Shown here piece by piece: positions 1-64,000 of a DNA stretch of 64,000 nt (the stretch's first letter is position 1; each line of letters opens with the position of its first letter). The notes below the pieces were generated by a model that saw only the letters and a list, made by a program, of their open reading frames with translations, did no database searches and was not told where the DNA came from. The position numbers were made by a program, and so were the translations under genes. Source of the stretch: Bryobacteraceae bacterium (GTDB lineage Bacteria > Acidobacteriota > Terriglobia > Bryobacterales > Bryobacteraceae); NCBI GenBank assembly GCA_019748195.1, contig JAIEPW010000022.1, positions 124,001 to 188,000 of the forward strand. The letters are read 5' to 3'.

Positions 1-1014
1 CCTTTCCGCCGCGTCCTTCAAATACGTCACCAGCACTTCCGTCGCCAGGCGGTTGTTGGCGAATACCAGCGTCTGCTGACCGTGTTCCAGGAACTCGATC
101 GCGATCCGCCGCGCCTCGTGCAAGTAACTGCGCCGGATACCCAGTTGTGCGTTCACCACCGGCGGGTTGTAGAACACGAAGTACTTCTCGCCGGAGGGCG
201 CGCCGTTACGGTCCACCAGGGCGAACTCTTCTCCCGTCAGTGTCTGCGCCAGCTCCCGCGGATTGGCGATGGTGGCCGAACAACAGATGAATTGCGGTTT
301 CGACCCGTAAAACTCACAGACGCGCTTCAGCCGCCGCAGAACGTTCGCCAGGTGCGACCCGTACACGCCCCGGTAGTAATGCAGCTCGTCAATCACGATG
401 TAGCGCAGGTTCTCGAAAGCCTTCGCCCACTTGGTGTGGTGCGGAAGAATGCCCGCGTGCATCATGTCGGGATTGGTGAACACCACATTGGCGCGCTCCC
501 GGATCGCCCGCCGCGCGTCCTGCGGCGTGTCGCCGTCATAGGTCAACGCCCGCAGGTCCGATCCCATTTCGTTCACCTGCGCGTTGAACTCGTGCAATTG
601 GTCCTCGGCCAAAGCCTTCGTCGGGAACAGATACATGGCGCGCGCGTGGCTGTCGCGAAGCAGGCAGTCCAACACCGGCAGGTTGTAGCAGAGGGTCTTG
701 CCGCTGGCGGTGGGAGTCACCACCACGACGTTCCGGCCCGCTTGTAACTCCTGGTACGTTTCGCCCTGGTGCGAATACAGCCGGGAGATGCCGCGCCGTT
801 CCAGACCCGCTCGCAGGCGATCCTCCACCGTATCCGGCATCGGCGCGAATTCGGCTTCCCGCGCGGCTTGATGGCGGATCGCGCGAACCGGCGATAGCGG
901 GCGAGCGCGCCATTCCTCGAATCGCGCCAGCGCGCCCTCGATGCCGCTGCGCCGCGCCAGCATCCGCTCCTGGGCGGGTTCCGGGAATCCGAACGTCAGG
1001 TTCGTCTGTTCCAT
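1..1014 (-). CDS. DEAD/DEAH-box helicase, YprA/MrfA-like, 3' part beyond the window
   Basis: The minus-strand frame is open from an ATG at 1014 to the left edge (338 residues seen), so the C-terminal half is missing. Translation shows a helicase lobe: a YSHQ-type Q motif at about residues 80-83, Walker A PTASGKT at 101-107, the DEAH-like box DELH at 209-212, SATIANP (motif III) at 246-252, and the start of the second RecA lobe (QTLVFANNR, from about 314). This motif set, with DELHYYRG after the Walker B strand, matches the YprA/MrfA group of ATP-dependent 3'-5' DNA helicases, which normally carry a C-terminal four-cysteine DUF1998 domain and act in DNA repair. That domain cannot be checked here. 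The family call is firm at superfamily level and good at subgroup level. Confidence 0.88.
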   Translation of the reverse strand, partial: MEQTNLTFGFPEPAQERMLARRSGIEGALARFEEWRARPLSPVRAIRHQAAREAEFAPMPDTVEDRLRAGLERRGISRLYSHQGETYQELQAGRNVVVVTPTASGKTLCYNLPVLDCLLRDSHARAMYLFPTKALAEDQLHEFNAQVNEMGSDLRALTYDGDTPQDARRAIRERANVVFTNPDMMHAGILPHHTKWAKAFENLRYIVIDELHYYRGVYGSHLANVLRRLKRVCEFYGSKPQFICCSATIANPRELAQTLTGEEFALVDRNGAPSGEKYFVFYNPPVVNAQLGIRRSYLHEARRIAIEFLEHGQQTLVFANNRLATEVLVTYLKDAAER

Positions 1015-1086
1015 GCCTTCGCCGTTTCTTTGCTCTCTAGCTTACAACGGCGGCGAGCTTCGGATTTTGCCGGACTTTAATCTCTG

Positions 1087-1413
1087 CTAAACGGCGGCGC
1101 CATTGTGCGCCACTTTCACCGCGCGCACGAACTCGTAGCGCTCCAGGGTGACCGCGAAGTTGGATTCGCCGTCGCGCCGGACCACGGTTCCCATGCAGCG
1201 CAGCCGGACTTCGCCGGAGTCGGCGGTAGCAGGCAGAGTGATGAAGTATTCCACCGGTTCGCCTATCTCCACGGCCCTGCCGGAGCATACCAGCGCACCC
1301 GCGGAACTCAGGTTCAGCGTCTCGCCGTGAAACCCCGCAGGGGCGCTTCCGGCGCGTACGACCTCCACGGGGAGCCGCAATTCGAAACGCTGATTCTTGC
1401 GCTGTTCAATCAC
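1087..1413 (-). CDS. PilZ domain protein (c-di-GMP effector)
   Basis: A short single-domain protein of 108 residues. It has the two c-di-GMP binding motifs of PilZ: an RxxxR-type element near the N-terminus (RKNQRFELR) and a downstream NLSSAG element standing in for D/NxSxxG. The rest predicts a small beta-barrel. The frame opens earlier at a GTG at 1446, but a promoter-like pair (1425-1454) would then overlap the coding region, so the GTG at 1413 (protein beginning MIEQRKNQRF) is preferred. It is an isolated gene between the helicase and the DUF4139 protein, which gives no hint of its partner. Binding of c-di-GMP is inferred from the motifs. Confidence 0.85.
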   Translation of the reverse strand: MIEQRKNQRFELRLPVEVVRAGSAPAGFHGETLNLSSAGALVCSGRAVEIGEPVEYFITLPATADSGEVRLRCMGTVVRRDGESNFAVTLERYEFVRAVKVAHNGAAV

Positions 1414-1424
1414 TGTCTCATAAG

Positions 1425-1454
1425 ACTGTAAGCGGCAAAACCTCACGAGGTCAA
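1425..1454 (-). promoter_or_regulatory. putative sigma-70-type promoter of the PilZ gene
   Basis: On the minus strand TTGACC (1449-1454) is followed after 18 nt by TACAGT (1425-1430). This fits a housekeeping promoter with a weak -10. It would place transcription start only a few bases before the GTG at 1413, so the transcript would be nearly leaderless. Confidence 0.35.
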
Positions 1455-1629
1455 GGGTTTCCGGCGCTTGAAACCCTGGATTCGTAATGGTACTCGCTCC
1501 TGTTCGGGGCTTTCGATCACACTTGTTGGTAGTGTTTGGAGCCTACTTAACAGTGTTATGCGACGGACTCCGTGCGCGATGGAATCCTGCTTCGTCTCCT
1601 GTTCGCCCAAACTGTTTTTCTGGACCGAA

Positions 1630-3975
1630 CTACAAGCGCGCGTCCAGCGCCAAAGCCTGAATCGCTTTTTTCACCTCGGCTTCGGCCTCTTCCCGCCTCT
1701 TGCGCAGGACCTCGGACTCCTTCTGCAAGGACTGGAGCTTGGTCTCCTGTTCGTTCAATTGCTGGGTGTAGCGTTGCGTGAGCGCTTTTTCTTCCGGCGT
1801 GCCTTTCAGCGACTTCAGATTTTCTCGAAGCCGCTCCTGGTCCTTGAAAATGTCTTCCCGGCGCTCGTCCATCTCGTCCAGCCGATCGGACAGGTCGTTT
1901 GCCGCGGACTGCAACGCGAGAATCTTCCGAAACGCGGCCACGGCTTCGGCCGGAACGCTCTTCTGCCGCAGATACAGCTCGATGCGATCTTCGGTGATCT
2001 GGCTGATTTGAATGGTGGACTCAACCGGGCGCGTCTCCTCCACCACCAGCGAGGCAGTGTCCTTGGGTTTCACCTGCAGCCGCAAACGATGGTACCGGGC
2101 GGTGGTCTCCGCCGGCTCCAGCCCAGGCCGCAGACGGAATCCGCTCCGGATGGGGTGCTCCACCAGCACGCTCCTCGCCGTCGAGTCCTCATTGCGGAAC
2201 GTGTACGTCTTTTTCTCGCGCAGTTCCATATGCTGCGTCATCACCCCGTCGGCAATCACCACCCGTGTGACACGATCATGCTCCGATCGCGTGTTGGCGT
2301 TTACGTTCAGCGCCAGATCCACCGCATAGGAAATCAGCCGCTTCTCATTGGGGCGAAGGGAGTCGATGAGACCTTCGCCGGCGAACGCCTCGTCTTCCAG
2401 AACGGAGAACGTTCCACTGTCGAGCGTAAGACCGCTCGAATTCGTCAACCACAGTGCGCGCATCGGCCGCGAGATCCCGCTCGATTCGTTCCAAACAGAA
2501 ACCTTCTCCGCAATCACGCCGCTCTGCACAATCGGCACCAGGGCCGACTGGTTCTTGCGAATGGTGATGGGCTCCTTGAGCTTGTATTCGAAGAGATCGC
2601 CGAGTGACTGCGAGGCCGCGGCTGCCTGCGTGCGGAGCCGCGCGTCTTCAACGTCCAGCTTGAGGGGGGCGGGCGCGGGAGATGGCTTGGGGGGCGGCGG
2701 CAGAGAACGACGGCTCCCCCGCGCCCGGCCCGCCAAGCTCGCGTCTGCCTGAAGCCGGGGGGAAGCCGCGGTCACGTCAACCCGCTCCGCCGATTCGCCT
2801 ACGTCGAGCCGGAAATCCTGCGCCACGCGGTCCGCTTCCGATGCGAGATTCAGACGGGCTCCCGTGCTGTGGAACCCGGTCATGGACGCGGTCACCCGCA
2901 CGGGTCCCGGCGGCAACCCGCTGAGCTGGTACCTTCCGCTGCCGTCCGAAACCGCTTCGGCGATCACCTGACCCACCTCGTCCAGGGCCTTGACCGTCGC
3001 ACCGGCGACCACCGCCCCACTTGGGTCGGTGATCACTCCCGCGATTTGCGGGGGTCCGGAATGGAGGGTCGCCTGGTAAGTTTGGGGCGTTACCGCCATC
3101 GCCTCCGGCAGGCCCACCACCGGACGCCGGGCGAAGTAAGGCTTCGACAGGTTCTGTAGGAAGGATTGCGGCGCGCCCGCCACCAGCGCGAGTTCCACCT
3201 TCTCCCAGTCCTCACCCACGGTGTTGTCCACGATCGCCCATCCCTGCAAGAGCGGGGGACGCTTGGAGCTGAGCACCAGGCGGTATGTACTCTTCCAAAC
3301 CGGGACTTCGCTGATGTAACTCACGAACAGCGAACGGTCGCCGGAGCCCGATGTCGCGATCACCATCTGCCGCAAACCGGCATCGCGGTCCGAGGCCAGA
3401 ATGTCCAGATAGCGATCCACCTGGCCGGTCAGACCCCGGTCCAGCAGTTTCACCGAAAACTGCGGGGTGAGTTCCGAAGTGCGGACCTCGCCCGTGTCCG
3501 TGATCAGCGTCAGGAAATCTACTTCCAGCGTGGCGCCGCCGGAGATCCTGGTTTTCCGCTCGATACTCAGCAGCCGCCCCGTAATGACGAACGTCCCGCT
3601 GCGGACCTCCATGCGCGCGCCCCGCAGCGCGCCAAGGAAGTTGCTGAGATTCGTGCCGTCGCCCACGGGCAGGCGCAGATCGCCCAGTTGCCGCTCCCGC
3701 GGAGCCGACGATCCGTACGTGATTCCCGTGATCCTGCCGTTCCCCAGATCGAGCACGGTCAGCGATTTCAGTACGTCGTCCAACTGGCCGGACGTGAAGC
3801 GAACCGTCACCTGCTGGTCGTCCTTCACCTGGCCGACGTGCTCAAAGTACCCGACGCCGTTCTTGTACAGATAGACGCGCTTGACCGGAAGCTTGGGCGC
3901 TTCCTGCGCGAAAAGCGGCGAGAGAAGCGCGCAAACGCACGCCGCCCCGAAACTACGCAACCCGGTTCGAGACAT
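1630..3975 (-). CDS. Secreted DUF4139-type protein with inserted carboxypeptidase-regulatory domain and C-terminal coiled coil
   Basis: 781 residues from an ATG at 3975; an ATG eight codons upstream is in frame but lacks a ribosome site, while AGGGG lies 6 nt before the chosen one. The N-terminus is a signal peptide ending near LFAQEAP. The opening VKRVYLYKNGVGYFEH and later segments such as SVWNESSG and VEHPIRSGF are typical of DUF4139 proteins, whose role is unknown. Around residues 305-390 a carboxypeptidase-regulatory-like beta-sandwich is inserted (AGVITDPSGAVVAGATVKAL, then YQLSGLPPGPVRV), followed by a proline-rich linker. The last ~100 residues are a charged heptad-rich coiled coil. 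Its location is probably periplasm or outer membrane. Confidence is high that it is one gene; function is unknown. Confidence 0.8.
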   Translation of the reverse strand: MSRTGLRSFGAACVCALLSPLFAQEAPKLPVKRVYLYKNGVGYFEHVGQVKDDQQVTVRFTSGQLDDVLKSLTVLDLGNGRITGITYGSSAPRERQLGDLRLPVGDGTNLSNFLGALRGARMEVRSGTFVITGRLLSIERKTRISGGATLEVDFLTLITDTGEVRTSELTPQFSVKLLDRGLTGQVDRYLDILASDRDAGLRQMVIATSGSGDRSLFVSYISEVPVWKSTYRLVLSSKRPPLLQGWAIVDNTVGEDWEKVELALVAGAPQSFLQNLSKPYFARRPVVGLPEAMAVTPQTYQATLHSGPPQIAGVITDPSGAVVAGATVKALDEVGQVIAEAVSDGSGRYQLSGLPPGPVRVTASMTGFHSTGARLNLASEADRVAQDFRLDVGESAERVDVTAASPRLQADASLAGRARGSRRSLPPPPKPSPAPAPLKLDVEDARLRTQAAAASQSLGDLFEYKLKEPITIRKNQSALVPIVQSGVIAEKVSVWNESSGISRPMRALWLTNSSGLTLDSGTFSVLEDEAFAGEGLIDSLRPNEKRLISYAVDLALNVNANTRSEHDRVTRVVIADGVMTQHMELREKKTYTFRNEDSTARSVLVEHPIRSGFRLRPGLEPAETTARYHRLRLQVKPKDTASLVVEETRPVESTIQISQITEDRIELYLRQKSVPAEAVAAFRKILALQSAANDLSDRLDEMDERREDIFKDQERLRENLKSLKGTPEEKALTQRYTQQLNEQETKLQSLQKESEVLRKRREEAEAEVKKAIQALALDARL

Positions 3976-3980
3976 GAGAA

Positions 3981-4013
3981 GCCCCTGTGGCGGAATCATC
4001 CACCGGCAGGGGC
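3981..4013 (-). promoter_or_regulatory. 5'-UTR hairpin that covers the ribosome-binding site of the DUF4139 gene
   Basis: In the minus-strand RNA, GCCCCTG (complement of 4007-4013) pairs with CAGGGGC (complement of 3981-3987), and inside it GGTGGA pairs with TCCGCC around a 4-nt loop. One inner pair is G-U on the minus strand but a C/A mismatch on the plus strand, so the fold suits the mRNA of this gene. The AGGGG ribosome site is in the 3' arm, so the stem would hide it. Confidence 0.45.
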
Positions 4014-4050
4014 TTGGACGTCAAGTTATTTTACAAAGTTTCAACGGTTA

Positions 4051-4500
4051 TTACTGGCAAGCGATCCGCTTCATCGGATAATCGATTGCCTTTTCTTTGC
4101 CTTTTTCCACGCCTTCGATACGCCCCAGGAGGCCGTCCGCCGTCTTGCGGTACACCACCCGTTGCGGATAGTCGTGTTCCGGGTTCGAGAACACGGCTTC
4201 TTCTCCCGTAGCCTGGATCAACGTAAACGGCGTGGTGGTCGGATTCGTCCGCAACCGGATGTTCATCACCGTCTTGCCTTCCTTGTCGGCGCTGATCACG
4301 TGCGTTTCGAAGAAAACCGTCTTCCCGTTCACCACGGTTCGAGCCGCCCCCAGCATCGAACCGGCCACCGGCTTCATCCACATCTCCTCAAACTGCTGCC
4401 TCCCGTTGGAGCCGGACCAGCACCCGGCCATGAAACCGAGCTTCTCCATCTCGGACGCCGCCAGCGGCAGGGCGCAAAGCAAGATCACGAACTTTTTCAT
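4051..4500 (-). CDS. Secreted DUF6265-type protein
   Basis: 149 residues starting at the ATG at 4500, which gives a clean signal peptide (MKKFVILLCALPLAAS); an earlier in-frame start would place arginine-rich sequence before it. The mature part opens with EKLGFMAGCWSGSNG and contains FEEMWMKPVAGSMLG, FFETHVI and FSNPEHDYPQRVVY, the conserved line of DUF6265 proteins, a lipocalin-like secreted family without assigned function. It starts 10 nt after the stop of the AraC-type regulator and is on the same strand, so the two are probably one transcript. The hydrophobic pocket suggested by the family fold is inference only. Confidence 0.72.
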   Translation of the reverse strand: MKKFVILLCALPLAASEMEKLGFMAGCWSGSNGRQQFEEMWMKPVAGSMLGAARTVVNGKTVFFETHVISADKEGKTVMNIRLRTNPTTTPFTLIQATGEEAVFSNPEHDYPQRVVYRKTADGLLGRIEGVEKGKEKAIDYPMKRIACQ

Positions 4501-4510
4501 AATGGTGATT

Positions 4511-5287
4511 CTATTCGCGCGGCAGGTTCGCGGTCTTGGAAAAATCCGACATCGCGGGCGGCGCACCCGCGAACTCCCGGAAGTCTCGGATCAGGTGGGA
4601 CTGGTCGAAGTAACCGCAGGCCTGCGCCACGTCCGCCCAGGTCGCCCCCGGTCGCGAGCCTTCCTGGAGCGCGGCCCGGAATCGCAAAATGCGCGCGAGC
4701 GTCTTCGGGCTGAGGCCCACACGCTCGTCGAAAGCCCGTTCCAACTGGCGCGCGCTCACACCGGCGGATCGCGCCAGAGCGTCTACCTCCACTGCTCCCC
4801 GCCGGGCCGTCATGTCCCGTAACACGTCGTCGACCCAATGGGTAGCGTGGTCCGGCAGAGCAGCCTCAATCAGCCCCACCCGCTCCCGGTCCCCGCACGC
4901 ATTGGCGATCCGCTCCCGCAGCGCAGCCCCTAGAATCAGGTCGCAATCCTGCAGGCACCCCGCGGCTTCCCTTTGCTTGAACCTCAGCAGCGGGAAGGCG
5001 CCGCCCGGGCGGAAGCGGACTCCAAAAACGCCCGCGCGCCCCGCCGGACTCACCGTGACCGGACTTCGCATCTGGCCGATCAGCAGCCCCCGCTGCTGCA
5101 TCGCCCCGTTGTGCAAGAACGGATCCCCGTAATGGAAGATCAGTTCCATGCAGCCGTCCGGGAGGAACGTCTGCGGTCCCCCGGTTCCCTCCAGCACCCA
5201 GTAACACTCCACCTGGGAGGCGAAGCGAGGCGACGGCGAAAGGACCCGGAACTCCACTGCGACCAAAGGATACCAGCTTCCAGGCAC
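4511..5287 (-). CDS. AraC-family transcriptional regulator
   Basis: 258 residues from a GTG at 5287 (a second in-frame GTG ten codons on is possible). The N-terminal part contains QTFLPDGCMELIFHYGDPF and GVRFRPGGAFPLLR, the signature of the DUF6597-type sensory domain found in many AraC proteins. The C-terminal ~90 residues hold two helix-turn-helix units: VDALARSAGVSARQLERAF and WADVAQACGYFDQSHLIRDF, the latter followed by FREFAG, the usual AraC ending. It precedes the DUF6265 gene by 10 nt, which makes that gene its likely co-transcribed partner or target. The effector is unknown. Confidence 0.85.
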   Translation of the reverse strand: MPGSWYPLVAVEFRVLSPSPRFASQVECYWVLEGTGGPQTFLPDGCMELIFHYGDPFLHNGAMQQRGLLIGQMRSPVTVSPAGRAGVFGVRFRPGGAFPLLRFKQREAAGCLQDCDLILGAALRERIANACGDRERVGLIEAALPDHATHWVDDVLRDMTARRGAVEVDALARSAGVSARQLERAFDERVGLSPKTLARILRFRAALQEGSRPGATWADVAQACGYFDQSHLIRDFREFAGAPPAMSDFSKTANLPRE

Positions 5288-5314
5288 TGCTTGAAGGCGC
5301 CAATTGGGGACGAA

Positions 5315-6130
5315 CTACGGAATCTCGGTGCTGACGATCCGCGATTCCGTCTGGAATTTGCGATAGTTACGATACGCGACGTCCACCTGCGCGCGGAACG
5401 TCTTCAGCAGGGCAAGCCTCGCGTCGCCCTTCACTTGTACCGTAAGCGGCAACCACACTTCCCCGTTCACGCGAGTCTGCTCCAGCGTGATCCGCGATCC
5501 CTTGCCGACGCGAACGAAGAACAATCCGAAGGACAGCGTGTCGATGGTTTCCGCTTCCACCCGGGCAAGCTGATAGTCAACCTGATCCACCCACAGGCGC
5601 CCGCGCATCTTCGGAAGCAGCTTGGCGCGATCATTTATGGGTTTGTATCCGGCGCGCGGCGCGGCGTCGATCATCCACATTTTGCGCCCGTAACGCGTTT
5701 CCTCGCCCAGCAGCCGGAAATCGAACGCGTTGGTGATCTCGCGAAACGCGGCGATATCTTCCTTACGGCTGTCCCGCTCCGCGCTGTCTTCCGCCTTGCG
5801 CTTGCGCTTGGCCAGTTCGCGATCCATCTTCGCCTGCTCTTCGGCCTGCTGCCGGACTGTGAGCGGCTTGCCGTCCTTGGCGATCAGCTTCCGGTACGGC
5901 CTCCCGTAATAGATGCCGACATCGAAGACCTCAGACTCGGTCTTGCGCACCTTGCCGGACTTGTCCAGCTCCCGCACTTGCGTGGTTTCTTCGTAGTTAT
6001 AGTCGCGGGCGCGCTCAAAATACGGGCGTTCCTGCGATACGGATCGCCGGATGATCTCGCGGGCATCCTCCGCCGCCAGCGGGACGCCGGCAAGCACGGC
6101 GGCAATGCGAAGTAATCTCGTTAATTTCAC
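5315..6130 (-). CDS. Secreted protein of unknown function, possibly LolA/LppX-fold
   Basis: 271 residues with a signal peptide (MKLTRLLRIAAVLAGVPLAA, cleavage near AAEDA). After it comes IIRRSVSQERPYFERARDYN, a charged helical stretch around residues 95-125 (AKMDRELAKRKRKAEDSAER), and a C-terminal half rich in beta strands with GRLWVDQVDYQLARVEAE, a pattern seen in proteins that share the outer-membrane lipoprotein sorting fold. I do not recognise a named family with certainty. It stands 27 nt upstream of the AraC gene and 44 nt downstream of the antiporter, on the same strand, so it may be co-transcribed with either. Confidence 0.6.
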   Translation of the reverse strand: MKLTRLLRIAAVLAGVPLAAEDAREIIRRSVSQERPYFERARDYNYEETTQVRELDKSGKVRKTESEVFDVGIYYGRPYRKLIAKDGKPLTVRQQAEEQAKMDRELAKRKRKAEDSAERDSRKEDIAAFREITNAFDFRLLGEETRYGRKMWMIDAAPRAGYKPINDRAKLLPKMRGRLWVDQVDYQLARVEAETIDTLSFGLFFVRVGKGSRITLEQTRVNGEVWLPLTVQVKGDARLALLKTFRAQVDVAYRNYRKFQTESRIVSTEIP

Positions 6131-6174
6131 AGCCGTTCCAATGATGACGAGACGCGCGCCCCGCTGCAGAAATT

Positions 6175-7404
6175 TCAGCCGATGCGCGGTTCCGCGACGG
6201 CCGTACCGGGCGTAACGCCTTTGTAAGCGAAGTTCAGCAGCGGCGGGGCGACAATCGTGGTGGCCAGCGCCATGAACACCACCACGCCGTAAACGGATTG
6301 CTCGATCACGCCCAGGCTGGCGCCGATTTGCGCCACCACCAGCCCCACCTCCCCACGCGGCACCATCCCCACGCCAATCCGGAAGGCGTCGGCGTGGCCC
6401 AGCCTCCAGGCGCCCAGGCCGCAGCCGATCAGTTTGGACAGCACGGCTACCACCAGCACCAGCAGCGACAGGATCAGCGTATCGGCGGACCGGAAGACCT
6501 GAAGATCGAGCGACAGCCCGATTCCCACCAGGAAAAACGGAGTGAGCAGCTCCGAAATGCCCGCCGCGAAGTCATGAACCCGGTGGCTGGTGCTCTCCGA
6601 GAGCGCCATCCCCGCCAGGAACGCGCCGATGATCGCGGCCACCCCCGCATACTGCGCCAGCAACGCCAGCGCGAACAACAGCACCATGGCCACGGTGAAC
6701 TGTCCCTCGCCCACCAGCCGCGATTCCATGCTGGGCACCAGGCGCACCATCGCCCGCGACCCCCATTTGGCGACAATCACCGTGAAGCCGATGGCGATCC
6801 CCGCCGTCAACCCGATCTCCAGAAAGTTCACCGACCCTTTCGCCATGCTGGACACAAGCGCCAGGACAATCAGTCCCAGAACGTCATCAATTACCGCCGC
6901 CGCCAGGATGATCCGGCTGGCGACGTGGTCCAGCAGGCCCTTGTCCGCCAGCACCTGCGCCGTGATCCCGATACTGGTGGCCACCATCGCGGTACCCGCG
7001 AAGAAGTTCTCGATCATGGGAAAGCCCCAGAAGAAAAAGATCAGCCAGCCGGCGGCAAACGGCGCTACCACCCCCAGGATGGCCACCACCGTGGCCACGC
7101 GACCCACCTTCAGCAATTCGGAGGAGCGGACCTCCAGACCCACCTGAAAGAGCAGGAACAATACGCCAAGATCGGCGAGGAAGACCAGAGTGTCGCTACG
7201 CGGCACCCACCCGAGGGCGCTGGGGCCCAGGACGATTCCGGCGATGATGCCGCCGACGATGGGCGGCATCCCGAGCCGGTGCGCCACTTCCCCCAGCAGC
7301 TTCGCCGATCCAAACACGATCAGCATCATCATTGGAATGTTCTCGCCGCCCGGAGCGGTGGCGAGCAGAAAAGCTGGAATCAGCGTCAGTGGTGCGAGTA
7401 GCAT
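6175..7404 (-). CDS. CPA2-family cation/proton antiporter (Kef-type membrane domain)
   Basis: 409 residues starting at the ATG at 7404, which overlaps the histidine-kinase stop by one base (TGATG); the frame is open further upstream but inside the kinase gene. It has about 12 membrane segments, GMPPIVGGIIAGIVLGPSALG near the N-terminus, a broken-helix region VIDDVLGLIVLAL holding the adjacent aspartates that bind cations in CPA2 exchangers, and VPRGEVGLVVAQIG late in the protein. It ends after the transport domain: the TrkA/RCK nucleotide-binding tail of KefB/C is absent, as in many Na+/H+ antiporters of this family. Substrate (Na+ or K+) cannot be decided. The 1-nt overlap indicates translational coupling to the kinase. 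Confidence 0.9.
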   Translation of the reverse strand: MLLAPLTLIPAFLLATAPGGENIPMMMLIVFGSAKLLGEVAHRLGMPPIVGGIIAGIVLGPSALGWVPRSDTLVFLADLGVLFLLFQVGLEVRSSELLKVGRVATVVAILGVVAPFAAGWLIFFFWGFPMIENFFAGTAMVATSIGITAQVLADKGLLDHVASRIILAAAVIDDVLGLIVLALVSSMAKGSVNFLEIGLTAGIAIGFTVIVAKWGSRAMVRLVPSMESRLVGEGQFTVAMVLLFALALLAQYAGVAAIIGAFLAGMALSESTSHRVHDFAAGISELLTPFFLVGIGLSLDLQVFRSADTLILSLLVLVVAVLSKLIGCGLGAWRLGHADAFRIGVGMVPRGEVGLVVAQIGASLGVIEQSVYGVVVFMALATTIVAPPLLNFAYKGVTPGTAVAEPRIG

Positions 7405-8072
7405 CAGGCGGTAGCGCGATTCACAAGAACGCCTTCCACCGGAACCCGGATCGTGAATCGGGCGCCTGGCCGGTCCGTGCGATTCGCGGCGGTGACCTCG
7501 CCGTCGTGATCCTTCACAATCGTATCCACAATGTGCAAACCCAAACCTCGCGAAGCGTGCGTGGAAAAGCGCGGCCGGAAGATCTCCGGCAGGATCTCCT
7601 CGGCAATTCCACTGCCATGATCGGCGACTTCCAGCGCGATCCATCCGGGGATGCGCCAGGCGCGGACCTCGATCACCCCGCCGTTGGGCATCGCGTTCGC
7701 GGCGTTCAGGAACAGATTGATCAGCACGCGCTCCCAGGCCCAGGGTTGACCCTGAATCCGCAACCCGCTATCCACATTGGTGACGAATTCCAGCCGGCAG
7801 CCCTGCACCGTTTGCGCGAAATCGCGAGCAAATTGTATGGCATTGTCCACGACCGCGGCCAGGTCGATGCTTACGCGGTCCTTGGAATTGAAGCTCTGGA
7901 CGATGCCGCGGCCGCGCTCCACGGTGTGAAACAGGGTGCCCGACAGTTGCTCCCATTTCGGATCGGAACTCAGAAGCTCGGCTGCCTCCAGCAGCGTCTG
8001 GAAGACGTTGTTCAGGTCGTGGACGAGACATTCCGCGGAGAGATCCGGCTGCCGGTCTGGTTCGCTGGTCAT
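7404..8072 (-). CDS. Small soluble histidine kinase without sensor domain
   Basis: 222 residues from the ATG at 8072 (a GTG one codon earlier is also possible). The ATG overlaps the aroA stop by one base. It holds only the catalytic core: phospho-acceptor His18 in VHDLNNVF, N box INLFLNAANAM (Asn123), G1 box DHGSGI (151-156), an F-box-like FRPRFST and G2 box RGLGLHI (175-181). There is no membrane segment, PAS, GAF or receiver domain. The H box is of the HDLNN kind seen in some PAS-linked kinases and not the usual HELRTP. No response regulator is adjacent; its partner must lie elsewhere, unless it acts through the hybrid kinase of this locus. It is coupled to genes on both sides. Confidence 0.86.
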   Translation of the reverse strand: MTSEPDRQPDLSAECLVHDLNNVFQTLLEAAELLSSDPKWEQLSGTLFHTVERGRGIVQSFNSKDRVSIDLAAVVDNAIQFARDFAQTVQGCRLEFVTNVDSGLRIQGQPWAWERVLINLFLNAANAMPNGGVIEVRAWRIPGWIALEVADHGSGIAEEILPEIFRPRFSTHASRGLGLHIVDTIVKDHDGEVTAANRTDRPGARFTIRVPVEGVLVNRATA

Positions 8073-9352
8073 CACTGGGTAATCAGCCGCAGGGTATCAA
8101 AAAACTCCGGGAACGATACCGATGCGGCTTCCGCTCCTTCCACGATCGTCTCTCCGCGTGCGGCTAGGCCGGCCACCGCGAACGCCATCGCGATCCGGTG
8201 ATCGCCGAAGGAGTCCACGGCCGCGCCTTGGAACTGCTGCCGGCCGGGAATCTCCAGTCCGTCCTCCCGCTCCTCGGCCCGCACACCCATGCGCCGGAGA
8301 TTCTCCACGATGGCGCGGATGCGATCGGTTTCCTTCACCCGCAATTCCTGCGCATCGCGCACCCGCAATCCATTCTCGCTTATGGCGCCGAGTATGGATA
8401 GCGCCGGGATTTCGTCGATCAACGCGGCCGTTACCGCGCCCTTGATCTCGCCGCCGCGAACCGGCCCGCCGCGAATCTGCAGATCCCCCAGCAACTCCCC
8501 TCCGCTTTCGCCGATCTGCAGGATCTTGAAACGCGCGCCCATGGCGGTCAGAAAATCCAACAGCAGGGAGCGGGTGGGATTCATGCCGACGCCGGCGATG
8601 GTCAGGCGCGAATCCGGGAACAGCAGCGCGGCCACCAGGAAGAACGCGGCGGAGGAGATGTCGCCGGGCACCCGCAGTTCGCCGCCCTTGAGGACGGCGG
8701 GTCCCGTGACGGCAACGAGTCCCGGCGCCACTCGGATCTCGGCTCCGAATTCGCGCAGCGCCAGTTCGGTGTGATCGCGCGTGCGCACTGCTTCGCGGAA
8801 AACGGTCTCGCCGCGGGCGTACAAGCCCGCCAGCAGGACGCATGTTTTCACCTGCGCGCTGGCTACGGGCGGCGTGTAATCCAAGGGCCGCAGTTCGCCG
8901 CCGCGAATGACCAGCGGCGTGAAATTGTCTTCACGCGCCTCCACGGACGCCCCCATTTGCCGCAGCGGCGCCATGATCCGCTTCATCGGCCGCCGCGACA
9001 GCGATTCGTCGCCGGTCAGCCGAGATTTGAACGGTTGTCCCGCCAGGATGCCGCTCATCATGCGGATGGTGGAGCCGGAGTTGCCGCAGTCCAGGTCGCG
9101 CGAGGGAGGCTTGAATCCGCGGAGCCCCACGCCTTCGATGGTGATGTCGCGGTCCTCGCGGAGCAGCTTCACGCCCAGCGCCTCGAGGACGGCGAGAGTG
9201 GAGTGGCAATCGGCGCCGCTCGAGTAGTTTCGAATCTTGGTTTGCCCTTCGGCGATCGCGGCCAGCATCGCGTAGCGATGGGAAATGGACTTGTCGCCCG
9301 GCACCATCAACGCGCCGCTGATGCCGCGCGCGGGTCGAATGACTTGCTGCAT
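8072..9352 (-). CDS. aroA: 3-phosphoshikimate 1-carboxyvinyltransferase (EPSP synthase)
   Basis: 426 residues, the normal length. It joins phosphoenolpyruvate to shikimate-3-phosphate in the chorismate pathway in the cytosol. Seen motifs: GDKSISHR (19-26), GNSGSTIR (90-97), the substrate loop GDESLSRRPM (from about 114), VKETDRIRAI, and the C-terminal DSFGDHRIAMAFAVAG. These are the two pseudo-symmetric halves of the enzyme. The GNSGST pattern fits the class II type (Bacillus-like) more than the E. coli type. It starts 33 nt after the CEEC-repeat gene and its stop is shared with the kinase start. The chorismate enzyme AroB is encoded separately at 59.2 kb. Confidence 0.97.
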   Translation of the reverse strand: MQQVIRPARGISGALMVPGDKSISHRYAMLAAIAEGQTKIRNYSSGADCHSTLAVLEALGVKLLREDRDITIEGVGLRGFKPPSRDLDCGNSGSTIRMMSGILAGQPFKSRLTGDESLSRRPMKRIMAPLRQMGASVEAREDNFTPLVIRGGELRPLDYTPPVASAQVKTCVLLAGLYARGETVFREAVRTRDHTELALREFGAEIRVAPGLVAVTGPAVLKGGELRVPGDISSAAFFLVAALLFPDSRLTIAGVGMNPTRSLLLDFLTAMGARFKILQIGESGGELLGDLQIRGGPVRGGEIKGAVTAALIDEIPALSILGAISENGLRVRDAQELRVKETDRIRAIVENLRRMGVRAEEREDGLEIPGRQQFQGAAVDSFGDHRIAMAFAVAGLAARGETIVEGAEAASVSFPEFFDTLRLITQ

Positions 9353-9385
9353 GGACTTTTCAGTGTAGCGTGAGGCGCGGGGGAA

Positions 9386-10150
9386 TCAGTCCGCTTCCAG
9401 GCGGGCGCACTCTTCGCAAAACGCGTTGCCCGATTGCGCGGCCGCCCGCAGCGCCTGAGCCTGGTTCACCGCGTCCAGTTCCGGTCCGGATAGGGGCTGC
9501 CGCTGCGCGTCCTGGACGCACTCCTCGCAGAACGGAATGCCCGCCGCCGCGGCCGCACGCAGCGTGTGAGCCTGCAATGCGGCATCCAGGCCGGGGGAAA
9601 ATACGGGCACTTCCTGCGGCAGCACCGCAACCTGGCGCCGGGCCCGTTCGCACTCCTCGCAGAACGGAGCGCCCAGTCGCGACGCCCGCCGCAGAGCCGC
9701 CACCTGCCCCAAGGGATCGTGAACATCGCTGAAGGTGTCTTCCGGCGATTCCGGCGACGGCGCCTCGCCCGGAGCGGGAGATGCGGGAGCGCGGCGCGGC
9801 GCAACCGGAGCGTCCCAGCTATATCCGAGCGGTTCCACCTCTACTTCGTGCAGCACAACCAGCAGATCGCCGCGCGCCAGCGCATGCAAAGCCTGGCTCC
9901 ACACGCCGCTATCGGAGAGCAGGTCCACATGCAACCCGGGACGATGGCGGCGAAACAGCCCTCGGAGCTGCGGATAGAAAAGCGATTGCTGGCGCGCGCC
10001 GAGCAGAAACCGGCGAGCCTTCTCCGGCTCCAAAATCCAGCCGCTCTGCGGCTTCTCACTCCACCAGCACAACAGCGCCCGCACTTCCTTGGCCTTCTGG
10101 CCCGCGGAAGGCGAGGGAATTCTGCTGTAGGGGCGGACCGGGATCAACAT
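9386..10150 (-). CDS. Protein with three FCEEC repeats, function unknown
   Basis: 254 residues from an ATG at 10150 preceded by AGGA at a 6-nt spacing. Residues 1-110 are an undescribed globular region rich in Leu/Trp (ALLCWWSEKP, RALHALARGDLLVVLHE-like text). A Pro/Ala/Glu linker (115-140) follows. The C-terminal half has three copies of a unit ending in FCEEC: Cys164/167, Cys208/211 and Cys245/248, each preceded by an alanine-rich helix of the form ALRxAxxxG. CxxC pairs in triplicate suggest metal or disulfide chemistry, but no zinc-ribbon context is seen. I recall similar FCEEC segments near type VI secretion cargo, but no such genes are adjacent. No signal peptide. It sits 33 nt before aroA. 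Confidence 0.6.
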   Translation of the reverse strand: MLIPVRPYSRIPSPSAGQKAKEVRALLCWWSEKPQSGWILEPEKARRFLLGARQQSLFYPQLRGLFRRHRPGLHVDLLSDSGVWSQALHALARGDLLVVLHEVEVEPLGYSWDAPVAPRRAPASPAPGEAPSPESPEDTFSDVHDPLGQVAALRRASRLGAPFCEECERARRQVAVLPQEVPVFSPGLDAALQAHTLRAAAAAGIPFCEECVQDAQRQPLSGPELDAVNQAQALRAAAQSGNAFCEECARLEAD

Positions 10151-10186
10151 GCCAGGTCCTAATCTATATGCCGCTTCCGAACCGGG

Positions 10187-13100
10187 TCAACCCGGCAGCG
10201 TGCGACGGGAAGGCGTGAACGAATCGATCACTTCAAACAGCTTGCCCGCGTCGATCGGCTTATCGACAAACGCGTCCATCCCGGCTTGCAGGCATCGCTC
10301 CCGATCGCCCTTCATGGTGTGGGCGGTCAGCGCCACGATGGGGATGTGGCCGCCGTGCAGGCGTTCATGGCCGCGGATGTGCCCGGTGGCCTCCAGTCCA
10401 TCCATCTCCGGCATCTGCACATCCATCAGAATCAGGTCGAAGGGCTGCGTGCTCAGAACATCCAGCGCTTCGCGCCCGGTGTTCGCCACGGTCACCGAAT
10501 GCCCTCGCTTTTCCAGCAGCCGCACGGCCAGGCGCTGATTCACGGGATTGTCTTCGGCCAGCAGGATCCTCATGCCGGAAGCCGGCGGTTCGGCCCCCAT
10601 CATCGACGCCATCATGTTGCGCAGGGACGACGTCTCGATCGCGCCCGTGACCGCGGGCCAGCCGAAACGCGCCGTGAAATGGAAGGTGCTGCCGCGGCCG
10701 GGTTCGCTCTCCACCCAGATGCGTCCGCCCATCATTTCCACCAGCCGCGTGCAAATGGCCAGACCCAGGCCGGTGCCGCCGAATTTGCGGGTTGTGGATC
10801 CGTCCGCCTGACGGAACGCCTCAAAGATGACTCGTTGCTTCTCCGAGGGGATTCCCACTCCGGTATCGCTAACCGAGAACTGATACTCCACGCCCTGTTC
10901 CTCGATGGCGAGAGTCTGCACACTCACCCGCACCGTGCCGCGCTCCGTGAACTTGATGGCGTTTCCCAGCAGATTCACCAGCACCTGGCGCAGGCGTCCG
11001 GGATCGCCCAGAATGCGGTCGGGCACATCCGGGTCCAGCAGGGCGCGCACGGCCAGCCCTTTCTCTGAGGCATTCACCGCCAGCAGACGCGTGGTCTGGT
11101 CGATCACCTCGCGCAGGCTGAAGCTGATCGGATCGAGTTCCAGGCGGCCGGATTCGATCTTGGAGAAGTCCAGAATGTCATTCAGAATCTGGAGCAGGAA
11201 ATCGGCCGAGAGTTTCGCCAGTTGCAGGTTGTCCCGCTGTTCGTCGGATAGATCCGTCGCCAGCACCAGATTGGTCATGCCCATGATCCCGTTCATGGGC
11301 GTGCGAATCTCATGGCTCATGTTGGCCAGGAATTCGCTCTTCATGCGGCTAGCCTGCTGCGCTTCCTGCAGCAAGCGCTCGATCTCGCGCTTCTGATCCT
11401 GAACGATGTGCTTTTCGCTCTCCACGCGGGCCTTTTCGCGCATCAGCTCGGCGGTCCGGCGGCCGACAGCGCTTTCCAGGCGGGTACGATCGGTTTCCAG
11501 CCGGCGCATGCGGCGTAGCCAGATCAGGCGGCTCAAGCCCAGCAGTCCCAAGCCGGCCAGCAGACGGAACCACCATCGCTGCCACCATGCCTGCTCGATC
11601 TCGAAACGAAATCGCGCGGGCTCCGCGCTCCACACGCCCTGCGCGCTGCGAGCCTCGACTTCCAGCGTGTATCGTCCCGGCGGCAGGCCGGCGTAGTTGA
11701 CTTCGCGCCGCGAGGTCTCGGTCCACTTCGGCTCCAATCCGGCCAGGCGATAGCGGAACTGTACGGCGTTCTCCTCCAGGAACGTGAGCGCGGCGAAGCG
11801 GGCCGCGAACGCGTTCTCGCGATACTCCACCGTGGGCGCGGCGGGCGCGCCGTACTCGCGAGTGCCCAGCGTGATGTTGGTGAACACGACCGGCGGAGGA
11901 ACGCCGGGCGAGGGCGTCAGACGCGGGCGAAAATGCGACAAGCCCCGCCTGGTGCCAATCCAGACGCTGCCATCGGCCTCCGCCAGAAATCCGCGCGGCG
12001 AGCAATCGTCCCATACCAGGCCGCTCGACCTCGAATAGTGCCTCCAGCGGTCGCGATCGAACACATCCACGCCGCGATCCGTGCCCGCCCAAATCCACCC
12101 GCGCTGGTCCCGTCCCAGGAACACGATGCGGTCGCTCATCAGGCCGTTGTGGACGTTGGTGTGATCCGCTTCCACCCGATCGCCCTCGATACGTAGTCGG
12201 GTCACCCCTAGCGCGTCGCGATAAGCGACCCAGATGCCGCCTTCGGCGTCGGACACGACGTCCGCAACCGCCGCCGCTCGCAAACCCTCGGCGACGCCGA
12301 ACAGCCGGAATCGCCCGCGCTCCCAGCGCAGCAGCCCTGCCGGTCCCGCTGCCCAAACCACGCCTGGTTTCTCCACGTAGAGGCGGAAGAAGGAGTGCTT
12401 CCCTGCTTCCGGAACGGGCGCGAACTGATCTCCGCTGCCGCGATACAAGCCCCGCCGGGTCGCTACCCATATCCCGCCGGTGAGGTCGGCCGCGACGTCC
12501 GACGCGGGCTCCGGTGGGAGCCCGTTCGGGGCTCCGAACCAGCGGATTTCGCCACCGGCTTCGATCCGCGCGACTCCGGCGTCGCCACCCACCCACAAAT
12601 CGCCTCGCGTCCCCGAAGCAGCCGTTTCCACCCGATACGGGAAATCCCGCCGCCGCCATCGCACCTTGCCGCCCGCTTCTTCCCCGCGGAACAACCGGAG
12701 CCTCTGGCTGACCCACAGCCGCCCGGATCCGTCGCGCACGATCGCACCGACGGGCTGGCGTCCCAGCCCGTCTTCGGGACTCCAGGTTCGCCATTCCGTG
12801 TGACCCACCCAGCGCGCCAGGCCGAGCCCCAAGGTCCCGATCCACACCGACCCTTCGCGATCCTGAAACAGCGTGGAGACTCCATTGGCGGGCAGCCCCG
12901 CTTGTTCGTCGATTCGAGTCCACTGTTCGCCGGATTTCTGAACGATGCCGGAGTCGCTCGAGATCAGCAGGCTTCCGTCCGGTCCCAGGGCCAGCGACGG
13001 ATCTCCCGCGGCTTCCGCCGGGGGGACGCCGGCGATCCGGACGAACCGCTTTGCGCCTTTCGCCAGCGAGTACAGCGAGTGGGCGCTGCGCACCCACAGG

Positions 13101-13771
13101 GTGTCGTCGAGATCGGTGGCGATCGCTTGCCACCGCTCCCGCGGCAATCCCCACTCGGGACCGAGAACGAGCGTTTGATCCGCGGTCTTGCGGCACAAAC
13201 TGACACCGCATCCGAACCATACGCCGCCCACCGCGTCGACGGCAACCGCCCACGCGTCCGCTCCGGTCGCGCCTTGCGGCCGCGGCAGCAATTGGAACAC
13301 CGTGGTCCCGTTCCGCCGTTTTCCCGCCGCCAGGCCCCGCTCGGTGGCAACATAAACGGTGCCCGACTGATCCGAGGCGATGCCGTGACGCCCGCGCACC
13401 TCGCTAGCCCCACCTAAGGGCGTGGTCTCGAAGCGATCTCCATTCAACCGGGCGAGTCCGGCGGGCGTCCCGGCCCACAACGTCCCGTCGGCGGATTCGT
13501 GCAGCGCTTGCACCTGGGATCCGGCCAGCCCCTGATCCCTGCCGTAGGGAACAAACCGGCTGCCGTCATAACGATACAAGCCATTTTCCGTCCCCACCCA
13601 GAGGAAGCCTGCACGATCCTGCAGGATGGAGTGGACCGACAGATTCCCCAGACCTTCCTGCTCTCCGTACAGCCGGAAATTGTAGCGCTGGGCGAGCAAG
13701 GCCGGCGTCATGGCCGCAAACAACAATATCGCCGTAAAGCGGAAAGCCGGATTGAGCCCGCGCTGAGACAC
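10187..13771 (-). CDS. Hybrid sensor histidine kinase/response regulator with periplasmic beta-propeller
   Basis: 1194 residues from a GTG at 13771. Order: signal peptide ([17 protein letters not shown]); about 14 two-component propeller repeats (e.g. [20 protein letters not shown]) to about residue 620; a Y_Y_Y beta-sandwich ([14 protein letters not shown] to [11 protein letters not shown]); one membrane helix after [10 protein letters not shown] near 750; a coiled coil; the HisKA domain with [13 protein letters not shown] around 815-825; HATPase ([26 protein letters not shown]); and a C-terminal receiver with the acceptor in [13 protein letters not shown] near 1117. It lacks the AraC-type DNA-binding tail of Bacteroides hybrid regulators, so it must phosphotransfer onward. 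In Bacteroidetes such propellers sense glycans; the ligand here is unknown. Confidence 0.95.
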
Positions 13772-13880
13772 TGTCCTCTACTCAGAATTCGGAGGAGATA
13801 TTCCCTTTCAATAGGGTGGCTATCCCGCGAGCCAACCGTTTGCCGCTATCCTGAACCGAGACAACCCTGATCCAAGGGTA

Positions 13881-13886
13881 AAGGAG
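13881..13886 (+). promoter_or_regulatory. Ribosome-binding site that selects a TTG start
   Basis: AAGGAG at 13881-13886 is 5 nt before the TTG at 13892. The alternative GTG at 13886 overlaps this sequence itself and would have no site of its own. Confidence 0.7.
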
Positions 13887-13891
13887 TGGCC

Positions 13892-14857
13892 TTGACCCAG
13901 ATCCGAACCGCCGTTATCGGTGCAGGAGCATTTGGACGCAATCATTTGCGCGTGGTGCGTGAGTCGCCCCTCGCGACCCTCGCCGGTGTGCTCGATTCCA
14001 ATCCCGAGCGGGCAGCCGCCGCGGCCGCACAGTTCGAATGTCCGGCATTTAAGAACCTCCTGGAACTGGCGGAGCGGGCCGATGCGGCGATCGTCGCGAC
14101 TCCAACCACCAGCCACGCGGAGATCGGTTGCCGGCTGATGGAGTTGGGATTGGATGTTCTGATCGAGAAGCCGATCGCGGCCGACCTCGGGTCCGCGGCG
14201 CAATTAGTGGAAACCGCCGGAAAATACGAGCGAATCCTGGCCGTGGGGCACCTGGAACGCTTCAATCCCGCCGTTCAGGCGCTCGAAAAGGCGCTGAGCA
14301 CACCCTTGTTCTTCGAGGTCCACCGTTTGAGCGAATTCAGCCCCCGCAGCCTGGATGTGGACGTGGTGCTGGACCTGATGATCCACGACCTGGAGATCGT
14401 GATCGCCATGGCCGGGAAGATGCCGGAGGAAGTGCGCGCCGCCGGGATCTCCATTCTGTCGCCGAAGGTGGACCTGGCGAACGTCCGGCTGGCGTTCCCC
14501 GGCGGGGCGATCGCCAATCTCACGGCCAGCCGGGTTTCCACCGAACGGGTGCGTAAGCTTCGTATCTTTCAGCCGGGACAGTACTTATCCATCGACTACG
14601 CGCGCCAGGACGGAGTTGTTTTCTCCGTTTCTTCCACCGATGGCGCCACCCGTCAGATCGGTTTTGCGCCCCTCAGCGTCCAAAAGGACGAGCCACTCCG
14701 TCTGGAACTGGAAGATTTTTTCCTGGCCGTACGGGATCGCCGTCCCCCCAGGGTGGATGGAATTGGCGCATCGCGCGCCCTGCAGGTAGCATCCGAAATA
14801 CTTGATAAGATTGAAGAACACTCCCGGATCGTGGCCCGGACTCTGGCGCGAGGCTAA
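13892..14857 (+). CDS. Gfo/Idh/MocA-family NAD(P)-dependent oxidoreductase
   Basis: 321 residues, beginning MTQIRTAVIGAGAFG from a TTG start chosen by the AAGGAG site. Residues 6-13 (VIGAGAFG) are the dinucleotide-binding glycine loop; VATPTTSHAEI and LIEKPIA (the conserved EKP motif, Lys as catalytic residue in the family) follow at about 70-95; GHLERFNPA near 115 and the C-terminal alpha/beta sheet domain complete the fold. The family oxidises or reduces sugars and inositols. The GHLERFNP signature is seen in nucleotide-sugar dehydrogenases of lipid A or cell-surface sugar pathways, so a UDP-sugar substrate is plausible but not shown. It is divergent from the hybrid kinase and 55 nt before the TonB-like gene. 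Confidence 0.88.
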   Translation: MTQIRTAVIGAGAFGRNHLRVVRESPLATLAGVLDSNPERAAAAAAQFECPAFKNLLELAERADAAIVATPTTSHAEIGCRLMELGLDVLIEKPIAADLGSAAQLVETAGKYERILAVGHLERFNPAVQALEKALSTPLFFEVHRLSEFSPRSLDVDVVLDLMIHDLEIVIAMAGKMPEEVRAAGISILSPKVDLANVRLAFPGGAIANLTASRVSTERVRKLRIFQPGQYLSIDYARQDGVVFSVSSTDGATRQIGFAPLSVQKDEPLRLELEDFFLAVRDRRPPRVDGIGASRALQVASEILDKIEEHSRIVARTLARG

Positions 14858-14912
14858 GTTCGGAACCGTCCGCAACGGGCTAAGGAGCGGGAACGTCCCT
14901 ACAGCGGCACTC

Positions 14913-15977
14913 ATGGCAGCAAGTCTCGCCGATCTCGAACGCGTACCGGAATTGCGGCTGGAGCGCGCCCTCGATTGGCATGACACGGACTTCGCTCCCA
15001 ATCCGAAGCGCGCCGCCGCCGGTTCGGCGGTAATTCACGGCATTTTGGGGCTGTTTTTCGCCTGGATTGCGAGCTTTCCGGAGCCGCCGCGCCGCAACCC
15101 CGCGGCCGAGGTGGATGTGCGGCAGGCCGTGAAACTGGTGGCTCCGCAGCTCCGCGATCTGACACAAACCGCTCCCAACAAAGGCGAAATCAGCAAGGAA
15201 GTGGATCTGGCGAGCCTGCGCGCGAAAAGCGCCCCAGCGGCGAGATCGGCCCCGATGCGGGCCGCGGCGCCGCCTCCGTCCTTGATCCCGCGGCGTTTGC
15301 CTCCGGAGGCGCCGGCCATCGAAGCGCCTCCGCAGGTGGCCCAGAATCCGCTCGGGCTGGGCACCACTCCGCGGGCGCCCGAAGTGCCCATCGCCGCGCT
15401 GCCGCAAATTCAGACCGAAGAGCGAAAGCCGAAGCTGGCCTTCGAGACACCAGGCTCGCCTGGCGGAATGCGAAACCAGGGTGGCGCCAATCCCAAGTTG
15501 CTTCCGCCCAAGCCGGACATCACCGAAGCCGCTCGCGCCCCGGCGCGGCCGGCAACATCGGCCGGCATCGCCGTGGGCGACCTGGAGGACCTGGGCACTC
15601 CCGGCTCCCTGCGCAGCTCGCCTTCCGCCACCAAGCCCGCCACCGGCAGAGTGGAATTGATGAGCGATCCCCTGGGCGTGGATTTCAAGCCATACCTTAC
15701 GCGCGTTCTGACCATGGTCCGGATGAACTGGCTGGCGGTGATTCCGGAGAGCGCCCGTCTCGGGCGTCAGGGGCGGGTGGTGATTCAATTCATCATCTCG
15801 CGCGACGGCCGTGTCCCCAAACTGGTAATTGCCACCCCCTCCGGGACAGAAGCACTGGATCGCGCGGCGGTAACCGGCGTCAGCGCGTCCGTGCCGTTTC
15901 CGCCGCTTCCGGCCGAATTCAAGGGAGACCAGGTGCGGTTGCAGTTCTCATTCGCGTACAATCCTCCTGCGCGCTGA
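14913..15977 (+). CDS. TonB-family energy-transducer protein
   Basis: 354 residues from the ATG at 14913; no clear ribosome site is seen, and the frame is open upstream. One N-terminal membrane helix (AVIHGILGLFFAWIASF, about 38-54) is followed by a long Pro/Ala-rich periplasmic region (to about 255) and a C-terminal TonB-like domain (FKPYLTRVLTMVRMNW through QGRVVIQFIISRDGRVPKL to PFPPLPAEF). TonB transmits the proton-motive force from ExbB/ExbD to outer-membrane receptors; two such receptors are encoded in this window. No exbB/exbD is adjacent. The linker is unusual for TonB in having few Lys/Glu-Pro repeats, so it may instead be a TonB-C-terminal protein of another complex. Confidence 0.8.
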   Translation: MAASLADLERVPELRLERALDWHDTDFAPNPKRAAAGSAVIHGILGLFFAWIASFPEPPRRNPAAEVDVRQAVKLVAPQLRDLTQTAPNKGEISKEVDLASLRAKSAPAARSAPMRAAAPPPSLIPRRLPPEAPAIEAPPQVAQNPLGLGTTPRAPEVPIAALPQIQTEERKPKLAFETPGSPGGMRNQGGANPKLLPPKPDITEAARAPARPATSAGIAVGDLEDLGTPGSLRSSPSATKPATGRVELMSDPLGVDFKPYLTRVLTMVRMNWLAVIPESARLGRQGRVVIQFIISRDGRVPKLVIATPSGTEALDRAAVTGVSASVPFPPLPAEFKGDQVRLQFSFAYNPPAR

Positions 15978-15983
15978 ACCTCC

Positions 15984-16172
15984 ATGCTTCGAGAAGAAAC
16001 ACCCCAGGCCGCCCGGCGGCGCTTCCAGAGCGCATTGGGAGTTTACGCCGTGCTGGCGATCCTGGCCACTGTATCTTTGCAGGGAAGTATCCGATTGGTG
16101 GTTTGGATCTTGTTGGCGGGCCTCGGCGTAAAAACCTGGATCGCCCACGTGCAACAAGGACGAAAGGACTAA
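15984..16172 (+). CDS. Small membrane protein
   Basis: 62 residues starting 6 nt after the stop of the TonB-like gene, so probably in the same transcript. It has a positively charged N-terminus (QAARRRFQ), two hydrophobic segments (ALGVYAVLAILATVSL and RLVVWILLAGLGVKTWI) separated by QGSIR, and a short basic tail ending GRKD. This predicts a two-pass helical hairpin. No family recognised. Tight spacing and a codon pattern like its neighbours support it as a real gene; it may be an accessory of the TonB-like protein. Confidence 0.6.
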   Translation: MLREETPQAARRRFQSALGVYAVLAILATVSLQGSIRLVVWILLAGLGVKTWIAHVQQGRKD

Positions 16173-16606
16173 GGCGAATCGCTTTTGGTCAGGGATTTCT
16201 CCACGTCCGATAGGGGAATTCTCCAAATGTACGACTAGGCCAGGAACCTTTACCCTCACTCTGTAGCCTCGGTGCGCTTCCGCCGAGGTGCGGCAATTCC
16301 AGTTTGGGATTGAGAGTTTCAAAACGGTACGGGTTTTATGTCTTGCACGTGCCAGTACGGGATTCGACCTTCGCCAGCACCGCGGTGGCGCGGTGGCGGG
16401 CCTCGTACGCAGGCATCCGCCGCGCTCTCATCCAGCAGGGAATTGCTTTCCCCTCAACAGCATAGATATGTCTCCGATCGCCTGTACCCGGCGCCTCCCA
16501 GGAAAATCCTGATGAGTGGCTCAGCGTTTGCACCGATAGAGGCGACGCCCAGCTACATGGTGCAACCGGGGAACGGGCGATTTCAGAAGGGTTTGGAGAG
16601 AACGAC
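16173..16606 (+). other. 434-bp intergenic leader before the sigma-factor gene
   Basis: No coding region is supported. It holds a hairpin with 6-bp arms (CCTCGG 16267-16272 / CCGAGG 16283-16288) and an inverted repeat TTGCACC (16528-16534) / GGTGCAA (16559-16565) lying 41 nt before the sigma-factor ATG. Neither is followed by a T run, so they do not look like terminators. I cannot match any riboswitch class. A long structured leader or an unrecognised small RNA is possible. Confidence 0.4.
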
Positions 16607-17425
16607 ATGAGAGCCAAAGCTGCCGCCGCCAAGACTGTCACCATCACCGAGATGCCTGCGCCGGTGCCGAGCCGGAGGCTGCCGGCCGCCGCCAAGCCGG
16701 AAGTACCGAAGGCGGTGCGCGACCAGGTGGTGCTGGAACACTTGCCGCTGGTGAAGGCGATCGCCGTGCGCGTTCACGAGAATCTGCCGGTCCATGTCGA
16801 TCTCGACGATCTGGTTCACGCCGGAATCCTGGGGCTGTTCGACGCCGCGGGCAAGTTCAATCCGGAAAAGCAGGTGGTTTTCTCCAGCTACGCCAAGCAC
16901 CGCATCAAAGGGGCGATCCTGGACAGCCTGCGGCAACTGGATTGGGCATCGCGTGACCTGCGCCGGCGGCACAAGCAGGTGGAGGCCGCCAAGCGGGACC
17001 TGGCCGCCACCCTGCAGCGCAACCCGACCGAAGCCGAAGTGGCGGAGAAGCTGGGCATCGATGTCGATCGCTGGCGGCAGATGATGCTGGACCTGCGCAA
17101 CGCCGGCCTGATCTCGGCTTCGGCGCGGAGCAACGATCATGAGGACCTGCCGGCCCCGGACTTCCCGTCGAATCCCGAGACGCAGCCGGATTCCATCTGC
17201 TCCCGCGAGCAGTTGAAAAGCGTGCTGGGAGTGGCGATGAAGACCCTGCCGGAGCGGTACCAGAAAGTGGTTCTGCTGTATTACACCAACGAGATGACGA
17301 TGAAGGAGATCGGCGGCGTGCTGGGCATCAATGAAAGCCGGGTCTCGCAGATTCACAAGTCGGCGCTGGAAAAGATGGCGGTGGTGCTGCAGGCCAACGG
17401 GATTCACAACAGCCACGCGTTCTAG
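16607..17425 (+). CDS. FliA/WhiG-type (group 3) sigma factor
   Basis: 272 residues; ATG at 16607 with GGAGAG at a 6-nt spacing. Region 2 (LVKAIAVRVHENLPVHVDLDDLVHAGILGL, then FSSYAKHRIKGAILDSLRQLDW, positions about 48-110) is that of flagellar/sporulation sigma factors; region 3 (RNPTEAEVAEKLGIDVDRW) and region 4 (LPERYQKVVLLYYTNEMTMK, EIGGVLGINESRVSQIHKSA) follow in order. It has a ~35-residue Ala/Pro-rich N-terminal extension. There are no flagellar or chemotaxis genes in the window and no anti-sigma factor (FlgM) alongside, so its regulon may be non-flagellar. The long structured leader upstream suggests post-transcriptional control. Confidence 0.93.
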   Translation: MRAKAAAAKTVTITEMPAPVPSRRLPAAAKPEVPKAVRDQVVLEHLPLVKAIAVRVHENLPVHVDLDDLVHAGILGLFDAAGKFNPEKQVVFSSYAKHRIKGAILDSLRQLDWASRDLRRRHKQVEAAKRDLAATLQRNPTEAEVAEKLGIDVDRWRQMMLDLRNAGLISASARSNDHEDLPAPDFPSNPETQPDSICSREQLKSVLGVAMKTLPERYQKVVLLYYTNEMTMKEIGGVLGINESRVSQIHKSALEKMAVVLQANGIHNSHAF

Positions 17426-17473
17426 AACGAGGCTCCATTTGCGGAGCCCCGGTGATCCTGAAACAATCGATGG

Positions 17474-19099
17474 GTGGAATCCCACCCCCTTTACGCCACC
17501 TCGGGACACGTCCGCCTGACCCAGGAACAGCTTTACGCCACCCTGGCCGGGTTGATGCTGAGCCTGTTGCTGGCGGCCATCGACCAGACCATCGTCGGCA
17601 CGGCGATGCCTCGCATCATTACCCAGTTGAACGGCTTTGACCGTTACCCCTGGGTAACTACCGCGTACCTGCTGACCTCCACCATCGCGGTTCCCGTGTT
17701 CGCCAAGCTCAGCGACCTGTATGGCCGCAAGATGTTTTTCCTGGGCGGGTGCCTGTTGTTCACGCTGGCCAGCGTTCTTTGCGGCGCAGCCGGACAGATC
17801 CCGATCCCGGGCGTGGATGGAATGAATCAGCTCATCGTCTTCCGCGGGATTCAGGGCATCGGCGCGGGCATGATCGTGGGCCTGCTGTTCGCCATCATCG
17901 GCGACATCTTCTCGCCCATTGAACGCGGCAAGTATCAGGGCTTTTTCGCGGCCGTGTGGGGCATGGCATCCATCTTCGGACCAACGCTGGGCGGATGGAT
18001 CACCGACTCGTTTTCCTGGCGCTGGACCTTCTACGTCAACTTGCCGGTGGGAATCGTCGCCGTCGCCGCGATCTGGTGGGCGTTCCCGGATTTCCATCCG
18101 CAAGGTATCAACCGCGTGATCGACTGGGCGGGCGTGATCACGCTCACCGCCGGACTGGTACCCCTGCTGCTGGCCTTGACCTGGGTGGCGGAACATGGCT
18201 GGAGCGCGCCGCGTGTTTACGGCCTGCTGATCGGGGCCGCGGCGATGCTATCCGCGTTTGTGTGGGTGGAATCACGGGCCATCGAGCCGCTGCTGCCCCT
18301 GGATCTGTTTCGCAACCCGATCATCGCCCTTTCCTCGATCGCGATGTTCGTCCTGGGCATGGGCATGTTCGGCGTGATCGTTTACGTTCCGTTGTTCATG
18401 CAGGGAGTGATGGACGTCAGCGCGACGCGCTCCGGAACGCTGCTGACGCCGATGATGATGGCAGCGGTGGCGGGGTCGATCTTCGCCGGGCAGTACACCA
18501 CGCGGGTGGGGCGCTACAAGCCGCTGGGAATCGGAGGGGCGGTGCTCGTTCTGATCGGCATGGCCCTGCTGGCCCTTATGAACACGCAAACCACCAATTT
18601 CGAAGTGGTGCGCAACATGGTGATCGTCGGCGTGGGGCTGGGCGTGATGCAGCCGATTTACACGCTGGCGGTGCAGAACGCGGCGCCGCGGGCGCAAATG
18701 GGCGCGGCGACGGCATCCACGCAGTTCTTCCGCTCCATCGGCTCCACGGTCGGCGTGGCGGTGTTCGGCTCCGTGATGCTGTCCCTATACCGGCAGGGGT
18801 TTGCCGCGGCAGCGCCCAGGAACCTGCCGGCGATTGCGTTGAAGCCTTTCGATAATCCGCTGCTGCTGGTTCAGATCCGGCCGCAATTGGAGGAGGCGTT
18901 CGCTCAGTATCCGGGCGGGGCCGCGGTGCTGGCCAAGCTGGTGGACAACATGCATCAGGCGCTGGTGCACTCGCTGCAGGTGATCTTCTGGGTGGGCACG
19001 GCGGTGATGGTGGTGACGGTGGTCCTGAACCTGGCGATGAAGGAACTGCCGTTGCGCGGTTCCGAGGCGGCGCCCTCGACACCGGAGTTCGTGGAGTAG
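17474..19099 (+). CDS. MFS multidrug exporter, DHA2 (EmrB/QacA) family
   Basis: 541 residues from a GTG at 17474. Fourteen predicted membrane helices; motif D1-like LLAAIDQTIVGTAMPRI in helix 1, motif A FAKLSDLYGRKMFF between helices 2 and 3, and motif C-like MASIFGPTLGGWITDSFSWR. These define DHA2 drug:H+ antiporters, which expel hydrophobic compounds across the inner membrane, often with an EmrA-type periplasmic adaptor. No adaptor gene is next to it. A 48-nt gap separates it from the sigma factor gene, so co-transcription is possible. Converges with the pilus-like cluster at 19104. Confidence 0.93.
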   Translation: MESHPLYATSGHVRLTQEQLYATLAGLMLSLLLAAIDQTIVGTAMPRIITQLNGFDRYPWVTTAYLLTSTIAVPVFAKLSDLYGRKMFFLGGCLLFTLASVLCGAAGQIPIPGVDGMNQLIVFRGIQGIGAGMIVGLLFAIIGDIFSPIERGKYQGFFAAVWGMASIFGPTLGGWITDSFSWRWTFYVNLPVGIVAVAAIWWAFPDFHPQGINRVIDWAGVITLTAGLVPLLLALTWVAEHGWSAPRVYGLLIGAAAMLSAFVWVESRAIEPLLPLDLFRNPIIALSSIAMFVLGMGMFGVIVYVPLFMQGVMDVSATRSGTLLTPMMMAAVAGSIFAGQYTTRVGRYKPLGIGGAVLVLIGMALLALMNTQTTNFEVVRNMVIVGVGLGVMQPIYTLAVQNAAPRAQMGAATASTQFFRSIGSTVGVAVFGSVMLSLYRQGFAAAAPRNLPAIALKPFDNPLLLVQIRPQLEEAFAQYPGGAAVLAKLVDNMHQALVHSLQVIFWVGTAVMVVTVVLNLAMKELPLRGSEAAPSTPEFVE

Positions 19100-19103
19100 A
19101 TCG

Positions 19104-20468
19104 CTACTGGCGGGGATTGCGCGGACCGGGTCCCGGCCCGGTGGGAGGGGTGGTCGGACCGAGCGGGTTATTCGGTGCGGTTGGGTTGTTCCCCTGCTGG
19201 GCGCCCCGCAGGTCGAACACAAACTCCCACTCGTCGTACTTCGATTTCTCGCGATACACCTTAATCCCGGTGCCTTCGTACTTGCTGGCGACGCCGGCGA
19301 TCCCGCCTTGACCCATCTCATTGGGCCGGTTGAAGCTGCCGCCCTGAACCGGCTGGCGAGGCGTCGTGAGCAGGTTTCCGATGGCGTTCACCGCCTGGTT
19401 CTGGCCAGGCGTCGCGGGACCTGAGCCTCCCACCCCGATCTGCGGCCGGAAGATGGGATTCGCGTTGGGGTTCTGGAACCCCGGCTGGTTGAACGGCTGG
19501 ACGCCCGGTTGGGGGAAGGGCTGCTGCCCTCCCGGCTGGAATCCAGGCTGTTGCCCCGGCTGGAACGGTTGTCCCGGCTGATTAAACGGCGGTTGGCCGG
19601 GTTGGTTGAACGGCGGCTGTCCCGGCTGATTGAAGGGCTGGCCTCCGGGTTGGGGAAAAGGCTGCCCTCCCGGTTGGTTAAACGGCGGCTGTCCCGGTTG
19701 GTTAAACGGCGGCTGTCCCGGTTGATTGAATGGCGGCTGTCCCGGTTGATTAAACGGCGGCTGTCCCGGCTGGAACGGCGGATTCGGATTCACCGGAAAC
19801 TGAGGTTGGCCAGGTTGTCCCGGTTGCCCCGGAATCGGGGGGACGTAGCCGGGCTGACCCGGCGGGATCTGTCCGGGTTGGCCTGGAAATTGTGGCTGAA
19901 AGCCTTGCGGCTGCGGCTGGAAACTGGGATCGCCGGGCGCGGCCTGGCCTCCGGGGACGAAGTTCGGATTTCCGCCGGTTTGCCCGAAGCTCCCGGCTCC
20001 CGGAAGCGAACGGTCACTGGGTCGGAGCATAGCCGCCTGGTTCACCTGCGGTCCCGATCCATCGCCGGCGTTGGACCCAGCGCCGGAGCCGGCCGACAAC
20101 CCCCCACCCTGCAACGGATCCTTGAGCGGCGTCACCTTGGAATTGGTCAACATCCCGGCGCCGTTAATGTTCAACAGCTTCCAATCGTCCTTGCCGGTCA
20201 TCGGATCCTTATAGCGGCGGCGCAAGGAGCGATAGTTCTGGAAATCCTCGAGTTCCTTGAGGTCCTGAGGAAAGCGGCGGAATTTCACGAAGAAGACCTG
20301 GACCGCGCGCCGGTACTGCTCACCGCGCTCGATCAGAAGTTCTTCCTTGTCGCGCTGCCGCTCGAACGCCACCCGCGGCATCTGCGCATAGAGCATGAGC
20401 GCGATGCCTGCCGCGACAAGCAGCACCATCAGCAAGGCGTATCCGCGCTGCTGTTCCCGGCGCTTCAT
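19104..20468 (-). CDS. Pseudopilin-like protein with Gln/Pro/Asn octapeptide repeats
   Basis: 454 residues. The N-terminus (QQRGYALLMVLLVAAGIALM) resembles a prepilin: Gly before an aromatic residue and a ~20-residue hydrophobic helix, but the Glu usual at +5 is missing, as in GspK-type minor pseudopilins. Residues 45-100 (LLIERGEQYRRAVQVFF, KFRRFPQDLKELEDF, RRRYKDPMTGKDDW) are the soluble part typical of acidobacterial pseudopilin-like proteins. From about 120 to 400 the chain is low-complexity, with tandem QPPFNQPG octapeptides; a short conserved C-terminal piece (GIAGVASKYEGTGIKVY, YDEWEFVFDLR) follows. Its ATG overlaps the stop of the PilP-like gene (ATGA). Probably secreted or exposed; the repeat region may be a flexible stalk. 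Confidence 0.8.
   Translation of the reverse strand: MKRREQQRGYALLMVLLVAAGIALMLYAQMPRVAFERQRDKEELLIERGEQYRRAVQVFFVKFRRFPQDLKELEDFQNYRSLRRRYKDPMTGKDDWKLLNINGAGMLTNSKVTPLKDPLQGGGLSAGSGAGSNAGDGSGPQVNQAAMLRPSDRSLPGAGSFGQTGGNPNFVPGGQAAPGDPSFQPQPQGFQPQFPGQPGQIPPGQPGYVPPIPGQPGQPGQPQFPVNPNPPFQPGQPPFNQPGQPPFNQPGQPPFNQPGQPPFNQPGGQPFPQPGGQPFNQPGQPPFNQPGQPPFNQPGQPFQPGQQPGFQPGGQQPFPQPGVQPFNQPGFQNPNANPIFRPQIGVGGSGPATPGQNQAVNAIGNLLTTPRQPVQGGSFNRPNEMGQGGIAGVASKYEGTGIKVYREKSKYDEWEFVFDLRGAQQGNNPTAPNNPLGPTTPPTGPGPGPRNPRQ
19570..19780 (-). repeat. 24-bp coding minisatellite (octapeptide repeat)
   Basis: About nine imperfect copies of a 24-bp unit encoding QPPFNQPG or GQPFNQPG variants inside the pseudopilin-like gene. 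The unit is a multiple of three, so gain or loss of copies would keep the frame. Individual copies are almost identical at the DNA level, which points to recent expansion by slippage or recombination. Confidence 0.85.
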
Positions 20469-21175
20469 CCGCTGGTCGATTCCTGCTCCAGACGCAGCGT
20501 CTGCTGGTTCTGGTGCTCGGTATCCTCCACTACTACTGAGTTTACGCCGATCCGCACGATCTTATAGCGTTTCTTGAGCACATCGCCTTCCGAGCCCATC
20601 AGGATTTCGTCGCCATCCAAGAAAAACGCCTTCTTCACGCCCGGGCGAGGCGTCTGGAAGCCGTAAAACTTCAACGTGATGGGCGGAGGCGGGGGTTTCG
20701 GAGGCTCCACCCTGGCGGGTTCGGGCTCGGGTTTCCTGGGTCCGTATTCGAGCGGCGCCGGCTTGATCGGCTTCACCGGTGGAATATTGGCCGGCTTCGC
20801 CGGAGCGACGGCGCTGAAATCGAACAGGCTGCGCGAGCCGCCGATGACCGAAGCCTCGCGGACTTTAGCCAGCGCCTGCAATTTCAGCGTGGGCTCGACG
20901 GTGGTCAGATCCAGGCCCTCGGGCACCTTCAGGGTGGGCTTGAACTCGGCCAGGGTTCGCATGTTTGAGCTCTGGCGCGGCTTGGGCTTCGCGGGAGCGG
21001 GAGCGCGCCCGGCGGGCTGCGCCGCCGGGGCGGCAGCCGCGCCGGGAGATCCGGCGGGCGCCTGCGCCGCTCCCGCCGGCGTGTCCTCCCGGGAACTCCA
21101 CCAGTAGGCCGCCGCCGCGACCACCAGCAGCGCTACCAGGATCACGACCTTTTTCGGCTCCGCTCCCAGGGTCAT
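20465..21175 (-). CDS. PilP/GspC-like inner-membrane protein
   Basis: 236 residues: a short cytosolic start, a membrane helix (VVILVALLVVAAAAYWW, 10-26), a long Ala/Pro-rich linker, and a C-terminal domain of about 65 residues (ITLKFYGFQTPRPGVKKAFF, DGDEILMGSEGDVLKKRYKI, VRIGVNSVVVED) that has the small beta-barrel pattern of PilP and GspC HR domains. Such domains tether the inner-membrane platform to the secretin (PilQ/GspD). The start overlaps the PilO-like stop by 4 nt and its own stop overlaps the next start by 4 nt. Assignment rests on the domain pattern plus its place after pilMNO; no lipoprotein signal, unlike Pseudomonas PilP. Confidence 0.72.
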   Translation of the reverse strand: MTLGAEPKKVVILVALLVVAAAAYWWSSREDTPAGAAQAPAGSPGAAAAPAAQPAGRAPAPAKPKPRQSSNMRTLAEFKPTLKVPEGLDLTTVEPTLKLQALAKVREASVIGGSRSLFDFSAVAPAKPANIPPVKPIKPAPLEYGPRKPEPEPARVEPPKPPPPPITLKFYGFQTPRPGVKKAFFLDGDEILMGSEGDVLKKRYKIVRIGVNSVVVEDTEHQNQQTLRLEQESTSG

Positions 21176-21774
21176 CGCGGATCTCCCACCGGCAGCAACG
21201 CGGCCGAATCGTCCCGAACGAAAGTATCCAGCTTCATCCGAACGTCCAGGACCTGCGAGTTCTGCTGCGGAGCCGCCTGCAGGGTCTCGATGATCATGAA
21301 GCGTTCGCTCTTGTCCAGAAATCGCACGAACGTCATCAGATCCGCGTAGGTGCCTTCGAAATTGGCGGTGATGGTCATCATGCTGAGGCGGTCCGAGCCT
21401 TCCACGGGCTCGAGTTGGAAGGCGGCTTCCTTGGGCTTGATGCGCGCCTGCCTGGCGGTGGTGTTCAGTTCGGCGAGGATCGCGGAATAGGCTACGCGCT
21501 GGCCAAGGAAGTATTGTTCGAGAAACTGGTCCCCTTCCTCGCGGCCCTTTTCGATGCGCTGGACCAGGGCTCGCGTCCGGTTCACCTGCGCCCGTCTGGT
21601 TTTGAGCTGCGATTCCAGGCTGATCAACTGCTGTTCCAGTTGATCCGCGGAGCCGCCGGGCGGGAACAGGATCAGGATCGCCATGCCGACGTTGGCCAAA
21701 AGCAGGACGCCGAGTACGGCGCGGACGACCGTCTTCGTGTCCGCGTGAAACGGCAGCTTAGAGCTTCTGGGCAT
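21172..21774 (-). CDS. pilO: PilO-like type IV pilus/type II secretion platform protein
   Basis: 200 residues: cytosolic start, one membrane helix (AVLGVLLLANVGMAILILF, about 19-37), a coiled coil (DQLEQQLISLESQLKTRRAQ, to about 75), then a ferredoxin-like periplasmic domain (LSMMTITANFEGTYADLMTF, FLDKSERFMIIETL). This is the PilO arrangement. PilN and PilO heterodimerise and link cytoplasmic PilM to PilP. It overlaps the PilN gene by 17 nt and the PilP-like gene by 4 nt, so the four proteins are probably made together. Confidence 0.82.
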   Translation of the reverse strand: MPRSSKLPFHADTKTVVRAVLGVLLLANVGMAILILFPPGGSADQLEQQLISLESQLKTRRAQVNRTRALVQRIEKGREEGDQFLEQYFLGQRVAYSAILAELNTTARQARIKPKEAAFQLEPVEGSDRLSMMTITANFEGTYADLMTFVRFLDKSERFMIIETLQAAPQQNSQVLDVRMKLDTFVRDDSAALLPVGDPR

Positions 21775-22333
21775 ACGTCACACTCACTCGATAGCGATAT
21801 AGCGGCTCATTGTCGGTTGGCGGCAGGGACGCATGAACGGACGTCGGTCCGAACAGGGAAGAGCCTTCCAGCCGTTTCAGGAACTCCAGCACCGCCTCCG
21901 GCTGCTGCGCGCCCACGATCATGTCCAGCAGGACTTCATTGCGCGCGTTGATCTGCGGCAGGCGAACCTGGATTAACCGGACATTGGAGGGCATCACCTT
22001 TTCCAGGTCCCCGAAGATCCCCGTCCAACTGATGCCTTTCCGTTCGAGCAGGGTGTTCAGCATCAGGGCGCGTTGCATCACCTCCGCGTTGCGAGGCTCG
22101 CGCAGCGTGGCATCGAGCCTGGCTTGCTCGACGGTCACCGCGGCTACGTCGCGCGACAGCCGGTCGACGGCGGTGCGCGTTTCGGCCAGGCGGACCCGCT
22201 CACTCCAGACCAGATAGCCGAGCATCGCCAGCATTCCGGCCAGCAGGACGCCGACCGCGATGGAGGCGGCCAGAATGGGCCGGTCCCGGCGGAAGGGTTC
22301 GCTGGCGAGATTGATGGGGATGCGGATGCTCAT
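21758..22333 (-). CDS. pilN: PilN-like inner-membrane protein
   Basis: 191 residues. It begins with the PilN signature IPINLASEPFRRDRP, the short cytosolic peptide that docks into PilM, followed by a membrane helix (ILAASIAVGVLLAGMLAMLG), a coiled coil to about 85 and a ferredoxin-like periplasmic domain (GISWTGIFGDLEKVMPSNVR, VLEFLKRLEGSSLFG). Its ATG overlaps the PilM stop by 4 nt. The docking motif next to a PilM gene makes this the most secure member of the cluster along with PilM. Confidence 0.87.
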   Translation of the reverse strand: MSIRIPINLASEPFRRDRPILAASIAVGVLLAGMLAMLGYLVWSERVRLAETRTAVDRLSRDVAAVTVEQARLDATLREPRNAEVMQRALMLNTLLERKGISWTGIFGDLEKVMPSNVRLIQVRLPQINARNEVLLDMIVGAQQPEAVLEFLKRLEGSSLFGPTSVHASLPPTDNEPLYRYRVSVTYAQKL

Positions 22334-23205
22334 GCGCCGATCCCCTCCAGGTATCCCAGCAGCCCGGCGTTGGCTTCACCGGGCGCGCCGTAACGCGATG
22401 CAATGGACGTCACTTCCAGTCCGGCGACGGCGGGCCGCAGTCCCGCGGGGCCGAAGCCGCAGTGCACCAAGCGCTCCGCCGCTTGGCCCAGTTGATCCTC
22501 GACGTAGGAGAGCGTCGGGAAGAGCGCCGCCAGCACCTCGCCCTGCTCGTCCGGGCGCTCCAGAACCAGGCAGCGAATCAGCTTCAGCACACCCGCCCGC
22601 ATCACGCCGATGGTCAGGGTCCGGCCGCACTTTTTCGCGATCACGGAAGTTTCCGGCTCGCGGTACAAATTCAGCATGGACAGCGCGGAAGTGGTGATGG
22701 AACCGGGATGGAACCCGGCGGCGCGGAACACGGCCTCATAGCGCGCCACGATTTCCAGCGAAACCACCGCGGCCACAACATCCACCCGCCCTTTTTCCGG
22801 GTTGGGCTGGACGAAATAGCTGACCATGGCCGAATCGATGTCGAAGGGCAAGGTTTTCTTCAGCCGGAAGCGGACCAGCGAAAGCTGTTCGTTTTCATCG
22901 CGCGGCAGGTTGTCGAAATCCAGGACGGTAACCCGCGCGGCGAAATCGGGCAGGATCAACGCGCACGGGTGATTTCGTCGGCCGTTCAAGGGCGCCAGCC
23001 TCTGCACGGCCCGGGTGAGCGCGTCGGCGTTCCGGACGTTGTCGGCGAGGGGGGAAATCTCCAGCACTCCGGCCGGCAGCGGCTCAAAACCCACCCGCGG
23101 AGCGCCTTCGATGTTGGCGACGGCTATGCCAAGCTCTGAGATTTCAAATAGATAGCTCGGAGGCGGGTCGTGAATAAGCTGCTGCAACTGGTCGATGACG
23201 GACAT
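22330..23205 (-). CDS. pilM: PilM-like actin-fold ATPase of the pilus platform
   Basis: 291 residues from an ATG at 23205; a TTG seven codons upstream is in frame but its purine-rich GAGGGG is only 2 nt away, too close. The protein has no membrane helix and shows the FtsA/PilM fold: GIAVANIEG near the start, ALILPDFAARVTVLDFDNLP, ENEQLSLVRFRLKKTLPFDI (the SHS2-type insert) and SALSMLNLY. It is the first gene of a five-gene minus-strand operon (pilM, N, O, P-like, pseudopilin-like). Secretin, PilT/PilB ATPase, PilC and prepilin peptidase genes are not in the window. Confidence 0.85.
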   Translation of the reverse strand: MSVIDQLQQLIHDPPPSYLFEISELGIAVANIEGAPRVGFEPLPAGVLEISPLADNVRNADALTRAVQRLAPLNGRRNHPCALILPDFAARVTVLDFDNLPRDENEQLSLVRFRLKKTLPFDIDSAMVSYFVQPNPEKGRVDVVAAVVSLEIVARYEAVFRAAGFHPGSITTSALSMLNLYREPETSVIAKKCGRTLTIGVMRAGVLKLIRCLVLERPDEQGEVLAALFPTLSYVEDQLGQAAERLVHCGFGPAGLRPAVAGLEVTSIASRYGAPGEANAGLLGYLEGIGA

Positions 23206-23330
23206 GGCGCGGTGGAGGCGGCACAATACCCCTCATAACCCTCAGACGCATTCCTGGCCCGCGGCGTGTAGGTCAAAGAACGGGGTGAAACCGCTGATGC
23301 GGGCTGGCGTGGGCTTGGTATCATGATTCT

Positions 23331-23774
23331 TTGCGCACGCTCCTGGCAATTTGCTTCCTGCTTCCCGGTCTGGTGCTGATCGGCGCTCCCGCGCCGCAGA
23401 AGCCGGCCGCGAAAAAGAGCGCATGGAAAACGCCGGTTAAGCCGTCCGCCAAAGCTCCCGCACGGACGGCGGGCAAACCGGTTTCGAAGAAGGCGAGAAA
23501 TGCGCGGTACCGCGCGCCGCGGGTCTCCCGCCCGATCGGACCCATGCAGCCGAGCGCGGACCGGATCTCCGAGATCCAGAGCGCACTGGCGGCCAAGGGC
23601 TACTTCAACGGCCAGCCGAACGGCGTGTGGAACGCGGATTCGATCGAGGCGCTGAAGCGGTTTCAGCGCGACCAGAACCTCCGGGACGACGGCAAGATCA
23701 GCGCGCTTTCACTGATTGCGCTCGGGCTAGGTCCGGAACGCAGCACCGTGGCAGACAACAAACCTCAGAACTGA
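23331..23774 (+). CDS. Secreted peptidoglycan-binding domain protein
   Basis: 147 residues from a TTG at 23331; the nearby ATG at 23323 is out of frame. Signal peptide [19 protein letters not shown], then a highly basic Lys/Ala/Pro-rich stretch (residues 22-65), then a PG_binding_1 domain: [60 protein letters not shown]. This three-helix domain binds cell-wall glycan in many amidases; no catalytic domain is present. It is divergent from pilM (126-nt gap) and 13 nt upstream of ald. Confidence 0.85.
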
Positions 23775-23787
23775 GAATCCAAATCAT

Positions 23788-24900
23788 ATGATCATCGGCG
23801 TCCCCAAGGAAGTGAAGGATCAGGAGAAGCGCGTCGGTCTGGTGCCCTCGGGCGCCAAGGCGCTGACGGAGGCCGGTCACAAAGTGATTGTGCAGACCTC
23901 GGCGGGGGTCGGCAGTTCGCTAAAGGACCAGGATTACGTGGATGCCGGTTGCGAGATCATGGCCACCGCGGAGGAGACCTGGAAGAAAGCCGATCTGGTG
24001 ATCAAGGTGAAGGAGCCGCAGCCTTCCGAATATCCGAACCTGCGTGAGGATCTGTTGTTGTTCACGTACCTGCACCTGGCTCCGCTGCCGGAGCTGACGG
24101 CGGCGCTGGTAAAGTCGAAGACGACGGCGATCGCCTACGAGACGATCCGCGAGCATGACAATTCGCTGCCGCTGCTGACGCCGATGAGCGAAGTGGCCGG
24201 GCGGATGTCGGTGCAGGTGGGCGCGCAATACCTGGAAGCACCGAATGGCGGCCGCGGCATCATGCTGGGAGGCATTCCCGGCGTCGCGCCGGCCAACGTC
24301 GTGATCATCGGCGGCGGCGTGGTGGGTCACAACGCGGCCAAGATGGCGGTCGGTCTGGGGGCCCACGTGACGATCATCGATCGCAGCCTGGACCGCCTGC
24401 GCTATCTGGATGACATCTACGCGAGCCAGGTGGTGACGCTCGCGTCCAACATTTACACGGTCCGGGAGACGATCCGCGAAGCGGACCTGGTGATCGGCGC
24501 GGTGCTGATTCCGGGCGCCGCCGCGCCCAAGCTCATTCGCCGCGAGTGGCTGAAGGAGATGAAGAACGGCAGCGTGCTGGTGGACGTAGCGATCGACCAG
24601 GGCGGGTGTTTCGAGACCTCCCACGCGACCACGCACAGCGATCCGATTTACTTCGTTGACGGAGTGCTGCACTACTGCGTGTCGAACATGCCGGCGGCGG
24701 TGCCGCACACCTCGACGTTCGGATTGAACAACGCGACATTCCCGTACCTGATGCACATTGTCGGCAAGGGCTTCAAGAAGGCGTGCCTGGAGTCGAATGC
24801 GATCGCGGAGGGCGTGAATACGTATCGCGGTCACATCACGTATCCGGCGGTGGCGGAATCGCAGGGGCAGGAGTGGGCTCCGCTGGCGAAGCTGCTGTAG
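23788..24900 (+). CDS. ald: Alanine dehydrogenase
   Basis: 370 residues, normal length. Catalyses the reversible NAD-dependent deamination of L-alanine to pyruvate and ammonia. Seen: N-terminal [20 protein letters not shown]; catalytic His in [20 protein letters not shown]-like [20 protein letters not shown], the NAD-binding loop; and [20 protein letters not shown] and [20 protein letters not shown], both hallmark segments of alanine dehydrogenase that separate it from saccharopine dehydrogenases. Its stop lies in the palindrome TAGGCGCCTA shared with the stop of the convergent nucleotidyltransferase gene. Confidence 0.96.
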
Positions 24901-24904
24901 GCGC

Positions 24905-25477
24905 CTAGCCCGGCGTTTCCCGCCGCGCACGTTCCAAAAGGTCCGCGAGTTGTAAACGGCGGGTCCATTCTTCCAGGTAGGCTTGGTCCAGCCGGGGTCC
25001 TTCCAGGCGCAGAATACCCACGATGTCGCGCCACTGTTGGGAGGACACTTCACGGCCCGCGCGAAACCACCGCAGCTTGGCAATGATCATGTCTTCCGGA
25101 CTGACAACGGGCACCGGCTGTTCGTCTAAAGCAGACACTTGAAGGTGGCGAACGCGTTGCAGTTCGGAGCGTCCATGTTCATCGTGAATGGGGAAGAAGT
25201 CGAACTTAAACGAGAATGCGCGGTGGATAACATTGAACGGTCTCGACAGGCGGAACGCCTGCAAAGCGGTTTCCTCGTCGAAGTAGTACCCATCACCGAG
25301 GGCATGCAGAAATTGAAGGAGGCTCTCCCGGTGGAATCCGGCAATCAGGTCGATGTCGTTGGTCTGCCTTGGCTCGCCATAGGTGGTACTGGCCCACGAG
25401 CCGCCAATCGCGTACTCTACTCCCGCGGCGTGCAGTGCGCCGCGGACGCCTTGAAACGCCTCCTGGAGTCCGGTCAC
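24905..25477 (-). CDS. Nucleotidyltransferase-fold protein (MNT/AbiEii-like)
   Basis: 190 residues. The N-terminal region has AIGGSWASTTYGEPRQTNDI followed by DL, the nucleotidyltransferase core: Gly-Gly/Ser and the two metal-binding aspartates of DID. A C-terminal helical part contains VVSPEDMIIAKLRWFRAG, the element typical of AbiEii-type and related minimal nucleotidyltransferases. Such proteins are toxins or partners in toxin-antitoxin and abortive-infection modules, or housekeeping transferases. Its ATG overlaps the stop of the upstream 78-residue gene by 4 nt, the usual layout for such pairs. Target is unknown. Confidence 0.78.
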   Translation of the reverse strand: MTGLQEAFQGVRGALHAAGVEYAIGGSWASTTYGEPRQTNDIDLIAGFHRESLLQFLHALGDGYYFDEETALQAFRLSRPFNVIHRAFSFKFDFFPIHDEHGRSELQRVRHLQVSALDEQPVPVVSPEDMIIAKLRWFRAGREVSSQQWRDIVGILRLEGPRLDQAYLEEWTRRLQLADLLERARRETPG

Positions 25478-25710
25478 CGGCCGTAGACCTTGTCCGCGAG
25501 TTCCTGGCCATAGCGGGCGCGGAGCACCTGGTAGTCAAACTCTTCACCTTGCGCTTCCGGATGGCGGCGACGCACGCCGGCGCGCAAGAGCTCGTCGGCC
25601 GCCGCGGTGAGCTCCATCGCCACCTGGACGCGCTCCGCGGGGGTCATCCGCCGCAGAATGTCAAAGTAGACGCGGCGAGCCTCCGGGGTGGTATCGGAGA
25701 GGGGCTCCAT
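25474..25710 (-). CDS. Small protein preceding the nucleotidyltransferase; possible antitoxin
   Basis: 78 residues, predicted almost all helical: TPEARRVYFDILRRMTPAER, VQVAMELTAAADELLRAGVR, then RRHPEAQGEEFDYQVLRARY ending DKVYGR. I do not recognise a DNA-binding fold; the central segment resembles small proteins that accompany nucleotidyltransferases in several phyla. Coupled by ATGA overlap to the downstream transferase. Antitoxin function is inference from layout alone. Confidence 0.62.
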   Translation of the reverse strand: MEPLSDTTPEARRVYFDILRRMTPAERVQVAMELTAAADELLRAGVRRRHPEAQGEEFDYQVLRARYGQELADKVYGR

Positions 25711-25735
25711 TCACCTGCGATTGTACTCTGCCCGG

Positions 25736-27085
25736 CTACCGCGATCGCCAGGATTGCACGACGCGGGTCCAGGCGAGCAGCAGCACCATGCCGATCAGGA
25801 TCAGGGCGGTGGAGAGTCCGATCCACAGGCCGGCCGCGCCCCAGCCAGCGGGGAACGCGAGGGCGTAGCCCAGAGGGAGCCCGATCAGCCAGTAGCAGGT
25901 AATGTGCGTGAGCATCGCCGTGCGGGTGTCGCCGGCGCCGCGCAGCGCGCCGGTGGCTACGGCCTGGATGCCATCGAATAGCTGGAAGAACGCGGCGATC
26001 GCGAGCAAACCGGCGGCGATGCGGACGACGTTGACCTCCGGCGTGAACAGCCGGGCGATGGCGCCCGGGATCAGCCATAAGGACAGCGCGGCGAGAAACA
26101 TGAACGACGCTCCCAATCCGATGGCCACCCAGCCGGCGCGCGCCGCCGCGCCGGGATCGAGCGATCCCAGTCCGTGGCCCACCCGCACCGCGGCCGCGGA
26201 GCTGATCCCGAGCGGCACCATGTAGGTAACGCTGGCGATATTCAGGGTGATCTGGTGGGCGGCGAGCTGCGCTGGGTCGAGCCGCGCGATCAGCGTCGTG
26301 ACCACCGCGAACACGCCCACCTCGAACGTGATCTGGGTGGCTGCCGGGAATCCCAGGCGCGAAACCTCGCGCAGACGGCCGGGATGGAGAAGCAGCGAGA
26401 GCTCGCGAATGCGCACGTGGTGGCGGCGATCGTGGTGCAGGATCGTCAGACCGAGAAACACGGCCAGATAAACGCGCGATAGCGTGGTGGCCCAGCCCAG
26501 GCCCTCGGTGCCCAGCGCCGGCGCTCCGAATTTGCCGAACATCAGCACCCAGTTGAAGAACACGTTCACCAGGTTGGTGGTCACCAGCGCGATCATCACC
26601 GGGGCAACGATGTTCAGGCTTTGGAGGAAGCGCCGGAAGGCGGAGTAGAGCATCAGCGGCAGCGTCCCCCAGGCCATCGCCTTCAGATAAGGAACCGTTT
26701 CCTGGCGAACGGCTGGATTGACGCCGAAACTATCCATCAGGGGGACGATGAGCCACACCCCACCCATCAGCACCGGCGCCATCAGAATCGCGAGCCAGAC
26801 GCCGGCGATCAACCAGTGCTGGCATTCCTTCAGGTCCTTGGCGCCGTAAGCTCGGGAGATCAGAGTGTCCAGGCCGAGGAGGAGGCCGATTCCGAACACG
26901 CTGAAGGTGTAGTAGATCCCCGCGCCGAGGCCGACCGCGCCGAGGGCCGTTGCGCTCAGGCGCCCCGCCATGAGGGTATCGACGACGCCCTCGGCCATCC
27001 AGCCGAGCTCCGCGAAGACAAGCGGAAGCGCCAGGCGGAGGGTGGAGGGCAGCTCTTTGCGCAGAGCTTGCCAGGAGAGGTTCAC
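25736..27085 (-). CDS. MATE-family multidrug/cation antiporter (NorM-like)
   Basis: 449 residues from a GTG at 27085. Twelve predicted membrane helices in two homologous halves: LALPLVFAELGWMAEGVVDT and LMAGRLSATALGAVG at the N-terminus are the conserved MATE opening, and LGFPAATQITFEVGVF with VGHGLGSLDPGAAARAGW the matching second half. Exports cationic drugs in exchange for Na+ or H+. The conserved acidic residue of helix 1 is present as Glu in FAELGW. 25 nt upstream of the small-protein/transferase pair on the same strand; divergent from rpsT. Confidence 0.93.
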   Translation of the reverse strand: MNLSWQALRKELPSTLRLALPLVFAELGWMAEGVVDTLMAGRLSATALGAVGLGAGIYYTFSVFGIGLLLGLDTLISRAYGAKDLKECQHWLIAGVWLAILMAPVLMGGVWLIVPLMDSFGVNPAVRQETVPYLKAMAWGTLPLMLYSAFRRFLQSLNIVAPVMIALVTTNLVNVFFNWVLMFGKFGAPALGTEGLGWATTLSRVYLAVFLGLTILHHDRRHHVRIRELSLLLHPGRLREVSRLGFPAATQITFEVGVFAVVTTLIARLDPAQLAAHQITLNIASVTYMVPLGISSAAAVRVGHGLGSLDPGAAARAGWVAIGLGASFMFLAALSLWLIPGAIARLFTPEVNVVRIAAGLLAIAAFFQLFDGIQAVATGALRGAGDTRTAMLTHITCYWLIGLPLGYALAFPAGWGAAGLWIGLSTALILIGMVLLLAWTRVVQSWRSR

Positions 27086-27151
27086 GCGTTACGAGTGTAG
27101 CAACCGCGTGTCAGGCGCGGCCCGGGCGAAGGGTTATGAAAGCGATCCCGA

Positions 27152-27180
27152 TTGCGCCCGACCTTCGGGTGCGGTATTCT
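27152..27180 (+). promoter_or_regulatory. rpsT promoter
   Basis: TTGCGC (27152-27157), 17-nt spacer, TATTCT (27175-27180). Transcription would start near 27187, giving a ~30-nt leader to the rpsT ATG at 27217 with GGAAGG inside it. Confidence 0.6.
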
Positions 27181-27216
27181 GATAGCTGGACTTTACTGGA
27201 AGGTTTCTAGTTTTCG

Positions 27217-27483
27217 ATGGCGAACACTGTATCCTCGCTTAAGCGAATGCGCATCACCGAACGGCGGACGGAAATCAACCGCCAGCGCAAGACCCGTTTG
27301 CGGCATTCGATCCGCGCGTTCCGCCGCCTGGTGGCGGATAAGAAGCTGGAGGAAGCGCGCAAGCTGCTTCCGCAGACGTTCTCAATGGTGGATCGCGCCG
27401 CCAAGTGGGGCATTATCAAGAAGAATACGGCCGCCCGGTATAAGAGCCGGATGAGCCACCGGCTGGCGAAGATCGCCGCCTAA
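27217..27483 (+). CDS. rpsT: 30S ribosomal protein S20
   Basis: 88 residues, the family norm, Lys/Arg-rich and all-helical. [20 protein letters not shown] and [20 protein letters not shown] followed by [12 protein letters not shown] are the conserved S20 segments that bind 16S rRNA helices at the base of the small subunit. Monocistronic, with a promoter just upstream and an intrinsic terminator 26 nt downstream. S20 genes are commonly autoregulated; no structure supporting this is visible. Confidence 0.97.
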
Positions 27484-27509
27484 ACCAAGTTTGTTCAACC
27501 CTTGGACCA

Positions 27510-27536
27510 CGCCCGCTCGCAAGAGCGGGCGTTTTT
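27510..27536 (+). terminator. Rho-independent terminator of rpsT
   Basis: Perfect 9-bp stem CGCCCGCTC (27510-27518) / GAGCGGGCG (27523-27531) with a GCAA tetraloop, followed directly by TTTTT (27532-27536). Confidence 0.95.
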
Positions 27537-27910
27537 GCTGGAGCCGAGGAGGGGAGAGGGAGTTTCTTGCCGCAATCTTCTCCGAAATGCCGGATAGGAC
27601 CAAACGACCCGGCAAAAATCACGATTGAGACGCTCACGTTTCCAGGCGATCCGGGCTACCATGACACCGAAACCACCCGTAAAGGAGCTCGATCCCGAGG
27701 AACCCACGTTGCGTCGCAAGACATGGCCTGGACGCACATAGCCGAGGTGCCTCTGCCTGCAGTCTGCTACAACACCGCCGGTTGCCGTTGGAACCACTTA
27801 GTTCGCGTCGTCACTGGGGAGAGGGTACGCTGAGCTCGTCACCCACCGTCTTGCTGATCCGACTGCCGACGTTTGAAGCACACCTTCCCCGCCATGCAAC
27901 AATAGCTCCG
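27537..27910 (+). other. 374-bp intergenic region without recognised gene
   Basis: Between the rpsT terminator and the alcohol dehydrogenase. It has a purine tract (27543-27559) and short open frames without homology signs. A 26-codon frame from the ATG at 27661 ending TAG could be a gene remnant, but nothing supports translation. The promoter of the alcohol dehydrogenase should be here, yet no good -35/-10 pair is evident. Confidence 0.5.
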
Positions 27911-28936
27911 ATGAAAACCGCTCTCCTCCGCGAAATCGGACAGCCCCTGGAACTGACCGAGATCGACACCCCCCAACCCGGACCCGGCGAGGTTCTCGTC
28001 CGCGTCGACGCCTGCGGCGTCTGCCATTCCGACCTCCACCTGGCCGACGGCGATTGGGACATGCTGAAGCCCATCACCAAGACTCCGCTGGTGTTGGGCC
28101 ATGAAGTGGCCGGCGTGGTGGTGGATACCGGGGAGGGCGTTACCGGCATCGCCGCCGGGGATCGCGTCGGCGTGCCCTGGCTCCACTGGACCTGCGGCGA
28201 GTGCGAGTTCTGCCGCGAAGGACGCGAAGTCCTCTGCTCCAAACAGCTCATCACCGGCTGCACCGTGGACGGCGGATTTGCCGAGTTCATCCGCGCTAAG
28301 GCCAGCCACGCCGCCAAACTGCCCGCATCGCTGAAGACGGAGGAAGCGGCGCCGCTGCTGTGCGCCGGGCTGACCGTGTATCGCGCCCTGAAGCAATCCG
28401 GCCTGCAATCCGGACAGCGGTTGTGCGTCGTCGGCATCGGCGGATTGGGCCACCTCGCCGTGCAGGTGGGCAAGGCGATGGGCGCATCCGTCTACGGCGT
28501 CGATCTTGCCGAAGACAAGCTGAAGCTCGCCACGGAGTGCGGCGCCGACGGCGTGTTCAACGCCGCCGCCGGACCCGTGCACAAGGAAATCAAGAAGCTC
28601 GGCGGCATGCATGTCGTGCTGGTGGCTTCCGGATCCAAAGCCGCCTACGAATCGGCCCTGCGCTACCTGCGCAAGGGCGGTACCCTGGCCGTGGTGGGCA
28701 TGGCGCCCGAGCCGGTGCCCATCTCTACCGTCGCCCTGGTGTCGCTGGAGGCTCGCATCGTCGCCAGTTCCGTGGGCACCCGCCAGGACCTGGCCGAACT
28801 GCTGGACCTGGTCGATCGCAACCCCTCCATCCGCTGCCGTATCGAGACGCGCCCGCTGTCCGCGGCGCCGGAGGTTCTCGATCAAATGCGAAGAGGCGAA
28901 CTGGTCGGCCGGATTGTCCTGACACCCCACGGATAA
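27911..28936 (+). CDS. Zinc-dependent alcohol dehydrogenase (MDR family, AdhA/AdhP-like)
   Basis: 341 residues from the ATG at 27911; the frame is open further upstream but without family similarity. Catalytic zinc ligands Cys38 (GVCHSD) and His64-Glu65 (LGHE); structural zinc site Cys95, Cys98, Cys101 and Cys109 in CGECEFCREGREVLC. The Rossmann part has VVGIGGLGHLAVQVGKAMGA. Oxidises primary alcohols with NAD or reduces aldehydes; the short sequence CGVCHSDLHLADGDW is typical of the tetrameric bacterial AdhA group. Ends 84 nt before recA with its own likely promoter. Confidence 0.92.
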   Translation: MKTALLREIGQPLELTEIDTPQPGPGEVLVRVDACGVCHSDLHLADGDWDMLKPITKTPLVLGHEVAGVVVDTGEGVTGIAAGDRVGVPWLHWTCGECEFCREGREVLCSKQLITGCTVDGGFAEFIRAKASHAAKLPASLKTEEAAPLLCAGLTVYRALKQSGLQSGQRLCVVGIGGLGHLAVQVGKAMGASVYGVDLAEDKLKLATECGADGVFNAAAGPVHKEIKKLGGMHVVLVASGSKAAYESALRYLRKGGTLAVVGMAPEPVPISTVALVSLEARIVASSVGTRQDLAELLDLVDRNPSIRCRIETRPLSAAPEVLDQMRRGELVGRIVLTPHG

Positions 28937-28949
28937 AAGAGGCGAAGAC

Positions 28950-28978
28950 CTGGCGAAAACTTTCCTTGAGAGTTATAC
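28950..28978 (+). promoter_or_regulatory. possible recA promoter
   Basis: TATACT (28973-28978) is a good -10; 17 nt upstream lies TGGCGA, a poor -35. Transcription would start near 28985, leaving a 36-nt leader that contains GGAGG 7 nt before the recA ATG. No recognised LexA box was seen. Confidence 0.35.
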
Positions 28979-29020
28979 TGGCTTCTTTACACCATATCCG
29001 TAGAAGCTGGAGGAAAACGC

Positions 29021-30082
29021 ATGGAAGACAAGGAACGGCAACGGGCGTTGACTGCCGCCCTGGGGCAGATTGAGAAGCAGTTCGGCAAGGGCTCCATCCT
29101 CCGGCTGGGCGCCAAGGAAAGCGTCGTTCAGGTCCCCGCCATCTCGACCGGGTCCATATCCGTGGACTATGCTCTCGGCATCGGCGGCTTCCCGCGGGGG
29201 CGCATTTCGGAGATCTTCGGGCCGGAATCGTCGGGCAAAACGACCATCGCGCTCCAGGTGGTGGCGGAGGCGCAAAAAGCAGGGGGCGTCGCGGCGTTCA
29301 TTGACGTGGAACATGCTCTCGACCCCACCTACGCCCGCAAGCTCGGCGTGGATGTGGATAATTTGCTGGTGTCGCAGCCCGATTACGGCGAGCAGGCGCT
29401 GGAGATCACCAACGCGCTGATCACTTCCGGGTCCATCGACGTGCTGGTGGTGGACTCCGTGGCCGCGCTGGTGCCCAAGGCCGAGCTCGACGGCGAGATG
29501 GGCGACAGCTTTGTCGGCGTGCACGCGCGGCTGATGTCGCAGGCCATGCGCAAGCTGACGGGTATCGTGTTCAAGTCCAACACCTGCCTGATCTTCATCA
29601 ACCAGATCCGGGAGAAGATCGGGGTCATGTTCGGCAGTCCGGAGACGACCACCGGAGGCCGGGCGCTGAAGTTTTACTCCTCGGTTCGCGCCGATATCCG
29701 CCGCATCGCCGCCTTGAAGGAGGGCGAGGTGGTGATTGGAAACCGGACCAAGGTCAAGATCGTGAAGAACAAGGTGGCGCCGCCGTTCCGCGAGGCGGAG
29801 TTCGACATCCTGTACGGCGAGGGCATCTCCAAGGAAGGCGACCTGATCGACCTCGGCGTAGCCCACAACCTGGTGGAGAAATCCGGCTCCTGGTACAGCT
29901 ACAAGGGCGAACGGATCGGCCAGGGTCGGGAGAATGCGCGCCAGTTCCTGAAGGAAAATCCGGAGATGAAGGCGACGATCGATGCCGATCTGCGCAAGGC
30001 CTTGGGCCTGGGGGCGGCGGCCCCGGAAGCGGCGGCGCCCATCATTGCGCAACCGGTGGCGGCGGGTCGAAGCCGCGGGTAA
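29021..30082 (+). CDS. recA: Recombinase RecA
   Basis: 353 residues, normal length. Forms ATP-dependent filaments on single-stranded DNA for homologous recombination and LexA cleavage. Walker [10 protein letters not shown] near residue 67-75, Walker [17 protein letters not shown] to [17 protein letters not shown]1/L2 DNA-binding loops ([35 protein letters not shown]) and the MAW-like adenine region are all intact. The C-terminal tail is Ala/Pro-rich and ends SRG instead of the acidic tail of E. coli RecA. Strong GGAGG ribosome site. A glycosyltransferase gene starts 21 nt after its stop. Confidence 0.98.
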
Positions 30083-30103
30083 GTTCGCTATAGTAGTTAG
30101 CCG

Positions 30104-31015
30104 GTGGCCGAGCCCTCACAGCCGATACCCGTGCGTGTTTCCGCGATCCTGATTTCACGAAATCAGGAAAGCGCGGCCCGCCGCGCGATTCAGGCCCTGG
30201 AAGCCTCCCCTGCCCGCGCGCAACTGCAGATCCTGCTGGTGGACAGCGGATCGAGCGATGGCAGCGGCAGGCTGGACGAGGAGTTCCCGAACGTCACCGC
30301 CTTGCGGCTGCAAAAGAACTTCGGCGTCACCCGCGCCTGCAACATCGCCATGCGGACCGCGTCGGGCGAATTCATCCTGTTTCTGGACCCCGGCGTGGAA
30401 CTCGCGCCGGACGCGGTCCCGCGCATGGTGGAAAGACTCGATGAGGACGCGGAAGCCACCGCCGTATGCCCGCTGATTCTCGATACCGCGGGCAACCTCG
30501 CGATTCGGACCCAGGGCCTGCCCTCGTTTGCCGAGCTCGCGGCGGAGTACAAGACCGGAATCACCCCGCCGGCGATGCCCGTGCAGGACGTCGCGTTTCT
30601 CACCGTGGAGGCGCCCGGCTGGCTTGCGCTGATGGTTCGCAGGCAGTTCCTCCAAGGGATGAACTGGTTGGATGCCCGGTTCGGGAGCTACGGAGCCGAG
30701 CTGGACCTGTTTGCGCAGATCAAGCGGGCCAACAAGAAGATCCGGCTGCTGCCCGCCGCCAAGGGCGTCCTCCATCGGGAGGAGAAGGAGGAAAACGCGC
30801 GCGACCGCGTCCTGCGGGCGGCCGATCGCGCCACCGGCATCCTCGCCTACGCCGGCAAGCACAACGGCGGATCGATCGGCCCGCGCATCTCGCTATCGCT
30901 GTGGGCGCTGGGCCGCGCGCTGGGCAGCCTGGCGAGGCCCAAGGAACTCGGCTTCGAGTTTCAGCGCTTCCTCGGCATCCTCACCGGGCAACGCATCGAC
31001 GGCACGCAGGAGTAA
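30104..31015 (+). CDS. Family 2 glycosyltransferase
   Basis: 303 residues from a GTG at 30104. GT-A fold opening VSAILISRNQESAARRAIQA and nucleotide-sugar binding LLVDSGSSDGSGRL near residues 44-58; ILFLDPGVELAPDAVPRMV near 90-108 takes the place of the DxD loop (DPG); then LTVEAPGWLALMVRRQFLQG and a C-terminal helical tail. Similar to rhamnosyl- and other cell-surface transferases; donor and acceptor unknown. No membrane helices. It follows recA by 21 nt and may be read through from it; converges with the Oar-like receptor gene, 3 nt away. Confidence 0.85.
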   Translation: MAEPSQPIPVRVSAILISRNQESAARRAIQALEASPARAQLQILLVDSGSSDGSGRLDEEFPNVTALRLQKNFGVTRACNIAMRTASGEFILFLDPGVELAPDAVPRMVERLDEDAEATAVCPLILDTAGNLAIRTQGLPSFAELAAEYKTGITPPAMPVQDVAFLTVEAPGWLALMVRRQFLQGMNWLDARFGSYGAELDLFAQIKRANKKIRLLPAAKGVLHREEKEENARDRVLRAADRATGILAYAGKHNGGSIGPRISLSLWALGRALGSLARPKELGFEFQRFLGILTGQRIDGTQE

Positions 31016-31018
31016 TCG

Positions 31019-33985
31019 CTACCAGATGATCTTCGCGGCAAGCTGGAGAATCCGCGGGTCGCCCGTCGCGTTTGCGAACAAGTAGTTCGAGGTCCGCGTG
31101 AAGGTTCCGGTCTGGGTGGCCGCGGCGAACGCGAAGTTATAGAATCCCGCGTTCTGGCCGGTGATGTTGGTGCGATTGGTGATGTTGAACGCCTCACCCA
31201 TCAGCCGCAGCGTCACCCGCTCCTTCCACAGCGGGACATCCTTGCTGACGCGCATGTCGAACGTTCCGAAGGCGGGAAGCCGCAGGGTGTTGCGTCCCAC
31301 GAACGGAGGCCGGTCGTTGCGGTTATTGCCGTCGAGGTTCACGTCCGTGCCCACGCGCTGCGAAAAGACCTGGCCGGAGCTTAGTTGCCAGATTCCGGAA
31401 AGCTGCCATCCGCTGAGGACTCCCCGCGCGAACGGATTCGCGAGGCTATTTGCGTAGTTGATGTCCCACGTTCCCGAAGCCACCAGGCGGTGAGGTATGT
31501 CGGAATCGCCCAGACCCCGCTCCAGTTGCGGATTCAACGTATCGAACGCAACCGCGGCGTCGTCGCCGGTCTCCGGCACCACGGCCACCGCGCCGATGCC
31601 GGTGTCGATCACCTTGGAGAACGTGTACGAAGCCAGGATCTGGAAGCGCTGCGCGTAGCGTTTGGTGAACTGCACGAAGCCGCCGTGATAGAAGGAATCG
31701 CCGGTGCTCTCCGCCAGGCTGATGCGGCCGAAATTGCGATTGGGGCGCAGCCCGTTGCGGCGGAAGAAAGTAGTGGTCCCGGTGGCGTTGCCGGCGGCAT
31801 CCCGCACGGTGGCGTTCAGAATCAGGTTCGGGAACTGGTTGATGTCGCGAGTCCGCGGCAGCTTCAGCCCGCGCACGCCCAGGTAGCCGACCGTAACGGC
31901 GGTGTCTTTCGAAAGCTGGATGTCGAAGTTATAGCTCCACTGCCAGGTTTCGGGCTGCTCGTAATTCGGGTCCATGACGAATACATTGGGAGTAAGCGAC
32001 TGCTGCGGCGGGCGCGTCAGCAGGTTGGGATACACCGGAAAGTCCGGCGACGCGGGAGTGAGGAAGAACTGGGTCACCGAAAGCCCGTTGTTGTTGTGCG
32101 AGGTGCCGGTGACGATGGTGGACGTCCGCCCGAAGAAGCGTCCCGCGCCGCCGCGCATCAGGATCCGGTCCGTGAGCCTCCAGGCGAAGCCCAGGCGCGG
32201 CGCCCAGTTGTCATTGTCGCGATTGATGCGGTCGTTGAACAGCCTCGCGGCCGTCAGACCCGCATCCGGGTTGCGCACATCCCCGGCGGCGTAGCGGAAC
32301 AGGTCGTAGCGGATTCCATAGTTCAAGGTCAGGCGGTTGTTTACGCGCCAGGAATCCTGGATGAAGAAGGCGTACTCGTCGGCGTTGGGCCGGGTCAGCG
32401 GCCCGCCGGTATTCGGGCCGGCGAACGCCTGGATGAAGCTGCTGGGCTGCCGCCGCGCGAACGCTTCCAGGGACGTAAACGTATAGGTGCCGCCGAACTG
32501 CCCCGGGAAGAAATTCTCGATCCGCGCGAAGTTGAAGTCGCCGCCGAACTTGAAGGAGTGCCTTCCCACTACCCAGGAAAGACTGCTGAGGAACTGGTAG
32601 CTGTCGATATTGGTGTAGCGCGGGCTGAAGTTGTTCCGCCCGAACGCGATGTACTGCTGCCCCGACTGTTGCACCACCGTGCGCGGTCCCTCGGAGTTGG
32701 CCGTGCCGGGCGCGTCGTCCTTCAGGTAGTTGAACCGCACGTCCCAGATCTTGTTGGACCCGATGATCCGGTTGTAATTCAGTGTCGCGTTGTCGGTCTT
32801 GTTCTCGGAGTTGCCGGTGCCGTTTTCCGCGGTCTGGAACGTGTTCTCGTAGTTCTTGCCGGTGAAGCGGTGGAAGTTGTAGCGTCCGGAAAGAGTCTGG
32901 TTCGCGCCCAGGTTCCAATCGATTTTTACCAGCACGATGTTGTTGTCCTGGCGGCGATCGTACGGCGCGCCGAAGCGCTCCAGGTCGCGAACCGCCTGCT
33001 GCGACAGCGCGTCCGTCGGCACGCCGGGGAACGTCAGCACCACCGGATCGCTGTTGCGCTGGCCTTCATAGTTGAAGAAAAAGAACAGCTTGTTGCGGAC
33101 AATCGGGCCGCCCAGGTTCACGCCGAACTGATCGAACTCGTAGCGCTGCCGCGGAATCCCCAGCGGGAAGCGCGCGGACTGGCTGAACTTGTTCTGCGAC
33201 CGGTTGGCGGTCAGCTTGGTGGTGCGCCAGAACCAGAATGCGTTGCCGTGAAACTCGTTGCTGCCGCTCTTGGTGATCACGTTGATAACGCCGCCCGACG
33301 CCCGGCCGATCTCCGCCGAAAACCCGTTGTTGTTCACCTGGAATTCCTGCACGCTCTCCTGGCTGAAGCTGTACGGATTGCGCGTTCCAGCGCGCCCGGT
33401 GGACTGGCCGAAGAACAGGTTGTTGGAATCTCCGCCATCGATCAGCAGGGAGTTGAACGGCCCGCGCTGTCCGCCGAAGGAGAGATCGCCGCCCCGCGGG
33501 TCGCGAACCACGGCCGGGGTCAGCACAGCGAAATCCAGAAAGTTGCGATTGTTGATGGGCAGGCTGGCCACCGCCTTCTCGTTCACCGTGGTGCTGGTCT
33601 GGGACCGGGTAGTCTCGAGAATGGGAACATCGGCAGAAACGGTCACCTGCTCCGTGGCCGCACCGATCTCCAGCCGGACATCCAGGGTCAGCAGCGCGCC
33701 GACGGAAAGACGAATCTCCTGCTGCCGCGAGCTCTTGAATCCTTGCGCTTCAACCGTGAAGTCATACGTTCCGGCGGGCAGTCGGCTGACGCTGAACAAA
33801 CCCGCATCCGTGGTTTCGACGCTGCGAACCAGGCCGGTGGCGCGATTGGCGGCTGTGACTTTCGCCGAGGGAACGGCGGCGCCGCTGGGATCCGTCACCG
33901 TGCCATTGATGGTGGCGGTCGCGATCTCGGACTGAGCTGTCAAAAAGGTGCTGGACAATACCAACAGGGAGACAAAGCGAAGCAT
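31019..33985 (-). CDS. Oar-like TonB-dependent outer-membrane receptor with carboxypeptidase-regulatory N-domain
   Basis: 988 residues. Signal peptide VSLLVLSSTFLTAQS; an N-terminal carboxypeptidase-regulatory-like domain (ATINGTVTDPSGAAVPSAKV to LPAGTYDFTVEAQGFKS, about 25-95); a plug (TSTTVNEKAVASLPINNRNF, SLLIDGGDSNNLFFGQSTGR, VQEFQVNNNGFSAEIGRASG, VINVITKSGSNEFHG); and a long beta-barrel. This is the Oar/CirA-type group that is greatly expanded in Acidobacteriota and takes up unknown polymers or siderophores. No classical TonB box is obvious. Divergent from the GMC oxidoreductase with 107 nt between starts; a TATACT lies 7 nt before its ATG. Confidence 0.93.
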   Translation of the reverse strand: MLRFVSLLVLSSTFLTAQSEIATATINGTVTDPSGAAVPSAKVTAANRATGLVRSVETTDAGLFSVSRLPAGTYDFTVEAQGFKSSRQQEIRLSVGALLTLDVRLEIGAATEQVTVSADVPILETTRSQTSTTVNEKAVASLPINNRNFLDFAVLTPAVVRDPRGGDLSFGGQRGPFNSLLIDGGDSNNLFFGQSTGRAGTRNPYSFSQESVQEFQVNNNGFSAEIGRASGGVINVITKSGSNEFHGNAFWFWRTTKLTANRSQNKFSQSARFPLGIPRQRYEFDQFGVNLGGPIVRNKLFFFFNYEGQRNSDPVVLTFPGVPTDALSQQAVRDLERFGAPYDRRQDNNIVLVKIDWNLGANQTLSGRYNFHRFTGKNYENTFQTAENGTGNSENKTDNATLNYNRIIGSNKIWDVRFNYLKDDAPGTANSEGPRTVVQQSGQQYIAFGRNNFSPRYTNIDSYQFLSSLSWVVGRHSFKFGGDFNFARIENFFPGQFGGTYTFTSLEAFARRQPSSFIQAFAGPNTGGPLTRPNADEYAFFIQDSWRVNNRLTLNYGIRYDLFRYAAGDVRNPDAGLTAARLFNDRINRDNDNWAPRLGFAWRLTDRILMRGGAGRFFGRTSTIVTGTSHNNNGLSVTQFFLTPASPDFPVYPNLLTRPPQQSLTPNVFVMDPNYEQPETWQWSYNFDIQLSKDTAVTVGYLGVRGLKLPRTRDINQFPNLILNATVRDAAGNATGTTTFFRRNGLRPNRNFGRISLAESTGDSFYHGGFVQFTKRYAQRFQILASYTFSKVIDTGIGAVAVVPETGDDAAVAFDTLNPQLERGLGDSDIPHRLVASGTWDINYANSLANPFARGVLSGWQLSGIWQLSSGQVFSQRVGTDVNLDGNNRNDRPPFVGRNTLRLPAFGTFDMRVSKDVPLWKERVTLRLMGEAFNITNRTNITGQNAGFYNFAFAAATQTGTFTRTSNYLFANATGDPRILQLAAKIIW

Positions 33986-34092
33986 AAGAAGTAGTATACG
34001 CGCCTGTAATGAACATCACGTTAAATGACGCGATGGGCCAGTGGGCCTTGCCGGCGACCGGCCTGCCCGGAAGGTACGCTACACTCTGACCC

Positions 34093-35742
34093 ATGCCGGC
34101 ACTGCAGGTGATCTCACGCACCGAACCGTTTGATGTTGTCGTGGTCGGCTCGGGCGCTACCGGTGGCTGGGCCGCGAAACGCCTCACGGAAGCCGGCCTG
34201 AAGGTCGCGCTGTTGGAGGCTGGTCCCAAGACCGCACCGCAGAGCTTCACCGAGCACCGGCAGGCATGGCAGTATCCCTACCTGGGAGGCAAGCTCGGCA
34301 TCGCCAAGGACCGTCCCATCCAGAGCCTCTGCTACGCGTGCCGCGAGGGCAATCACGAATGGTTCGTCAACGATCGGGAGAACCCTTACACGCAGGATCG
34401 CCCCTTCCACTGGATCCGCCAGCGCGCGCTCGGCGGGCGCACCTTGAGTTGGGGCCGGCAAAGTTACCGCATGTCGGACCTGGACTTCAAGGCCGCCTCG
34501 CACGACGGCTACGGCGACGATTGGCCGATTTCCTACGCTGACCTCGCGCCCTATTACGACATAGTGGAACGCTACGTAGGCATCAGCGGCCAGAACGAAG
34601 GGTTGCCGCAACTCCCCGACGGACAGTTCCTGCCGCCGATGGAAATGACGTGCGGCGAGACGATCCTTCGCGACAAGGTGCGGGAACACTTCGGGCGCAC
34701 GGTGACCATCGGGCGCGCCGCGGTGCTCACGCGCCGCCACAACGGCCGCGCGGCCTGCCACTATTGCGGTCCATGCGAGCAGGGTTGTTCGACCTTCTCG
34801 TACTTCTCCAGCCCCTGGACCACCATCGCCGACGCCCAGCGCACCGGACGCCTGACGCTGCTGACGGACGCGGTGGTGGCGCGGGTGAACACACGGGAAG
34901 GCAAGGCAACGGGCGTTACCTACCTCGATCGCCTGACGCGGGAAGTGCGCGAGGCGAACGGCCGGATCATCATGCTGTGCGCGTCGTCGCTCGAATCCAC
35001 GCGCCTGCTGATGAATTCCGGCATCGGCGGAGAGAGCGGCACGCTCGGCCGCTACCTGATGGATCACATTTTCGAAGGCGGCGCCTCCGGCGTCATGCCC
35101 TCGCTGGAAACCAAGCCGTGGGCAGGACCTCCGCGCCGCCCCAACGGCATCTATATCCCACGCTTCCGCAACGTGAAGGAGAAGATGACCAACGGCTTCA
35201 TCCGCGGCTACGGTTTCCAGGGCGGGTCATCTCCCGAATTCGCTTTCGGCGCGTCCGGGTTCGGCGCCGCGTATAAGGACGCGGTCCGCAACGGCTTCTT
35301 CGGAATCTCCATCGGGGTGTGGGGCGAATGTCTTCCCCGCTGGGAGAACTTCGTCGAAATCGACAAGGATCGCGTGGACGCCTGGGGCATTCCCGTCCTG
35401 AAGATCCGCATGCAGTGGGGCGACAACGAGCTCAAGCTGTGGCAGGACGCCCGCGAGCAGGCGGCGCTGATGCTGGAGGCGGCGGGCGCGGTGAACGTCC
35501 GCATGTACGGCAAGCCTTCGGTGCCGGGCTTTTGTATTCACGAAGTGGGCACCGCCCGAATGGGGGCGGACCGGAAGCGAAGCGTCCTGAACGCCCACAA
35601 CCAGGTTTGGGATACGCCGAACGTATTCGTGACCGATGGAGCGTGTTATGTGTCGGTGGCCTGCCAGAACCCGACACTGACGATGATGGCGGTGACGGTG
35701 CGGGCGTGTGATTACATCGTGAAAGAGTATGCGAAAGCGTGA
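34093..35742 (+). CDS. GMC-family FAD-dependent oxidoreductase
   Basis: 549 residues. FAD-binding VVVGSGATGGWAAKRLTEAG near residues 15-35, then LEAGP; ALGGRTLSWGRQSYRMSDLD; the C-terminal catalytic segment CIHEVGTARMG and VFVTDGACYVSVACQNPTLT. It oxidises alcohols, sugars or similar; the substrate is unknown. It carries a cysteine cluster CHYCGPCEQGC near residue 220, also seen in relatives such as gluconate 2-dehydrogenase-type subunits. There is no Tat signal on this subunit and no small subunit next to it, unlike the three-subunit periplasmic enzymes. Its stop abuts that of the convergent secreted protein with no gap. Confidence 0.88.
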   Translation: MPALQVISRTEPFDVVVVGSGATGGWAAKRLTEAGLKVALLEAGPKTAPQSFTEHRQAWQYPYLGGKLGIAKDRPIQSLCYACREGNHEWFVNDRENPYTQDRPFHWIRQRALGGRTLSWGRQSYRMSDLDFKAASHDGYGDDWPISYADLAPYYDIVERYVGISGQNEGLPQLPDGQFLPPMEMTCGETILRDKVREHFGRTVTIGRAAVLTRRHNGRAACHYCGPCEQGCSTFSYFSSPWTTIADAQRTGRLTLLTDAVVARVNTREGKATGVTYLDRLTREVREANGRIIMLCASSLESTRLLMNSGIGGESGTLGRYLMDHIFEGGASGVMPSLETKPWAGPPRRPNGIYIPRFRNVKEKMTNGFIRGYGFQGGSSPEFAFGASGFGAAYKDAVRNGFFGISIGVWGECLPRWENFVEIDKDRVDAWGIPVLKIRMQWGDNELKLWQDAREQAALMLEAAGAVNVRMYGKPSVPGFCIHEVGTARMGADRKRSVLNAHNQVWDTPNVFVTDGACYVSVACQNPTLTMMAVTVRACDYIVKEYAKA

Positions 35743-36408
35743 CTATAGGGGGTTGGGTTTCCCCCGCAACTCCAGTGACGGCCGCGGCGTGTCGGCATCC
35801 ACGATAAAGTCGAATACTTCCCCCGCCGCGCGCACCACCAGACGTCCCGGCCCCAGCGGCTTGCCGCCGCTTGGGTAAAACACCGCGCCATCGCTCGACT
35901 GCCCGGGATTCAGCTTCACCGGCACGAACGCGATGGCCGATGCCGCGGCCGCCGCCTTGATCCGTGTGGACTGGACCTCCGCCAGTGCATGCTGGCGCCG
36001 AAGCTGGTAGCCATTCGTCGACTGAAATCGCGGCAGCCCGTAAAGTCCTGCTTCGTAAGCAGATACGAGCTTGATCACGTCGTTGCGCCCGCCCCGGTCC
36101 AGCAGCTCGTTGATCACCCGGGTGGCCGCTACCGCCTCGATCGACGTGCCGTCGGGGCGCTCGAAGCGGAAATCCTCGGGCTTCACCGGCCAGGCGATCC
36201 CGCTGCCGTTGGCCACCGCCACCTGCAGCACCGCGTAGTTGCGGACCGTGGTGGGCAGTGGCGCAAACATCACCGTGAAGCCGCCCTTGCTCAACGTTTT
36301 GTACCGCAATCCGCCCGTTTCGAAATCGATCACTTGCGGCCACGCGCAAGTGTGGAAGAGCACCGAAACCAGGACGGCCGGGACGCGCAGGCTGCGGCGG
36401 AACTGCAT
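35743..36408 (-). CDS. Secreted protein of unknown function
   Basis: 221 residues: signal peptide VPAVLVSVLFHTCAWPQ, then a mainly beta protein (GLRYKTLSKGGFTVMFAPLP, AVLQVAVANGSGIAWPVKPE, DFRFERPDGT) with a central helix-rich part (TRVINELLDRGGRNDVIKLV). The beta-sandwich with PVKLNPGQSSDGAVFYPSGG near the end recalls DUF4352-like or bulb-type secreted proteins, but I do not recognise a family. Divergent from pckA (45 nt between starts). Confidence 0.65.
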   Translation of the reverse strand: MQFRRSLRVPAVLVSVLFHTCAWPQVIDFETGGLRYKTLSKGGFTVMFAPLPTTVRNYAVLQVAVANGSGIAWPVKPEDFRFERPDGTSIEAVAATRVINELLDRGGRNDVIKLVSAYEAGLYGLPRFQSTNGYQLRRQHALAEVQSTRIKAAAAASAIAFVPVKLNPGQSSDGAVFYPSGGKPLGPGRLVVRAAGEVFDFIVDADTPRPSLELRGKPNPL

Positions 36409-36453
36409 ATTTACATGATAAGCTTGTACGGCAGTCTACCGCGATAATTTCCT

Positions 36454-38055
36454 ATGCAGAATGCCGGTGCCCGCTCCCGCAAACAAGATCTTTCCTCGAA
36501 TGGTTTGAAGAACGTCAGCTCGATTCACTGGAACCTGGGCACCGCCCATCTGGTGGAGCATTCGCTGCTGCGCGGCGAGGGTCAGCTTGCCGCGGGCGGA
36601 TCCATCGTGGTCCGCACCGGCCAGTTCACCGGCCGCTCGCCCAAGGACAAGTACATTGTCCGCGATTCCATCACGGAATCCACGGTGAACTGGGGCTCGG
36701 TCAACCAGCCCATGTCACCGGCGCAGTTCAGCGGCTTGTACGAACGGCTGATGAAGTTTTTCGAAGGCAAGGAAGTGTTCGTACAGGATTGTTTCGGCGG
36801 CGCCGACCCGGCCAACCAGCTTCCCATCCGGGTGATCACGCAACGCGCCTGGCACAGCCTGTTCGCGCGGCAGCTCTTCGTCCGCCGCGACCCCGAGTCC
36901 GCCGAAGAGCACCAGCCTGAGTTCACCCTCTACTTCGCGCCGGAGTTCCATGCCAGTCCGGAGACCGACGGCACGCGCTCCACTACCTGCATCGTCATCG
37001 ATTTCACCAGGAAAGTGGTCGTAATCGCCGGTACCGAATATGCCGGCGAAATGAAGAAGTCGGTATTCACCATCTTGAATTTCCTGCTGCCCGGCAAGGG
37101 CATTTTCCCGATGCACTGCTCGGCCAATGTGGGAGAATTCGGGCATGTGGCGTTGTTCTTCGGCCTGTCCGGAACCGGCAAGACCACCCTTTCCGCCGAC
37201 GCGTCCCGCCGCCTGATCGGCGATGACGAACACGGCTGGACGGACCGCGGCGTGTTCAACTTCGAGGGCGGCTGCTACGCCAAGTGCATCCGGCTGTCCC
37301 GCGAGAACGAGCCCCAGATCTGGAACGCGATCCGCTTCGGCACGGTGCTGGAAAACGTCGTGATGGATCTGGAGACCCGGCTGCTCGACTTCAACTCCGA
37401 CGAGATCACCGAGAATACCCGCGCGGCGTATCGCGTGCAGTTCATCGACAACGCGGTAATTCCCGGCGTGGGCGGGCATCCTACTCACGTGTTGTTCCTG
37501 GCCGCGGACGCCTTCGGCGTGCTGCCGCCCATCTCCCGCCTGACGCCGGAGATGGCGATGTACCACTTCCTGTCGGGCTACACCGCTAAGCTGGCCGGCA
37601 CGGAGCGGGGCCTCGGCAAGGAGCCTTCGGCCACCTTCTCCGCCTGCTTCGGCGAGCCTTTCCTGCCGCGGCGCCCCGAAGTCTACGCCAAGCAACTCGG
37701 CGAGAACCTGCAGAAGCACAACGTTACCTGCTACCTGGTGAACACCGGCTGGGTGGGCGGTGCTTTCGGAGTCGGCGAGCGCATGAAGCTTCCCTACACG
37801 CGCGCCATGGTCAACGCCGCGATCACCGGCAAGCTGGATCACGTGGAAGTCGCGCCGCACCCGGTGTTCAAGGTGCTGGTGCCGAAGTCGTGCCCCGGCG
37901 TTCCGGCGGAGATGCTGGACGCGCGCGGAATGTGGGCCGACAAGGATGCCTACGATCGCGCGGCCACCGATCTCGCCGCCCGGTTCCGCAAGAATTTCGA
38001 GAAGTTCGGCAAGGTGGCGGACGAGATTCTGGAAGCCGCGCCGGTGATCGCCTAA
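36454..38055 (+). CDS. pckA: Phosphoenolpyruvate carboxykinase (ATP)
   Basis: 533 residues. Converts oxaloacetate and ATP to phosphoenolpyruvate, the first step of gluconeogenesis. Seen: RTGQFTGRSPKDKYIVRD (substrate loop), GTEYAGEMKKSVFTILNF with the Mn-ligand Lys, the P-loop FGLSGTGKTTLSAD, IGDDEHGW (the Asp of the metal site), FNFEGGCYAK and MYHFLSGYTAKLAGTERG. All catalytic parts are intact and are those of the ATP-type enzyme. Preceded by an AT-richer stretch; no ribosome site recognised. Confidence 0.97.
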   Translation: MQNAGARSRKQDLSSNGLKNVSSIHWNLGTAHLVEHSLLRGEGQLAAGGSIVVRTGQFTGRSPKDKYIVRDSITESTVNWGSVNQPMSPAQFSGLYERLMKFFEGKEVFVQDCFGGADPANQLPIRVITQRAWHSLFARQLFVRRDPESAEEHQPEFTLYFAPEFHASPETDGTRSTTCIVIDFTRKVVVIAGTEYAGEMKKSVFTILNFLLPGKGIFPMHCSANVGEFGHVALFFGLSGTGKTTLSADASRRLIGDDEHGWTDRGVFNFEGGCYAKCIRLSRENEPQIWNAIRFGTVLENVVMDLETRLLDFNSDEITENTRAAYRVQFIDNAVIPGVGGHPTHVLFLAADAFGVLPPISRLTPEMAMYHFLSGYTAKLAGTERGLGKEPSATFSACFGEPFLPRRPEVYAKQLGENLQKHNVTCYLVNTGWVGGAFGVGERMKLPYTRAMVNAAITGKLDHVEVAPHPVFKVLVPKSCPGVPAEMLDARGMWADKDAYDRAATDLAARFRKNFEKFGKVADEILEAAPVIA

Positions 38056-38098
38056 GCTGGCACTCGAGGCTCCGCTACAGGAACTAGGATTCCTCCGC

Positions 38099-39457
38099 TT
38101 GTCCATTCATCAGGTAGCCCGGACTACTCTCGCAACATTGATTTTGCTGCTAGGCTCCTGCAGCCGCTCGGGCGGCCTCCACTCGCGCTTCGCCCGCCCC
38201 ACTCCCGTAATTCAACTCCCCGACGGCGTCATCGAACTCTCGAGCGAGCTCGCGCTGCCCCCCGGCGCCGCCAACATCACCATCCGCGGCGGAAAAGGAA
38301 GCGTTCTCAAACTCAGCGACAAATTCGGCGGGCGCGCCGCCATCGTGGCCGGGGACGCCACCAACCTCAGGCTCGAGAATTTCGAGATCGACGGCAATCG
38401 GGCGGCGCTCGCCAAGCCGGCGGAGATGCTTCCGGACGAGAACGCATACCGCCTCCACTACCGCCACAACGGCCTGCTGTTCGATCAGGTGCGCGGCCTG
38501 CGCATCAGTTCCGTGCGTTTCCGCGAGATCGCCTCCTTCGCCATCCTGGTCAGCCGCTCCACCGGCGTAGCGATCGATCAGGTAGCCGTCACTGACTCCG
38601 GCGGCAAGGACGCACGCGGGCGCAACAACACCACCGGCGGGGTGCTTATCGAGGAGGGAACCACTGACTTTACCGTCACCAATTCCCGCTTCGAGCGGAT
38701 TCTCGGCAACGCGCTCTGGACACACTCCCTGTTTACCTCGCCCCGGCTGGAGGACGGCGTCTTCTCGAAGAACCGTTTCGACACCGTGGGCCGCGACGCC
38801 ATCCAGATTGGCCACGCCACGCGCATCCAGGTGGATCACAACAGCGGCGTGCGCATCGGCTACCCCGCCGAAATCGTGGACATGGAGCATGACGGCACGC
38901 CCGTCGCCGTCGACACCGCCGGCAACGTCGATCGGAGCGTCTACGCCGAGAATCGCTTCGAGGAGATCAACGGCAAGTGTTTCGACCTCGACGGCTTCCA
39001 TGACGGCCAGATCACCGGCAACATCTGTGTCAACCGCCGCCCCGCCGCGGAGTATCCGCACGGGCACTTCGCGCTGGTGATGAACAACAACAACCCCGAC
39101 ATGGAAAGCGAGAACATCCGCATTGTCGGGAACCTGTTTGACGGAGCTAAGTTCGGCGGCATCTACGTCATCGGACACGGGCACGAGATCGCGGGCAACA
39201 TTTTGCGCAACCTGAACATCGCCCGATGCACCGAGCAGGCCGCCCGGTTCGGCTGCCTGTACGGCGACGATCCGGCGCTGCTGCGCAGCGGCATCTATCT
39301 GGGGAAGGGAGTGAAGCGTCTTCAGGAAACGCGCGACAACGTGATCCGCGACAACCGCATTTCCGGATGGAAAATGAAGTCGCGCTGCATCGCCTTTGCC
39401 CCCGGCGTGGCTAGGAAGGCAAATCAGGTGACGGCGAATCGCTGCGAGGATCAGTAA
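38099..39457 (+). CDS. Right-handed beta-helix lipoprotein
   Basis: 452 residues from a TTG at 38099 with AGGA about 9 nt upstream. A lipoprotein signal ends in LILLLGSC, so the mature protein is lipid-anchored at Cys after processing. The rest is a parallel beta-helix with repeated N-rich turns (NLRLENFEIDGNRAAL, IRGGKG, FTVTNSRFERILGNALW, GQITGNICVNRR, IRIVGNLFDG, HEIAGNILRNLNI, NVIRDNRISG), the pectate-lyase-like pattern of polysaccharide-active or -binding proteins. No catalytic residues can be assigned. Its 3' end overlaps the convergent glycosyltransferase gene by 47 bp. Confidence 0.82.
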   Translation: MSIHQVARTTLATLILLLGSCSRSGGLHSRFARPTPVIQLPDGVIELSSELALPPGAANITIRGGKGSVLKLSDKFGGRAAIVAGDATNLRLENFEIDGNRAALAKPAEMLPDENAYRLHYRHNGLLFDQVRGLRISSVRFREIASFAILVSRSTGVAIDQVAVTDSGGKDARGRNNTTGGVLIEEGTTDFTVTNSRFERILGNALWTHSLFTSPRLEDGVFSKNRFDTVGRDAIQIGHATRIQVDHNSGVRIGYPAEIVDMEHDGTPVAVDTAGNVDRSVYAENRFEEINGKCFDLDGFHDGQITGNICVNRRPAAEYPHGHFALVMNNNNPDMESENIRIVGNLFDGAKFGGIYVIGHGHEIAGNILRNLNIARCTEQAARFGCLYGDDPALLRSGIYLGKGVKRLQETRDNVIRDNRISGWKMKSRCIAFAPGVARKANQVTANRCEDQ

Positions 39458-40382
39458 GCCGGGGCCGCGGCGTGTTGCCTTCCAGGTACGCCCCGATATC
39501 CCAGAACCACAGCACGAATCCGGCCGCCGCTCCGCTTTGCTTCATGCGGTACACAAGATTCCACGGCAGGATCCGCAGCGCGGGAACATATGGGGCGCGC
39601 CCGGACAACCTCTCCACCACGACGTAGGACCTTCCATGCCCCATCAGCGTGCGGATCAGGCTGGTGACTCGCAGGCGCTTCGGCTTCATGAAGTGCCGCA
39701 GCCGGAGCGAGGGTTGGTATGAGCACGCATAGCCCGCCCATCCCCCCACCCGCGATAGCAGCGTGTCTTCCCCGCTCATGTAGTTTCCGGAGTTGCGGCC
39801 CAACGATCCCGAAGCGGCGTTGCGCTCCACGAACTCCACGAAGCGGCACGCCACAACCCGCCGGCACGCCAGGCCCGCTCCGATCGGCTCCCACGGACCC
39901 CAGACGTCGGAATGCTGAGTGATCGATTCGGGTCCGTGATCGCGAATCCCCAGGTGCGGCAGCAGACTCTGCTTCCATCGCGGCGTGGGCTTCATCAGCA
40001 CCGCCTCCGCGATCCCGCCAAATGCGCCGATGCCCGGATCTTCGCGGGCGATCCGCACCGCGTGCTCCAGGTAACCCGCTTCCAGGAAGTTGTCGTCATC
40101 CACGAAGACCAGCAACTCCGCGCCAGCTTCGCGGATACCCCGGCAGCGCGCCGCCACCAGCCCCGGCCTGTTCTCCCGTACCACACGCAGATTCAAGCCC
40201 TTTCGGGCGCGGACCAGTCCCTCTACCGGCGGCGTCGAGGCACTGTCGACAACGATGACCTCGAAGCTCGACGCGGCGAGCGTTTGCGAGGCCAGCGAAT
40301 CGATTGCCCAGTCCAGCAGCTTCGGATCCGGGTTGTAGGTGCAGATAATCGCGCTAACCAGCGGCGATTCCGTGCCTGCCAT
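39411..40382 (-). CDS. Family 2 glycosyltransferase
   Basis: 323 residues from the ATG at 40382, 2 nt after the stop of the beta-barrel gene; the open frame extends upstream across that gene but is not coding there. GT-A opening VSAIICTYNPDPKLLDWAID; VIVVDSASTPPVEGL near 45-60; DxD-like LLVFVDDDNFLEAGYLEHAV; then a region with SGEDTLLSRVGGWAGYACSY, common in polysaccharide/glycoprotein transferases, and a C-terminal amphipathic portion. Donor unknown. The last 47 bp overlap, on the other strand, the end of the beta-helix gene. The two genes may share a polysaccharide theme but are on opposite strands. Confidence 0.87.
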   Translation of the reverse strand: MAGTESPLVSAIICTYNPDPKLLDWAIDSLASQTLAASSFEVIVVDSASTPPVEGLVRARKGLNLRVVRENRPGLVAARCRGIREAGAELLVFVDDDNFLEAGYLEHAVRIAREDPGIGAFGGIAEAVLMKPTPRWKQSLLPHLGIRDHGPESITQHSDVWGPWEPIGAGLACRRVVACRFVEFVERNAASGSLGRNSGNYMSGEDTLLSRVGGWAGYACSYQPSLRLRHFMKPKRLRVTSLIRTLMGHGRSYVVVERLSGRAPYVPALRILPWNLVYRMKQSGAAAGFVLWFWDIGAYLEGNTPRPRLTDPRSDSPSPDLPS

Positions 40383-40384
40383 GC

Positions 40385-41008
40385 TTACCGTAATTGAAGG
40401 AAGAAGCCGAACTCTACCTTGCCGAAAGTCCGGTTGAAGTTGTCGCCCGTGGGCCGGTACGCTTTGGCTTCCGCGCGAATCCCGAACCTCTGATTGATGT
40501 AGTAACGGAGACCGCCGCCATAGTTGACGGCGAAATTGGTGGAACTCGGCCGTTCCAGTTGCGTCGTGCGCGTTCCCGTGGCGTCGCTGAACGTGGCGTC
40601 CACCGTCCCACCAAAGGACCGCACCGCTCCCAGTCCGAACACCCCGTACGGAACCATGCGGCTCTCCCGGATCGGGATCCGGATGTGCACGCCTCCGTGA
40701 TAATCGGCTAGCGGCAGCGAATAACGAAGCTCGAACGGCCGCCCCGTGCCCGGGAACGTCCCTTCCTCCACCCGCCCGATCCCCGGAAAGTAGCTGAACT
40801 CGGCGTACGGCAGCAGCCACTTGTTCAATGCGTACGTGACATTGCCGCCGCCCATCACGCGGTACCGGTCGATTCCGAAGCTGGCTCCCAGGAACCCACC
40901 GACTTCAAAGCTGTTGGAACGGACCACCGACGCGCTCTGCGCGAACACGGGCAGCGCGGACACCGCACACAACGCCCCCATCAGGAACACCTGTCGCTTG
41001 ACTGACAT
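40385..41008 (-). CDS. Outer-membrane beta-barrel protein
   Basis: 207 residues: signal peptide MGALCAVSALPVFAQS, then alternating hydrophobic/polar strands with glycine-rich turns (VGGFLGASFGIDRYRVMGGG, YAEFSYFPGIGRVEEG, VHIRIPIRESRMVPYGVFGL, VNYGGGLRYYINQRFGIR) and a terminal aromatic-alternating strand EFGFFLQLR. This fits an 8-stranded OmpA/OmpX-type barrel. No further assignment. It is 2 nt upstream of the glycosyltransferase start, so the two are probably co-expressed. Confidence 0.78.
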   Translation of the reverse strand: MSVKRQVFLMGALCAVSALPVFAQSASVVRSNSFEVGGFLGASFGIDRYRVMGGGNVTYALNKWLLPYAEFSYFPGIGRVEEGTFPGTGRPFELRYSLPLADYHGGVHIRIPIRESRMVPYGVFGLGAVRSFGGTVDATFSDATGTRTTQLERPSSTNFAVNYGGGLRYYINQRFGIRAEAKAYRPTGDNFNRTFGKVEFGFFLQLR

Positions 41009-41074
41009 ATGGGTCTATTGTGTTGGAACGGAAGGGCCGATGTAAAGCGTTTTCGTTCGTCCTGGCGTGATTCC

Positions 41075-42640
41075 CTAGCGGATGTCCAGAATCTTCCGCG
41101 TTTCTTCGTTGTCGTCCATGGCGCACCGGAAGCCTACGATGTTGCCGGAGCCCCAGGCGCGGCGGAAAGAAATTCGCAGGTGCTTATTGGGGTCGGAGTC
41201 CCAACTCCCGCCCCGAACTACGCGATCCTTGCCGCTCTCCGGGCCCTTGGGATCCACTTTGGGCGCACCTGCGAAGTAGTTCTCGGCAAAGAAGTCCGAT
41301 ACGAACTCCCAAACGTTGCCCGACATGTCATACAAGCCAAAGGGGTTGGCGTCGAAGCTGCGGACCGGCGCGGTGTACTCGTAACGATCGTTGCCCTTCT
41401 TCCCGGTGAAATTCGCCTTTTCCCGGCTGTTCTCATTGTTTAACGGAACCACCTCGTTTGGAACGCCTCCCCGGGCGGCGTACTCCCACTCCGCCTCCGT
41501 CGGCAGCCTCCCGCCGATCCAGCCGCAGAACGCCGACGCGTCCTCCCAGGACATGCTGTTCATCGGGTGCGCGGTGTTGCGCCACTTGGTGTCCCACAGC
41601 GGTCCCCCGGGCATCTTGGTTTTGGTTGCCTCGCTGAACCGCTGATAGGCCTCCACGGTGACCTCCGTTCGACCCATCCAGAACGGCTTGCTGAGAGTCA
41701 CTTCCCGCTGCGGCTTCTCGTGACCCTCGCAGCGGTTGTCGTTCGGCACGCAGCCCATCAGGAACTTGCCCGCCGGAAGCCAGACGTATTCCTGCCGGTC
41801 CCGCCGGTTCGATTTCAGCGTCCCCAACGTGGGACCCTCCGACTTGGTTACGATTACCGGCTTCTCCACCACCACGATCTCCGGCTTCACTTCCTCGGGC
41901 GCAAGGAAGTAAAACGTCTGGGTCAATTTTGGAAAGAACGACGGCGACTGCCGCTGCAGCGTCTGCTGCGCGATGGTCCGCTGCGCGTCGGCGAACACCC
42001 GGAGCGGGTCCGAGCCCTTCTTCTGAATCGCCTCCGCCAGGGCGCGCGTGAACAGGCCGGGCTTTTCCGTCTTCTCAATCACCTGGTTGGGCTGCGCGGA
42101 CGACGCATACAACATGTCGTTGAAATCGCCCAGCTCCATCGATCCCAACCCCAGCCCCGACACGCCGGGGATCGCCACATCGATGCTGCGCGACGCCTCC
42201 ACCACCAACATCTTCAGCGATGCCTTCTTCTCATCCAACGCCACCGGCAGATTCAGGAACGAGTAGGCGCGGGACGTAATGGGACGGCGATCCTGAGGAT
42301 CGAAATCCACTGGCAGGATCAGGTTGTCGCCTTCCGCCTGCACCGCGTGACCGTTGAAATAAACCAGGCAGATGTCGCCCGGCCGGACGGTGTTCAGGAA
42401 CGCGGGCAGCGTGGTCTGGGGGAACTCCGGCAGCCGGATGTCGCGCGCGGTGGTGACGGTGAATCCCGCTTTCACCAGCGCCGCCTCCAAAATCTTCATC
42501 TCCTCGGCGACCTGCGGGATCGCCGGCAGCGATCGATACGAAGAATTGCCGATCAACAGCGCGCGCCGGTTCGGTGGCTGCGTCTGGCCCGCCAGGGCCG
42601 CCGCCAGAAGAACGCCGAGCATCCACACGCGAAGATTCAT
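41075..42640 (-). CDS. Secreted caspase-fold/SUMF1 fusion; caspase part lacks its cysteine
   Basis: 521 residues. Signal peptide MLGVLLAAALAGQTQ; residues 25-240 have the peptidase C14 fold: RRALLIGNSSYRSLPAIPQV, AGFTVTTARDIRLPEF, the His motif VYFNGHAVQAEGDN (His98). The position of the catalytic Cys (usually D-A-C-R) reads LVVEASRS, with Ser150 from a TCG codon, so proteolysis is not expected. After a linker, residues 285-520 form a formylglycine-generating-like SUMF1 domain: VWLPAGKFLMGCVPNDNRCE, GGRLPTEAEWEYAARGG, YDMSGNVWEFVSDFF, VVRGGSWD, VGFRCA. The paired catalytic cysteines of true formylglycine enzymes are not evident. A binding or scaffold role is more likely. Confidence 0.87.
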   Translation of the reverse strand: MNLRVWMLGVLLAAALAGQTQPPNRRALLIGNSSYRSLPAIPQVAEEMKILEAALVKAGFTVTTARDIRLPEFPQTTLPAFLNTVRPGDICLVYFNGHAVQAEGDNLILPVDFDPQDRRPITSRAYSFLNLPVALDEKKASLKMLVVEASRSIDVAIPGVSGLGLGSMELGDFNDMLYASSAQPNQVIEKTEKPGLFTRALAEAIQKKGSDPLRVFADAQRTIAQQTLQRQSPSFFPKLTQTFYFLAPEEVKPEIVVVEKPVIVTKSEGPTLGTLKSNRRDRQEYVWLPAGKFLMGCVPNDNRCEGHEKPQREVTLSKPFWMGRTEVTVEAYQRFSEATKTKMPGGPLWDTKWRNTAHPMNSMSWEDASAFCGWIGGRLPTEAEWEYAARGGVPNEVVPLNNENSREKANFTGKKGNDRYEYTAPVRSFDANPFGLYDMSGNVWEFVSDFFAENYFAGAPKVDPKGPESGKDRVVRGGSWDSDPNKHLRISFRRAWGSGNIVGFRCAMDDNEETRKILDIR

Positions 42641-42729
42641 TGCTCGTTATTTTACATGGACGTGAATCGAAACCGTAAGGTTGATAACCTTCCGCAACCC
42701 TTTGCCCTCTCGCCCGTAGTGAATACCAT

Positions 42730-43170
42730 ATGAAGACACTTGGACTTCTGCTTTCGCTTTCCCTGACGGCGCTCGCCGCCGATCCGTTCCTCGGAACCTG
42801 GAAGCTGAATACCGGCAAATCCTCCTGGAACCCCGGACCCGGCCCGCAGTCCCTGATTCTGAAGTGGGAGGCCGCCGGCCCGGCTACCGTGCGCATCACC
42901 GGAGATGGCGTCACCGCCGCCGGCAAATCCAACCACTACACCTACACCGCCATCTACGACGGCAAGGAGTACCCGCCCAAGGGTTCGTGGAACTGGGACA
43001 AGGTCACCAACAATCAGGTGGATGAATACACCCGCGAGGATGTCTACTTCAAGGACGGCCGCGAGATCGGACGCGAGCGCCGCACCGTCTCGAAAGACGG
43101 CAAAACCCTGACCTACGTCTCTAAGTTCGGGCCGGAAAGCAACACCATGGTCTTCGATCGCCAGCCGTAG
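42730..43170 (+). CDS. Small secreted protein, lipocalin-like
   Basis: 146 residues. Signal peptide MKTLGLLLSLSLTALAA, then ADPFLGTWKLNTGKSSWNPG, a frequent start of secreted acidobacterial lipocalin-like proteins, followed by alternating strands (LILKWEAAGPATVRITGDGV, HYTYTAIYDGKEYPPKGSWN, VDEYTREDVYFKDGREIGRE) and VSKDGKTLTYVSK near the end. Beta-barrel, probably binding a hydrophobic ligand; ligand unknown. Monocistronic, upstream of the aminotransferase by 32 nt. Confidence 0.7.
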   Translation: MKTLGLLLSLSLTALAADPFLGTWKLNTGKSSWNPGPGPQSLILKWEAAGPATVRITGDGVTAAGKSNHYTYTAIYDGKEYPPKGSWNWDKVTNNQVDEYTREDVYFKDGREIGRERRTVSKDGKTLTYVSKFGPESNTMVFDRQP

Positions 43171-43202
43171 TCCGCGGCACGGCGCGCTATTCTTGAAGTT
43201 TC

Positions 43203-44366
43203 ATGTACATCAAGAAGCAGCGCCTGCTGGCGCCTGGGCCTACGCCGCTGTATCCCCCGGCTGTCCACGCGATGATGGGCTCCGACATCCATCACCGCAC
43301 GGCCGGATTCCAGGCCGTCTACGACCGCGTTCTCACTGACCTGAAAGCGGTCTTCGGCACCACTCAGGACGTGCTGCCGCTGGTCACGTCCGGCACGGGC
43401 GCCATGGAAGCCGCCGTGACGAACTGCTTTTCGCCCGGCGATCGCGTCATCGTCGCCACCGCCGGCAAGTTCGGCGAACGCTGGGCGGAGATCGCCAAGG
43501 CGTATGCGCTTGCGATCACCCTGGTCGAGCGCCCCTACGGCGAGCCCCTTCCCGCCGAAGCTGTCGCCGAAGCGCTCCATGCCCATCCGGATGCCAAGGG
43601 CGTCCTGATGCAGGCGGCCGAAACGTCCACCGGCGTCGAACATCCGGTGCGGGAGATCGCCGCCGCCGTGCGCCCTACCCAAGCCATCCTGGTGATCGAC
43701 GCGATCACCGGTTTGGGCACCATGAGGCTGGACATCGAGGGCTGGGGCTTGGATGTGATCATCGGCGGATCACAGAAATCGTTCATGATCCCGCCCGGAC
43801 TCGCGTTCGTGTCCCTCAGCGGCAAGGCCTGGGACGCCTCCTCGCGAGCCCGCCTGCCGCGCTTCTATTTCGACTTCATCCGGGAGCGGAAAGCGGCGCA
43901 TTCGGGCGAGCCGAGCTGGACGCCGGCCGTGTCCTTGATCCTGGCCTTGGGCGAAGCCCTCCGGTACATCCAGACGCTGGGCATGGGCCAATTGATTGAG
44001 AACGCCCGCCTGCTCGCCGCGGCCACCAGGGCGTCGATGCAGGCCCTGGGACTGGAGTTGTTCGCGAAGTCCAGCCCGTCGGCGGCCGTAACTTCCGTCC
44101 GCGCGCCGCGAGGCCTCGATTCCGGCGCAATCATCCAGGAGTTCCACAACCGCTTCGCCGCCACGATCACGAACGGCCAGGGCAGCATGAAGGGCCAGAT
44201 CTTCCGTCTGGCGCACCTGGGCTACTACGACTTCCCGGAGCTGTTCGCGACCATCGCCGCGCTGGAGCTGATTCTGGCCGCGCGGGGCATCCCCGTGGAC
44301 TTCGGTGGCGGAGTGGCCGCGGCGCAGGCCGTCTACGCGAGCGCCGCCGGCATCCGCACCGCCTGA
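43203..44366 (+). CDS. Class V aminotransferase (alanine-glyoxylate/serine-pyruvate type)
   Basis: 387 residues. PLP fold-type I: LLAPGPTPLYPPAV at the start, the SGTGAMEAAVTNCFSPGDRV cofactor loop around 62-81, and the PLP lysine in VIIGGSQKSFMIPPG near residue 197. The substrate-specific segment HAHPDAKGVLMQAAETSTGV and the C-terminal QGSMKGQIFRLAHLGY are typical of the alanine-glyoxylate/serine-pyruvate branch and not of cysteine desulfurases. Exact substrate not decided. Its TGA stop sits in the hairpin GCCTGA-TGC-TCAGGC that also holds the stop of the convergent membrane protein gene. Confidence 0.9.
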   Translation: MYIKKQRLLAPGPTPLYPPAVHAMMGSDIHHRTAGFQAVYDRVLTDLKAVFGTTQDVLPLVTSGTGAMEAAVTNCFSPGDRVIVATAGKFGERWAEIAKAYALAITLVERPYGEPLPAEAVAEALHAHPDAKGVLMQAAETSTGVEHPVREIAAAVRPTQAILVIDAITGLGTMRLDIEGWGLDVIIGGSQKSFMIPPGLAFVSLSGKAWDASSRARLPRFYFDFIRERKAAHSGEPSWTPAVSLILALGEALRYIQTLGMGQLIENARLLAAATRASMQALGLELFAKSSPSAAVTSVRAPRGLDSGAIIQEFHNRFAATITNGQGSMKGQIFRLAHLGYYDFPELFATIAALELILAARGIPVDFGGGVAAAQAVYASAAGIRTA

Positions 44367-44369
44367 TGC

Positions 44370-44762
44370 TCAGGCCGCCGCCGTACGCGACGACTCCGCC
44401 TGCTTGGTGGGCAACTTCTGCGTCGCGAATCCGACGATCGCGCCCACCAGGCTCCCCGGCAGGATGATCTGCCAGAAGTAAACCTTGCCGGTGTTGGGAT
44501 CGGGATTCGCGGCGATCGGATACGTGACCGCCGCGGCGATCAGCAGGCCGCACAGCACGCCCAGCGGCACCGACTTCAGCTTGCGCGCCAGCAGGCCGAT
44601 CAGCAACCCCGCCACCAGCCCCTTGCCGGTGGACCCCATGATGATGAATGGCAGCTCATTGCGCACCTCCGGCGTGAACCAGGCCGTCAGGCCGTCGAAA
44701 ATGCCCAGCACGCCGCCGAGCACAAGACCAAGAACCGGTTTGGACAAGGGAAAATCCTCCAC
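44370..44762 (-). CDS. Small multi-pass membrane protein
   Basis: 130 residues with four hydrophobic stretches: PVLGLVLGGVLGIFDGLTAW, GLVAGLLIGLLARKL, PLGVLCGLLIAAAVTYPIAA and IILPGSLVGAIVGFATQKL. Gly-rich, glycine-zipper-like helices, with an Asp in the first (GIFDGL). No family recognised. It starts 31 nt after the stop of the Ser/Thr kinase and is the last gene of that minus-strand block, so may be regulated with it. Confidence 0.65.
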   Translation of the reverse strand: MEDFPLSKPVLGLVLGGVLGIFDGLTAWFTPEVRNELPFIIMGSTGKGLVAGLLIGLLARKLKSVPLGVLCGLLIAAAVTYPIAANPDPNTGKVYFWQIILPGSLVGAIVGFATQKLPTKQAESSRTAAA

Positions 44763-44793
44763 GGGATTCTATTACAGATGAAGCGGGGTGTCT

Positions 44794-45633
44794 TTACCGG
44801 CGGAACCAGAAAAACAGGATGGTCCGCAGCACCAGGTACGTCGCGATCAGCACGATCCAGAGCTGGTGCTTGCGCGCCAGGCGCGCCGCCGCTTCGCCCA
44901 GGCTCTCGCGATGCGCCTGCACCCGAGTCCCGTCCAGAAACGCGGTAACGTCGCGCGCCAGATCCGCCGCGGATTCGTAGCGCGCCTCCGGCCGTTGCTG
45001 CGTCGCCCGCTCGATGATCGAACGCAGCGGGGGCCGCGGTTCCGGAACCAGTTCCCGCAGCAGCATCCCCAGCGAGTAGATGTCCGACGCCGCCGTCACT
45101 TCCGGCTCCGGTGCCTGGAAGCCCGGCGTGCCCGCGCGCGGCGCTCCGGCGTGCGCCTCGGCCGCTACGCCCCAATCGAGCACCAGCACCTCCCCGAAGC
45201 GCCCGATCATGATGTTTTCCGGCTTCAGATCGCGATGCACGATGCCGCGTGAATGGGCGAACGCGATGGCGTCGCAAACGCGCAGGAACACGCGGAGGGC
45301 TTCGGGCATCTCCAGCGGGACGCGATGCAGCGGCTCGCCCTCCACCAGCTTCATCACGTAATACGGCCGCCCGTCAGGCAGCGTTCCCGAATCGTGAACC
45401 GGGACAATGCCGGGGTGCTCCAGCCGGGCGACGATCCTCGATTCCGCGTGCGCGCCCGCGTCGATCACCTTCAACGCCACTCGCCGGTCCAGCGCCGCAT
45501 CGTGAACCGCATACACCGCGCCCATCCCGCCGCGGCCGATGGGCTCTAACAGCGTGTACCGGCTGTCCGAGAGGTCGGGCGCGTCGAACGCGTCGCGCAG
45601 CCTGCGCAGCGCCGGGTCCGGCAGGAAGCTCAT
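44794..45633 (-). CDS. Ser/Thr protein kinase (Hanks type) with C-terminal membrane anchor
   Basis: 279 residues from the ATG at 45633, which shares ATGA with the sigma-factor stop; the frame is open beyond but inside the sigma gene. Kinase motifs: GRGGMGAVYAV (33-43), catalytic Lys55 in VALKVI, HRDLKPEN with Asp135 (133-140), and DWG (153-155) where DFG is usual, a common bacterial variant. A truncated activation segment (APRAGTPGFQAPEPEV) and the C-lobe follow. The C-terminal 25 residues (WIVLIATYLVLRTILFFWF) are a membrane helix with only a three-residue tail, so the kinase is cytosolic and has no sensor domain outside. Coupled to the sigma factor and a likely partner of it. Confidence 0.9.
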   Translation of the reverse strand: MSFLPDPALRRLRDAFDAPDLSDSRYTLLEPIGRGGMGAVYAVHDAALDRRVALKVIDAGAHAESRIVARLEHPGIVPVHDSGTLPDGRPYYVMKLVEGEPLHRVPLEMPEALRVFLRVCDAIAFAHSRGIVHRDLKPENIMIGRFGEVLVLDWGVAAEAHAGAPRAGTPGFQAPEPEVTAASDIYSLGMLLRELVPEPRPPLRSIIERATQQRPEARYESAADLARDVTAFLDGTRVQAHRESLGEAAARLARKHQLWIVLIATYLVLRTILFFWFRR

Positions 45634-46346
45634 TCGAAACCCGCTCCCAGAATGGAGCGCGCCTCGGAACGGAACTCGGCGTCCGTCGCCGTCATCTCCC
45701 GCAAGCGGTCGAGCACCAGGCGCCGGAATTCCCGCCTCGCGAACGCCAGGTGATTGGTGACCGTGGTGGCCGGAATCCGGTGGCGTTCGCCGATCCGCGC
45801 GTAGCTGACGCCGTCTTCCGGGTCCAGGTCGTATTCGCGGAAGATCTCGAAGCAGATCGGCTTGCCCCGCGCCTCGCACAGGGATCGCAGATCTTCCACG
45901 GACAGCGTGAACACGCTGCGCACCCACTCCTTGTGGAACAAGGCGTCGAGGTCGGTGTTCGGCGCGGCCGGATGTTCCACCAGTTCGCCCTCGGCGGTCT
46001 GGAAGTCGAGCGAGAGCAGCGTCGCATCGCCCCCGCGCTTCTGGCGGGACGCCGCCTTGAACTCGTTCGCCGCGAATCCGTCCAGACACATCCGCAGAAA
46101 GGTCCGGAACGCGGCTTTTGCGGGGTCATAGGACCGGAAGAAGTCCTTCTCGATGGCGCGCGCGAAGAAGGCTTGCGTCAGGTCCGCCGCGTGATCCGGA
46201 TCCAGCTTCCACTTCAGCCGGGAGTACTTGTACACCGGCTTCCAATAAGCCGACACCAGCGCTTCCCAGGCGCGCCGGCGTTCTTCGCCGTCGATGCTGG
46301 CGATGCGTGCCACGGTCGATCGCCGGGTTGTGGGGAAGCCGCTCAT
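45630..46346 (-). CDS. ECF-type RNA polymerase sigma factor
   Basis: 238 residues from the ATG at 46346, ATGA-coupled to the hydrolase stop. Sigma region 2: VSAYWKPVYKYSRLKWKLDP, DHAADLTQAFFARAIEKDFF, YDPAKAAFRTFLRMCLDGFA; region 4: YARIGERHRIPATTVTNHLA, FARREFRRLVLDRL. Such ECF factors with a kinase gene next to them are known in Acidobacteriota, Planctomycetes and in Vibrio (EcfP/PknT); there the sigma factor is phosphorylated in place of binding an anti-sigma factor. No anti-sigma gene is seen here. Target promoters are unknown; the operon may be autoregulated. Confidence 0.88.
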   Translation of the reverse strand: MSGFPTTRRSTVARIASIDGEERRRAWEALVSAYWKPVYKYSRLKWKLDPDHAADLTQAFFARAIEKDFFRSYDPAKAAFRTFLRMCLDGFAANEFKAASRQKRGGDATLLSLDFQTAEGELVEHPAAPNTDLDALFHKEWVRSVFTLSVEDLRSLCEARGKPICFEIFREYDLDPEDGVSYARIGERHRIPATTVTNHLAFARREFRRLVLDRLREMTATDAEFRSEARSILGAGFE

Positions 46347-47206
46347 CCCGTCGATCTGCCCGCGGCCGCGCGCGCGGGGAGGGCCGCCAGCCAGTCCTCG
46401 ATCTCGCGGTTGACCTCGGCCGGCTTCTCCCGCATCCCCAAATGACCGCAGCCTTCCAGCATCCGCACCCGTTCCGGACGCAGCCGCGCCAGCAGGTCTC
46501 TCGCGCCCTCCGGCGGCAGAATCGCGTTCGCCGCGCCCCAGAACGCGAGGAACGGCGGAAAGCGACCCGGGCGTTCCGCGCGATCGAGCGACGCAAAGGA
46601 ATCGAAGCATGCCAGATTGCGGTATAGAGACCGCATCTGGCCCGGCCGGTTCCAGAGTTCATGGATGTGCTCGGCGAACTCCGGCTCGATCGCGGCGCCG
46701 GGTCCGAACTGCTGCGCGAGCGCCGCGCCGGTCTGCTCCCGCGTCATGCGTCCCTCGAAGCCATCCACGAAGCGTTCGCGGGCCTCCGGGTTGCCGTGAA
46801 AACCGCGATAGACGTCCTGGAGCGGCCCGGCGCAGAGCGTGGTCTCGGTGGCGATGTTGAAAACGATGAGCGCCCGCACTTTGTCCGGGTTTTGCAGCGT
46901 GTAGTTCACGGCCATCGCCCCGCCGATGCAATGTCCAATGAGGACTACGGGCGCCAGGTCCAGTTCGTTCACAATCAGCTCCACCTCTCGCGTGTACAGC
47001 GGCAGTGTGTAATCGATGTCCGGCTTGTCGGAGTTGCCATAGCCGAGATGATCGACAACGATCACGCGCTGGGTCCGGGCGAAGTGGCTCACCTGATGGT
47101 CCCAGATGCGATGGTCGTTGCCGCCGTTGTGGAGGAAGAGCAAGGGTTGGCCGGAGCCCTGTTCTTCAAACCAGATCTGGTGTCCGAGGAACTCGAGGTA
47201 CGGCAT
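46343..47206 (-). CDS. Alpha/beta hydrolase with Cys nucleophile
   Basis: About 287 residues starting at the ATG at 47206; the frame is open further upstream, across a repeat element, without similarity. LLFLHNGGNDHRIWDHQVSH carries the HNGG oxyanion loop (usually HGxxG); VIVVDHLGYGNSD is the usual strand; the nucleophile elbow reads LIGHCIGGAM, so Cys93 replaces the canonical Ser (codon TGC). The acid position WGAANAILPPEG has Asn in place of Asp, and the His is in GCGHLGMREKP (about 254). Dienelactone hydrolases are known Cys users; others with a Cys are acyltransferases or inactive. Substrate unknown. Its stop overlaps the sigma-factor start. Confidence 0.85.
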   Translation of the reverse strand: MPYLEFLGHQIWFEEQGSGQPLLFLHNGGNDHRIWDHQVSHFARTQRVIVVDHLGYGNSDKPDIDYTLPLYTREVELIVNELDLAPVVLIGHCIGGAMAVNYTLQNPDKVRALIVFNIATETTLCAGPLQDVYRGFHGNPEARERFVDGFEGRMTREQTGAALAQQFGPGAAIEPEFAEHIHELWNRPGQMRSLYRNLACFDSFASLDRAERPGRFPPFLAFWGAANAILPPEGARDLLARLRPERVRMLEGCGHLGMREKPAEVNREIEDWLAALPARAAAGRSTG

Positions 47207-47273
47207 GCCAGGATTGTATCGCCGCAAGTCAGCGAAGTGAAGTGCCGCCGATGCCGCCTTTGCCCGCGCCGCG

Positions 47274-47301
47274 TCGGTGCCAGGCGCCACCTGGCGCCGA
47301 T
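47274..47301 (+). repeat. 28-bp palindromic intergenic element, copy C
   Basis: TCGGTGCC and GGCGCCGAT frame an 11-bp centre AGGCGCCACCT. The same frame occurs at 54499-54526 with a centre of opposite polarity. It lies in the 111-bp gap between the hydrolase start and the BshB1-like stop, the only sizeable gap in this operon. Confidence 0.7.
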
Positions 47302-47317
47302 TTCCGATTTCCCAAGC

Positions 47318-48067
47318 TCAGATGCTCCGGACCCCCATCTGCATCAGGTCATCCACCCGCATCGTCTCCTTCGCCACGAACGGCTCCCCGTACTTCACCC
47401 CGATCAGGTTCCCGTAAAACCGCGCGATCGCCGCGTGCCGCTCGCGGATCTCCTTCTCCTCCGGGAACAACTCCGACGCCTCACCCCCATACTGCGAGCG
47501 ATAGCACAACAGCGCCTCCATCCGCCGCTCGAACTGCCGCGTGATGTCGGTGACAAACGACGGCTTCACGTTCGCGTACATCGACGAATACACAACCTTC
47601 ATCGGACGATGCGGCTCTGTTTCCGGATCCATCTTCCGGATGCCCGCCAGAAAGCAGGCCTCATAGCCGATCTCCGCCGTCTTGTAGTGATCCGGATGCC
47701 GCCCTTCCCAGTAAGGCAGAATCACCACGCGCGGCCGCAGCCTCCGGATGTCGGCAACAATCGTCATCCGCACCGCGATGGTGTTGTCGATCCGCGCATC
47801 GGGGAACCGGCGGTTGCCGCGCCACGCCAGCGACATCTTCGCGGCCGCCTCGCCCGCCTCCTGCAGCCGCAGTTCCGGCGTCCCGCGCGTGCCCATCTCC
47901 CCCGCCGCCAGGTCCAGCACGCCGGTGCGATAGCCGAGCTCCGCCATGCGGATCAGTGTTCCCCCGCAGGTCTGTTCCACGTCGTCCGGATGCGCCGCGA
48001 TCGCCAGCACGTCCAGCGGGCGAATCTCCGGCGGGTCCAGGCTGAGTTGCGAATTGACCGTTACCAT
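47318..48067 (-). CDS. bshB1: PIG-L-family deacetylase, BshB1-like
   Basis: 249 residues. The zinc-binding motif AAHPDDVE (25-32) with His26 and Asp28/29, then GEMGTRGTPELRLQEA, FPDARIDN and the second zinc motif YWEGRHPDHYKT, are the features of bacillithiol biosynthesis deacetylase BshB1, which turns GlcNAc-malate into GlcN-malate. In other bacteria the same fold (MshB, DbcB) acts on related N-acetylglucosamine compounds. The call assumes this organism makes bacillithiol; no BshA or BshC is nearby. ATG overlaps the rhomboid stop by 7 nt. Confident for family, moderate for pathway. Confidence 0.85.
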   Translation of the reverse strand: MVTVNSQLSLDPPEIRPLDVLAIAAHPDDVEQTCGGTLIRMAELGYRTGVLDLAAGEMGTRGTPELRLQEAGEAAAKMSLAWRGNRRFPDARIDNTIAVRMTIVADIRRLRPRVVILPYWEGRHPDHYKTAEIGYEACFLAGIRKMDPETEPHRPMKVVYSSMYANVKPSFVTDITRQFERRMEALLCYRSQYGGEASELFPEEKEIRERHAAIARFYGNLIGVKYGEPFVAKETMRVDDLMQMGVRSI

Positions 48068-48717
48068 TCCTGAATTGGATACCTTTCGCGAGCCCGCGGC
48101 AGCAGTTTCGTGATCAGCGCGCCGGCGGCGAAACCGCCGATGTGAGCAAACCAGGCCACGCCGCCCCGCGTTGCCTCATCCGCGACGCTCCCGATGCCTC
48201 CGGCCAGTTGCACCACCAGCCAGTAGACCAGCAGTACCGCCGCCGGCAGCTCCACAAAGCTGACAAAGATGAAAAAAACCAGCGTGACGATCGGCGTTCG
48301 CGGGAAGCGAATCAGATAACCGCCCATCACTCCGGAAATGGCGCCGCTCGCGCCGATCATCGGAACCGTCGAGTACGGATTCGCCAGCACCTGTCCCAGG
48401 GAAGCCGCCAGCCCGCACACCAGGTAATACAGCAGATAGCGCGCCGAGCCCATCGCGTCCTCCACGTTACGCCCGAACACCCACAGAAACCACATGTTGC
48501 CCAGAATGTGCCCGATGCCGCCGTGCAGGAACATCGACGTGATCAAAGTGGAGTAGCGAAGCTGATCCGGAATTACGCCGTACTGCAATACAAACGCATT
48601 CGCCGCGCGCACCGGCAGCACAAACTGATAGACAAACACCGCGATGTTGATGGCGATGAGCGCCGCCGTTACCACCGGCGTGGAGTAGACCGGGCGGATG
48701 GATTTCAGCGGGATCAT
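48061..48717 (-). CDS. Rhomboid-family intramembrane serine protease
   Basis: 218 residues from the ATG at 48717. Six predicted membrane helices. The catalytic motif GASGAISG has the nucleophile Ser124; His192 in WFAHIGGFAAG completes the Ser-His dyad; the oxyanion Asn/His site is GHILGNMWFL (Asn74). Loop motif MFLHGGIGHIL matches class active rhomboids. These cleave membrane proteins in the plane of the bilayer. First gene of the minus-strand block rhomboid-bshB1-hydrolase-sigma-kinase; substrate unknown, and a membrane-anchored kinase or regulator in the block is a possible one (inference). Confidence 0.92.
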   Translation of the reverse strand: MIPLKSIRPVYSTPVVTAALIAINIAVFVYQFVLPVRAANAFVLQYGVIPDQLRYSTLITSMFLHGGIGHILGNMWFLWVFGRNVEDAMGSARYLLYYLVCGLAASLGQVLANPYSTVPMIGASGAISGVMGGYLIRFPRTPIVTLVFFIFVSFVELPAAVLLVYWLVVQLAGGIGSVADEATRGGVAWFAHIGGFAAGALITKLLPRARERYPIQEW

Positions 48718-48825
48718 GCGAGCTTGGCGGCTTCGAGGCCAGAATAGCAAACAGACGCCGGGCGGCCGCGCGCGCGTGGCCAGGTCCGAATGTGCGACCC
48801 TGCCATATGGCTACCTGCGCGCCGT

Positions 48826-50136
48826 ATGACTGACCCTACACCGCCCACAGTCGTCATCGTCGGCCGTCCCAATGTCGGCAAATCCACGTTGTTTAACGCC
48901 ATCATCGGCCAGCGCCGGTCCATCGTCGGCGACGAACCCGGCATCACGCGGGACCGCATCCACGGCAAAGCCGAGCACCGCCACCGCCCCTTCGAACTGA
49001 TCGACACCGGCGGCATCATCCCCAATGACGAGGAGATGATCCCCGCCAACATCCTGAAGCAGGCCCGCTTCGCCCTCGATCAGGCCGCCCAGGTGATTTT
49101 CGTGCTCGACGGCCGCGCCGAGATCACCGGAACAGACCGCGAACTCGCCAAGATCCTGCGCAAGATCGGCAAGCCGGTTACCCTCGCCGTCAACAAGATC
49201 GACGTGCCCAAGCGGGAGGTGCTGGCGCACGAGTTCCACAGGCTCGGCTTCCCGGATGTGTTCCCGGTTTCCGCCGAGCATCGCCTCGGCATTGATGAAC
49301 TGCTCAGCCATGTCACGTCGGACTTTCCAACGCAGGAAGCGCCTGAAGAAGCCGCGGAGCCGGCGGCCGCCCCCAAACGGCCCATCCGGATCGCCATCAT
49401 CGGCCGACCCAACGTCGGAAAGTCCACCCTGCTGAACGCGCTGGTGGGCGAGGAGCGCTCCATCGTTTCTCCCATCGCAGGCACAACGCGGGACGCGGTT
49501 GATGAAACCGTGGAACACGGCGGGGCCCGGTTCACCTTCGTCGACACCGCTGGCATCCGCCGCAAGGGCAAGACCAGGCTGATGGCCGAGAAGCTCAGCG
49601 TCGTGATGGCGCGCAAGCACATCGAGTCCTCGCACGTGGTTCTGATGGTGTTGGACGCCACTGAAGGCGTTCTCGGCGCCGACGCCACCATCGCCGGATA
49701 CGCTCACGAAGAAGGCCGCTGCGTCATTCTGGTCGTCAACAAATGGGACGCGGTGCGCGGAGCCAGCAAGAAAGCTTTCACGCAGCAGATCAAGGACGAG
49801 TTGAAGTTCCTGGATTACGCGCCCATCCTGTTTGTCTCCGCCAAACAGTCCCGCGGCACCGGCGAGATCTTCGGCAAGATCGCGGAAGTGTACGAATCCG
49901 CATCGAAGCGCGTCACCACCGGCGAATTGAACCGCTTCGTCGCCAGCCTGGAGTTCGACGTGGACATCAAGATCTACTACATCACCCAGGCATCGGTGCG
50001 GCCCCCGACGTTTGTCGTGTTCACCGACAAGTCCCGCAATATGCACTTCTCCACGGAGCGGTTTCTGATCAATCGACTACGGCGGCAGTTCGGATTCGCG
50101 GGCACGCCTGTGGTGATTCGCACCAAACGGCGCTGA
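48826..50136 (+). CDS. der: Ribosome biogenesis GTPase Der (EngA)
   Basis: 436 residues from the ATG at 48826; an earlier in-frame start adds 12 residues without similarity. Two tandem GTPase domains: the first with GRPNVGKSTLFNAI and NKID, the second from about residue 188 with GRPNVGKSTLLNAL, DTAGI and NKWD; a C-terminal KH-like domain (ITQASVRPPTFVVFTDK, NRLRRQFGFAGTPVVIRTK). Required for 50S subunit assembly. A short acidic linker QEAPEEAAEPAAAP joins the two domains. Divergent from the rhomboid gene. Confidence 0.96.
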   Translation: MTDPTPPTVVIVGRPNVGKSTLFNAIIGQRRSIVGDEPGITRDRIHGKAEHRHRPFELIDTGGIIPNDEEMIPANILKQARFALDQAAQVIFVLDGRAEITGTDRELAKILRKIGKPVTLAVNKIDVPKREVLAHEFHRLGFPDVFPVSAEHRLGIDELLSHVTSDFPTQEAPEEAAEPAAAPKRPIRIAIIGRPNVGKSTLLNALVGEERSIVSPIAGTTRDAVDETVEHGGARFTFVDTAGIRRKGKTRLMAEKLSVVMARKHIESSHVVLMVLDATEGVLGADATIAGYAHEEGRCVILVVNKWDAVRGASKKAFTQQIKDELKFLDYAPILFVSAKQSRGTGEIFGKIAEVYESASKRVTTGELNRFVASLEFDVDIKIYYITQASVRPPTFVVFTDKSRNMHFSTERFLINRLRRQFGFAGTPVVIRTKRR

Positions 50137-50157
50137 TCGGGCTCCCCCGGACGGGCC

Positions 50158-50187
50158 TTGACAAACAAGTTTCACAGCCGTTACACT
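50158..50187 (+). promoter_or_regulatory. Strong sigma-70-type promoter of the following gene
   Basis: Perfect TTGACA (50158-50163), 18-nt spacer, TACACT (50182-50187). Transcription would start near 50194, after the first in-frame ATG at 50189, so translation must begin at 50198, 50201 or 50213 on a nearly leaderless transcript. Confidence 0.7.
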
Positions 50188-50200
50188 GATGTGGCGGATG

Positions 50201-50974
50201 ATGAATCTATTAATGGCCGCTGCGGCAGTCGCCGCCTCGCTCTCGCAGTCGACCCAACCGCTGATCAGCTCCAGCAAGGATCCGGTAAAGCCGGAGTTGC
50301 GGCAGGTGGACTGGAGCCGCGTAATGCGCGACTCCGGCGTGTTCCTCGGCGTCCAGCATGGGTTCCGGCTGGCCCAGCAGCCCTTCACGCGGCGCGAGCT
50401 GAAAGGGAAGTTCTGGCCTGACTACGCGGAATCCGTTCAAGGATTGAGGCGCTGGCGCGACGGCGATTCCGGGTTCATCAACTACTTCGGCCATCCGATG
50501 CAGGGCGGCGTGACCAACTTCATCGTCACTCAGAACGATCCGCGCGGCCGCATGCTCGAGTTCGAGCCGAAGAATCCGGAGTACTGGCGCAGCCGCCTGC
50601 GCGCCACCGCCTTCACCGCGGTCTACAGCACGCAGTTCGAGCTTGGCCCGGTCAGCGAAGCATCCATAGGTAATGTCGGCGGGCGCAACTTCCCGAATTC
50701 GCTCGGCTATGTCGACCTGGTGATCACGCCCGTCAGCGGCATGGTGTTCCAGGTGGCCGAAGACGTTGTCGACAAGTACTTCATCAAGTGGGTGGAATCG
50801 AAAACCACCATCCGGCCCATCGTGATCCTGACCCGCGGGTTCTTCAACCCCACACGCACCTTCGCCAACGCCATGCGATTCCGGTGGCCCTGGCATCGCG
50901 AGACACGCCCCAGCCCCACGGATCTAGTGCGCGCCCGCCGGGACGCCCGCCGGATGTACGATCCTGGATTCTGA
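50201..50974 (+). CDS. Secreted or membrane-anchored protein of unknown function
   Basis: 257 residues from the ATG at 50201 (others at 50189 and 50198 are excluded or nearly so by the promoter). The N-terminus MNLLMAAAAVAASLSQS is a signal peptide. Then WSRVMRDSGVFLGVQHGFRL, GFINYFGHPMQGGVTNFIVT (the GHPMQG segment is striking and may be a functional site) and VDLVITPVSGMVFQVAEDVV; the tail has RWPWHRETRPSPTDLVRARR. I recognise similarity in type to acidobacterial secreted proteins, but no family. It ends 8 nt before the SMP-30 gene, so it shares a transcript with it. Confidence 0.7.
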   Translation: MNLLMAAAAVAASLSQSTQPLISSSKDPVKPELRQVDWSRVMRDSGVFLGVQHGFRLAQQPFTRRELKGKFWPDYAESVQGLRRWRDGDSGFINYFGHPMQGGVTNFIVTQNDPRGRMLEFEPKNPEYWRSRLRATAFTAVYSTQFELGPVSEASIGNVGGRNFPNSLGYVDLVITPVSGMVFQVAEDVVDKYFIKWVESKTTIRPIVILTRGFFNPTRTFANAMRFRWPWHRETRPSPTDLVRARRDARRMYDPGF

Positions 50975-50982
50975 GCCGCGCG

Positions 50983-51888
50983 ATGGAAATTGAGCCCCTC
51001 CACCCCGGGATGTCCGGAATGTTCCCCCGCGATGCCGCAGTGGAGCGGATCGCCGCCGGGTTCACCTGGGCCGAAGGTCCGGTCTGGGACTACCGCAATA
51101 ATCGCCTGCTTTTCTCCGACATCCCGGCGAACGCGATCTGGCAATGGACCGCCGAAGCCGGCGCGAGCCTGTTCCTGCGGCCCAGCGGCTACACCGGAAG
51201 CGAGCCCTTCCGCGGTCCCGAGCCCGGCTCCAACGGCCTGACCTTCGACCCGCGGGGCCGCCTGGTGATGTGCCAGCACGGCGACCGCCGCGTCGCGCGC
51301 CTCGCTCCTGACGGTACTTTCGAGACCCTCGTCGACAGTTACCGCGGCAAGCGCCTGAACAGCCCCAACGACCTGGTCTACCGGAGCAACGGCGATCTGT
51401 ACTTCACCGACCCCGCCTACGGCCTGCCCGACACCTTCGACGATCCCGCGCGCGAGCTCGCCTTCTGCGGCGTCTATCGCCTGGACACGTCCGGTGAACC
51501 GCACGCCGTCTGTCTCGAGCTCAGCCGCCCCAACGGGCTCGCTTTTTCGCCGGACGAGCGGACACTGTACGTCGCCAACTCCGACCCGCAACTCGCCCTC
51601 TGGCGCGCTTACGATGTTCTGCCGGACGGCGGCCTTGCCAACCCGCGCGTCTTCCACGACGTTACTCCGCTGGCCGGCAAGCTCAAGGGACTGCCGGACG
51701 GGCTGAAAGTGGATCGCGCCGGGCGTATCCTCGCTACCGGCCCGGGCGGGATCTTCGTGTTCTCGCCGGAGGCCCGGCTTCTCGGCCGCATCCATCATCC
51801 GCGGGCCATCGCCAACGTCGCCCTCGGCCCCGGCTATGTCTACCTGACCGCGACCTCCGAGGTGTGGCGGGTTCCGTTCAACGGCTGA
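50983..51888 (+). CDS. SMP-30/gluconolactonase-family lactonase
   Basis: 301 residues from the ATG at 50983, 8 nt after the previous stop. A six-bladed beta-propeller with the family's metal-binding residues: FTWAEGPVWDYRNNRLLFSD (the Glu ligand), RLNSPNDLVYRSNGDLYFTD (Asn and Asp), and RPNGLAFSPDERTLYVANSD. Typical for gluconolactonase and related sugar lactone hydrolysis with a divalent metal. It lacks a signal peptide, so acts in the cytosol unless exported with its neighbour. TonB receptor gene follows after 81 nt. Confidence 0.9.
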   Translation: MEIEPLHPGMSGMFPRDAAVERIAAGFTWAEGPVWDYRNNRLLFSDIPANAIWQWTAEAGASLFLRPSGYTGSEPFRGPEPGSNGLTFDPRGRLVMCQHGDRRVARLAPDGTFETLVDSYRGKRLNSPNDLVYRSNGDLYFTDPAYGLPDTFDDPARELAFCGVYRLDTSGEPHAVCLELSRPNGLAFSPDERTLYVANSDPQLALWRAYDVLPDGGLANPRVFHDVTPLAGKLKGLPDGLKVDRAGRILATGPGGIFVFSPEARLLGRIHHPRAIANVALGPGYVYLTATSEVWRVPFNG

Positions 51889-51969
51889 TCCGGCCCGCCG
51901 GGCCGCGCTTCCGATCCCGCTGGTTCGTCATTCGTTGCGATGGAACAACGACGCCTCTAACTTATAAGG

Positions 51970-54150
51970 ATGCTTCGTCCGCTCGCTTCCTGGGGTGCTC
52001 TCGCGCTCTGCCTGATCCCGGCCTTCGGCCAACAGACGGGAACCATTCGGGGCGCCGTCAAGCTGGAGCGCAACGGCGATCCGCTGCACCACGCCACTGT
52101 CTATCTCGTCGAGCCGCGCCGCACCGCGGAAAGCGGTGAGGATGGCGCCTACGAGTTTCGCGACCTGCCGCCCGGCAAGTACACCGTGGTCGCGCATCTG
52201 CATCCCTTCAGCGATGAGCGCAAGACCGTCGAGATCACCCCCGGCTCCACCGGGGTCGCCGATTTCGCCATGCGCATCGCCGCCATCCATGAAGAGGTGA
52301 ACGTCACTTCCCGCGGCGTGGAGCAGTTGGGCCTCGAAAGCTTCCAGACCGTGCAGTCCATCGAGCAGTTGGATCTGCTGCCGCGCACCTCCACGGGCCT
52401 GGGCGAGACCCTGGAAGGACTGACGGGCGTGGCCAAGCGCAGCTTCGGCCCCGGTTCCTCCCGCCCGGTGATCCGCGGCTTCGACGGCGATCGCGTGTTG
52501 ATCATGCAGGACGGCCTCCCCACCGGCACCCTTTCCTCCCAATCCGGCGATCACGGCGAACCCTTCGATTCCAGCGCCGTGGAGCGCATCGAGATCGTCC
52601 GCGGACCCGCCACACTGCTGTGGGGCACCAACGCCCTGGGCGGCGTCGTCAACGTGATCACCGGCCAGATCCCCGCGGACCTGGAGCCGCGCGACGATGT
52701 TCACGGGTTCCTCAGCACCAACGCCGGCTCCACCAACGGCCAGTTTGGCGGCTCCGGCGGCGTCGACTTCGGGCTCGGCCGCTGGATGTTCGCCGCCGCC
52801 GGGGGCGGGCTCCGCACCGGCGACTACGGGACGCCCATCGGCAACGTCTTCAACTCCGGCAGCCGCCTCCAGTACGGCAACGGATCCGTGGCCCGCTACG
52901 GCGAAAAGGCCTTCTTCAATTTCAACTTCGGAACGTGGGACGGCCGCTACGGCATTCCCTTTCCCGCCGAAGAGCGCTTCGAGGAACCTGGCGAGAAAAT
53001 CGATTGGCGGCGCTACAACGGCCGCTTCACCGGCGGTCTCAAGAACATCAACAGCTACCTGGACCGCCTCACCGTGCAGATCAACTTCAGTGACTGGCTG
53101 CACCGCGAGCTGGAAGGGTCCAAGGTGGAAACCGAGTTCTTTAACAAGATCTTCTCCTACCGCGCGGTGGTGGACCAGAAGAAGCGCGGGCGCTGGTCCG
53201 GCAGCTTCGGCGTGTCCGGCCTGCGCCGCGACTACGAGACCGTCGGCGACGAAACGCTGGCCCCGCCCACCATCCAGAACAACTTCGCCGCCTTCGGACT
53301 GCAGGAGTTCGACTTTGAGCGTTTCAAGGTGCAGTTCGGTGGGCGCGTGGAGAACAACCGCTTCCGCCCCAACGGCAATTTCCGCGACCGCGGCTTCACC
53401 GGCTTCTCCGGTTCCGCCGGGATCAACACGCGGCTGTGGACGGGCGGATCGTTCGTGGCCACCTACTCTCACTCCTATCGCGCCCCCGCGATCGAGGAGC
53501 TTTACAACTTCGGCCCGCATCCCGGCAACCTCGCGTTCGAGATCGGCAATCAGAACCTGCGGCGCGAACGCGGCGACGGCATCGAACTCTCCTTGCGCCA
53601 GAACAACTCGCGCTTCCGCGGCGAATTCAACTTCTTCTACTACGGCTTGAAGGACTTCATCTACCTGGCCCCCACCGGCGAGGTGGAGGACGATTTGTTC
53701 GTGGCCGAGTATCTGCAGGGTAACGCCCGCTACTTCGGCGCGGAAGCCCGCGCCGATTTCCGGCTGCACCGCTCCCTGTGGCTGAACGCCGGCTTCGACA
53801 TGGTTCGCGCCGAGCTTCGCGCCGATTCGACGCCCCTGCCCCGCATCCCGCCGCTGCGCGGGCGGCTTGGATTCGACTGGCGCTGGAAGGGTTTCGGCAT
53901 CAACCCCTACTTCCAGTTCCAGGATCGCCAGGATCGCGTGTTCCTCACGGAGACGGAGACCCCCGGCGCCGCCGTGTTCCACCTGAACGCCTCCTACACC
54001 TGGGCCAGCAAGCACCTGCTGCACGCGTTTAACGTGCTTTGGTTCAACGCAACGGATCGCCTGTACTTCAACCACACGGCGTTCATCAAGAACTTCGCCC
54101 CGGAGATCGGCCGCGGCGCGCGCGTGTCGTACACGATGCGGTTCTTCTAG
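51970..54150 (+). CDS. TonB-dependent receptor with carboxypeptidase-regulatory N-domain
   Basis: 726 residues. Signal peptide LASWGALALCLIPAFGQQ; a short carboxypeptidase-regulatory domain (GTIRGAVKLERNGDPLHHAT to RDLPPGKYTVVAHLHPF, about 22-90); plug (LDLLPRTSTGLGETLEGLTG, VIRGFDGDRVLIMQDGLPTG, VERIEIVRGPATLLWGTNAL, GGVVNVITG); barrel ending in the insertion signal RGARVSYTMRFF with a terminal Phe. The plug with SQSGDHGEPFDSSAVERIE resembles the ZnuD/HmuR-type metal or heme receptors and has His-rich positions near the N-terminus. Substrate unproven. AAGG directly abuts the ATG, too close for a normal ribosome site. Confidence 0.92.
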   Translation: MLRPLASWGALALCLIPAFGQQTGTIRGAVKLERNGDPLHHATVYLVEPRRTAESGEDGAYEFRDLPPGKYTVVAHLHPFSDERKTVEITPGSTGVADFAMRIAAIHEEVNVTSRGVEQLGLESFQTVQSIEQLDLLPRTSTGLGETLEGLTGVAKRSFGPGSSRPVIRGFDGDRVLIMQDGLPTGTLSSQSGDHGEPFDSSAVERIEIVRGPATLLWGTNALGGVVNVITGQIPADLEPRDDVHGFLSTNAGSTNGQFGGSGGVDFGLGRWMFAAAGGGLRTGDYGTPIGNVFNSGSRLQYGNGSVARYGEKAFFNFNFGTWDGRYGIPFPAEERFEEPGEKIDWRRYNGRFTGGLKNINSYLDRLTVQINFSDWLHRELEGSKVETEFFNKIFSYRAVVDQKKRGRWSGSFGVSGLRRDYETVGDETLAPPTIQNNFAAFGLQEFDFERFKVQFGGRVENNRFRPNGNFRDRGFTGFSGSAGINTRLWTGGSFVATYSHSYRAPAIEELYNFGPHPGNLAFEIGNQNLRRERGDGIELSLRQNNSRFRGEFNFFYYGLKDFIYLAPTGEVEDDLFVAEYLQGNARYFGAEARADFRLHRSLWLNAGFDMVRAELRADSTPLPRIPPLRGRLGFDWRWKGFGINPYFQFQDRQDRVFLTETETPGAAVFHLNASYTWASKHLLHAFNVLWFNATDRLYFNHTAFIKNFAPEIGRGARVSYTMRFF

Positions 54151-54168
54151 CAACCGTCATCCCCCCTG

Positions 54169-54194
54169 TCGGTGCCTGGTGGCGCCAGGCGAGC
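54169..54194 (+). repeat. Palindromic intergenic element, copy A (shortened)
   Basis: TCGGTGCCTGGTGGCGCCAG followed by GCGAGC; it includes the perfect stem GCCTGG (54174-54179)/CCAGGC (54185-54190). The right end differs from copies B and C, so it is degenerate. It lies 19 nt after the stop of the TonB receptor gene. Confidence 0.6.
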
Positions 54195-54481
54195 TTCGCC
54201 CGCCGGGCACCGCACAAATCCTGTCCCTTGTGCGTGTTAACCGGCTCCCCGGCCAGTCTTGAAAAGTACCCCCAGTCGAACTTGGGACGTTTTTCCAACG
54301 CAGCCCCGATCGCAGGAAAAGGGCAATTTGCGGGCTGTTGGTGTACCCATTCGCTCGAAACCCAGAACTCCCGGAGGGGTCGAACGGAAACGGGGGGCAG
54401 TTGGCCGGCCCGCACTTTCGCACGCTCTCAATCCTGCCGGTAAGCCCCTGATCAACATACAGTTATCCACAGGTCACGCCC

Positions 54482-54526
54482 GCAATCGGTGCCTGCAATC
54501 GGTGCCTGGTGGTGCCAGGCGCCGAT
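54482..54526 (+). repeat. Palindromic element copy B plus 13-bp tandem duplication
   Basis: GCAATCGGTGCCT is repeated directly at 54482-54494 and 54495-54507. The second copy leads into the 28-bp element at 54499-54526 (TCGGTGCC, centre TGGTGGTGCCA, GGCGCCGAT), the same frame as at 47274-47301. Confidence 0.7.
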
Positions 54527-54790
54527 CTGCTGAAGAACCGCTTGTCACGCGCGACCCGCATTTTTATTCGCACCCGATTCAACACGTTAGGCGACATCGC
54601 CCGCGCCCGACGCGCATCCGTATGCGATAAAGAGTCCGAAGCGCGACGGGCTGGCCAGCCTGCTTCTTAAGCCGGGATCGATCCCGCAACGAATCAGCGT
54701 GCCGCGGCCCCGGGTCCTTCCCACAAAGGACCCGGAGGAGCGAATTTGAAGAAAAAAACCAGCTCGCCCAGGCCGTGGTGTGTCCGGACG

Positions 54791-55696
54791 CTACTTCGAC
54801 CTCAGCACCGCCGCGAGGTCCTCGTACAGATCCGTGGCGATGAAGTCGACACCCGCGCCGATCGCCGCGCGCCAGCGCTTCCGCGCCGCTTCCAGCGATC
54901 CAAAGTTGTAACCCTGCCCCATCCCGTTGTTCGATCCTTCCGGATGCCCGTTCAGCGTATAAAACCGGATCCACAGGCCGTTGCGATGCGCATGATCCAC
55001 GAACTCTTTCAGCCGCTTCGCGTCCGCCCCCGTCCATTCTCCGGCCTTCGGTGGACCGCCTTCCTCGATTGCGCCCCACGGCAGGTTCCACCAGCGCCGG
55101 AAGTTGGTGGCGCGCTCCGTCATCAGCTCCCGCGGGCTCGCGCCCCAGACTTCCTTCTTCACCGTTCGCACCGAACCGAACACTATCAGCGGATCCCCGC
55201 GATCGAACTGATCGTCCTGCGCCAGCACCAGCACCGGCTTGAAGTTCATCGGCATCACGCGATCGCCGCGCGGCGCCGTGGTCAGCCACGGCTTGTATTC
55301 GTTTAGCGTCTCGAAAATTGCCTCGATGTGCCCCGGCTCGTTCGTCTTCAAATCCAGGTTCAGGACGATCACCGGCCAGCGCGAGCGGTCGCCCGACCGC
55401 AGTTCGCGCTCCACCACCGGACGGATCTTCTCGAAGAAATACTCGCGAAGCTGCGGTTCCTGACCCGTGAACGGCTCCCCGTGCGACACGATCGACTTCG
55501 GCAGGTCCCCGCCGGTGTACCAGACGAGATCCTGCTCGATGGCGATCGGGACCCCGCGGCGCAAGGCGCGGTCGATCCGATCCCAATAGCGTTCCTGATA
55601 GGGGTACGCATTGTGAGCATCCAGCAGCACGCGCGTTCCGGGAAGCTGCGCGCATGCGGGCAGGCAGAGGGCGGCCGCGATTCGAAAAAGGCGCAT
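54791..55696 (-). CDS. Secreted phosphodiesterase-like TIM-barrel protein (PI-PLC/GDPD fold)
   Basis: 301 residues with a signal peptide (LFRIAAALCLPACAQ). LLDAHNAYPYQERYWDRIDR and ALRRGVPIAIEQDLVWY look like the H-N and E-D pairs of PLC-like phosphodiesterases (His and Glu/Asp metal ligands), with SHGEPFTG and LNLDLKTNEPGHIEAIFETL further on, and GLWIRFYTLNGHPEGSNN near the end, the strand that ends the barrel. The fold suggests hydrolysis of a glycerophospho- or inositol-phosphate ester in the periplasm, but I cannot name a substrate. On the minus strand, 24 nt after the propeller gene. Confidence 0.72.
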   Translation of the reverse strand: MRLFRIAAALCLPACAQLPGTRVLLDAHNAYPYQERYWDRIDRALRRGVPIAIEQDLVWYTGGDLPKSIVSHGEPFTGQEPQLREYFFEKIRPVVERELRSGDRSRWPVIVLNLDLKTNEPGHIEAIFETLNEYKPWLTTAPRGDRVMPMNFKPVLVLAQDDQFDRGDPLIVFGSVRTVKKEVWGASPRELMTERATNFRRWWNLPWGAIEEGGPPKAGEWTGADAKRLKEFVDHAHRNGLWIRFYTLNGHPEGSNNGMGQGYNFGSLEAARKRWRAAIGAGVDFIATDLYEDLAAVLRSK

Positions 55697-55720
55697 GAGT
55701 CTCTCATTGTAGGACGCGCG

Positions 55721-56860
55721 TCAGCGGCAATCGCCCGGCTGGCGCGCGCGCAGCGTCATCAGATCCGTGACGAAGAACTGCCCCGCGAACTGCGCGGCGA
55801 ACCCGTCCGCGGCTTTCTCCCGGCGGAAGCCGCGCATCTCCACGTAAACGCTGCCCGAGGGCCCGGCGTGCTCGTGATAGCCGGACTCCAGCCGCACCAG
55901 CGTCTCCGCGCGAGCCCGCACCCATAAAACATCCTTCGAGCCGCAAGGCTGGAACGTGTTCTGGCGCGAATGGAAGACATAGAAGCCGCGAAACAACTCC
56001 GCCTGAGAGCTGACCACCGCTTCGGACCCCGCGATCACCCGGCGCATGCCCACGCCGTTTGCCGGCGTCGCGTACACGGCTTTGCGTCCCGACGGCTCGC
56101 GGCGCGTAAAGTAGATCTCATCGCCTTCGGGCGACCATTCCGCCGCCCCGCCGAACACCTCCGCGCCGGTCACCGGGCGGCGCGTCTTCGCCTTCAGATT
56201 CACCACGAACACGCCGCTCAGCAACTCCATCTCATCGGCGGGCGCACCCTTCGGCGTCTGGCGATAGTAGGCGCTCAGCAGCGCGACATCGGGATTGTGC
56301 GGGTGCACCCGGACACGGTCGCTCGACATCCACTGCAGCTCCGGCCCGTACACCTCCGCGATCGCGATGGACCGCGCCGGCCGGCCCTCCGGCGAAATCC
56401 ACAGCAGGGTCTTATCGTCCATCGCCAGCACGGATCTGCCGTCCGGCGTCCAGCCGTGCAGCGTGGCGATGTTCCCCGTCCATAGCGGCGCCGCGTCCTT
56501 CGGCGAAGCCGGGTCCATCAGCCAGACTTGCCACTTGCGGTCCACCAGCTCCAGGTACGCAATGCGGGAACCGTCGGGCGAAAGCTTCGGCGATCGCGCC
56601 AGACCCACGCGCAGATCGACATTGCGGCGGTTCTCCGCGTCGTACCGGACGATGGCGCGATTCGTTCCCGGCTCGTCCCGCGCATAGACCAGCCATCGGG
56701 AATCCGGCGACAGGCAAGGCTCGTAGGTGCGGCGCGTCTCCACGATCCGCGTGGCGATCCCCGCGCGATACATCAACCGTCCCGACGCGTCCAGGTATGC
56801 CATCGCCGCCGGCAGAACGGGCGCGGCCAGCACGGCGATCCAGAAGATTCGCGCTATCAT
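55721..56860 (-). CDS. TolB-like beta-propeller secreted protein
   Basis: 379 residues. Signal peptide WIAVLAAPVLPAAMA, then PD40/WD40-like blades: TYEPCLSPDSRWLVYARDEP, RSPKLSPDGSRIAYLELVDR, TLHGWTPDGRSVLAMDDK, GGAAEWSPEGDEIYFTRREP. The blade pattern WSPDGxxIxF with neighbouring motifs is shared by TolB, DPP-IV N-terminal domains and related envelope proteins. No catalytic domain follows, and the C-terminal FVTDLMTLRARQPGD is unrelated to known peptidase domains. Function unknown; probably a ligand-binding propeller. 24 nt upstream of the phosphodiesterase-like gene in the same operon; divergent from the NAD(P)-binding gene. Confidence 0.75.
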   Translation of the reverse strand: MIARIFWIAVLAAPVLPAAMAYLDASGRLMYRAGIATRIVETRRTYEPCLSPDSRWLVYARDEPGTNRAIVRYDAENRRNVDLRVGLARSPKLSPDGSRIAYLELVDRKWQVWLMDPASPKDAAPLWTGNIATLHGWTPDGRSVLAMDDKTLLWISPEGRPARSIAIAEVYGPELQWMSSDRVRVHPHNPDVALLSAYYRQTPKGAPADEMELLSGVFVVNLKAKTRRPVTGAEVFGGAAEWSPEGDEIYFTRREPSGRKAVYATPANGVGMRRVIAGSEAVVSSQAELFRGFYVFHSRQNTFQPCGSKDVLWVRARAETLVRLESGYHEHAGPSGSVYVEMRGFRREKAADGFAAQFAGQFFVTDLMTLRARQPGDCR

Positions 56861-56884
56861 AGGCAGTCTCTCTTGATTGTAGGC

Positions 56885-56890
56885 AGGTGA
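56885..56890 (+). promoter_or_regulatory. Ribosome-binding site that selects the ATG at 56896
   Basis: AGGTGA (56885-56890), 5 nt before the ATG at 56896. The upstream GTG at 56887 lies inside the same sequence and is therefore unlikely. Confidence 0.65.
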
Positions 56891-56895
56891 CTCAA

Positions 56896-57525
56896 ATGAA
56901 AGTTCTCGTGCTCGGCGGAGCGGGCAGCGTCGGCAAGCTGATTCTGCGGGAAGCGCTGGAACGCGGTCACCAGGTAACCGCGCTGGTGCGGAACTCGGCG
57001 AAGCTCGCCGATGTCCGCCACGACAACCTCACCGTGATGCCCGGCGACGCGCTGGATCCACGCGTGCTTCAACGCATTTCCATCGGCTTTGACGCGGTCA
57101 TCTACTCGCTGGGCGCGAAGCCCGGCAAGCCCACTACGCTGTTTTCCGATTCCACGCGCGTCCTGCTGGACGTGATGAAGCAGAACTCCATTCGCCGCCT
57201 GGTGGCGATCACCGGCATCGGAGCCGGGGACAGCAAGGGTCACGGCGGCTTCCTCTATGACAGGATCATCTACCCGTTCTTCACCAGGCCCCTCTACGAG
57301 GACAAGGACCGCATGGAAGAACTGATCCGCGCCAGCGATCTGGATTGGGTGATCGTTCGCCCCGCCTCTTTTTCCAATGGACCCGCGACCGGCAACATCC
57401 GCGCCGAAACCAGGCTGGACGGCGTCACCATCTCCAAGATCTCGCGCGCCGATGTCGCGAAGTTCGTGGTGGAGCAGCTCACCTCGGACCGCTTCCTGCG
57501 CCAGACCCCGCTGATCGGATACTAA
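56896..57525 (+). CDS. NAD(P)-binding (NmrA/atypical SDR) protein
   Basis: 209 residues from the ATG at 56896. Residues 1-20 (MKVLVLGGAGSVGKLILREA) are the nucleotide-binding loop GxxGxxG, then TALVRNSAKLADV, VMPGDALDP, AVIYSLGAKPG, VAITGIGAGDS, DLDWVIVRPASFSNGP. The last is the Y-less catalytic replacement of atypical SDRs of the NmrA/YbjT kind; the usual active-site Tyr-x3-Lys is missing. It may be a redox sensor or a reductase for a small quinone or sugar. It converges on nadB: the last 4 nt overlap (CTAA). Confidence 0.85.
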   Translation: MKVLVLGGAGSVGKLILREALERGHQVTALVRNSAKLADVRHDNLTVMPGDALDPRVLQRISIGFDAVIYSLGAKPGKPTTLFSDSTRVLLDVMKQNSIRRLVAITGIGAGDSKGHGGFLYDRIIYPFFTRPLYEDKDRMEELIRASDLDWVIVRPASFSNGPATGNIRAETRLDGVTISKISRADVAKFVVEQLTSDRFLRQTPLIGY

Positions 57526-59054
57526 TCCACGAACTCGACCGCGCCGCCGGAGCGAATCCGCGAGTGCTTCTGGAACTCCGGGCGCTTTTGCGGAAAATCG
57601 GTGCGGTAATGCCCGCCGCGGCTCTCTTCCCGCGCCAGCGCGCATCGCGAGATCAGCAGCGCGACTTCGTGCATATTGCGGAGCTCGTATTGATGCCGCC
57701 CGGGCTGGTCGATCTTCTGCATCCGCGCCGCTTCCAGCGCGGCGATCGCCGTCCGCAGCGATTCCGCGGATCGCAGCAAACCGGCGTGATCCCATGCCAG
57801 GCGGCGCAGCGTTTCCTCCCGGATCGAAGGAAAGCACGCTTCGCCGGGCGCGGACGCGGCGCCCCCGCCGCGCTCCGCGGCCTCCCGCATCGCGCGCCCC
57901 GCGCGCCTGCCGAACACCACGCCTTCCAGCAGCGAATTGCTGGCCAGCCGGTTCGCGCCGTGCACGCCCGTGCAGGCCACTTCCCCCGCCGCGAACAGCC
58001 GCGGCAGGCTGGTGCGCCCGTTCAGATCCGTCCGTACGCCGCCCATCGCGTAATGCGCGGCCGGCAGCACGGGAATCAGGTCGCGCGCGATGTCCACGCC
58101 GAACCTGCCGCAGGTTTCGCTGATCCGGGGAAAATGGCCGTGCACGCGATCCGCGTCCAGGTGACGCAGATCCAGGAACACGTGCGGCGCCACGACGCCG
58201 CGCAACTCGCTCATGATCGCGCGCGACACCACGTCTCGCGGCGCCAGCTCCGCCATCGGGTGGTGCCGCTGCACGAACCGCTCCCCCGCCGCGTTGCGCA
58301 GGTACGCGCCCTCGCCGCGCAGCGCCTCCGACAGCAGGAATCGCGGCGCTCCCTCCACGTGCAGCGCCGTCGGATGAAACTGCACGAACTCGATGTCGCT
58401 GATCTCCGCGCCCGCCCGGTACGCGGTGGCCACCCCGTCGCCGGTGGCGACGTCCGGGTTGGTCGTGTCCAGATAAACCCGGCCCAACCCTCCGGTGGCC
58501 AGCAGCACGGCGCGCGCCCGGATATGCGCCTCGCCGCGGGAGCGTTCGTCGTAGGCTACCGCGCCCGCCGCTTCGCCATCCGCCAGCAGCAGGTCGGTAA
58601 CCGCGGAGAAGCTGCGGAACTCGATGTTCGCGTAGGTGCGGGCCTGCTCCAGCAGGGCTCGCGCGATCTCCTGCCCCGTCGAATCGCCGCGCGCATGCAG
58701 TATGCGGCTGCGGCTGTGCGCGCCCTCCCGCCCGAACATCAGGCGGCCGCCTTCGCGATCGAAGGCCGCGCCCCACTCGATCAGCTCCTGAATCGCGTGC
58801 GTGCCTTCCTCCACCAGCACGCGCACCGCCGCCGGATCGCACAACCCGTCGCCCGCGTCCAGCGTGTCCTGCTCGTGAAGCTCCACTTCGTCGTCGTCAT
58901 TCAACGCCGCGGCGATGCCGCCCTGCGCGTACTCGGACGAGCTTTCCTGCAAGCGGTCCTTGGCGACCACCATGACGGTTCCGGCCTCGGCCAGCTCGAT
59001 CGCCGCCCGAAGTCCCGCGACACCCGCGCCCACCACCAGAAAATCAGGGGTCAC
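57522..59054 (-). CDS. nadB: L-aspartate oxidase
   Basis: 510 residues from a GTG at 59054, with GAGG 4 nt upstream. Oxidises L-aspartate to iminoaspartate, the first step of NAD synthesis, with FAD. Seen: FLVVGAGVAGLRAAIELAEA (FAD loop), SSSEYAQGGIAAAL, HARGDSTGQEI, EFVQFHPTALH, RDVVSRAI with the catalytic Arg (family His/Arg site), AHYAMGGVRTDLNGRTS and GANRLASNSLLEGVVFGRRA. Motifs separate it from succinate dehydrogenase, e.g. the FVQFHPTAL with downstream LLSEALRGEGAYL. Quinolinate synthase NadA and NadC are not in the window. Divergent from aroB, with the tandem repeat between the starts. Confidence 0.96.
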   Translation of the reverse strand: MTPDFLVVGAGVAGLRAAIELAEAGTVMVVAKDRLQESSSEYAQGGIAAALNDDDEVELHEQDTLDAGDGLCDPAAVRVLVEEGTHAIQELIEWGAAFDREGGRLMFGREGAHSRSRILHARGDSTGQEIARALLEQARTYANIEFRSFSAVTDLLLADGEAAGAVAYDERSRGEAHIRARAVLLATGGLGRVYLDTTNPDVATGDGVATAYRAGAEISDIEFVQFHPTALHVEGAPRFLLSEALRGEGAYLRNAAGERFVQRHHPMAELAPRDVVSRAIMSELRGVVAPHVFLDLRHLDADRVHGHFPRISETCGRFGVDIARDLIPVLPAAHYAMGGVRTDLNGRTSLPRLFAAGEVACTGVHGANRLASNSLLEGVVFGRRAGRAMREAAERGGGAASAPGEACFPSIREETLRRLAWDHAGLLRSAESLRTAIAALEAARMQKIDQPGRHQYELRNMHEVALLISRCALAREESRGGHYRTDFPQKRPEFQKHSRIRSGGAVEFVD

Positions 59055-59092
59055 AATGCCTCATGGTACAAGACCGCATGAGCAGGGGTCAC
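59051..59092 (-). CDS. Possible 13-residue leader ORF overlapping nadB (MTPAHAVLYHEAL)
   Basis: GTG at 59092, stop TGA at 59053-59051 overlapping the nadB GTG by 4 nt (GTGA). It results from the 38-bp duplication. Its own start is preceded by GCGG, not by GAGG as for nadB, so translation is doubtful. If used, its ribosomes would end on the nadB start. Confidence 0.2.
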   Translation of the reverse strand: MTPAHAVLYHEAL

Positions 59093-59130
59093 AACGCCGC
59101 ATGGTAAAAGACCGCATGAGCAGGGGTCAC
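59089..59130 (-). CDS. Possible second 13-residue leader ORF (MTPAHAVFYHAAL)
   Basis: GTG at 59130, stop TGA at 59091-59089 overlapping the start of the next mini-ORF in the same GTGA manner. Same origin and same doubt: no ribosome site of its own was seen. Confidence 0.15.
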   Translation of the reverse strand: MTPAHAVFYHAAL

Positions 59131-59155
59131 AACGCCGCATGGTAAAAGAAATGAT

Positions 59156-60247
59156 ATGCCCTCCTTCGCCGTGGACACCGCACGGCACCGCTACGAAGCC
59201 ATTGTGGAGCATGGAATCCTCCGCCGCGCCGCGGATTTCCTGCCCGCCTCCCACGGCCGTATCTTCGTGATCACCACGCCGGATGTCTGGCATCTGCACG
59301 GCGCGAAGCTCGCCGGCGCCCTGGAAGGACGCGGCCACCAGGTCCTGTTCTTCCCCGGCGGCGAAGCCAACAAGCGCCTTCGCGAGGTGGAATCGTTCTG
59401 CGAAGACATGGCCCGCCGCGGCGGGGACCGCTCCAGCCTGGTGATCGCCTTCGGCGGCGGCATCGTCAACGATGTCGGCGGCTTCACCGCCGCCATTTTC
59501 ATGCGCGGCATTCCCGTGCTGCAGATTCCCACCACGCTTCTGGCGCAGGTGGATGCCGCGGTGGGCGGCAAGACCGGCGTGAACCTGGACGCCGGGAAGA
59601 ATCTCGCCGGCAGTTTCCACCAGCCGGTAGCCGTGCTGATCGACCCCACCGTGCTGGACACGCTCAGCGATCGCGAGTACCGCGCCGGGCTGGCCGAGGT
59701 GTTGAAATGCGGCGTGATTCGCGACCCCGCGCTCTTCGAAACGATGGCCGAATGCTTTGTCGACGTGCTGTCGCGGCAGCATCCGCACCTGACGGAACGC
59801 ATCATCGCCGCCGCGGTGCGGATCAAGTGCGAGGTGGTCAGCGCCGACGAGCGCGAAGGCGGACTGCGGCGCATTCTGAACTTCGGGCACACCCTGGGGC
59901 ACGCTCTGGAAGCCGAAACCGGCTACGTCCGGTTTCTGCACGGGGAAGCGGTGTGGTTCGGGATGCTGGCGGCGTCGCGCCTGGCGGTGTTCGCCGGATC
60001 TCTTTCCGAAGAGGTGTTCCAGCGCATTGCACTGGCAATCCGCCGCTATGGTCCCATCCCGTCGCTTGACGGCATCTCCGCGGAATCACTGGCCGCGCGA
60101 ATCCTGCACGACAAGAAAACCATCCAGGGCAAGGTTCATTTCGTGCTGCCGGTGTGCATCGGCGAAACTACGGTGGCCGCCGGGTTGCCCGACGATCAGG
60201 TTCTGAGCGCCGCGCGATTCGCGCTTCGGGCGGACGCATGGCGGTAA
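59156..60247 (+). CDS. aroB: 3-dehydroquinate synthase
   Basis: 363 residues. Cyclises DAHP to 3-dehydroquinate using NAD and a divalent metal, second step of chorismate synthesis. Seen: IVEHGILRRAADFLPASHGR, the FPGGEANKRLREVESFCEDM segment, SLVIAFGGGIVNDVGGFTAA (NAD loop; the consensus GGGVxxDxxGF), the IPTTLLAQVDAAVGGKTGVN signature, and metal ligands in HTLGHALE and the downstream EAVWFGMLA. Its end overlaps the menG start by 10 nt, so the two are coupled. Confidence 0.96.
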   Translation: MPSFAVDTARHRYEAIVEHGILRRAADFLPASHGRIFVITTPDVWHLHGAKLAGALEGRGHQVLFFPGGEANKRLREVESFCEDMARRGGDRSSLVIAFGGGIVNDVGGFTAAIFMRGIPVLQIPTTLLAQVDAAVGGKTGVNLDAGKNLAGSFHQPVAVLIDPTVLDTLSDREYRAGLAEVLKCGVIRDPALFETMAECFVDVLSRQHPHLTERIIAAAVRIKCEVVSADEREGGLRRILNFGHTLGHALEAETGYVRFLHGEAVWFGMLAASRLAVFAGSLSEEVFQRIALAIRRYGPIPSLDGISAESLAARILHDKKTIQGKVHFVLPVCIGETTVAAGLPDDQVLSAARFALRADAWR

Positions 60248-60975
60248 AGGGCACCGTACCGGAGGGAATCACAGACGAGCAGCAGGCCGCGCGCTGGGTG
60301 CGAGGCATGTTCGGCGGCATCGCCGGGCGTTATGACCTGCTGAATCACCTGCTCTCCTTTAACATGGACAAGCGCTGGCGGGCCCGCGCCGTCCGCCGCG
60401 TCGCTCCGATCCTGGACCGCCCGGGCGCGCTCGTGCTCGACCTCTGCTGCGGAACGGGCGATGTCATGATCGCGCTGGAGCAGCGCCGCAACGCGCCCGT
60501 GCTAGGCAGCGATTTCTGCCATCCGATGCTCACCGAGGCGCGCCGGAAACTGGACGCCCGCCGCCTGCGATCGCCTCTCTTCGAAGCCGATGCGCTGCGG
60601 CTTCCTCTCCGCGACGCTTCGCTGGACCTGATCACCGTCGCCTTCGGATTCCGCAACTTCGCCAATTACCGGCAGGGGCTGGAGGAAATGCGCCGCGTGC
60701 TGAAGCCCGGCGGATGCCTGGCGATTCTCGAGTTCTCGCAGCCCACCAACCGCCCGTTCGCCGCGCTGTACAACCTGTTTTCGCGGCGGGTGCCCCCGTT
60801 CCTCGGCGGGCTCATCTCCGGCTCGCGCCAGGCATACGCATACCTGCCGGAATCGATCCGTAAGTTTCCCGGCGCGGAGGCGCTGGCCGCCGAAATGAAG
60901 GACGCCGGCTTCGCCCGCGTGGAGTTCGAGCGCATCACCGGAGGCAGCGTCGCGCTGCATCTCGGCTATAAGTGA
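60238..60975 (+). CDS. menG: Demethylmenaquinone methyltransferase
   Basis: 245 residues from the ATG at 60238, inside the end of aroB; earlier in-frame starts lie deeper in aroB. VRGMFGGIAGRYDLLNHLLS with FNMDKRWR is the UbiE/MenG signature; SAM motif VLDLCCGTGDVMIAL; FGFRNFANYRQGLEEMRRVL, the second UbiE signature; LAILEFSQPTN and the C-terminal ITGGSVALHLGYK. It methylates demethylmenaquinone in the last step of menaquinone synthesis; the ubiquinone role is not expected in this group. It converges with the broken decarboxylase, overlapping its 3' end by 10 bp. Confidence 0.93.
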   Translation: MAVKGTVPEGITDEQQAARWVRGMFGGIAGRYDLLNHLLSFNMDKRWRARAVRRVAPILDRPGALVLDLCCGTGDVMIALEQRRNAPVLGSDFCHPMLTEARRKLDARRLRSPLFEADALRLPLRDASLDLITVAFGFRNFANYRQGLEEMRRVLKPGGCLAILEFSQPTNRPFAALYNLFSRRVPPFLGGLISGSRQAYAYLPESIRKFPGAEALAAEMKDAGFARVEFERITGGSVALHLGYK

Positions 60976-62363
60976 GCTTCTTCCCGCGCGAATCGCGTCA
61001 GCCGCTCCACCGTCCCTGCGATGTCCTCGTCCGTGGTGTTCGGATGGATGGTGCACACGCGCAGCACCGTGCGCCCGTTCAGCACCGTCGTGATCACCAG
61101 CGCGAAGCCATCGGCCAGCATGCGGTCCGCCACGCGCACATGCAGCGCGTCATCGCCCGCGCGGTAGCGAAAACAAAGGATCGCCATTTGCGCCGGAAGC
61201 ACGATCTCCCATTCCGGCAGCTCCCCCAGCTTCCGCTCAAACTCCTCGGCGATCGCGAATCCGCGGTCCACGGCCTAGCGGAATTCATTCAATCCGAATG
61301 TCTGCACCGACAGCCACAGCTTCAGCGCCCGGAAGCCGCGCGTCAACTGGATTCCGCGATCGCAGAAGTTCACTTCCTCCTCGTCGCGATGGATCAGTTT
61401 CAGATACTCCGCGCGCTGATCGAACGCCGCTCGCAACAAGGCGGCGTCGCGCACCAGCACGCAGCCGCACTCGATGGTCTGAAACAGCCATTTGTGCGGG
61501 TCCAGCGACAGGGAATCCGCCTCTCCGATGCCGTCCAGCAACGCCTTGCCGCGATCCGAGATCACCGCCGCCGCGCCGTAGGCGCCGTCCACGTGCATCC
61601 ACAAACCGTGCTCCCGGCAGAACGCGGCGAGCTCGCGCAGCGGGTCGATCGCGCCGGTATTCGTCGTGCCCGCGTTGGCGATCAGGGCAAATGGCCGAAG
61701 CCCCGCCTCGCGATCCGCCAGCACCTGCCGCCACAGCGACTCCACGGCGATGCGGAAGTCGGCGCCGCTCGGGATCACCCGGATCTGGTCCGCGCCGAAG
61801 CCGAGAATTCGCAAGCCCTTCCCAACGGAGGAATGGGTCTGATCCGACAGGTACACCACGGCGCCCGCGATCCGGTCGCCGAGCTTGGCATGGCGCGCCA
61901 CGGCGAGCGCGGTCAGGTTCGCCATGGATCCGCCCGACACAAACAGGCCGCCCGCCGTTTCCGGAAATCCGCACCAGCCGCGGATCCAGCCGACAACATT
62001 CAGCTCCAGCGCCGCCGGCGCCGACCCGCCCAGCCACGATCCGGAAAACGTGTTGAAACCCGCCGCCAGCGCGTCTCCCATCACGCTGGCGAAATTCGCC
62101 GGTCCCGGCACGAAGGCGAAGAACCGCGGATGCTGCAGGTACAACTGGTGGGAAAACACGTCGCGGGACAGCCGTTCGACCAATTCGCGGGGGTCCGAGC
62201 CCTCCAGCGGCGCGGGATCGCCGTGGATGCGCCGCAGCTCCGCCGGCGATCCCTTGTAACCCGCCGCCTTGTCCCGCAGCCCGGCCCAGTGATCCACCAG
62301 CAAATCCACGACACGGTACCCGAAAGCGCGCATTTGCTCGCGCGAAAGTTCCAGCAGGGGCAT
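60966..62363 (-). pseudogene. Group II PLP-dependent decarboxylase (aromatic amino acid type) split by an in-frame amber codon
   Basis: The frame reads continuously from an ATG at 62363 to a TAG at 60966 but is cut once by TAG at 61275-61277, 362 codons in. Without it the product would be 464-465 residues, normal for the family. Upstream of the stop all catalytic parts are intact: [38 protein letters not shown] (His177), the AYGAAAV and DPHKWLF segment with PLP Lys291; downstream, AVDRGFAIAEEFERKL and the final IHPNTTDEDIAGTV are also family-like. There is no frameshift. It may be a recent pseudogene, a sequencing error, or read-through. Truncated, the C-terminal domain would be lost and the dimer probably inactive. 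Confidence 0.85.
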
Positions 62364-62370
62364 GATGGTG

Positions 62371-62670
62371 TCAGCGGGATGCCGCGCCGTCCAGCGCCGC
62401 TTCCAGCTCTTCCTTGTTGAGTGTAGTGCTGATGAACAGCTCCTGGCGGGCGCCCGCGCTCAACGCGATCGCTTTCCAGCCGTTCGTGGTCGGCACCGTC
62501 ACCCGCACCCGGACCTCCCCTTTCGCGTCCCGCACCTTGCGGATCACGCCCGGAATCACCGAGCGGATGGCTTGCGGATTCTCTTCCAGCAGGCGCTGCA
62601 GCAGATCCCGCACGCCGTCGATGATGCTGTGCTCCACCTTAAGCTTGCCTTGCACCTTGCGCAGTTTCAT
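62371..62670 (-). CDS. Conserved small protein, DUF2103-like
   Basis: 99 residues: [80 protein letters not shown]. The opening [12 protein letters not shown] and VIPGVI match my memory of DUF2103, described as a predicted metal-binding family; the match is not certain. It has only one His and no Cys, so metal binding is doubtful. 7 nt from the decarboxylase start and 6 nt after the TamB-like stop on the same strand. Confidence 0.6.
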
Positions 62671-62676
62671 GGCGCT

Positions 62677-64000
62677 TTACTTGAACCGCTTGCGGTACTG
62701 GAAGAACAGGCCGATGGCGCCCGTTTCCTCGCGCACCGCCAGCACGCTCCATTCGCGATTCAGGTCCCATTGCACGCGGATATTCTGTTCCTGGGTGCGC
62801 GTCAGGTTGGTGATGTAGGTGATGGTGATGTCCTTGGAGACCTGCTGCTCCACCGTCAGGCGGGCTTGCGGCAGTGTTTCCACGCCGGTCATTTGCGGAT
62901 CGATCTTCACGCGGCTGACGCCGAAGAACCGCTCCAGCCGCCCGCTGACCTGCGACGCGAGCGCTTCGCTCAGCACCGAAACCGCGCCCAGTTGATTCGG
63001 CGCGCCGCCTCCCACCGGCGTCGCGATGCGATTCCCGGTGACGTTGGGATCGCGGCCCACGGCCAGCAGCGCGATGATCTCGCTGGTCTGCAGCGGCGGA
63101 TCGGAGCGGTAGGTGACGTCCACCTTGCTGGGCGATCCGCGGAAGGAAATGTTCACCGTGATTCCGCGCGCCCGCGTCTCCAGGTCCATGTCGAACACCG
63201 GCTCGATCTTGGCCGGATTCAGGAACCGGATCTCGCCGCGGTTCACCGTGTATCGCGTACCGAACACCTGCACCTCGCCTTCGTTCACGGTGATCTCGCC
63301 CAGCAGGATCGGCCGCAGCGGCGTGCCGCGCAACTGCAGGTTCGCCTCCGCTTGCACGTCGCGCGTCAATGAGGTCTGCACCTGCAGGCCCGGATCGCTT
63401 TCGATGCGTACGTCCAGTTGCATGCCGCGAAGGTATTCGTTCGGCGCCGCGGGCGAAGGGGTGGGCCGCAGCGTCTGCGTGAACAGATCCGCCAGGTCGC
63501 TCCGCGGATTGAACGCCGCCCGCGCCACGGACACGCTGCCCGAAAGCAGGCTCCGCTGCGAAGTGCCCGCCAGGTTCAGGTCGGCGTTGAAGACGAAGCT
63601 GAAGTCCTCCGGATAGCGGACGCGCACCTGCCGGGCCTGCGCCTGCAGCCGGTAGGTAAGGACGCGGGCGGTGACGCCGACAAATCCGCTGAACTCGATC
63701 TTGCCCCCGCCGGTCTCGGCCGTCAGCCGTTCGATGGTGGCCCGTGACTGGTCGAAGTTGATCACCCCGAAAGCGTGATCCACGCCATTGGGGATGTCGG
63801 CGAGATACAGCGAGGCGTCGCGCAGTTCCAGCCTGCCGTTCACCAGCGGGCGCTCCAGGGATCCCCGCACCGTGGCCCGCACGTCGGCCTGGCCTTTCGC
63901 CAGCAGATCGGGGTTCAGAAGCTGCAGCACCGCCAGGTCGATGGTTCCGTTGGCGCGGATCTCCGTCGCATTGCGATTGGCGAAGCTCAGGAAGCCGCCC
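62677..64000 (-). CDS. TamB/DUF490-like translocation and assembly protein, C-terminal part
   Basis: The frame is open to the right edge, so the start is outside; about 441 residues are seen. They show the beta-rich repeats of TamB-type proteins (VRGSLERPLVNGRLELRDAS, GTPLRPILLGEITVNEGEVQ, VFGTRYTVNRGEIRFLNPAK, INISFRGS-like, VDVTYRSDPPLQTSEIIALL, AVGRDPNVTGN) and the terminal DUF490 domain (VSKDITITYITNLTRTQEQN, VQWDLNREWSVLAVREETGA, IGLFFQYRKRF). TamB spans the periplasm and, with TamA or BamA, helps insert outer-membrane proteins and moves phospholipid. First ORF of the run TamB-DUF2103-decarboxylase on the minus strand. Confidence 0.88.
   Translation of the reverse strand, partial: GGFLSFANRNATEIRANGTIDLAVLQLLNPDLLAKGQADVRATVRGSLERPLVNGRLELRDASLYLADIPNGVDHAFGVINFDQSRATIERLTAETGGGKIEFSGFVGVTARVLTYRLQAQARQVRVRYPEDFSFVFNADLNLAGTSQRSLLSGSVSVARAAFNPRSDLADLFTQTLRPTPSPAAPNEYLRGMQLDVRIESDPGLQVQTSLTRDVQAEANLQLRGTPLRPILLGEITVNEGEVQVFGTRYTVNRGEIRFLNPAKIEPVFDMDLETRARGITVNISFRGSPSKVDVTYRSDPPLQTSEIIALLAVGRDPNVTGNRIATPVGGGAPNQLGAVSVLSEALASQVSGRLERFFGVSRVKIDPQMTGVETLPQARLTVEQQVSKDITITYITNLTRTQEQNIRVQWDLNREWSVLAVREETGAIGLFFQYRKRFK

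Follow-up and report, generated by a model that had tools for sequence, protein, structure and literature searches.

The 254-residue protein encoded in the window (the whole 64-kb stretch of Bryobacteraceae DNA that was analysed) may, with a probability that we put at roughly 60%, act as a multi-slot docking platform of the type VI secretion system (T6SS) for adaptors of the DUF4123 (Tap) family. This reading is drawn from sequence and concerns a unit with the motif FCEEC, which the protein carries three times and which is best explained as a tail bound by T6SS adaptors of the DUF4123/Tap family. The preliminary description had regarded the same units as possible binding sites for a metal or a disulfide partner. 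Because the unit adjoins adaptor genes in relatives, a multi-slot loading platform is more likely than a metal-binding protein.

The window gene and its three units

The features of the window that matter here, all on the minus strand, are the following.

9386..10150, minus strand: gene of the 254-residue protein (stop codon 9386-9388)
9836..10093, minus strand: N-domain, residues about 20-105, predicted strand-helix-helix-helix-strand
9629..9742, minus strand: unit 1, residues 137-174, with C164/C167 (profile A1 match, 62.6 bits)
9497..9610, minus strand: unit 2, residues 181-218, with C208/C211 (profile A1 match, 55.6 bits)
9389..9493, minus strand: unit 3, residues 220-254, with C245/C248 (profile A1 match, 51.6 bits)
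10187..13771, minus strand: neighbouring hybrid two-component sensor-regulator (Reg_prop, Y_Y_Y, HisKA, HATPase_c, Response_reg), given as context
8072..9352, minus strand: neighbouring aroA (EPSP synthase), given as context

The window gene is separated by 36 bp from the hybrid kinase and by 33 bp from aroA, both neighbours having been correctly recognized in the preliminary description. The frame is taken to be real, since it has matching relatives and its G+C content by codon position resembles that of aroA and the kinase. The gene is present in one copy in a genome of 5.83 Mb, the only one to represent the genus of the source organism. Its product consists of the N-domain, a Pro/Ala/Glu-rich linker and the three FCEEC units, the third of which forms the C-terminus while the first two are internal. 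The protein has no Pfam match over the cut-off and no NCBIfam match; the earlier view of the N-terminal domain as novel holds in the sense that no Pfam family matches it over the cut-off. The CxxC pairs had further been described as evenly placed behind ALRxAxxxG helices. The three pairs are indeed present, in FCEEC motifs whose first residues are 163, 207 and 244, and each unit is preceded by an LRxAxxxG-type stretch; the even placement is approximate, the spacing being 44 and 37 residues. When the 64-kb window was searched with local profiles and with eight query proteins of the T6SS, neither a DUF4123 domain nor a second N-domain nor a T6SS gene was detected, and one further unit match, in the frame at 51498-52136 on the plus strand, is weak (E 0.062).

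The consensus of the unit is QAxxLxxAAxxGxPFCEECEKA. In the window protein, identity among the three 26-residue cores amounts to 46-58% at the protein level and 60-68% at the DNA level; the cores are diverged copies in which FCEEC has been kept. Such DNA identity rules out a recent tandem duplication, and a chance repeat is ruled out by the three exact FCEEC cores, the profile matches and the gene coupling described below. The units were modelled, albeit with low confidence (pLDDT about 46-65), as helix-turn-helix structures with helices at residues 146-158/165-175, 190-202/209-217 and 223-239/246-253. The N-domain modelled alone (pLDDT 85.5, pTM 0.71) comprises a strand, three helices and a strand. 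Fold searches gave no convincing match, either for the whole-protein model (E no better than 1.9 in PDB and 0.38 in BFVD, Z at most 2.4) or for the N-domain against PDB folds (best E 0.42, Z 2.8), which does not imply a new fold. Among PDB sequences, the best match of the unit had an E of 7.2, and that of the N-domain, over 34 positions of a metalloenzyme (E 0.0029), was not taken as real.

Distribution of the unit and its coupling to DUF4123

Relatives of the window protein were found by protein search in 22 of 200 genomes of the family. Profile A1, built from 29 rows, gave 57 matches at 42 loci, distributed over 38 of the 200 genomes and 20 of 76 genera. The unit was also detected in 8 of 395 other Acidobacteriota genomes (a few of them of the same family) and in 2 of 229 genomes of Gammaproteobacteria, so that the signature is not general in the latter. 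A scan of genome contigs yielded 14 unit loci, seven of them in Pseudomonas and the other seven in acidobacterial, delta-type and gammaproteobacterial MAGs, two Myxococcaceae MAGs, a tubeworm endosymbiont and Psychromonas. Matches in Acidobacteriota, Pseudomonadota and Myxococcota keep the cysteines, and the distribution that the preliminary description had named as speaking against its proposal, a single genus with no conserved cysteines, is not what was found.

Within the family, DUF4123 is encoded in 37 of the 38 unit-positive genomes versus 21 of the 162 unit-negative ones. The single exception (G110, locus L098) looks like the start of a zinc ribbon, i.e. a false match, and was kept in the counts, as were two further doubtful rows: an implausible frame in G654 (L186), and L148, where the unit-like match is internal to a frame resembling VgrG and the stretch lacks DUF4123. 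At 36 of the 42 family loci, a DUF4123 domain starts 59-441 bp downstream of the unit on the same strand; the rough chance expectation is 0.0007 loci if 6.5 Mb per genome is assumed; because the family genomes are related, p-values for the coupling overstate their independence. In G085 and at L147 the DUF4123 gene is convergent rather than downstream, and in G124 the carrier lies at the beginning of its contig and DUF4123 is encoded on the opposite strand, at a distance of about 3 kb. The same arrangement recurs outside the family. Seven of the eight unit genomes among the other Acidobacteriota have DUF4123 70-397 bp downstream (six behind VgrG, one behind PAAR), and DUF4123 is the next gene at all six proteobacterial loci examined at first (L032, L034, L038-L041). 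The VipB sheath gene is likewise found in 36 of 38 unit-positive versus 100 of 162 unit-negative genomes. The clustering of unit matches with contractile-injection genes, proposed earlier as a matter for a profile search, is thus borne out for the T6SS, and the unit is very probably tied in function to DUF4123 adaptors.

Conversely, 48 of the 84 DUF4123 matches of the family have no profile unit upstream. Twenty of these 48 loci were read by eye. Ten have no tail at all upstream, which shows that DUF4123 proteins can do without the unit; the remaining ten have a recognizable tail, which contains CxxC in three cases, a single cysteine in five and no cysteine in two. The second cysteine is absent as well from two profile-positive tails, those of L088 (ending in FCEH) and L093 (FCQIWPH). 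Since the second cysteine, and sometimes both, are lost in related tails, the corner around the first cysteine is the better conserved core. The window protein keeps all six cysteines. In Pseudomonas, VgrG tails at L034, L036, L037 and L040-L043 have an extended unit with four cysteines (CEECEKCKAGAC and its variants), which is a possible lineage-specific metal site.

Carriers of the unit and the adaptor of the same genome

Of the 62 distinct frames collected that bear the unit, 31 contain the N-domain, 19 are VgrG, 5 are PAAR and 7 are other proteins; the loci having been collected through the unit, these numbers are no census. Classes were set by BLAST to the VgrG of this genome, by a PAAR letter pattern and by profiles, and the borderline cases L127, L038, L140, L035 and L075 were for this reason counted as other. 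Among the 62 frames, those of VgrG and PAAR have one unit each and several units are found only on N-domain frames: one unit in 22 of them, and two, three and four units in 3 each. The window protein, which has neither a VgrG nor a PAAR domain, belongs to the N-domain class. Two other carriers show the unit in different settings. In the frame L031:7689-8882 (+), a single FCEEC unit lies between a PAAR domain and a domain of zeta-toxin type, i.e. between spike tip and cargo domain; a DUF4123 match follows about 2 kb downstream of this PAAR-unit-zeta frame (L139/L031). At L032:7449-9662 (+), the protein encoded after a four-unit carrier has two DUF4123 domains, i.e. multiplication is seen on both sides.

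The N-domain (profile A5) is present in 30 of the 200 family genomes. All 30 encode VipB, versus 106 of the other 170, and 26 of the 30 encode DUF4123. In eleven distinct frames the N-domain is present and no unit scores over 15 bits. Among these eleven, the domain is fused at L173 to a peptidoglycan-binding module and a VgrG-tail-like stretch, and at L169, where a degenerate unit is present, to a carboxypeptidase-regulatory-like domain. Another of them, a fusion of the N-domain with glucosaminidase (L174:3458-4168, minus strand) is encoded in a family genome that has VipB and no DUF4123 match.

DUF4123 is missing beside the window gene, as it is beside the four-unit genes of G063 and G106, and is encoded elsewhere in all three genomes. 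It does adjoin further multi-unit carriers, with two to four units each, in G184, G176, G191, G196 and G112 and at L032. The genome of the window protein encodes VipB, VgrG, a ClpV-type ATPase, TssF, a gp25-like protein, ImpA/VasJ and VipA on C82 and VasE (TssK) on C30. Besides, C152 (L048:9673-11025, plus strand), at about 80 kb from the window, encodes a lone protein of VipB type, 451 residues long, which also matches VipA weakly and has no T6SS neighbours among the named matches. A stand-alone DUF4123 gene is located on another contig, C128, and the surrounding 18 kb that were read gave no T6SS match. When 82 adaptor domains were placed in a tree, the C128 domain fell in a clade of 32 members, 27 of which are unit-adjacent. 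The five others are those of G000 (the genome of the window), G063 and G106, that of G085, where the carrier is convergent, and that of G061, which has a degenerate-unit carrier. The clade has a support of 94/90, just below the mark of the tree tool; the tree was built from few columns and leaves many of its forks unresolved. The other DUF4123 of this genome, on C30 beside TssK, is placed elsewhere in the tree. The placement of the C128 domain fits, with modest support, a pairing of carrier and adaptor in trans, and the C128 DUF4123 protein is probably the partner adaptor of the window protein. DUF4123 is also found in longer proteins: at L110, L112 and L116 it stands behind a long N-terminal part, FHA-like by eye, with no unit directly upstream, and at L082-L084 the DUF4123 proteins have some 550 extra residues and adjoin proteins that are Ser/Thr kinase-like by eye.

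A proposed docking platform and its alternatives

According to passages of three papers that cite Colautti et al. 2024 (PMC12133291, PMC12909789, PMC13133936), the N-lobe of Tap binds an extension of VgrG or PAAR. The unit resembles the extension as portrayed there in being a short addition to the spike-side partner, helix-turn-helix in the low-confidence model, and in being encoded, in relatives, directly upstream of DUF4123. The window protein departs from that scheme in that the carrier is neither VgrG nor PAAR, the unit is present in three tandem copies, no DUF4123 gene is adjacent and the N-domain has no Pfam match, the FCEEC unit having been set beside the published tails by description only. 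By this comparison, the unit would be a tail of helix-turn-helix shape built around the PFC(EEC) corner and gripped by the N-lobe of the Tap adaptor, whose other lobe would hold the effector. The tail, single on the VgrG and PAAR relatives, is here present threefold on a small alpha/beta N-domain, which we propose attaches the platform to the tube or the spike of the T6SS. Binding of the unit by the adaptor is suggested by its position together with the published work on VgrG and Tap; that the N-domain engages tube or spike, that the platform is multivalent and that it is secreted are likewise inferred. A passage in one of the same papers states that a VgrG without the helix-turn-helix still recruits its adaptor (PMC13133936). 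The preliminary description had added that its proposal would fall if the unit were a known domain. On the one hand, the unit corresponds in position to the VgrG/PAAR tail modelled as Tap-binding; on the other hand, no curated model of it was found in Pfam or NCBIfam.

Other explanations of the window protein have to be weighed against the docking platform. The N-domain protein may itself be cargo, i.e. an effector or co-effector loaded by the adaptor, with its tails serving as export signals. Such a role would be in keeping with the fusions of the N-domain to glucosaminidase (L174) and to peptidoglycan-binding or VgrG-tail-like modules, as well as with the unit between PAAR and the zeta-toxin domain at L031. 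However, the window protein comprises the N-domain, the linker and the units and nothing else, the unit-bearing gene occupies the place of vgrG or paar ahead of the DUF4123 gene, and no immunity-like neighbour was seen in the window; we thus regard this explanation as unlikely. A function as a metal or redox protein, each CxxC binding zinc or iron-sulphur or forming disulfides, alone or pairwise between units, appears decidedly unlikely. The spacing within each CxxC recalls C4 zinc ribbons and CxxC redox motifs, and both cysteines are invariant across the 29 A1 rows, although these had been picked with the cysteine pattern. Zinc-type Pfam matches of the window protein and its relatives are weak and below the cut-off (best E 0.0067; 0.0006), the best two of the window protein scoring 16.9 and 16.8 bits against cut-offs of 27 and 29.1. 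Unlike a C4 ribbon, however, the unit has one CxxC, which supplies two ligands, and is modelled as helix-turn-helix. Moreover, an obligatory metal or disulfide site is disfavoured because related DUF4123-linked tails often have one cysteine or none, and metal binding would leave the coupling to DUF4123 unexplained. A metal or disulfide partner for each unit, the proposal made at the outset, is consequently unsupported as the main role, and the four-cysteine VgrG tails of Pseudomonas leave room for a metal in some lineages.

Two further explanations concern the setting of the gene rather than the unit. The window copy might be a decaying remnant, or might have been co-opted by the adjacent kinases and have ceased to serve the T6SS. 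This would account for its tight packing between aroA and the hybrid kinase and for the lack of a T6SS gene among the matches in the window, but seems very unlikely for a frame that is intact, retains three exact FCEEC cores despite the divergence of the copies in DNA and coexists with a DUF4123 of the matching clade in its genome. Finally, the tandem tails could act as a decoy or store in the cytosol, keeping DUF4123 adaptors bound until they are needed and not going to the spike. The detachment of the three- and four-unit proteins of G000, G063 and G106 from an adaptor gene would suit such a store, yet DUF4123 does adjoin further carriers that have two to four units, and we give this idea hardly any credence.

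Tap binding of VgrG and PAAR tails is already known. The N-domain carriers with tandem tails were not found in the titles and abstract openings returned by literature searches; the same holds for the FCEEC motif in the titles and abstract openings on VgrG/PAAR/CxxC, DUF4123 and Tap6/VgrG6, and none of the matches listed for FCEEC was about the T6SS. Colautti et al. 2024 may already contain the FCEEC signature. The N-domain is also reminiscent of the MIX and FIX marker domains of the T6SS, as portrayed in passages of PMC10673891, in being N-terminal, in having varied C-terminal modules and in occurring in genomes that all carry the sheath gene. In contrast to these markers, it is mostly joined to docking tails; it is likened to them by description and has no Pfam match over the cut-off.

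The docking platform reading points to T6SS cargo loading in Acidobacteriota, for which the papers listed in a literature search on DUF4123 have one mention each. The motif AAxxGxPFCEEC provides a sequence handle by which recruiters of DUF4123 adaptors could be found, including those encoded at a distance from T6SS clusters. It is tempting to go one step further and to consider a third kind of T6SS carrier, in which an N-domain attached to the tube or spike shows one to four tandem Tap-docking tails; we advance this tentatively, as a possibility at somewhat less than even odds. If true, several adaptor-effector complexes could be carried per shot, and in some species the adaptor would be supplied in trans. 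Multi-tail carriers that are neither VgrG nor PAAR would make the number of effectors per T6SS shot directly testable.
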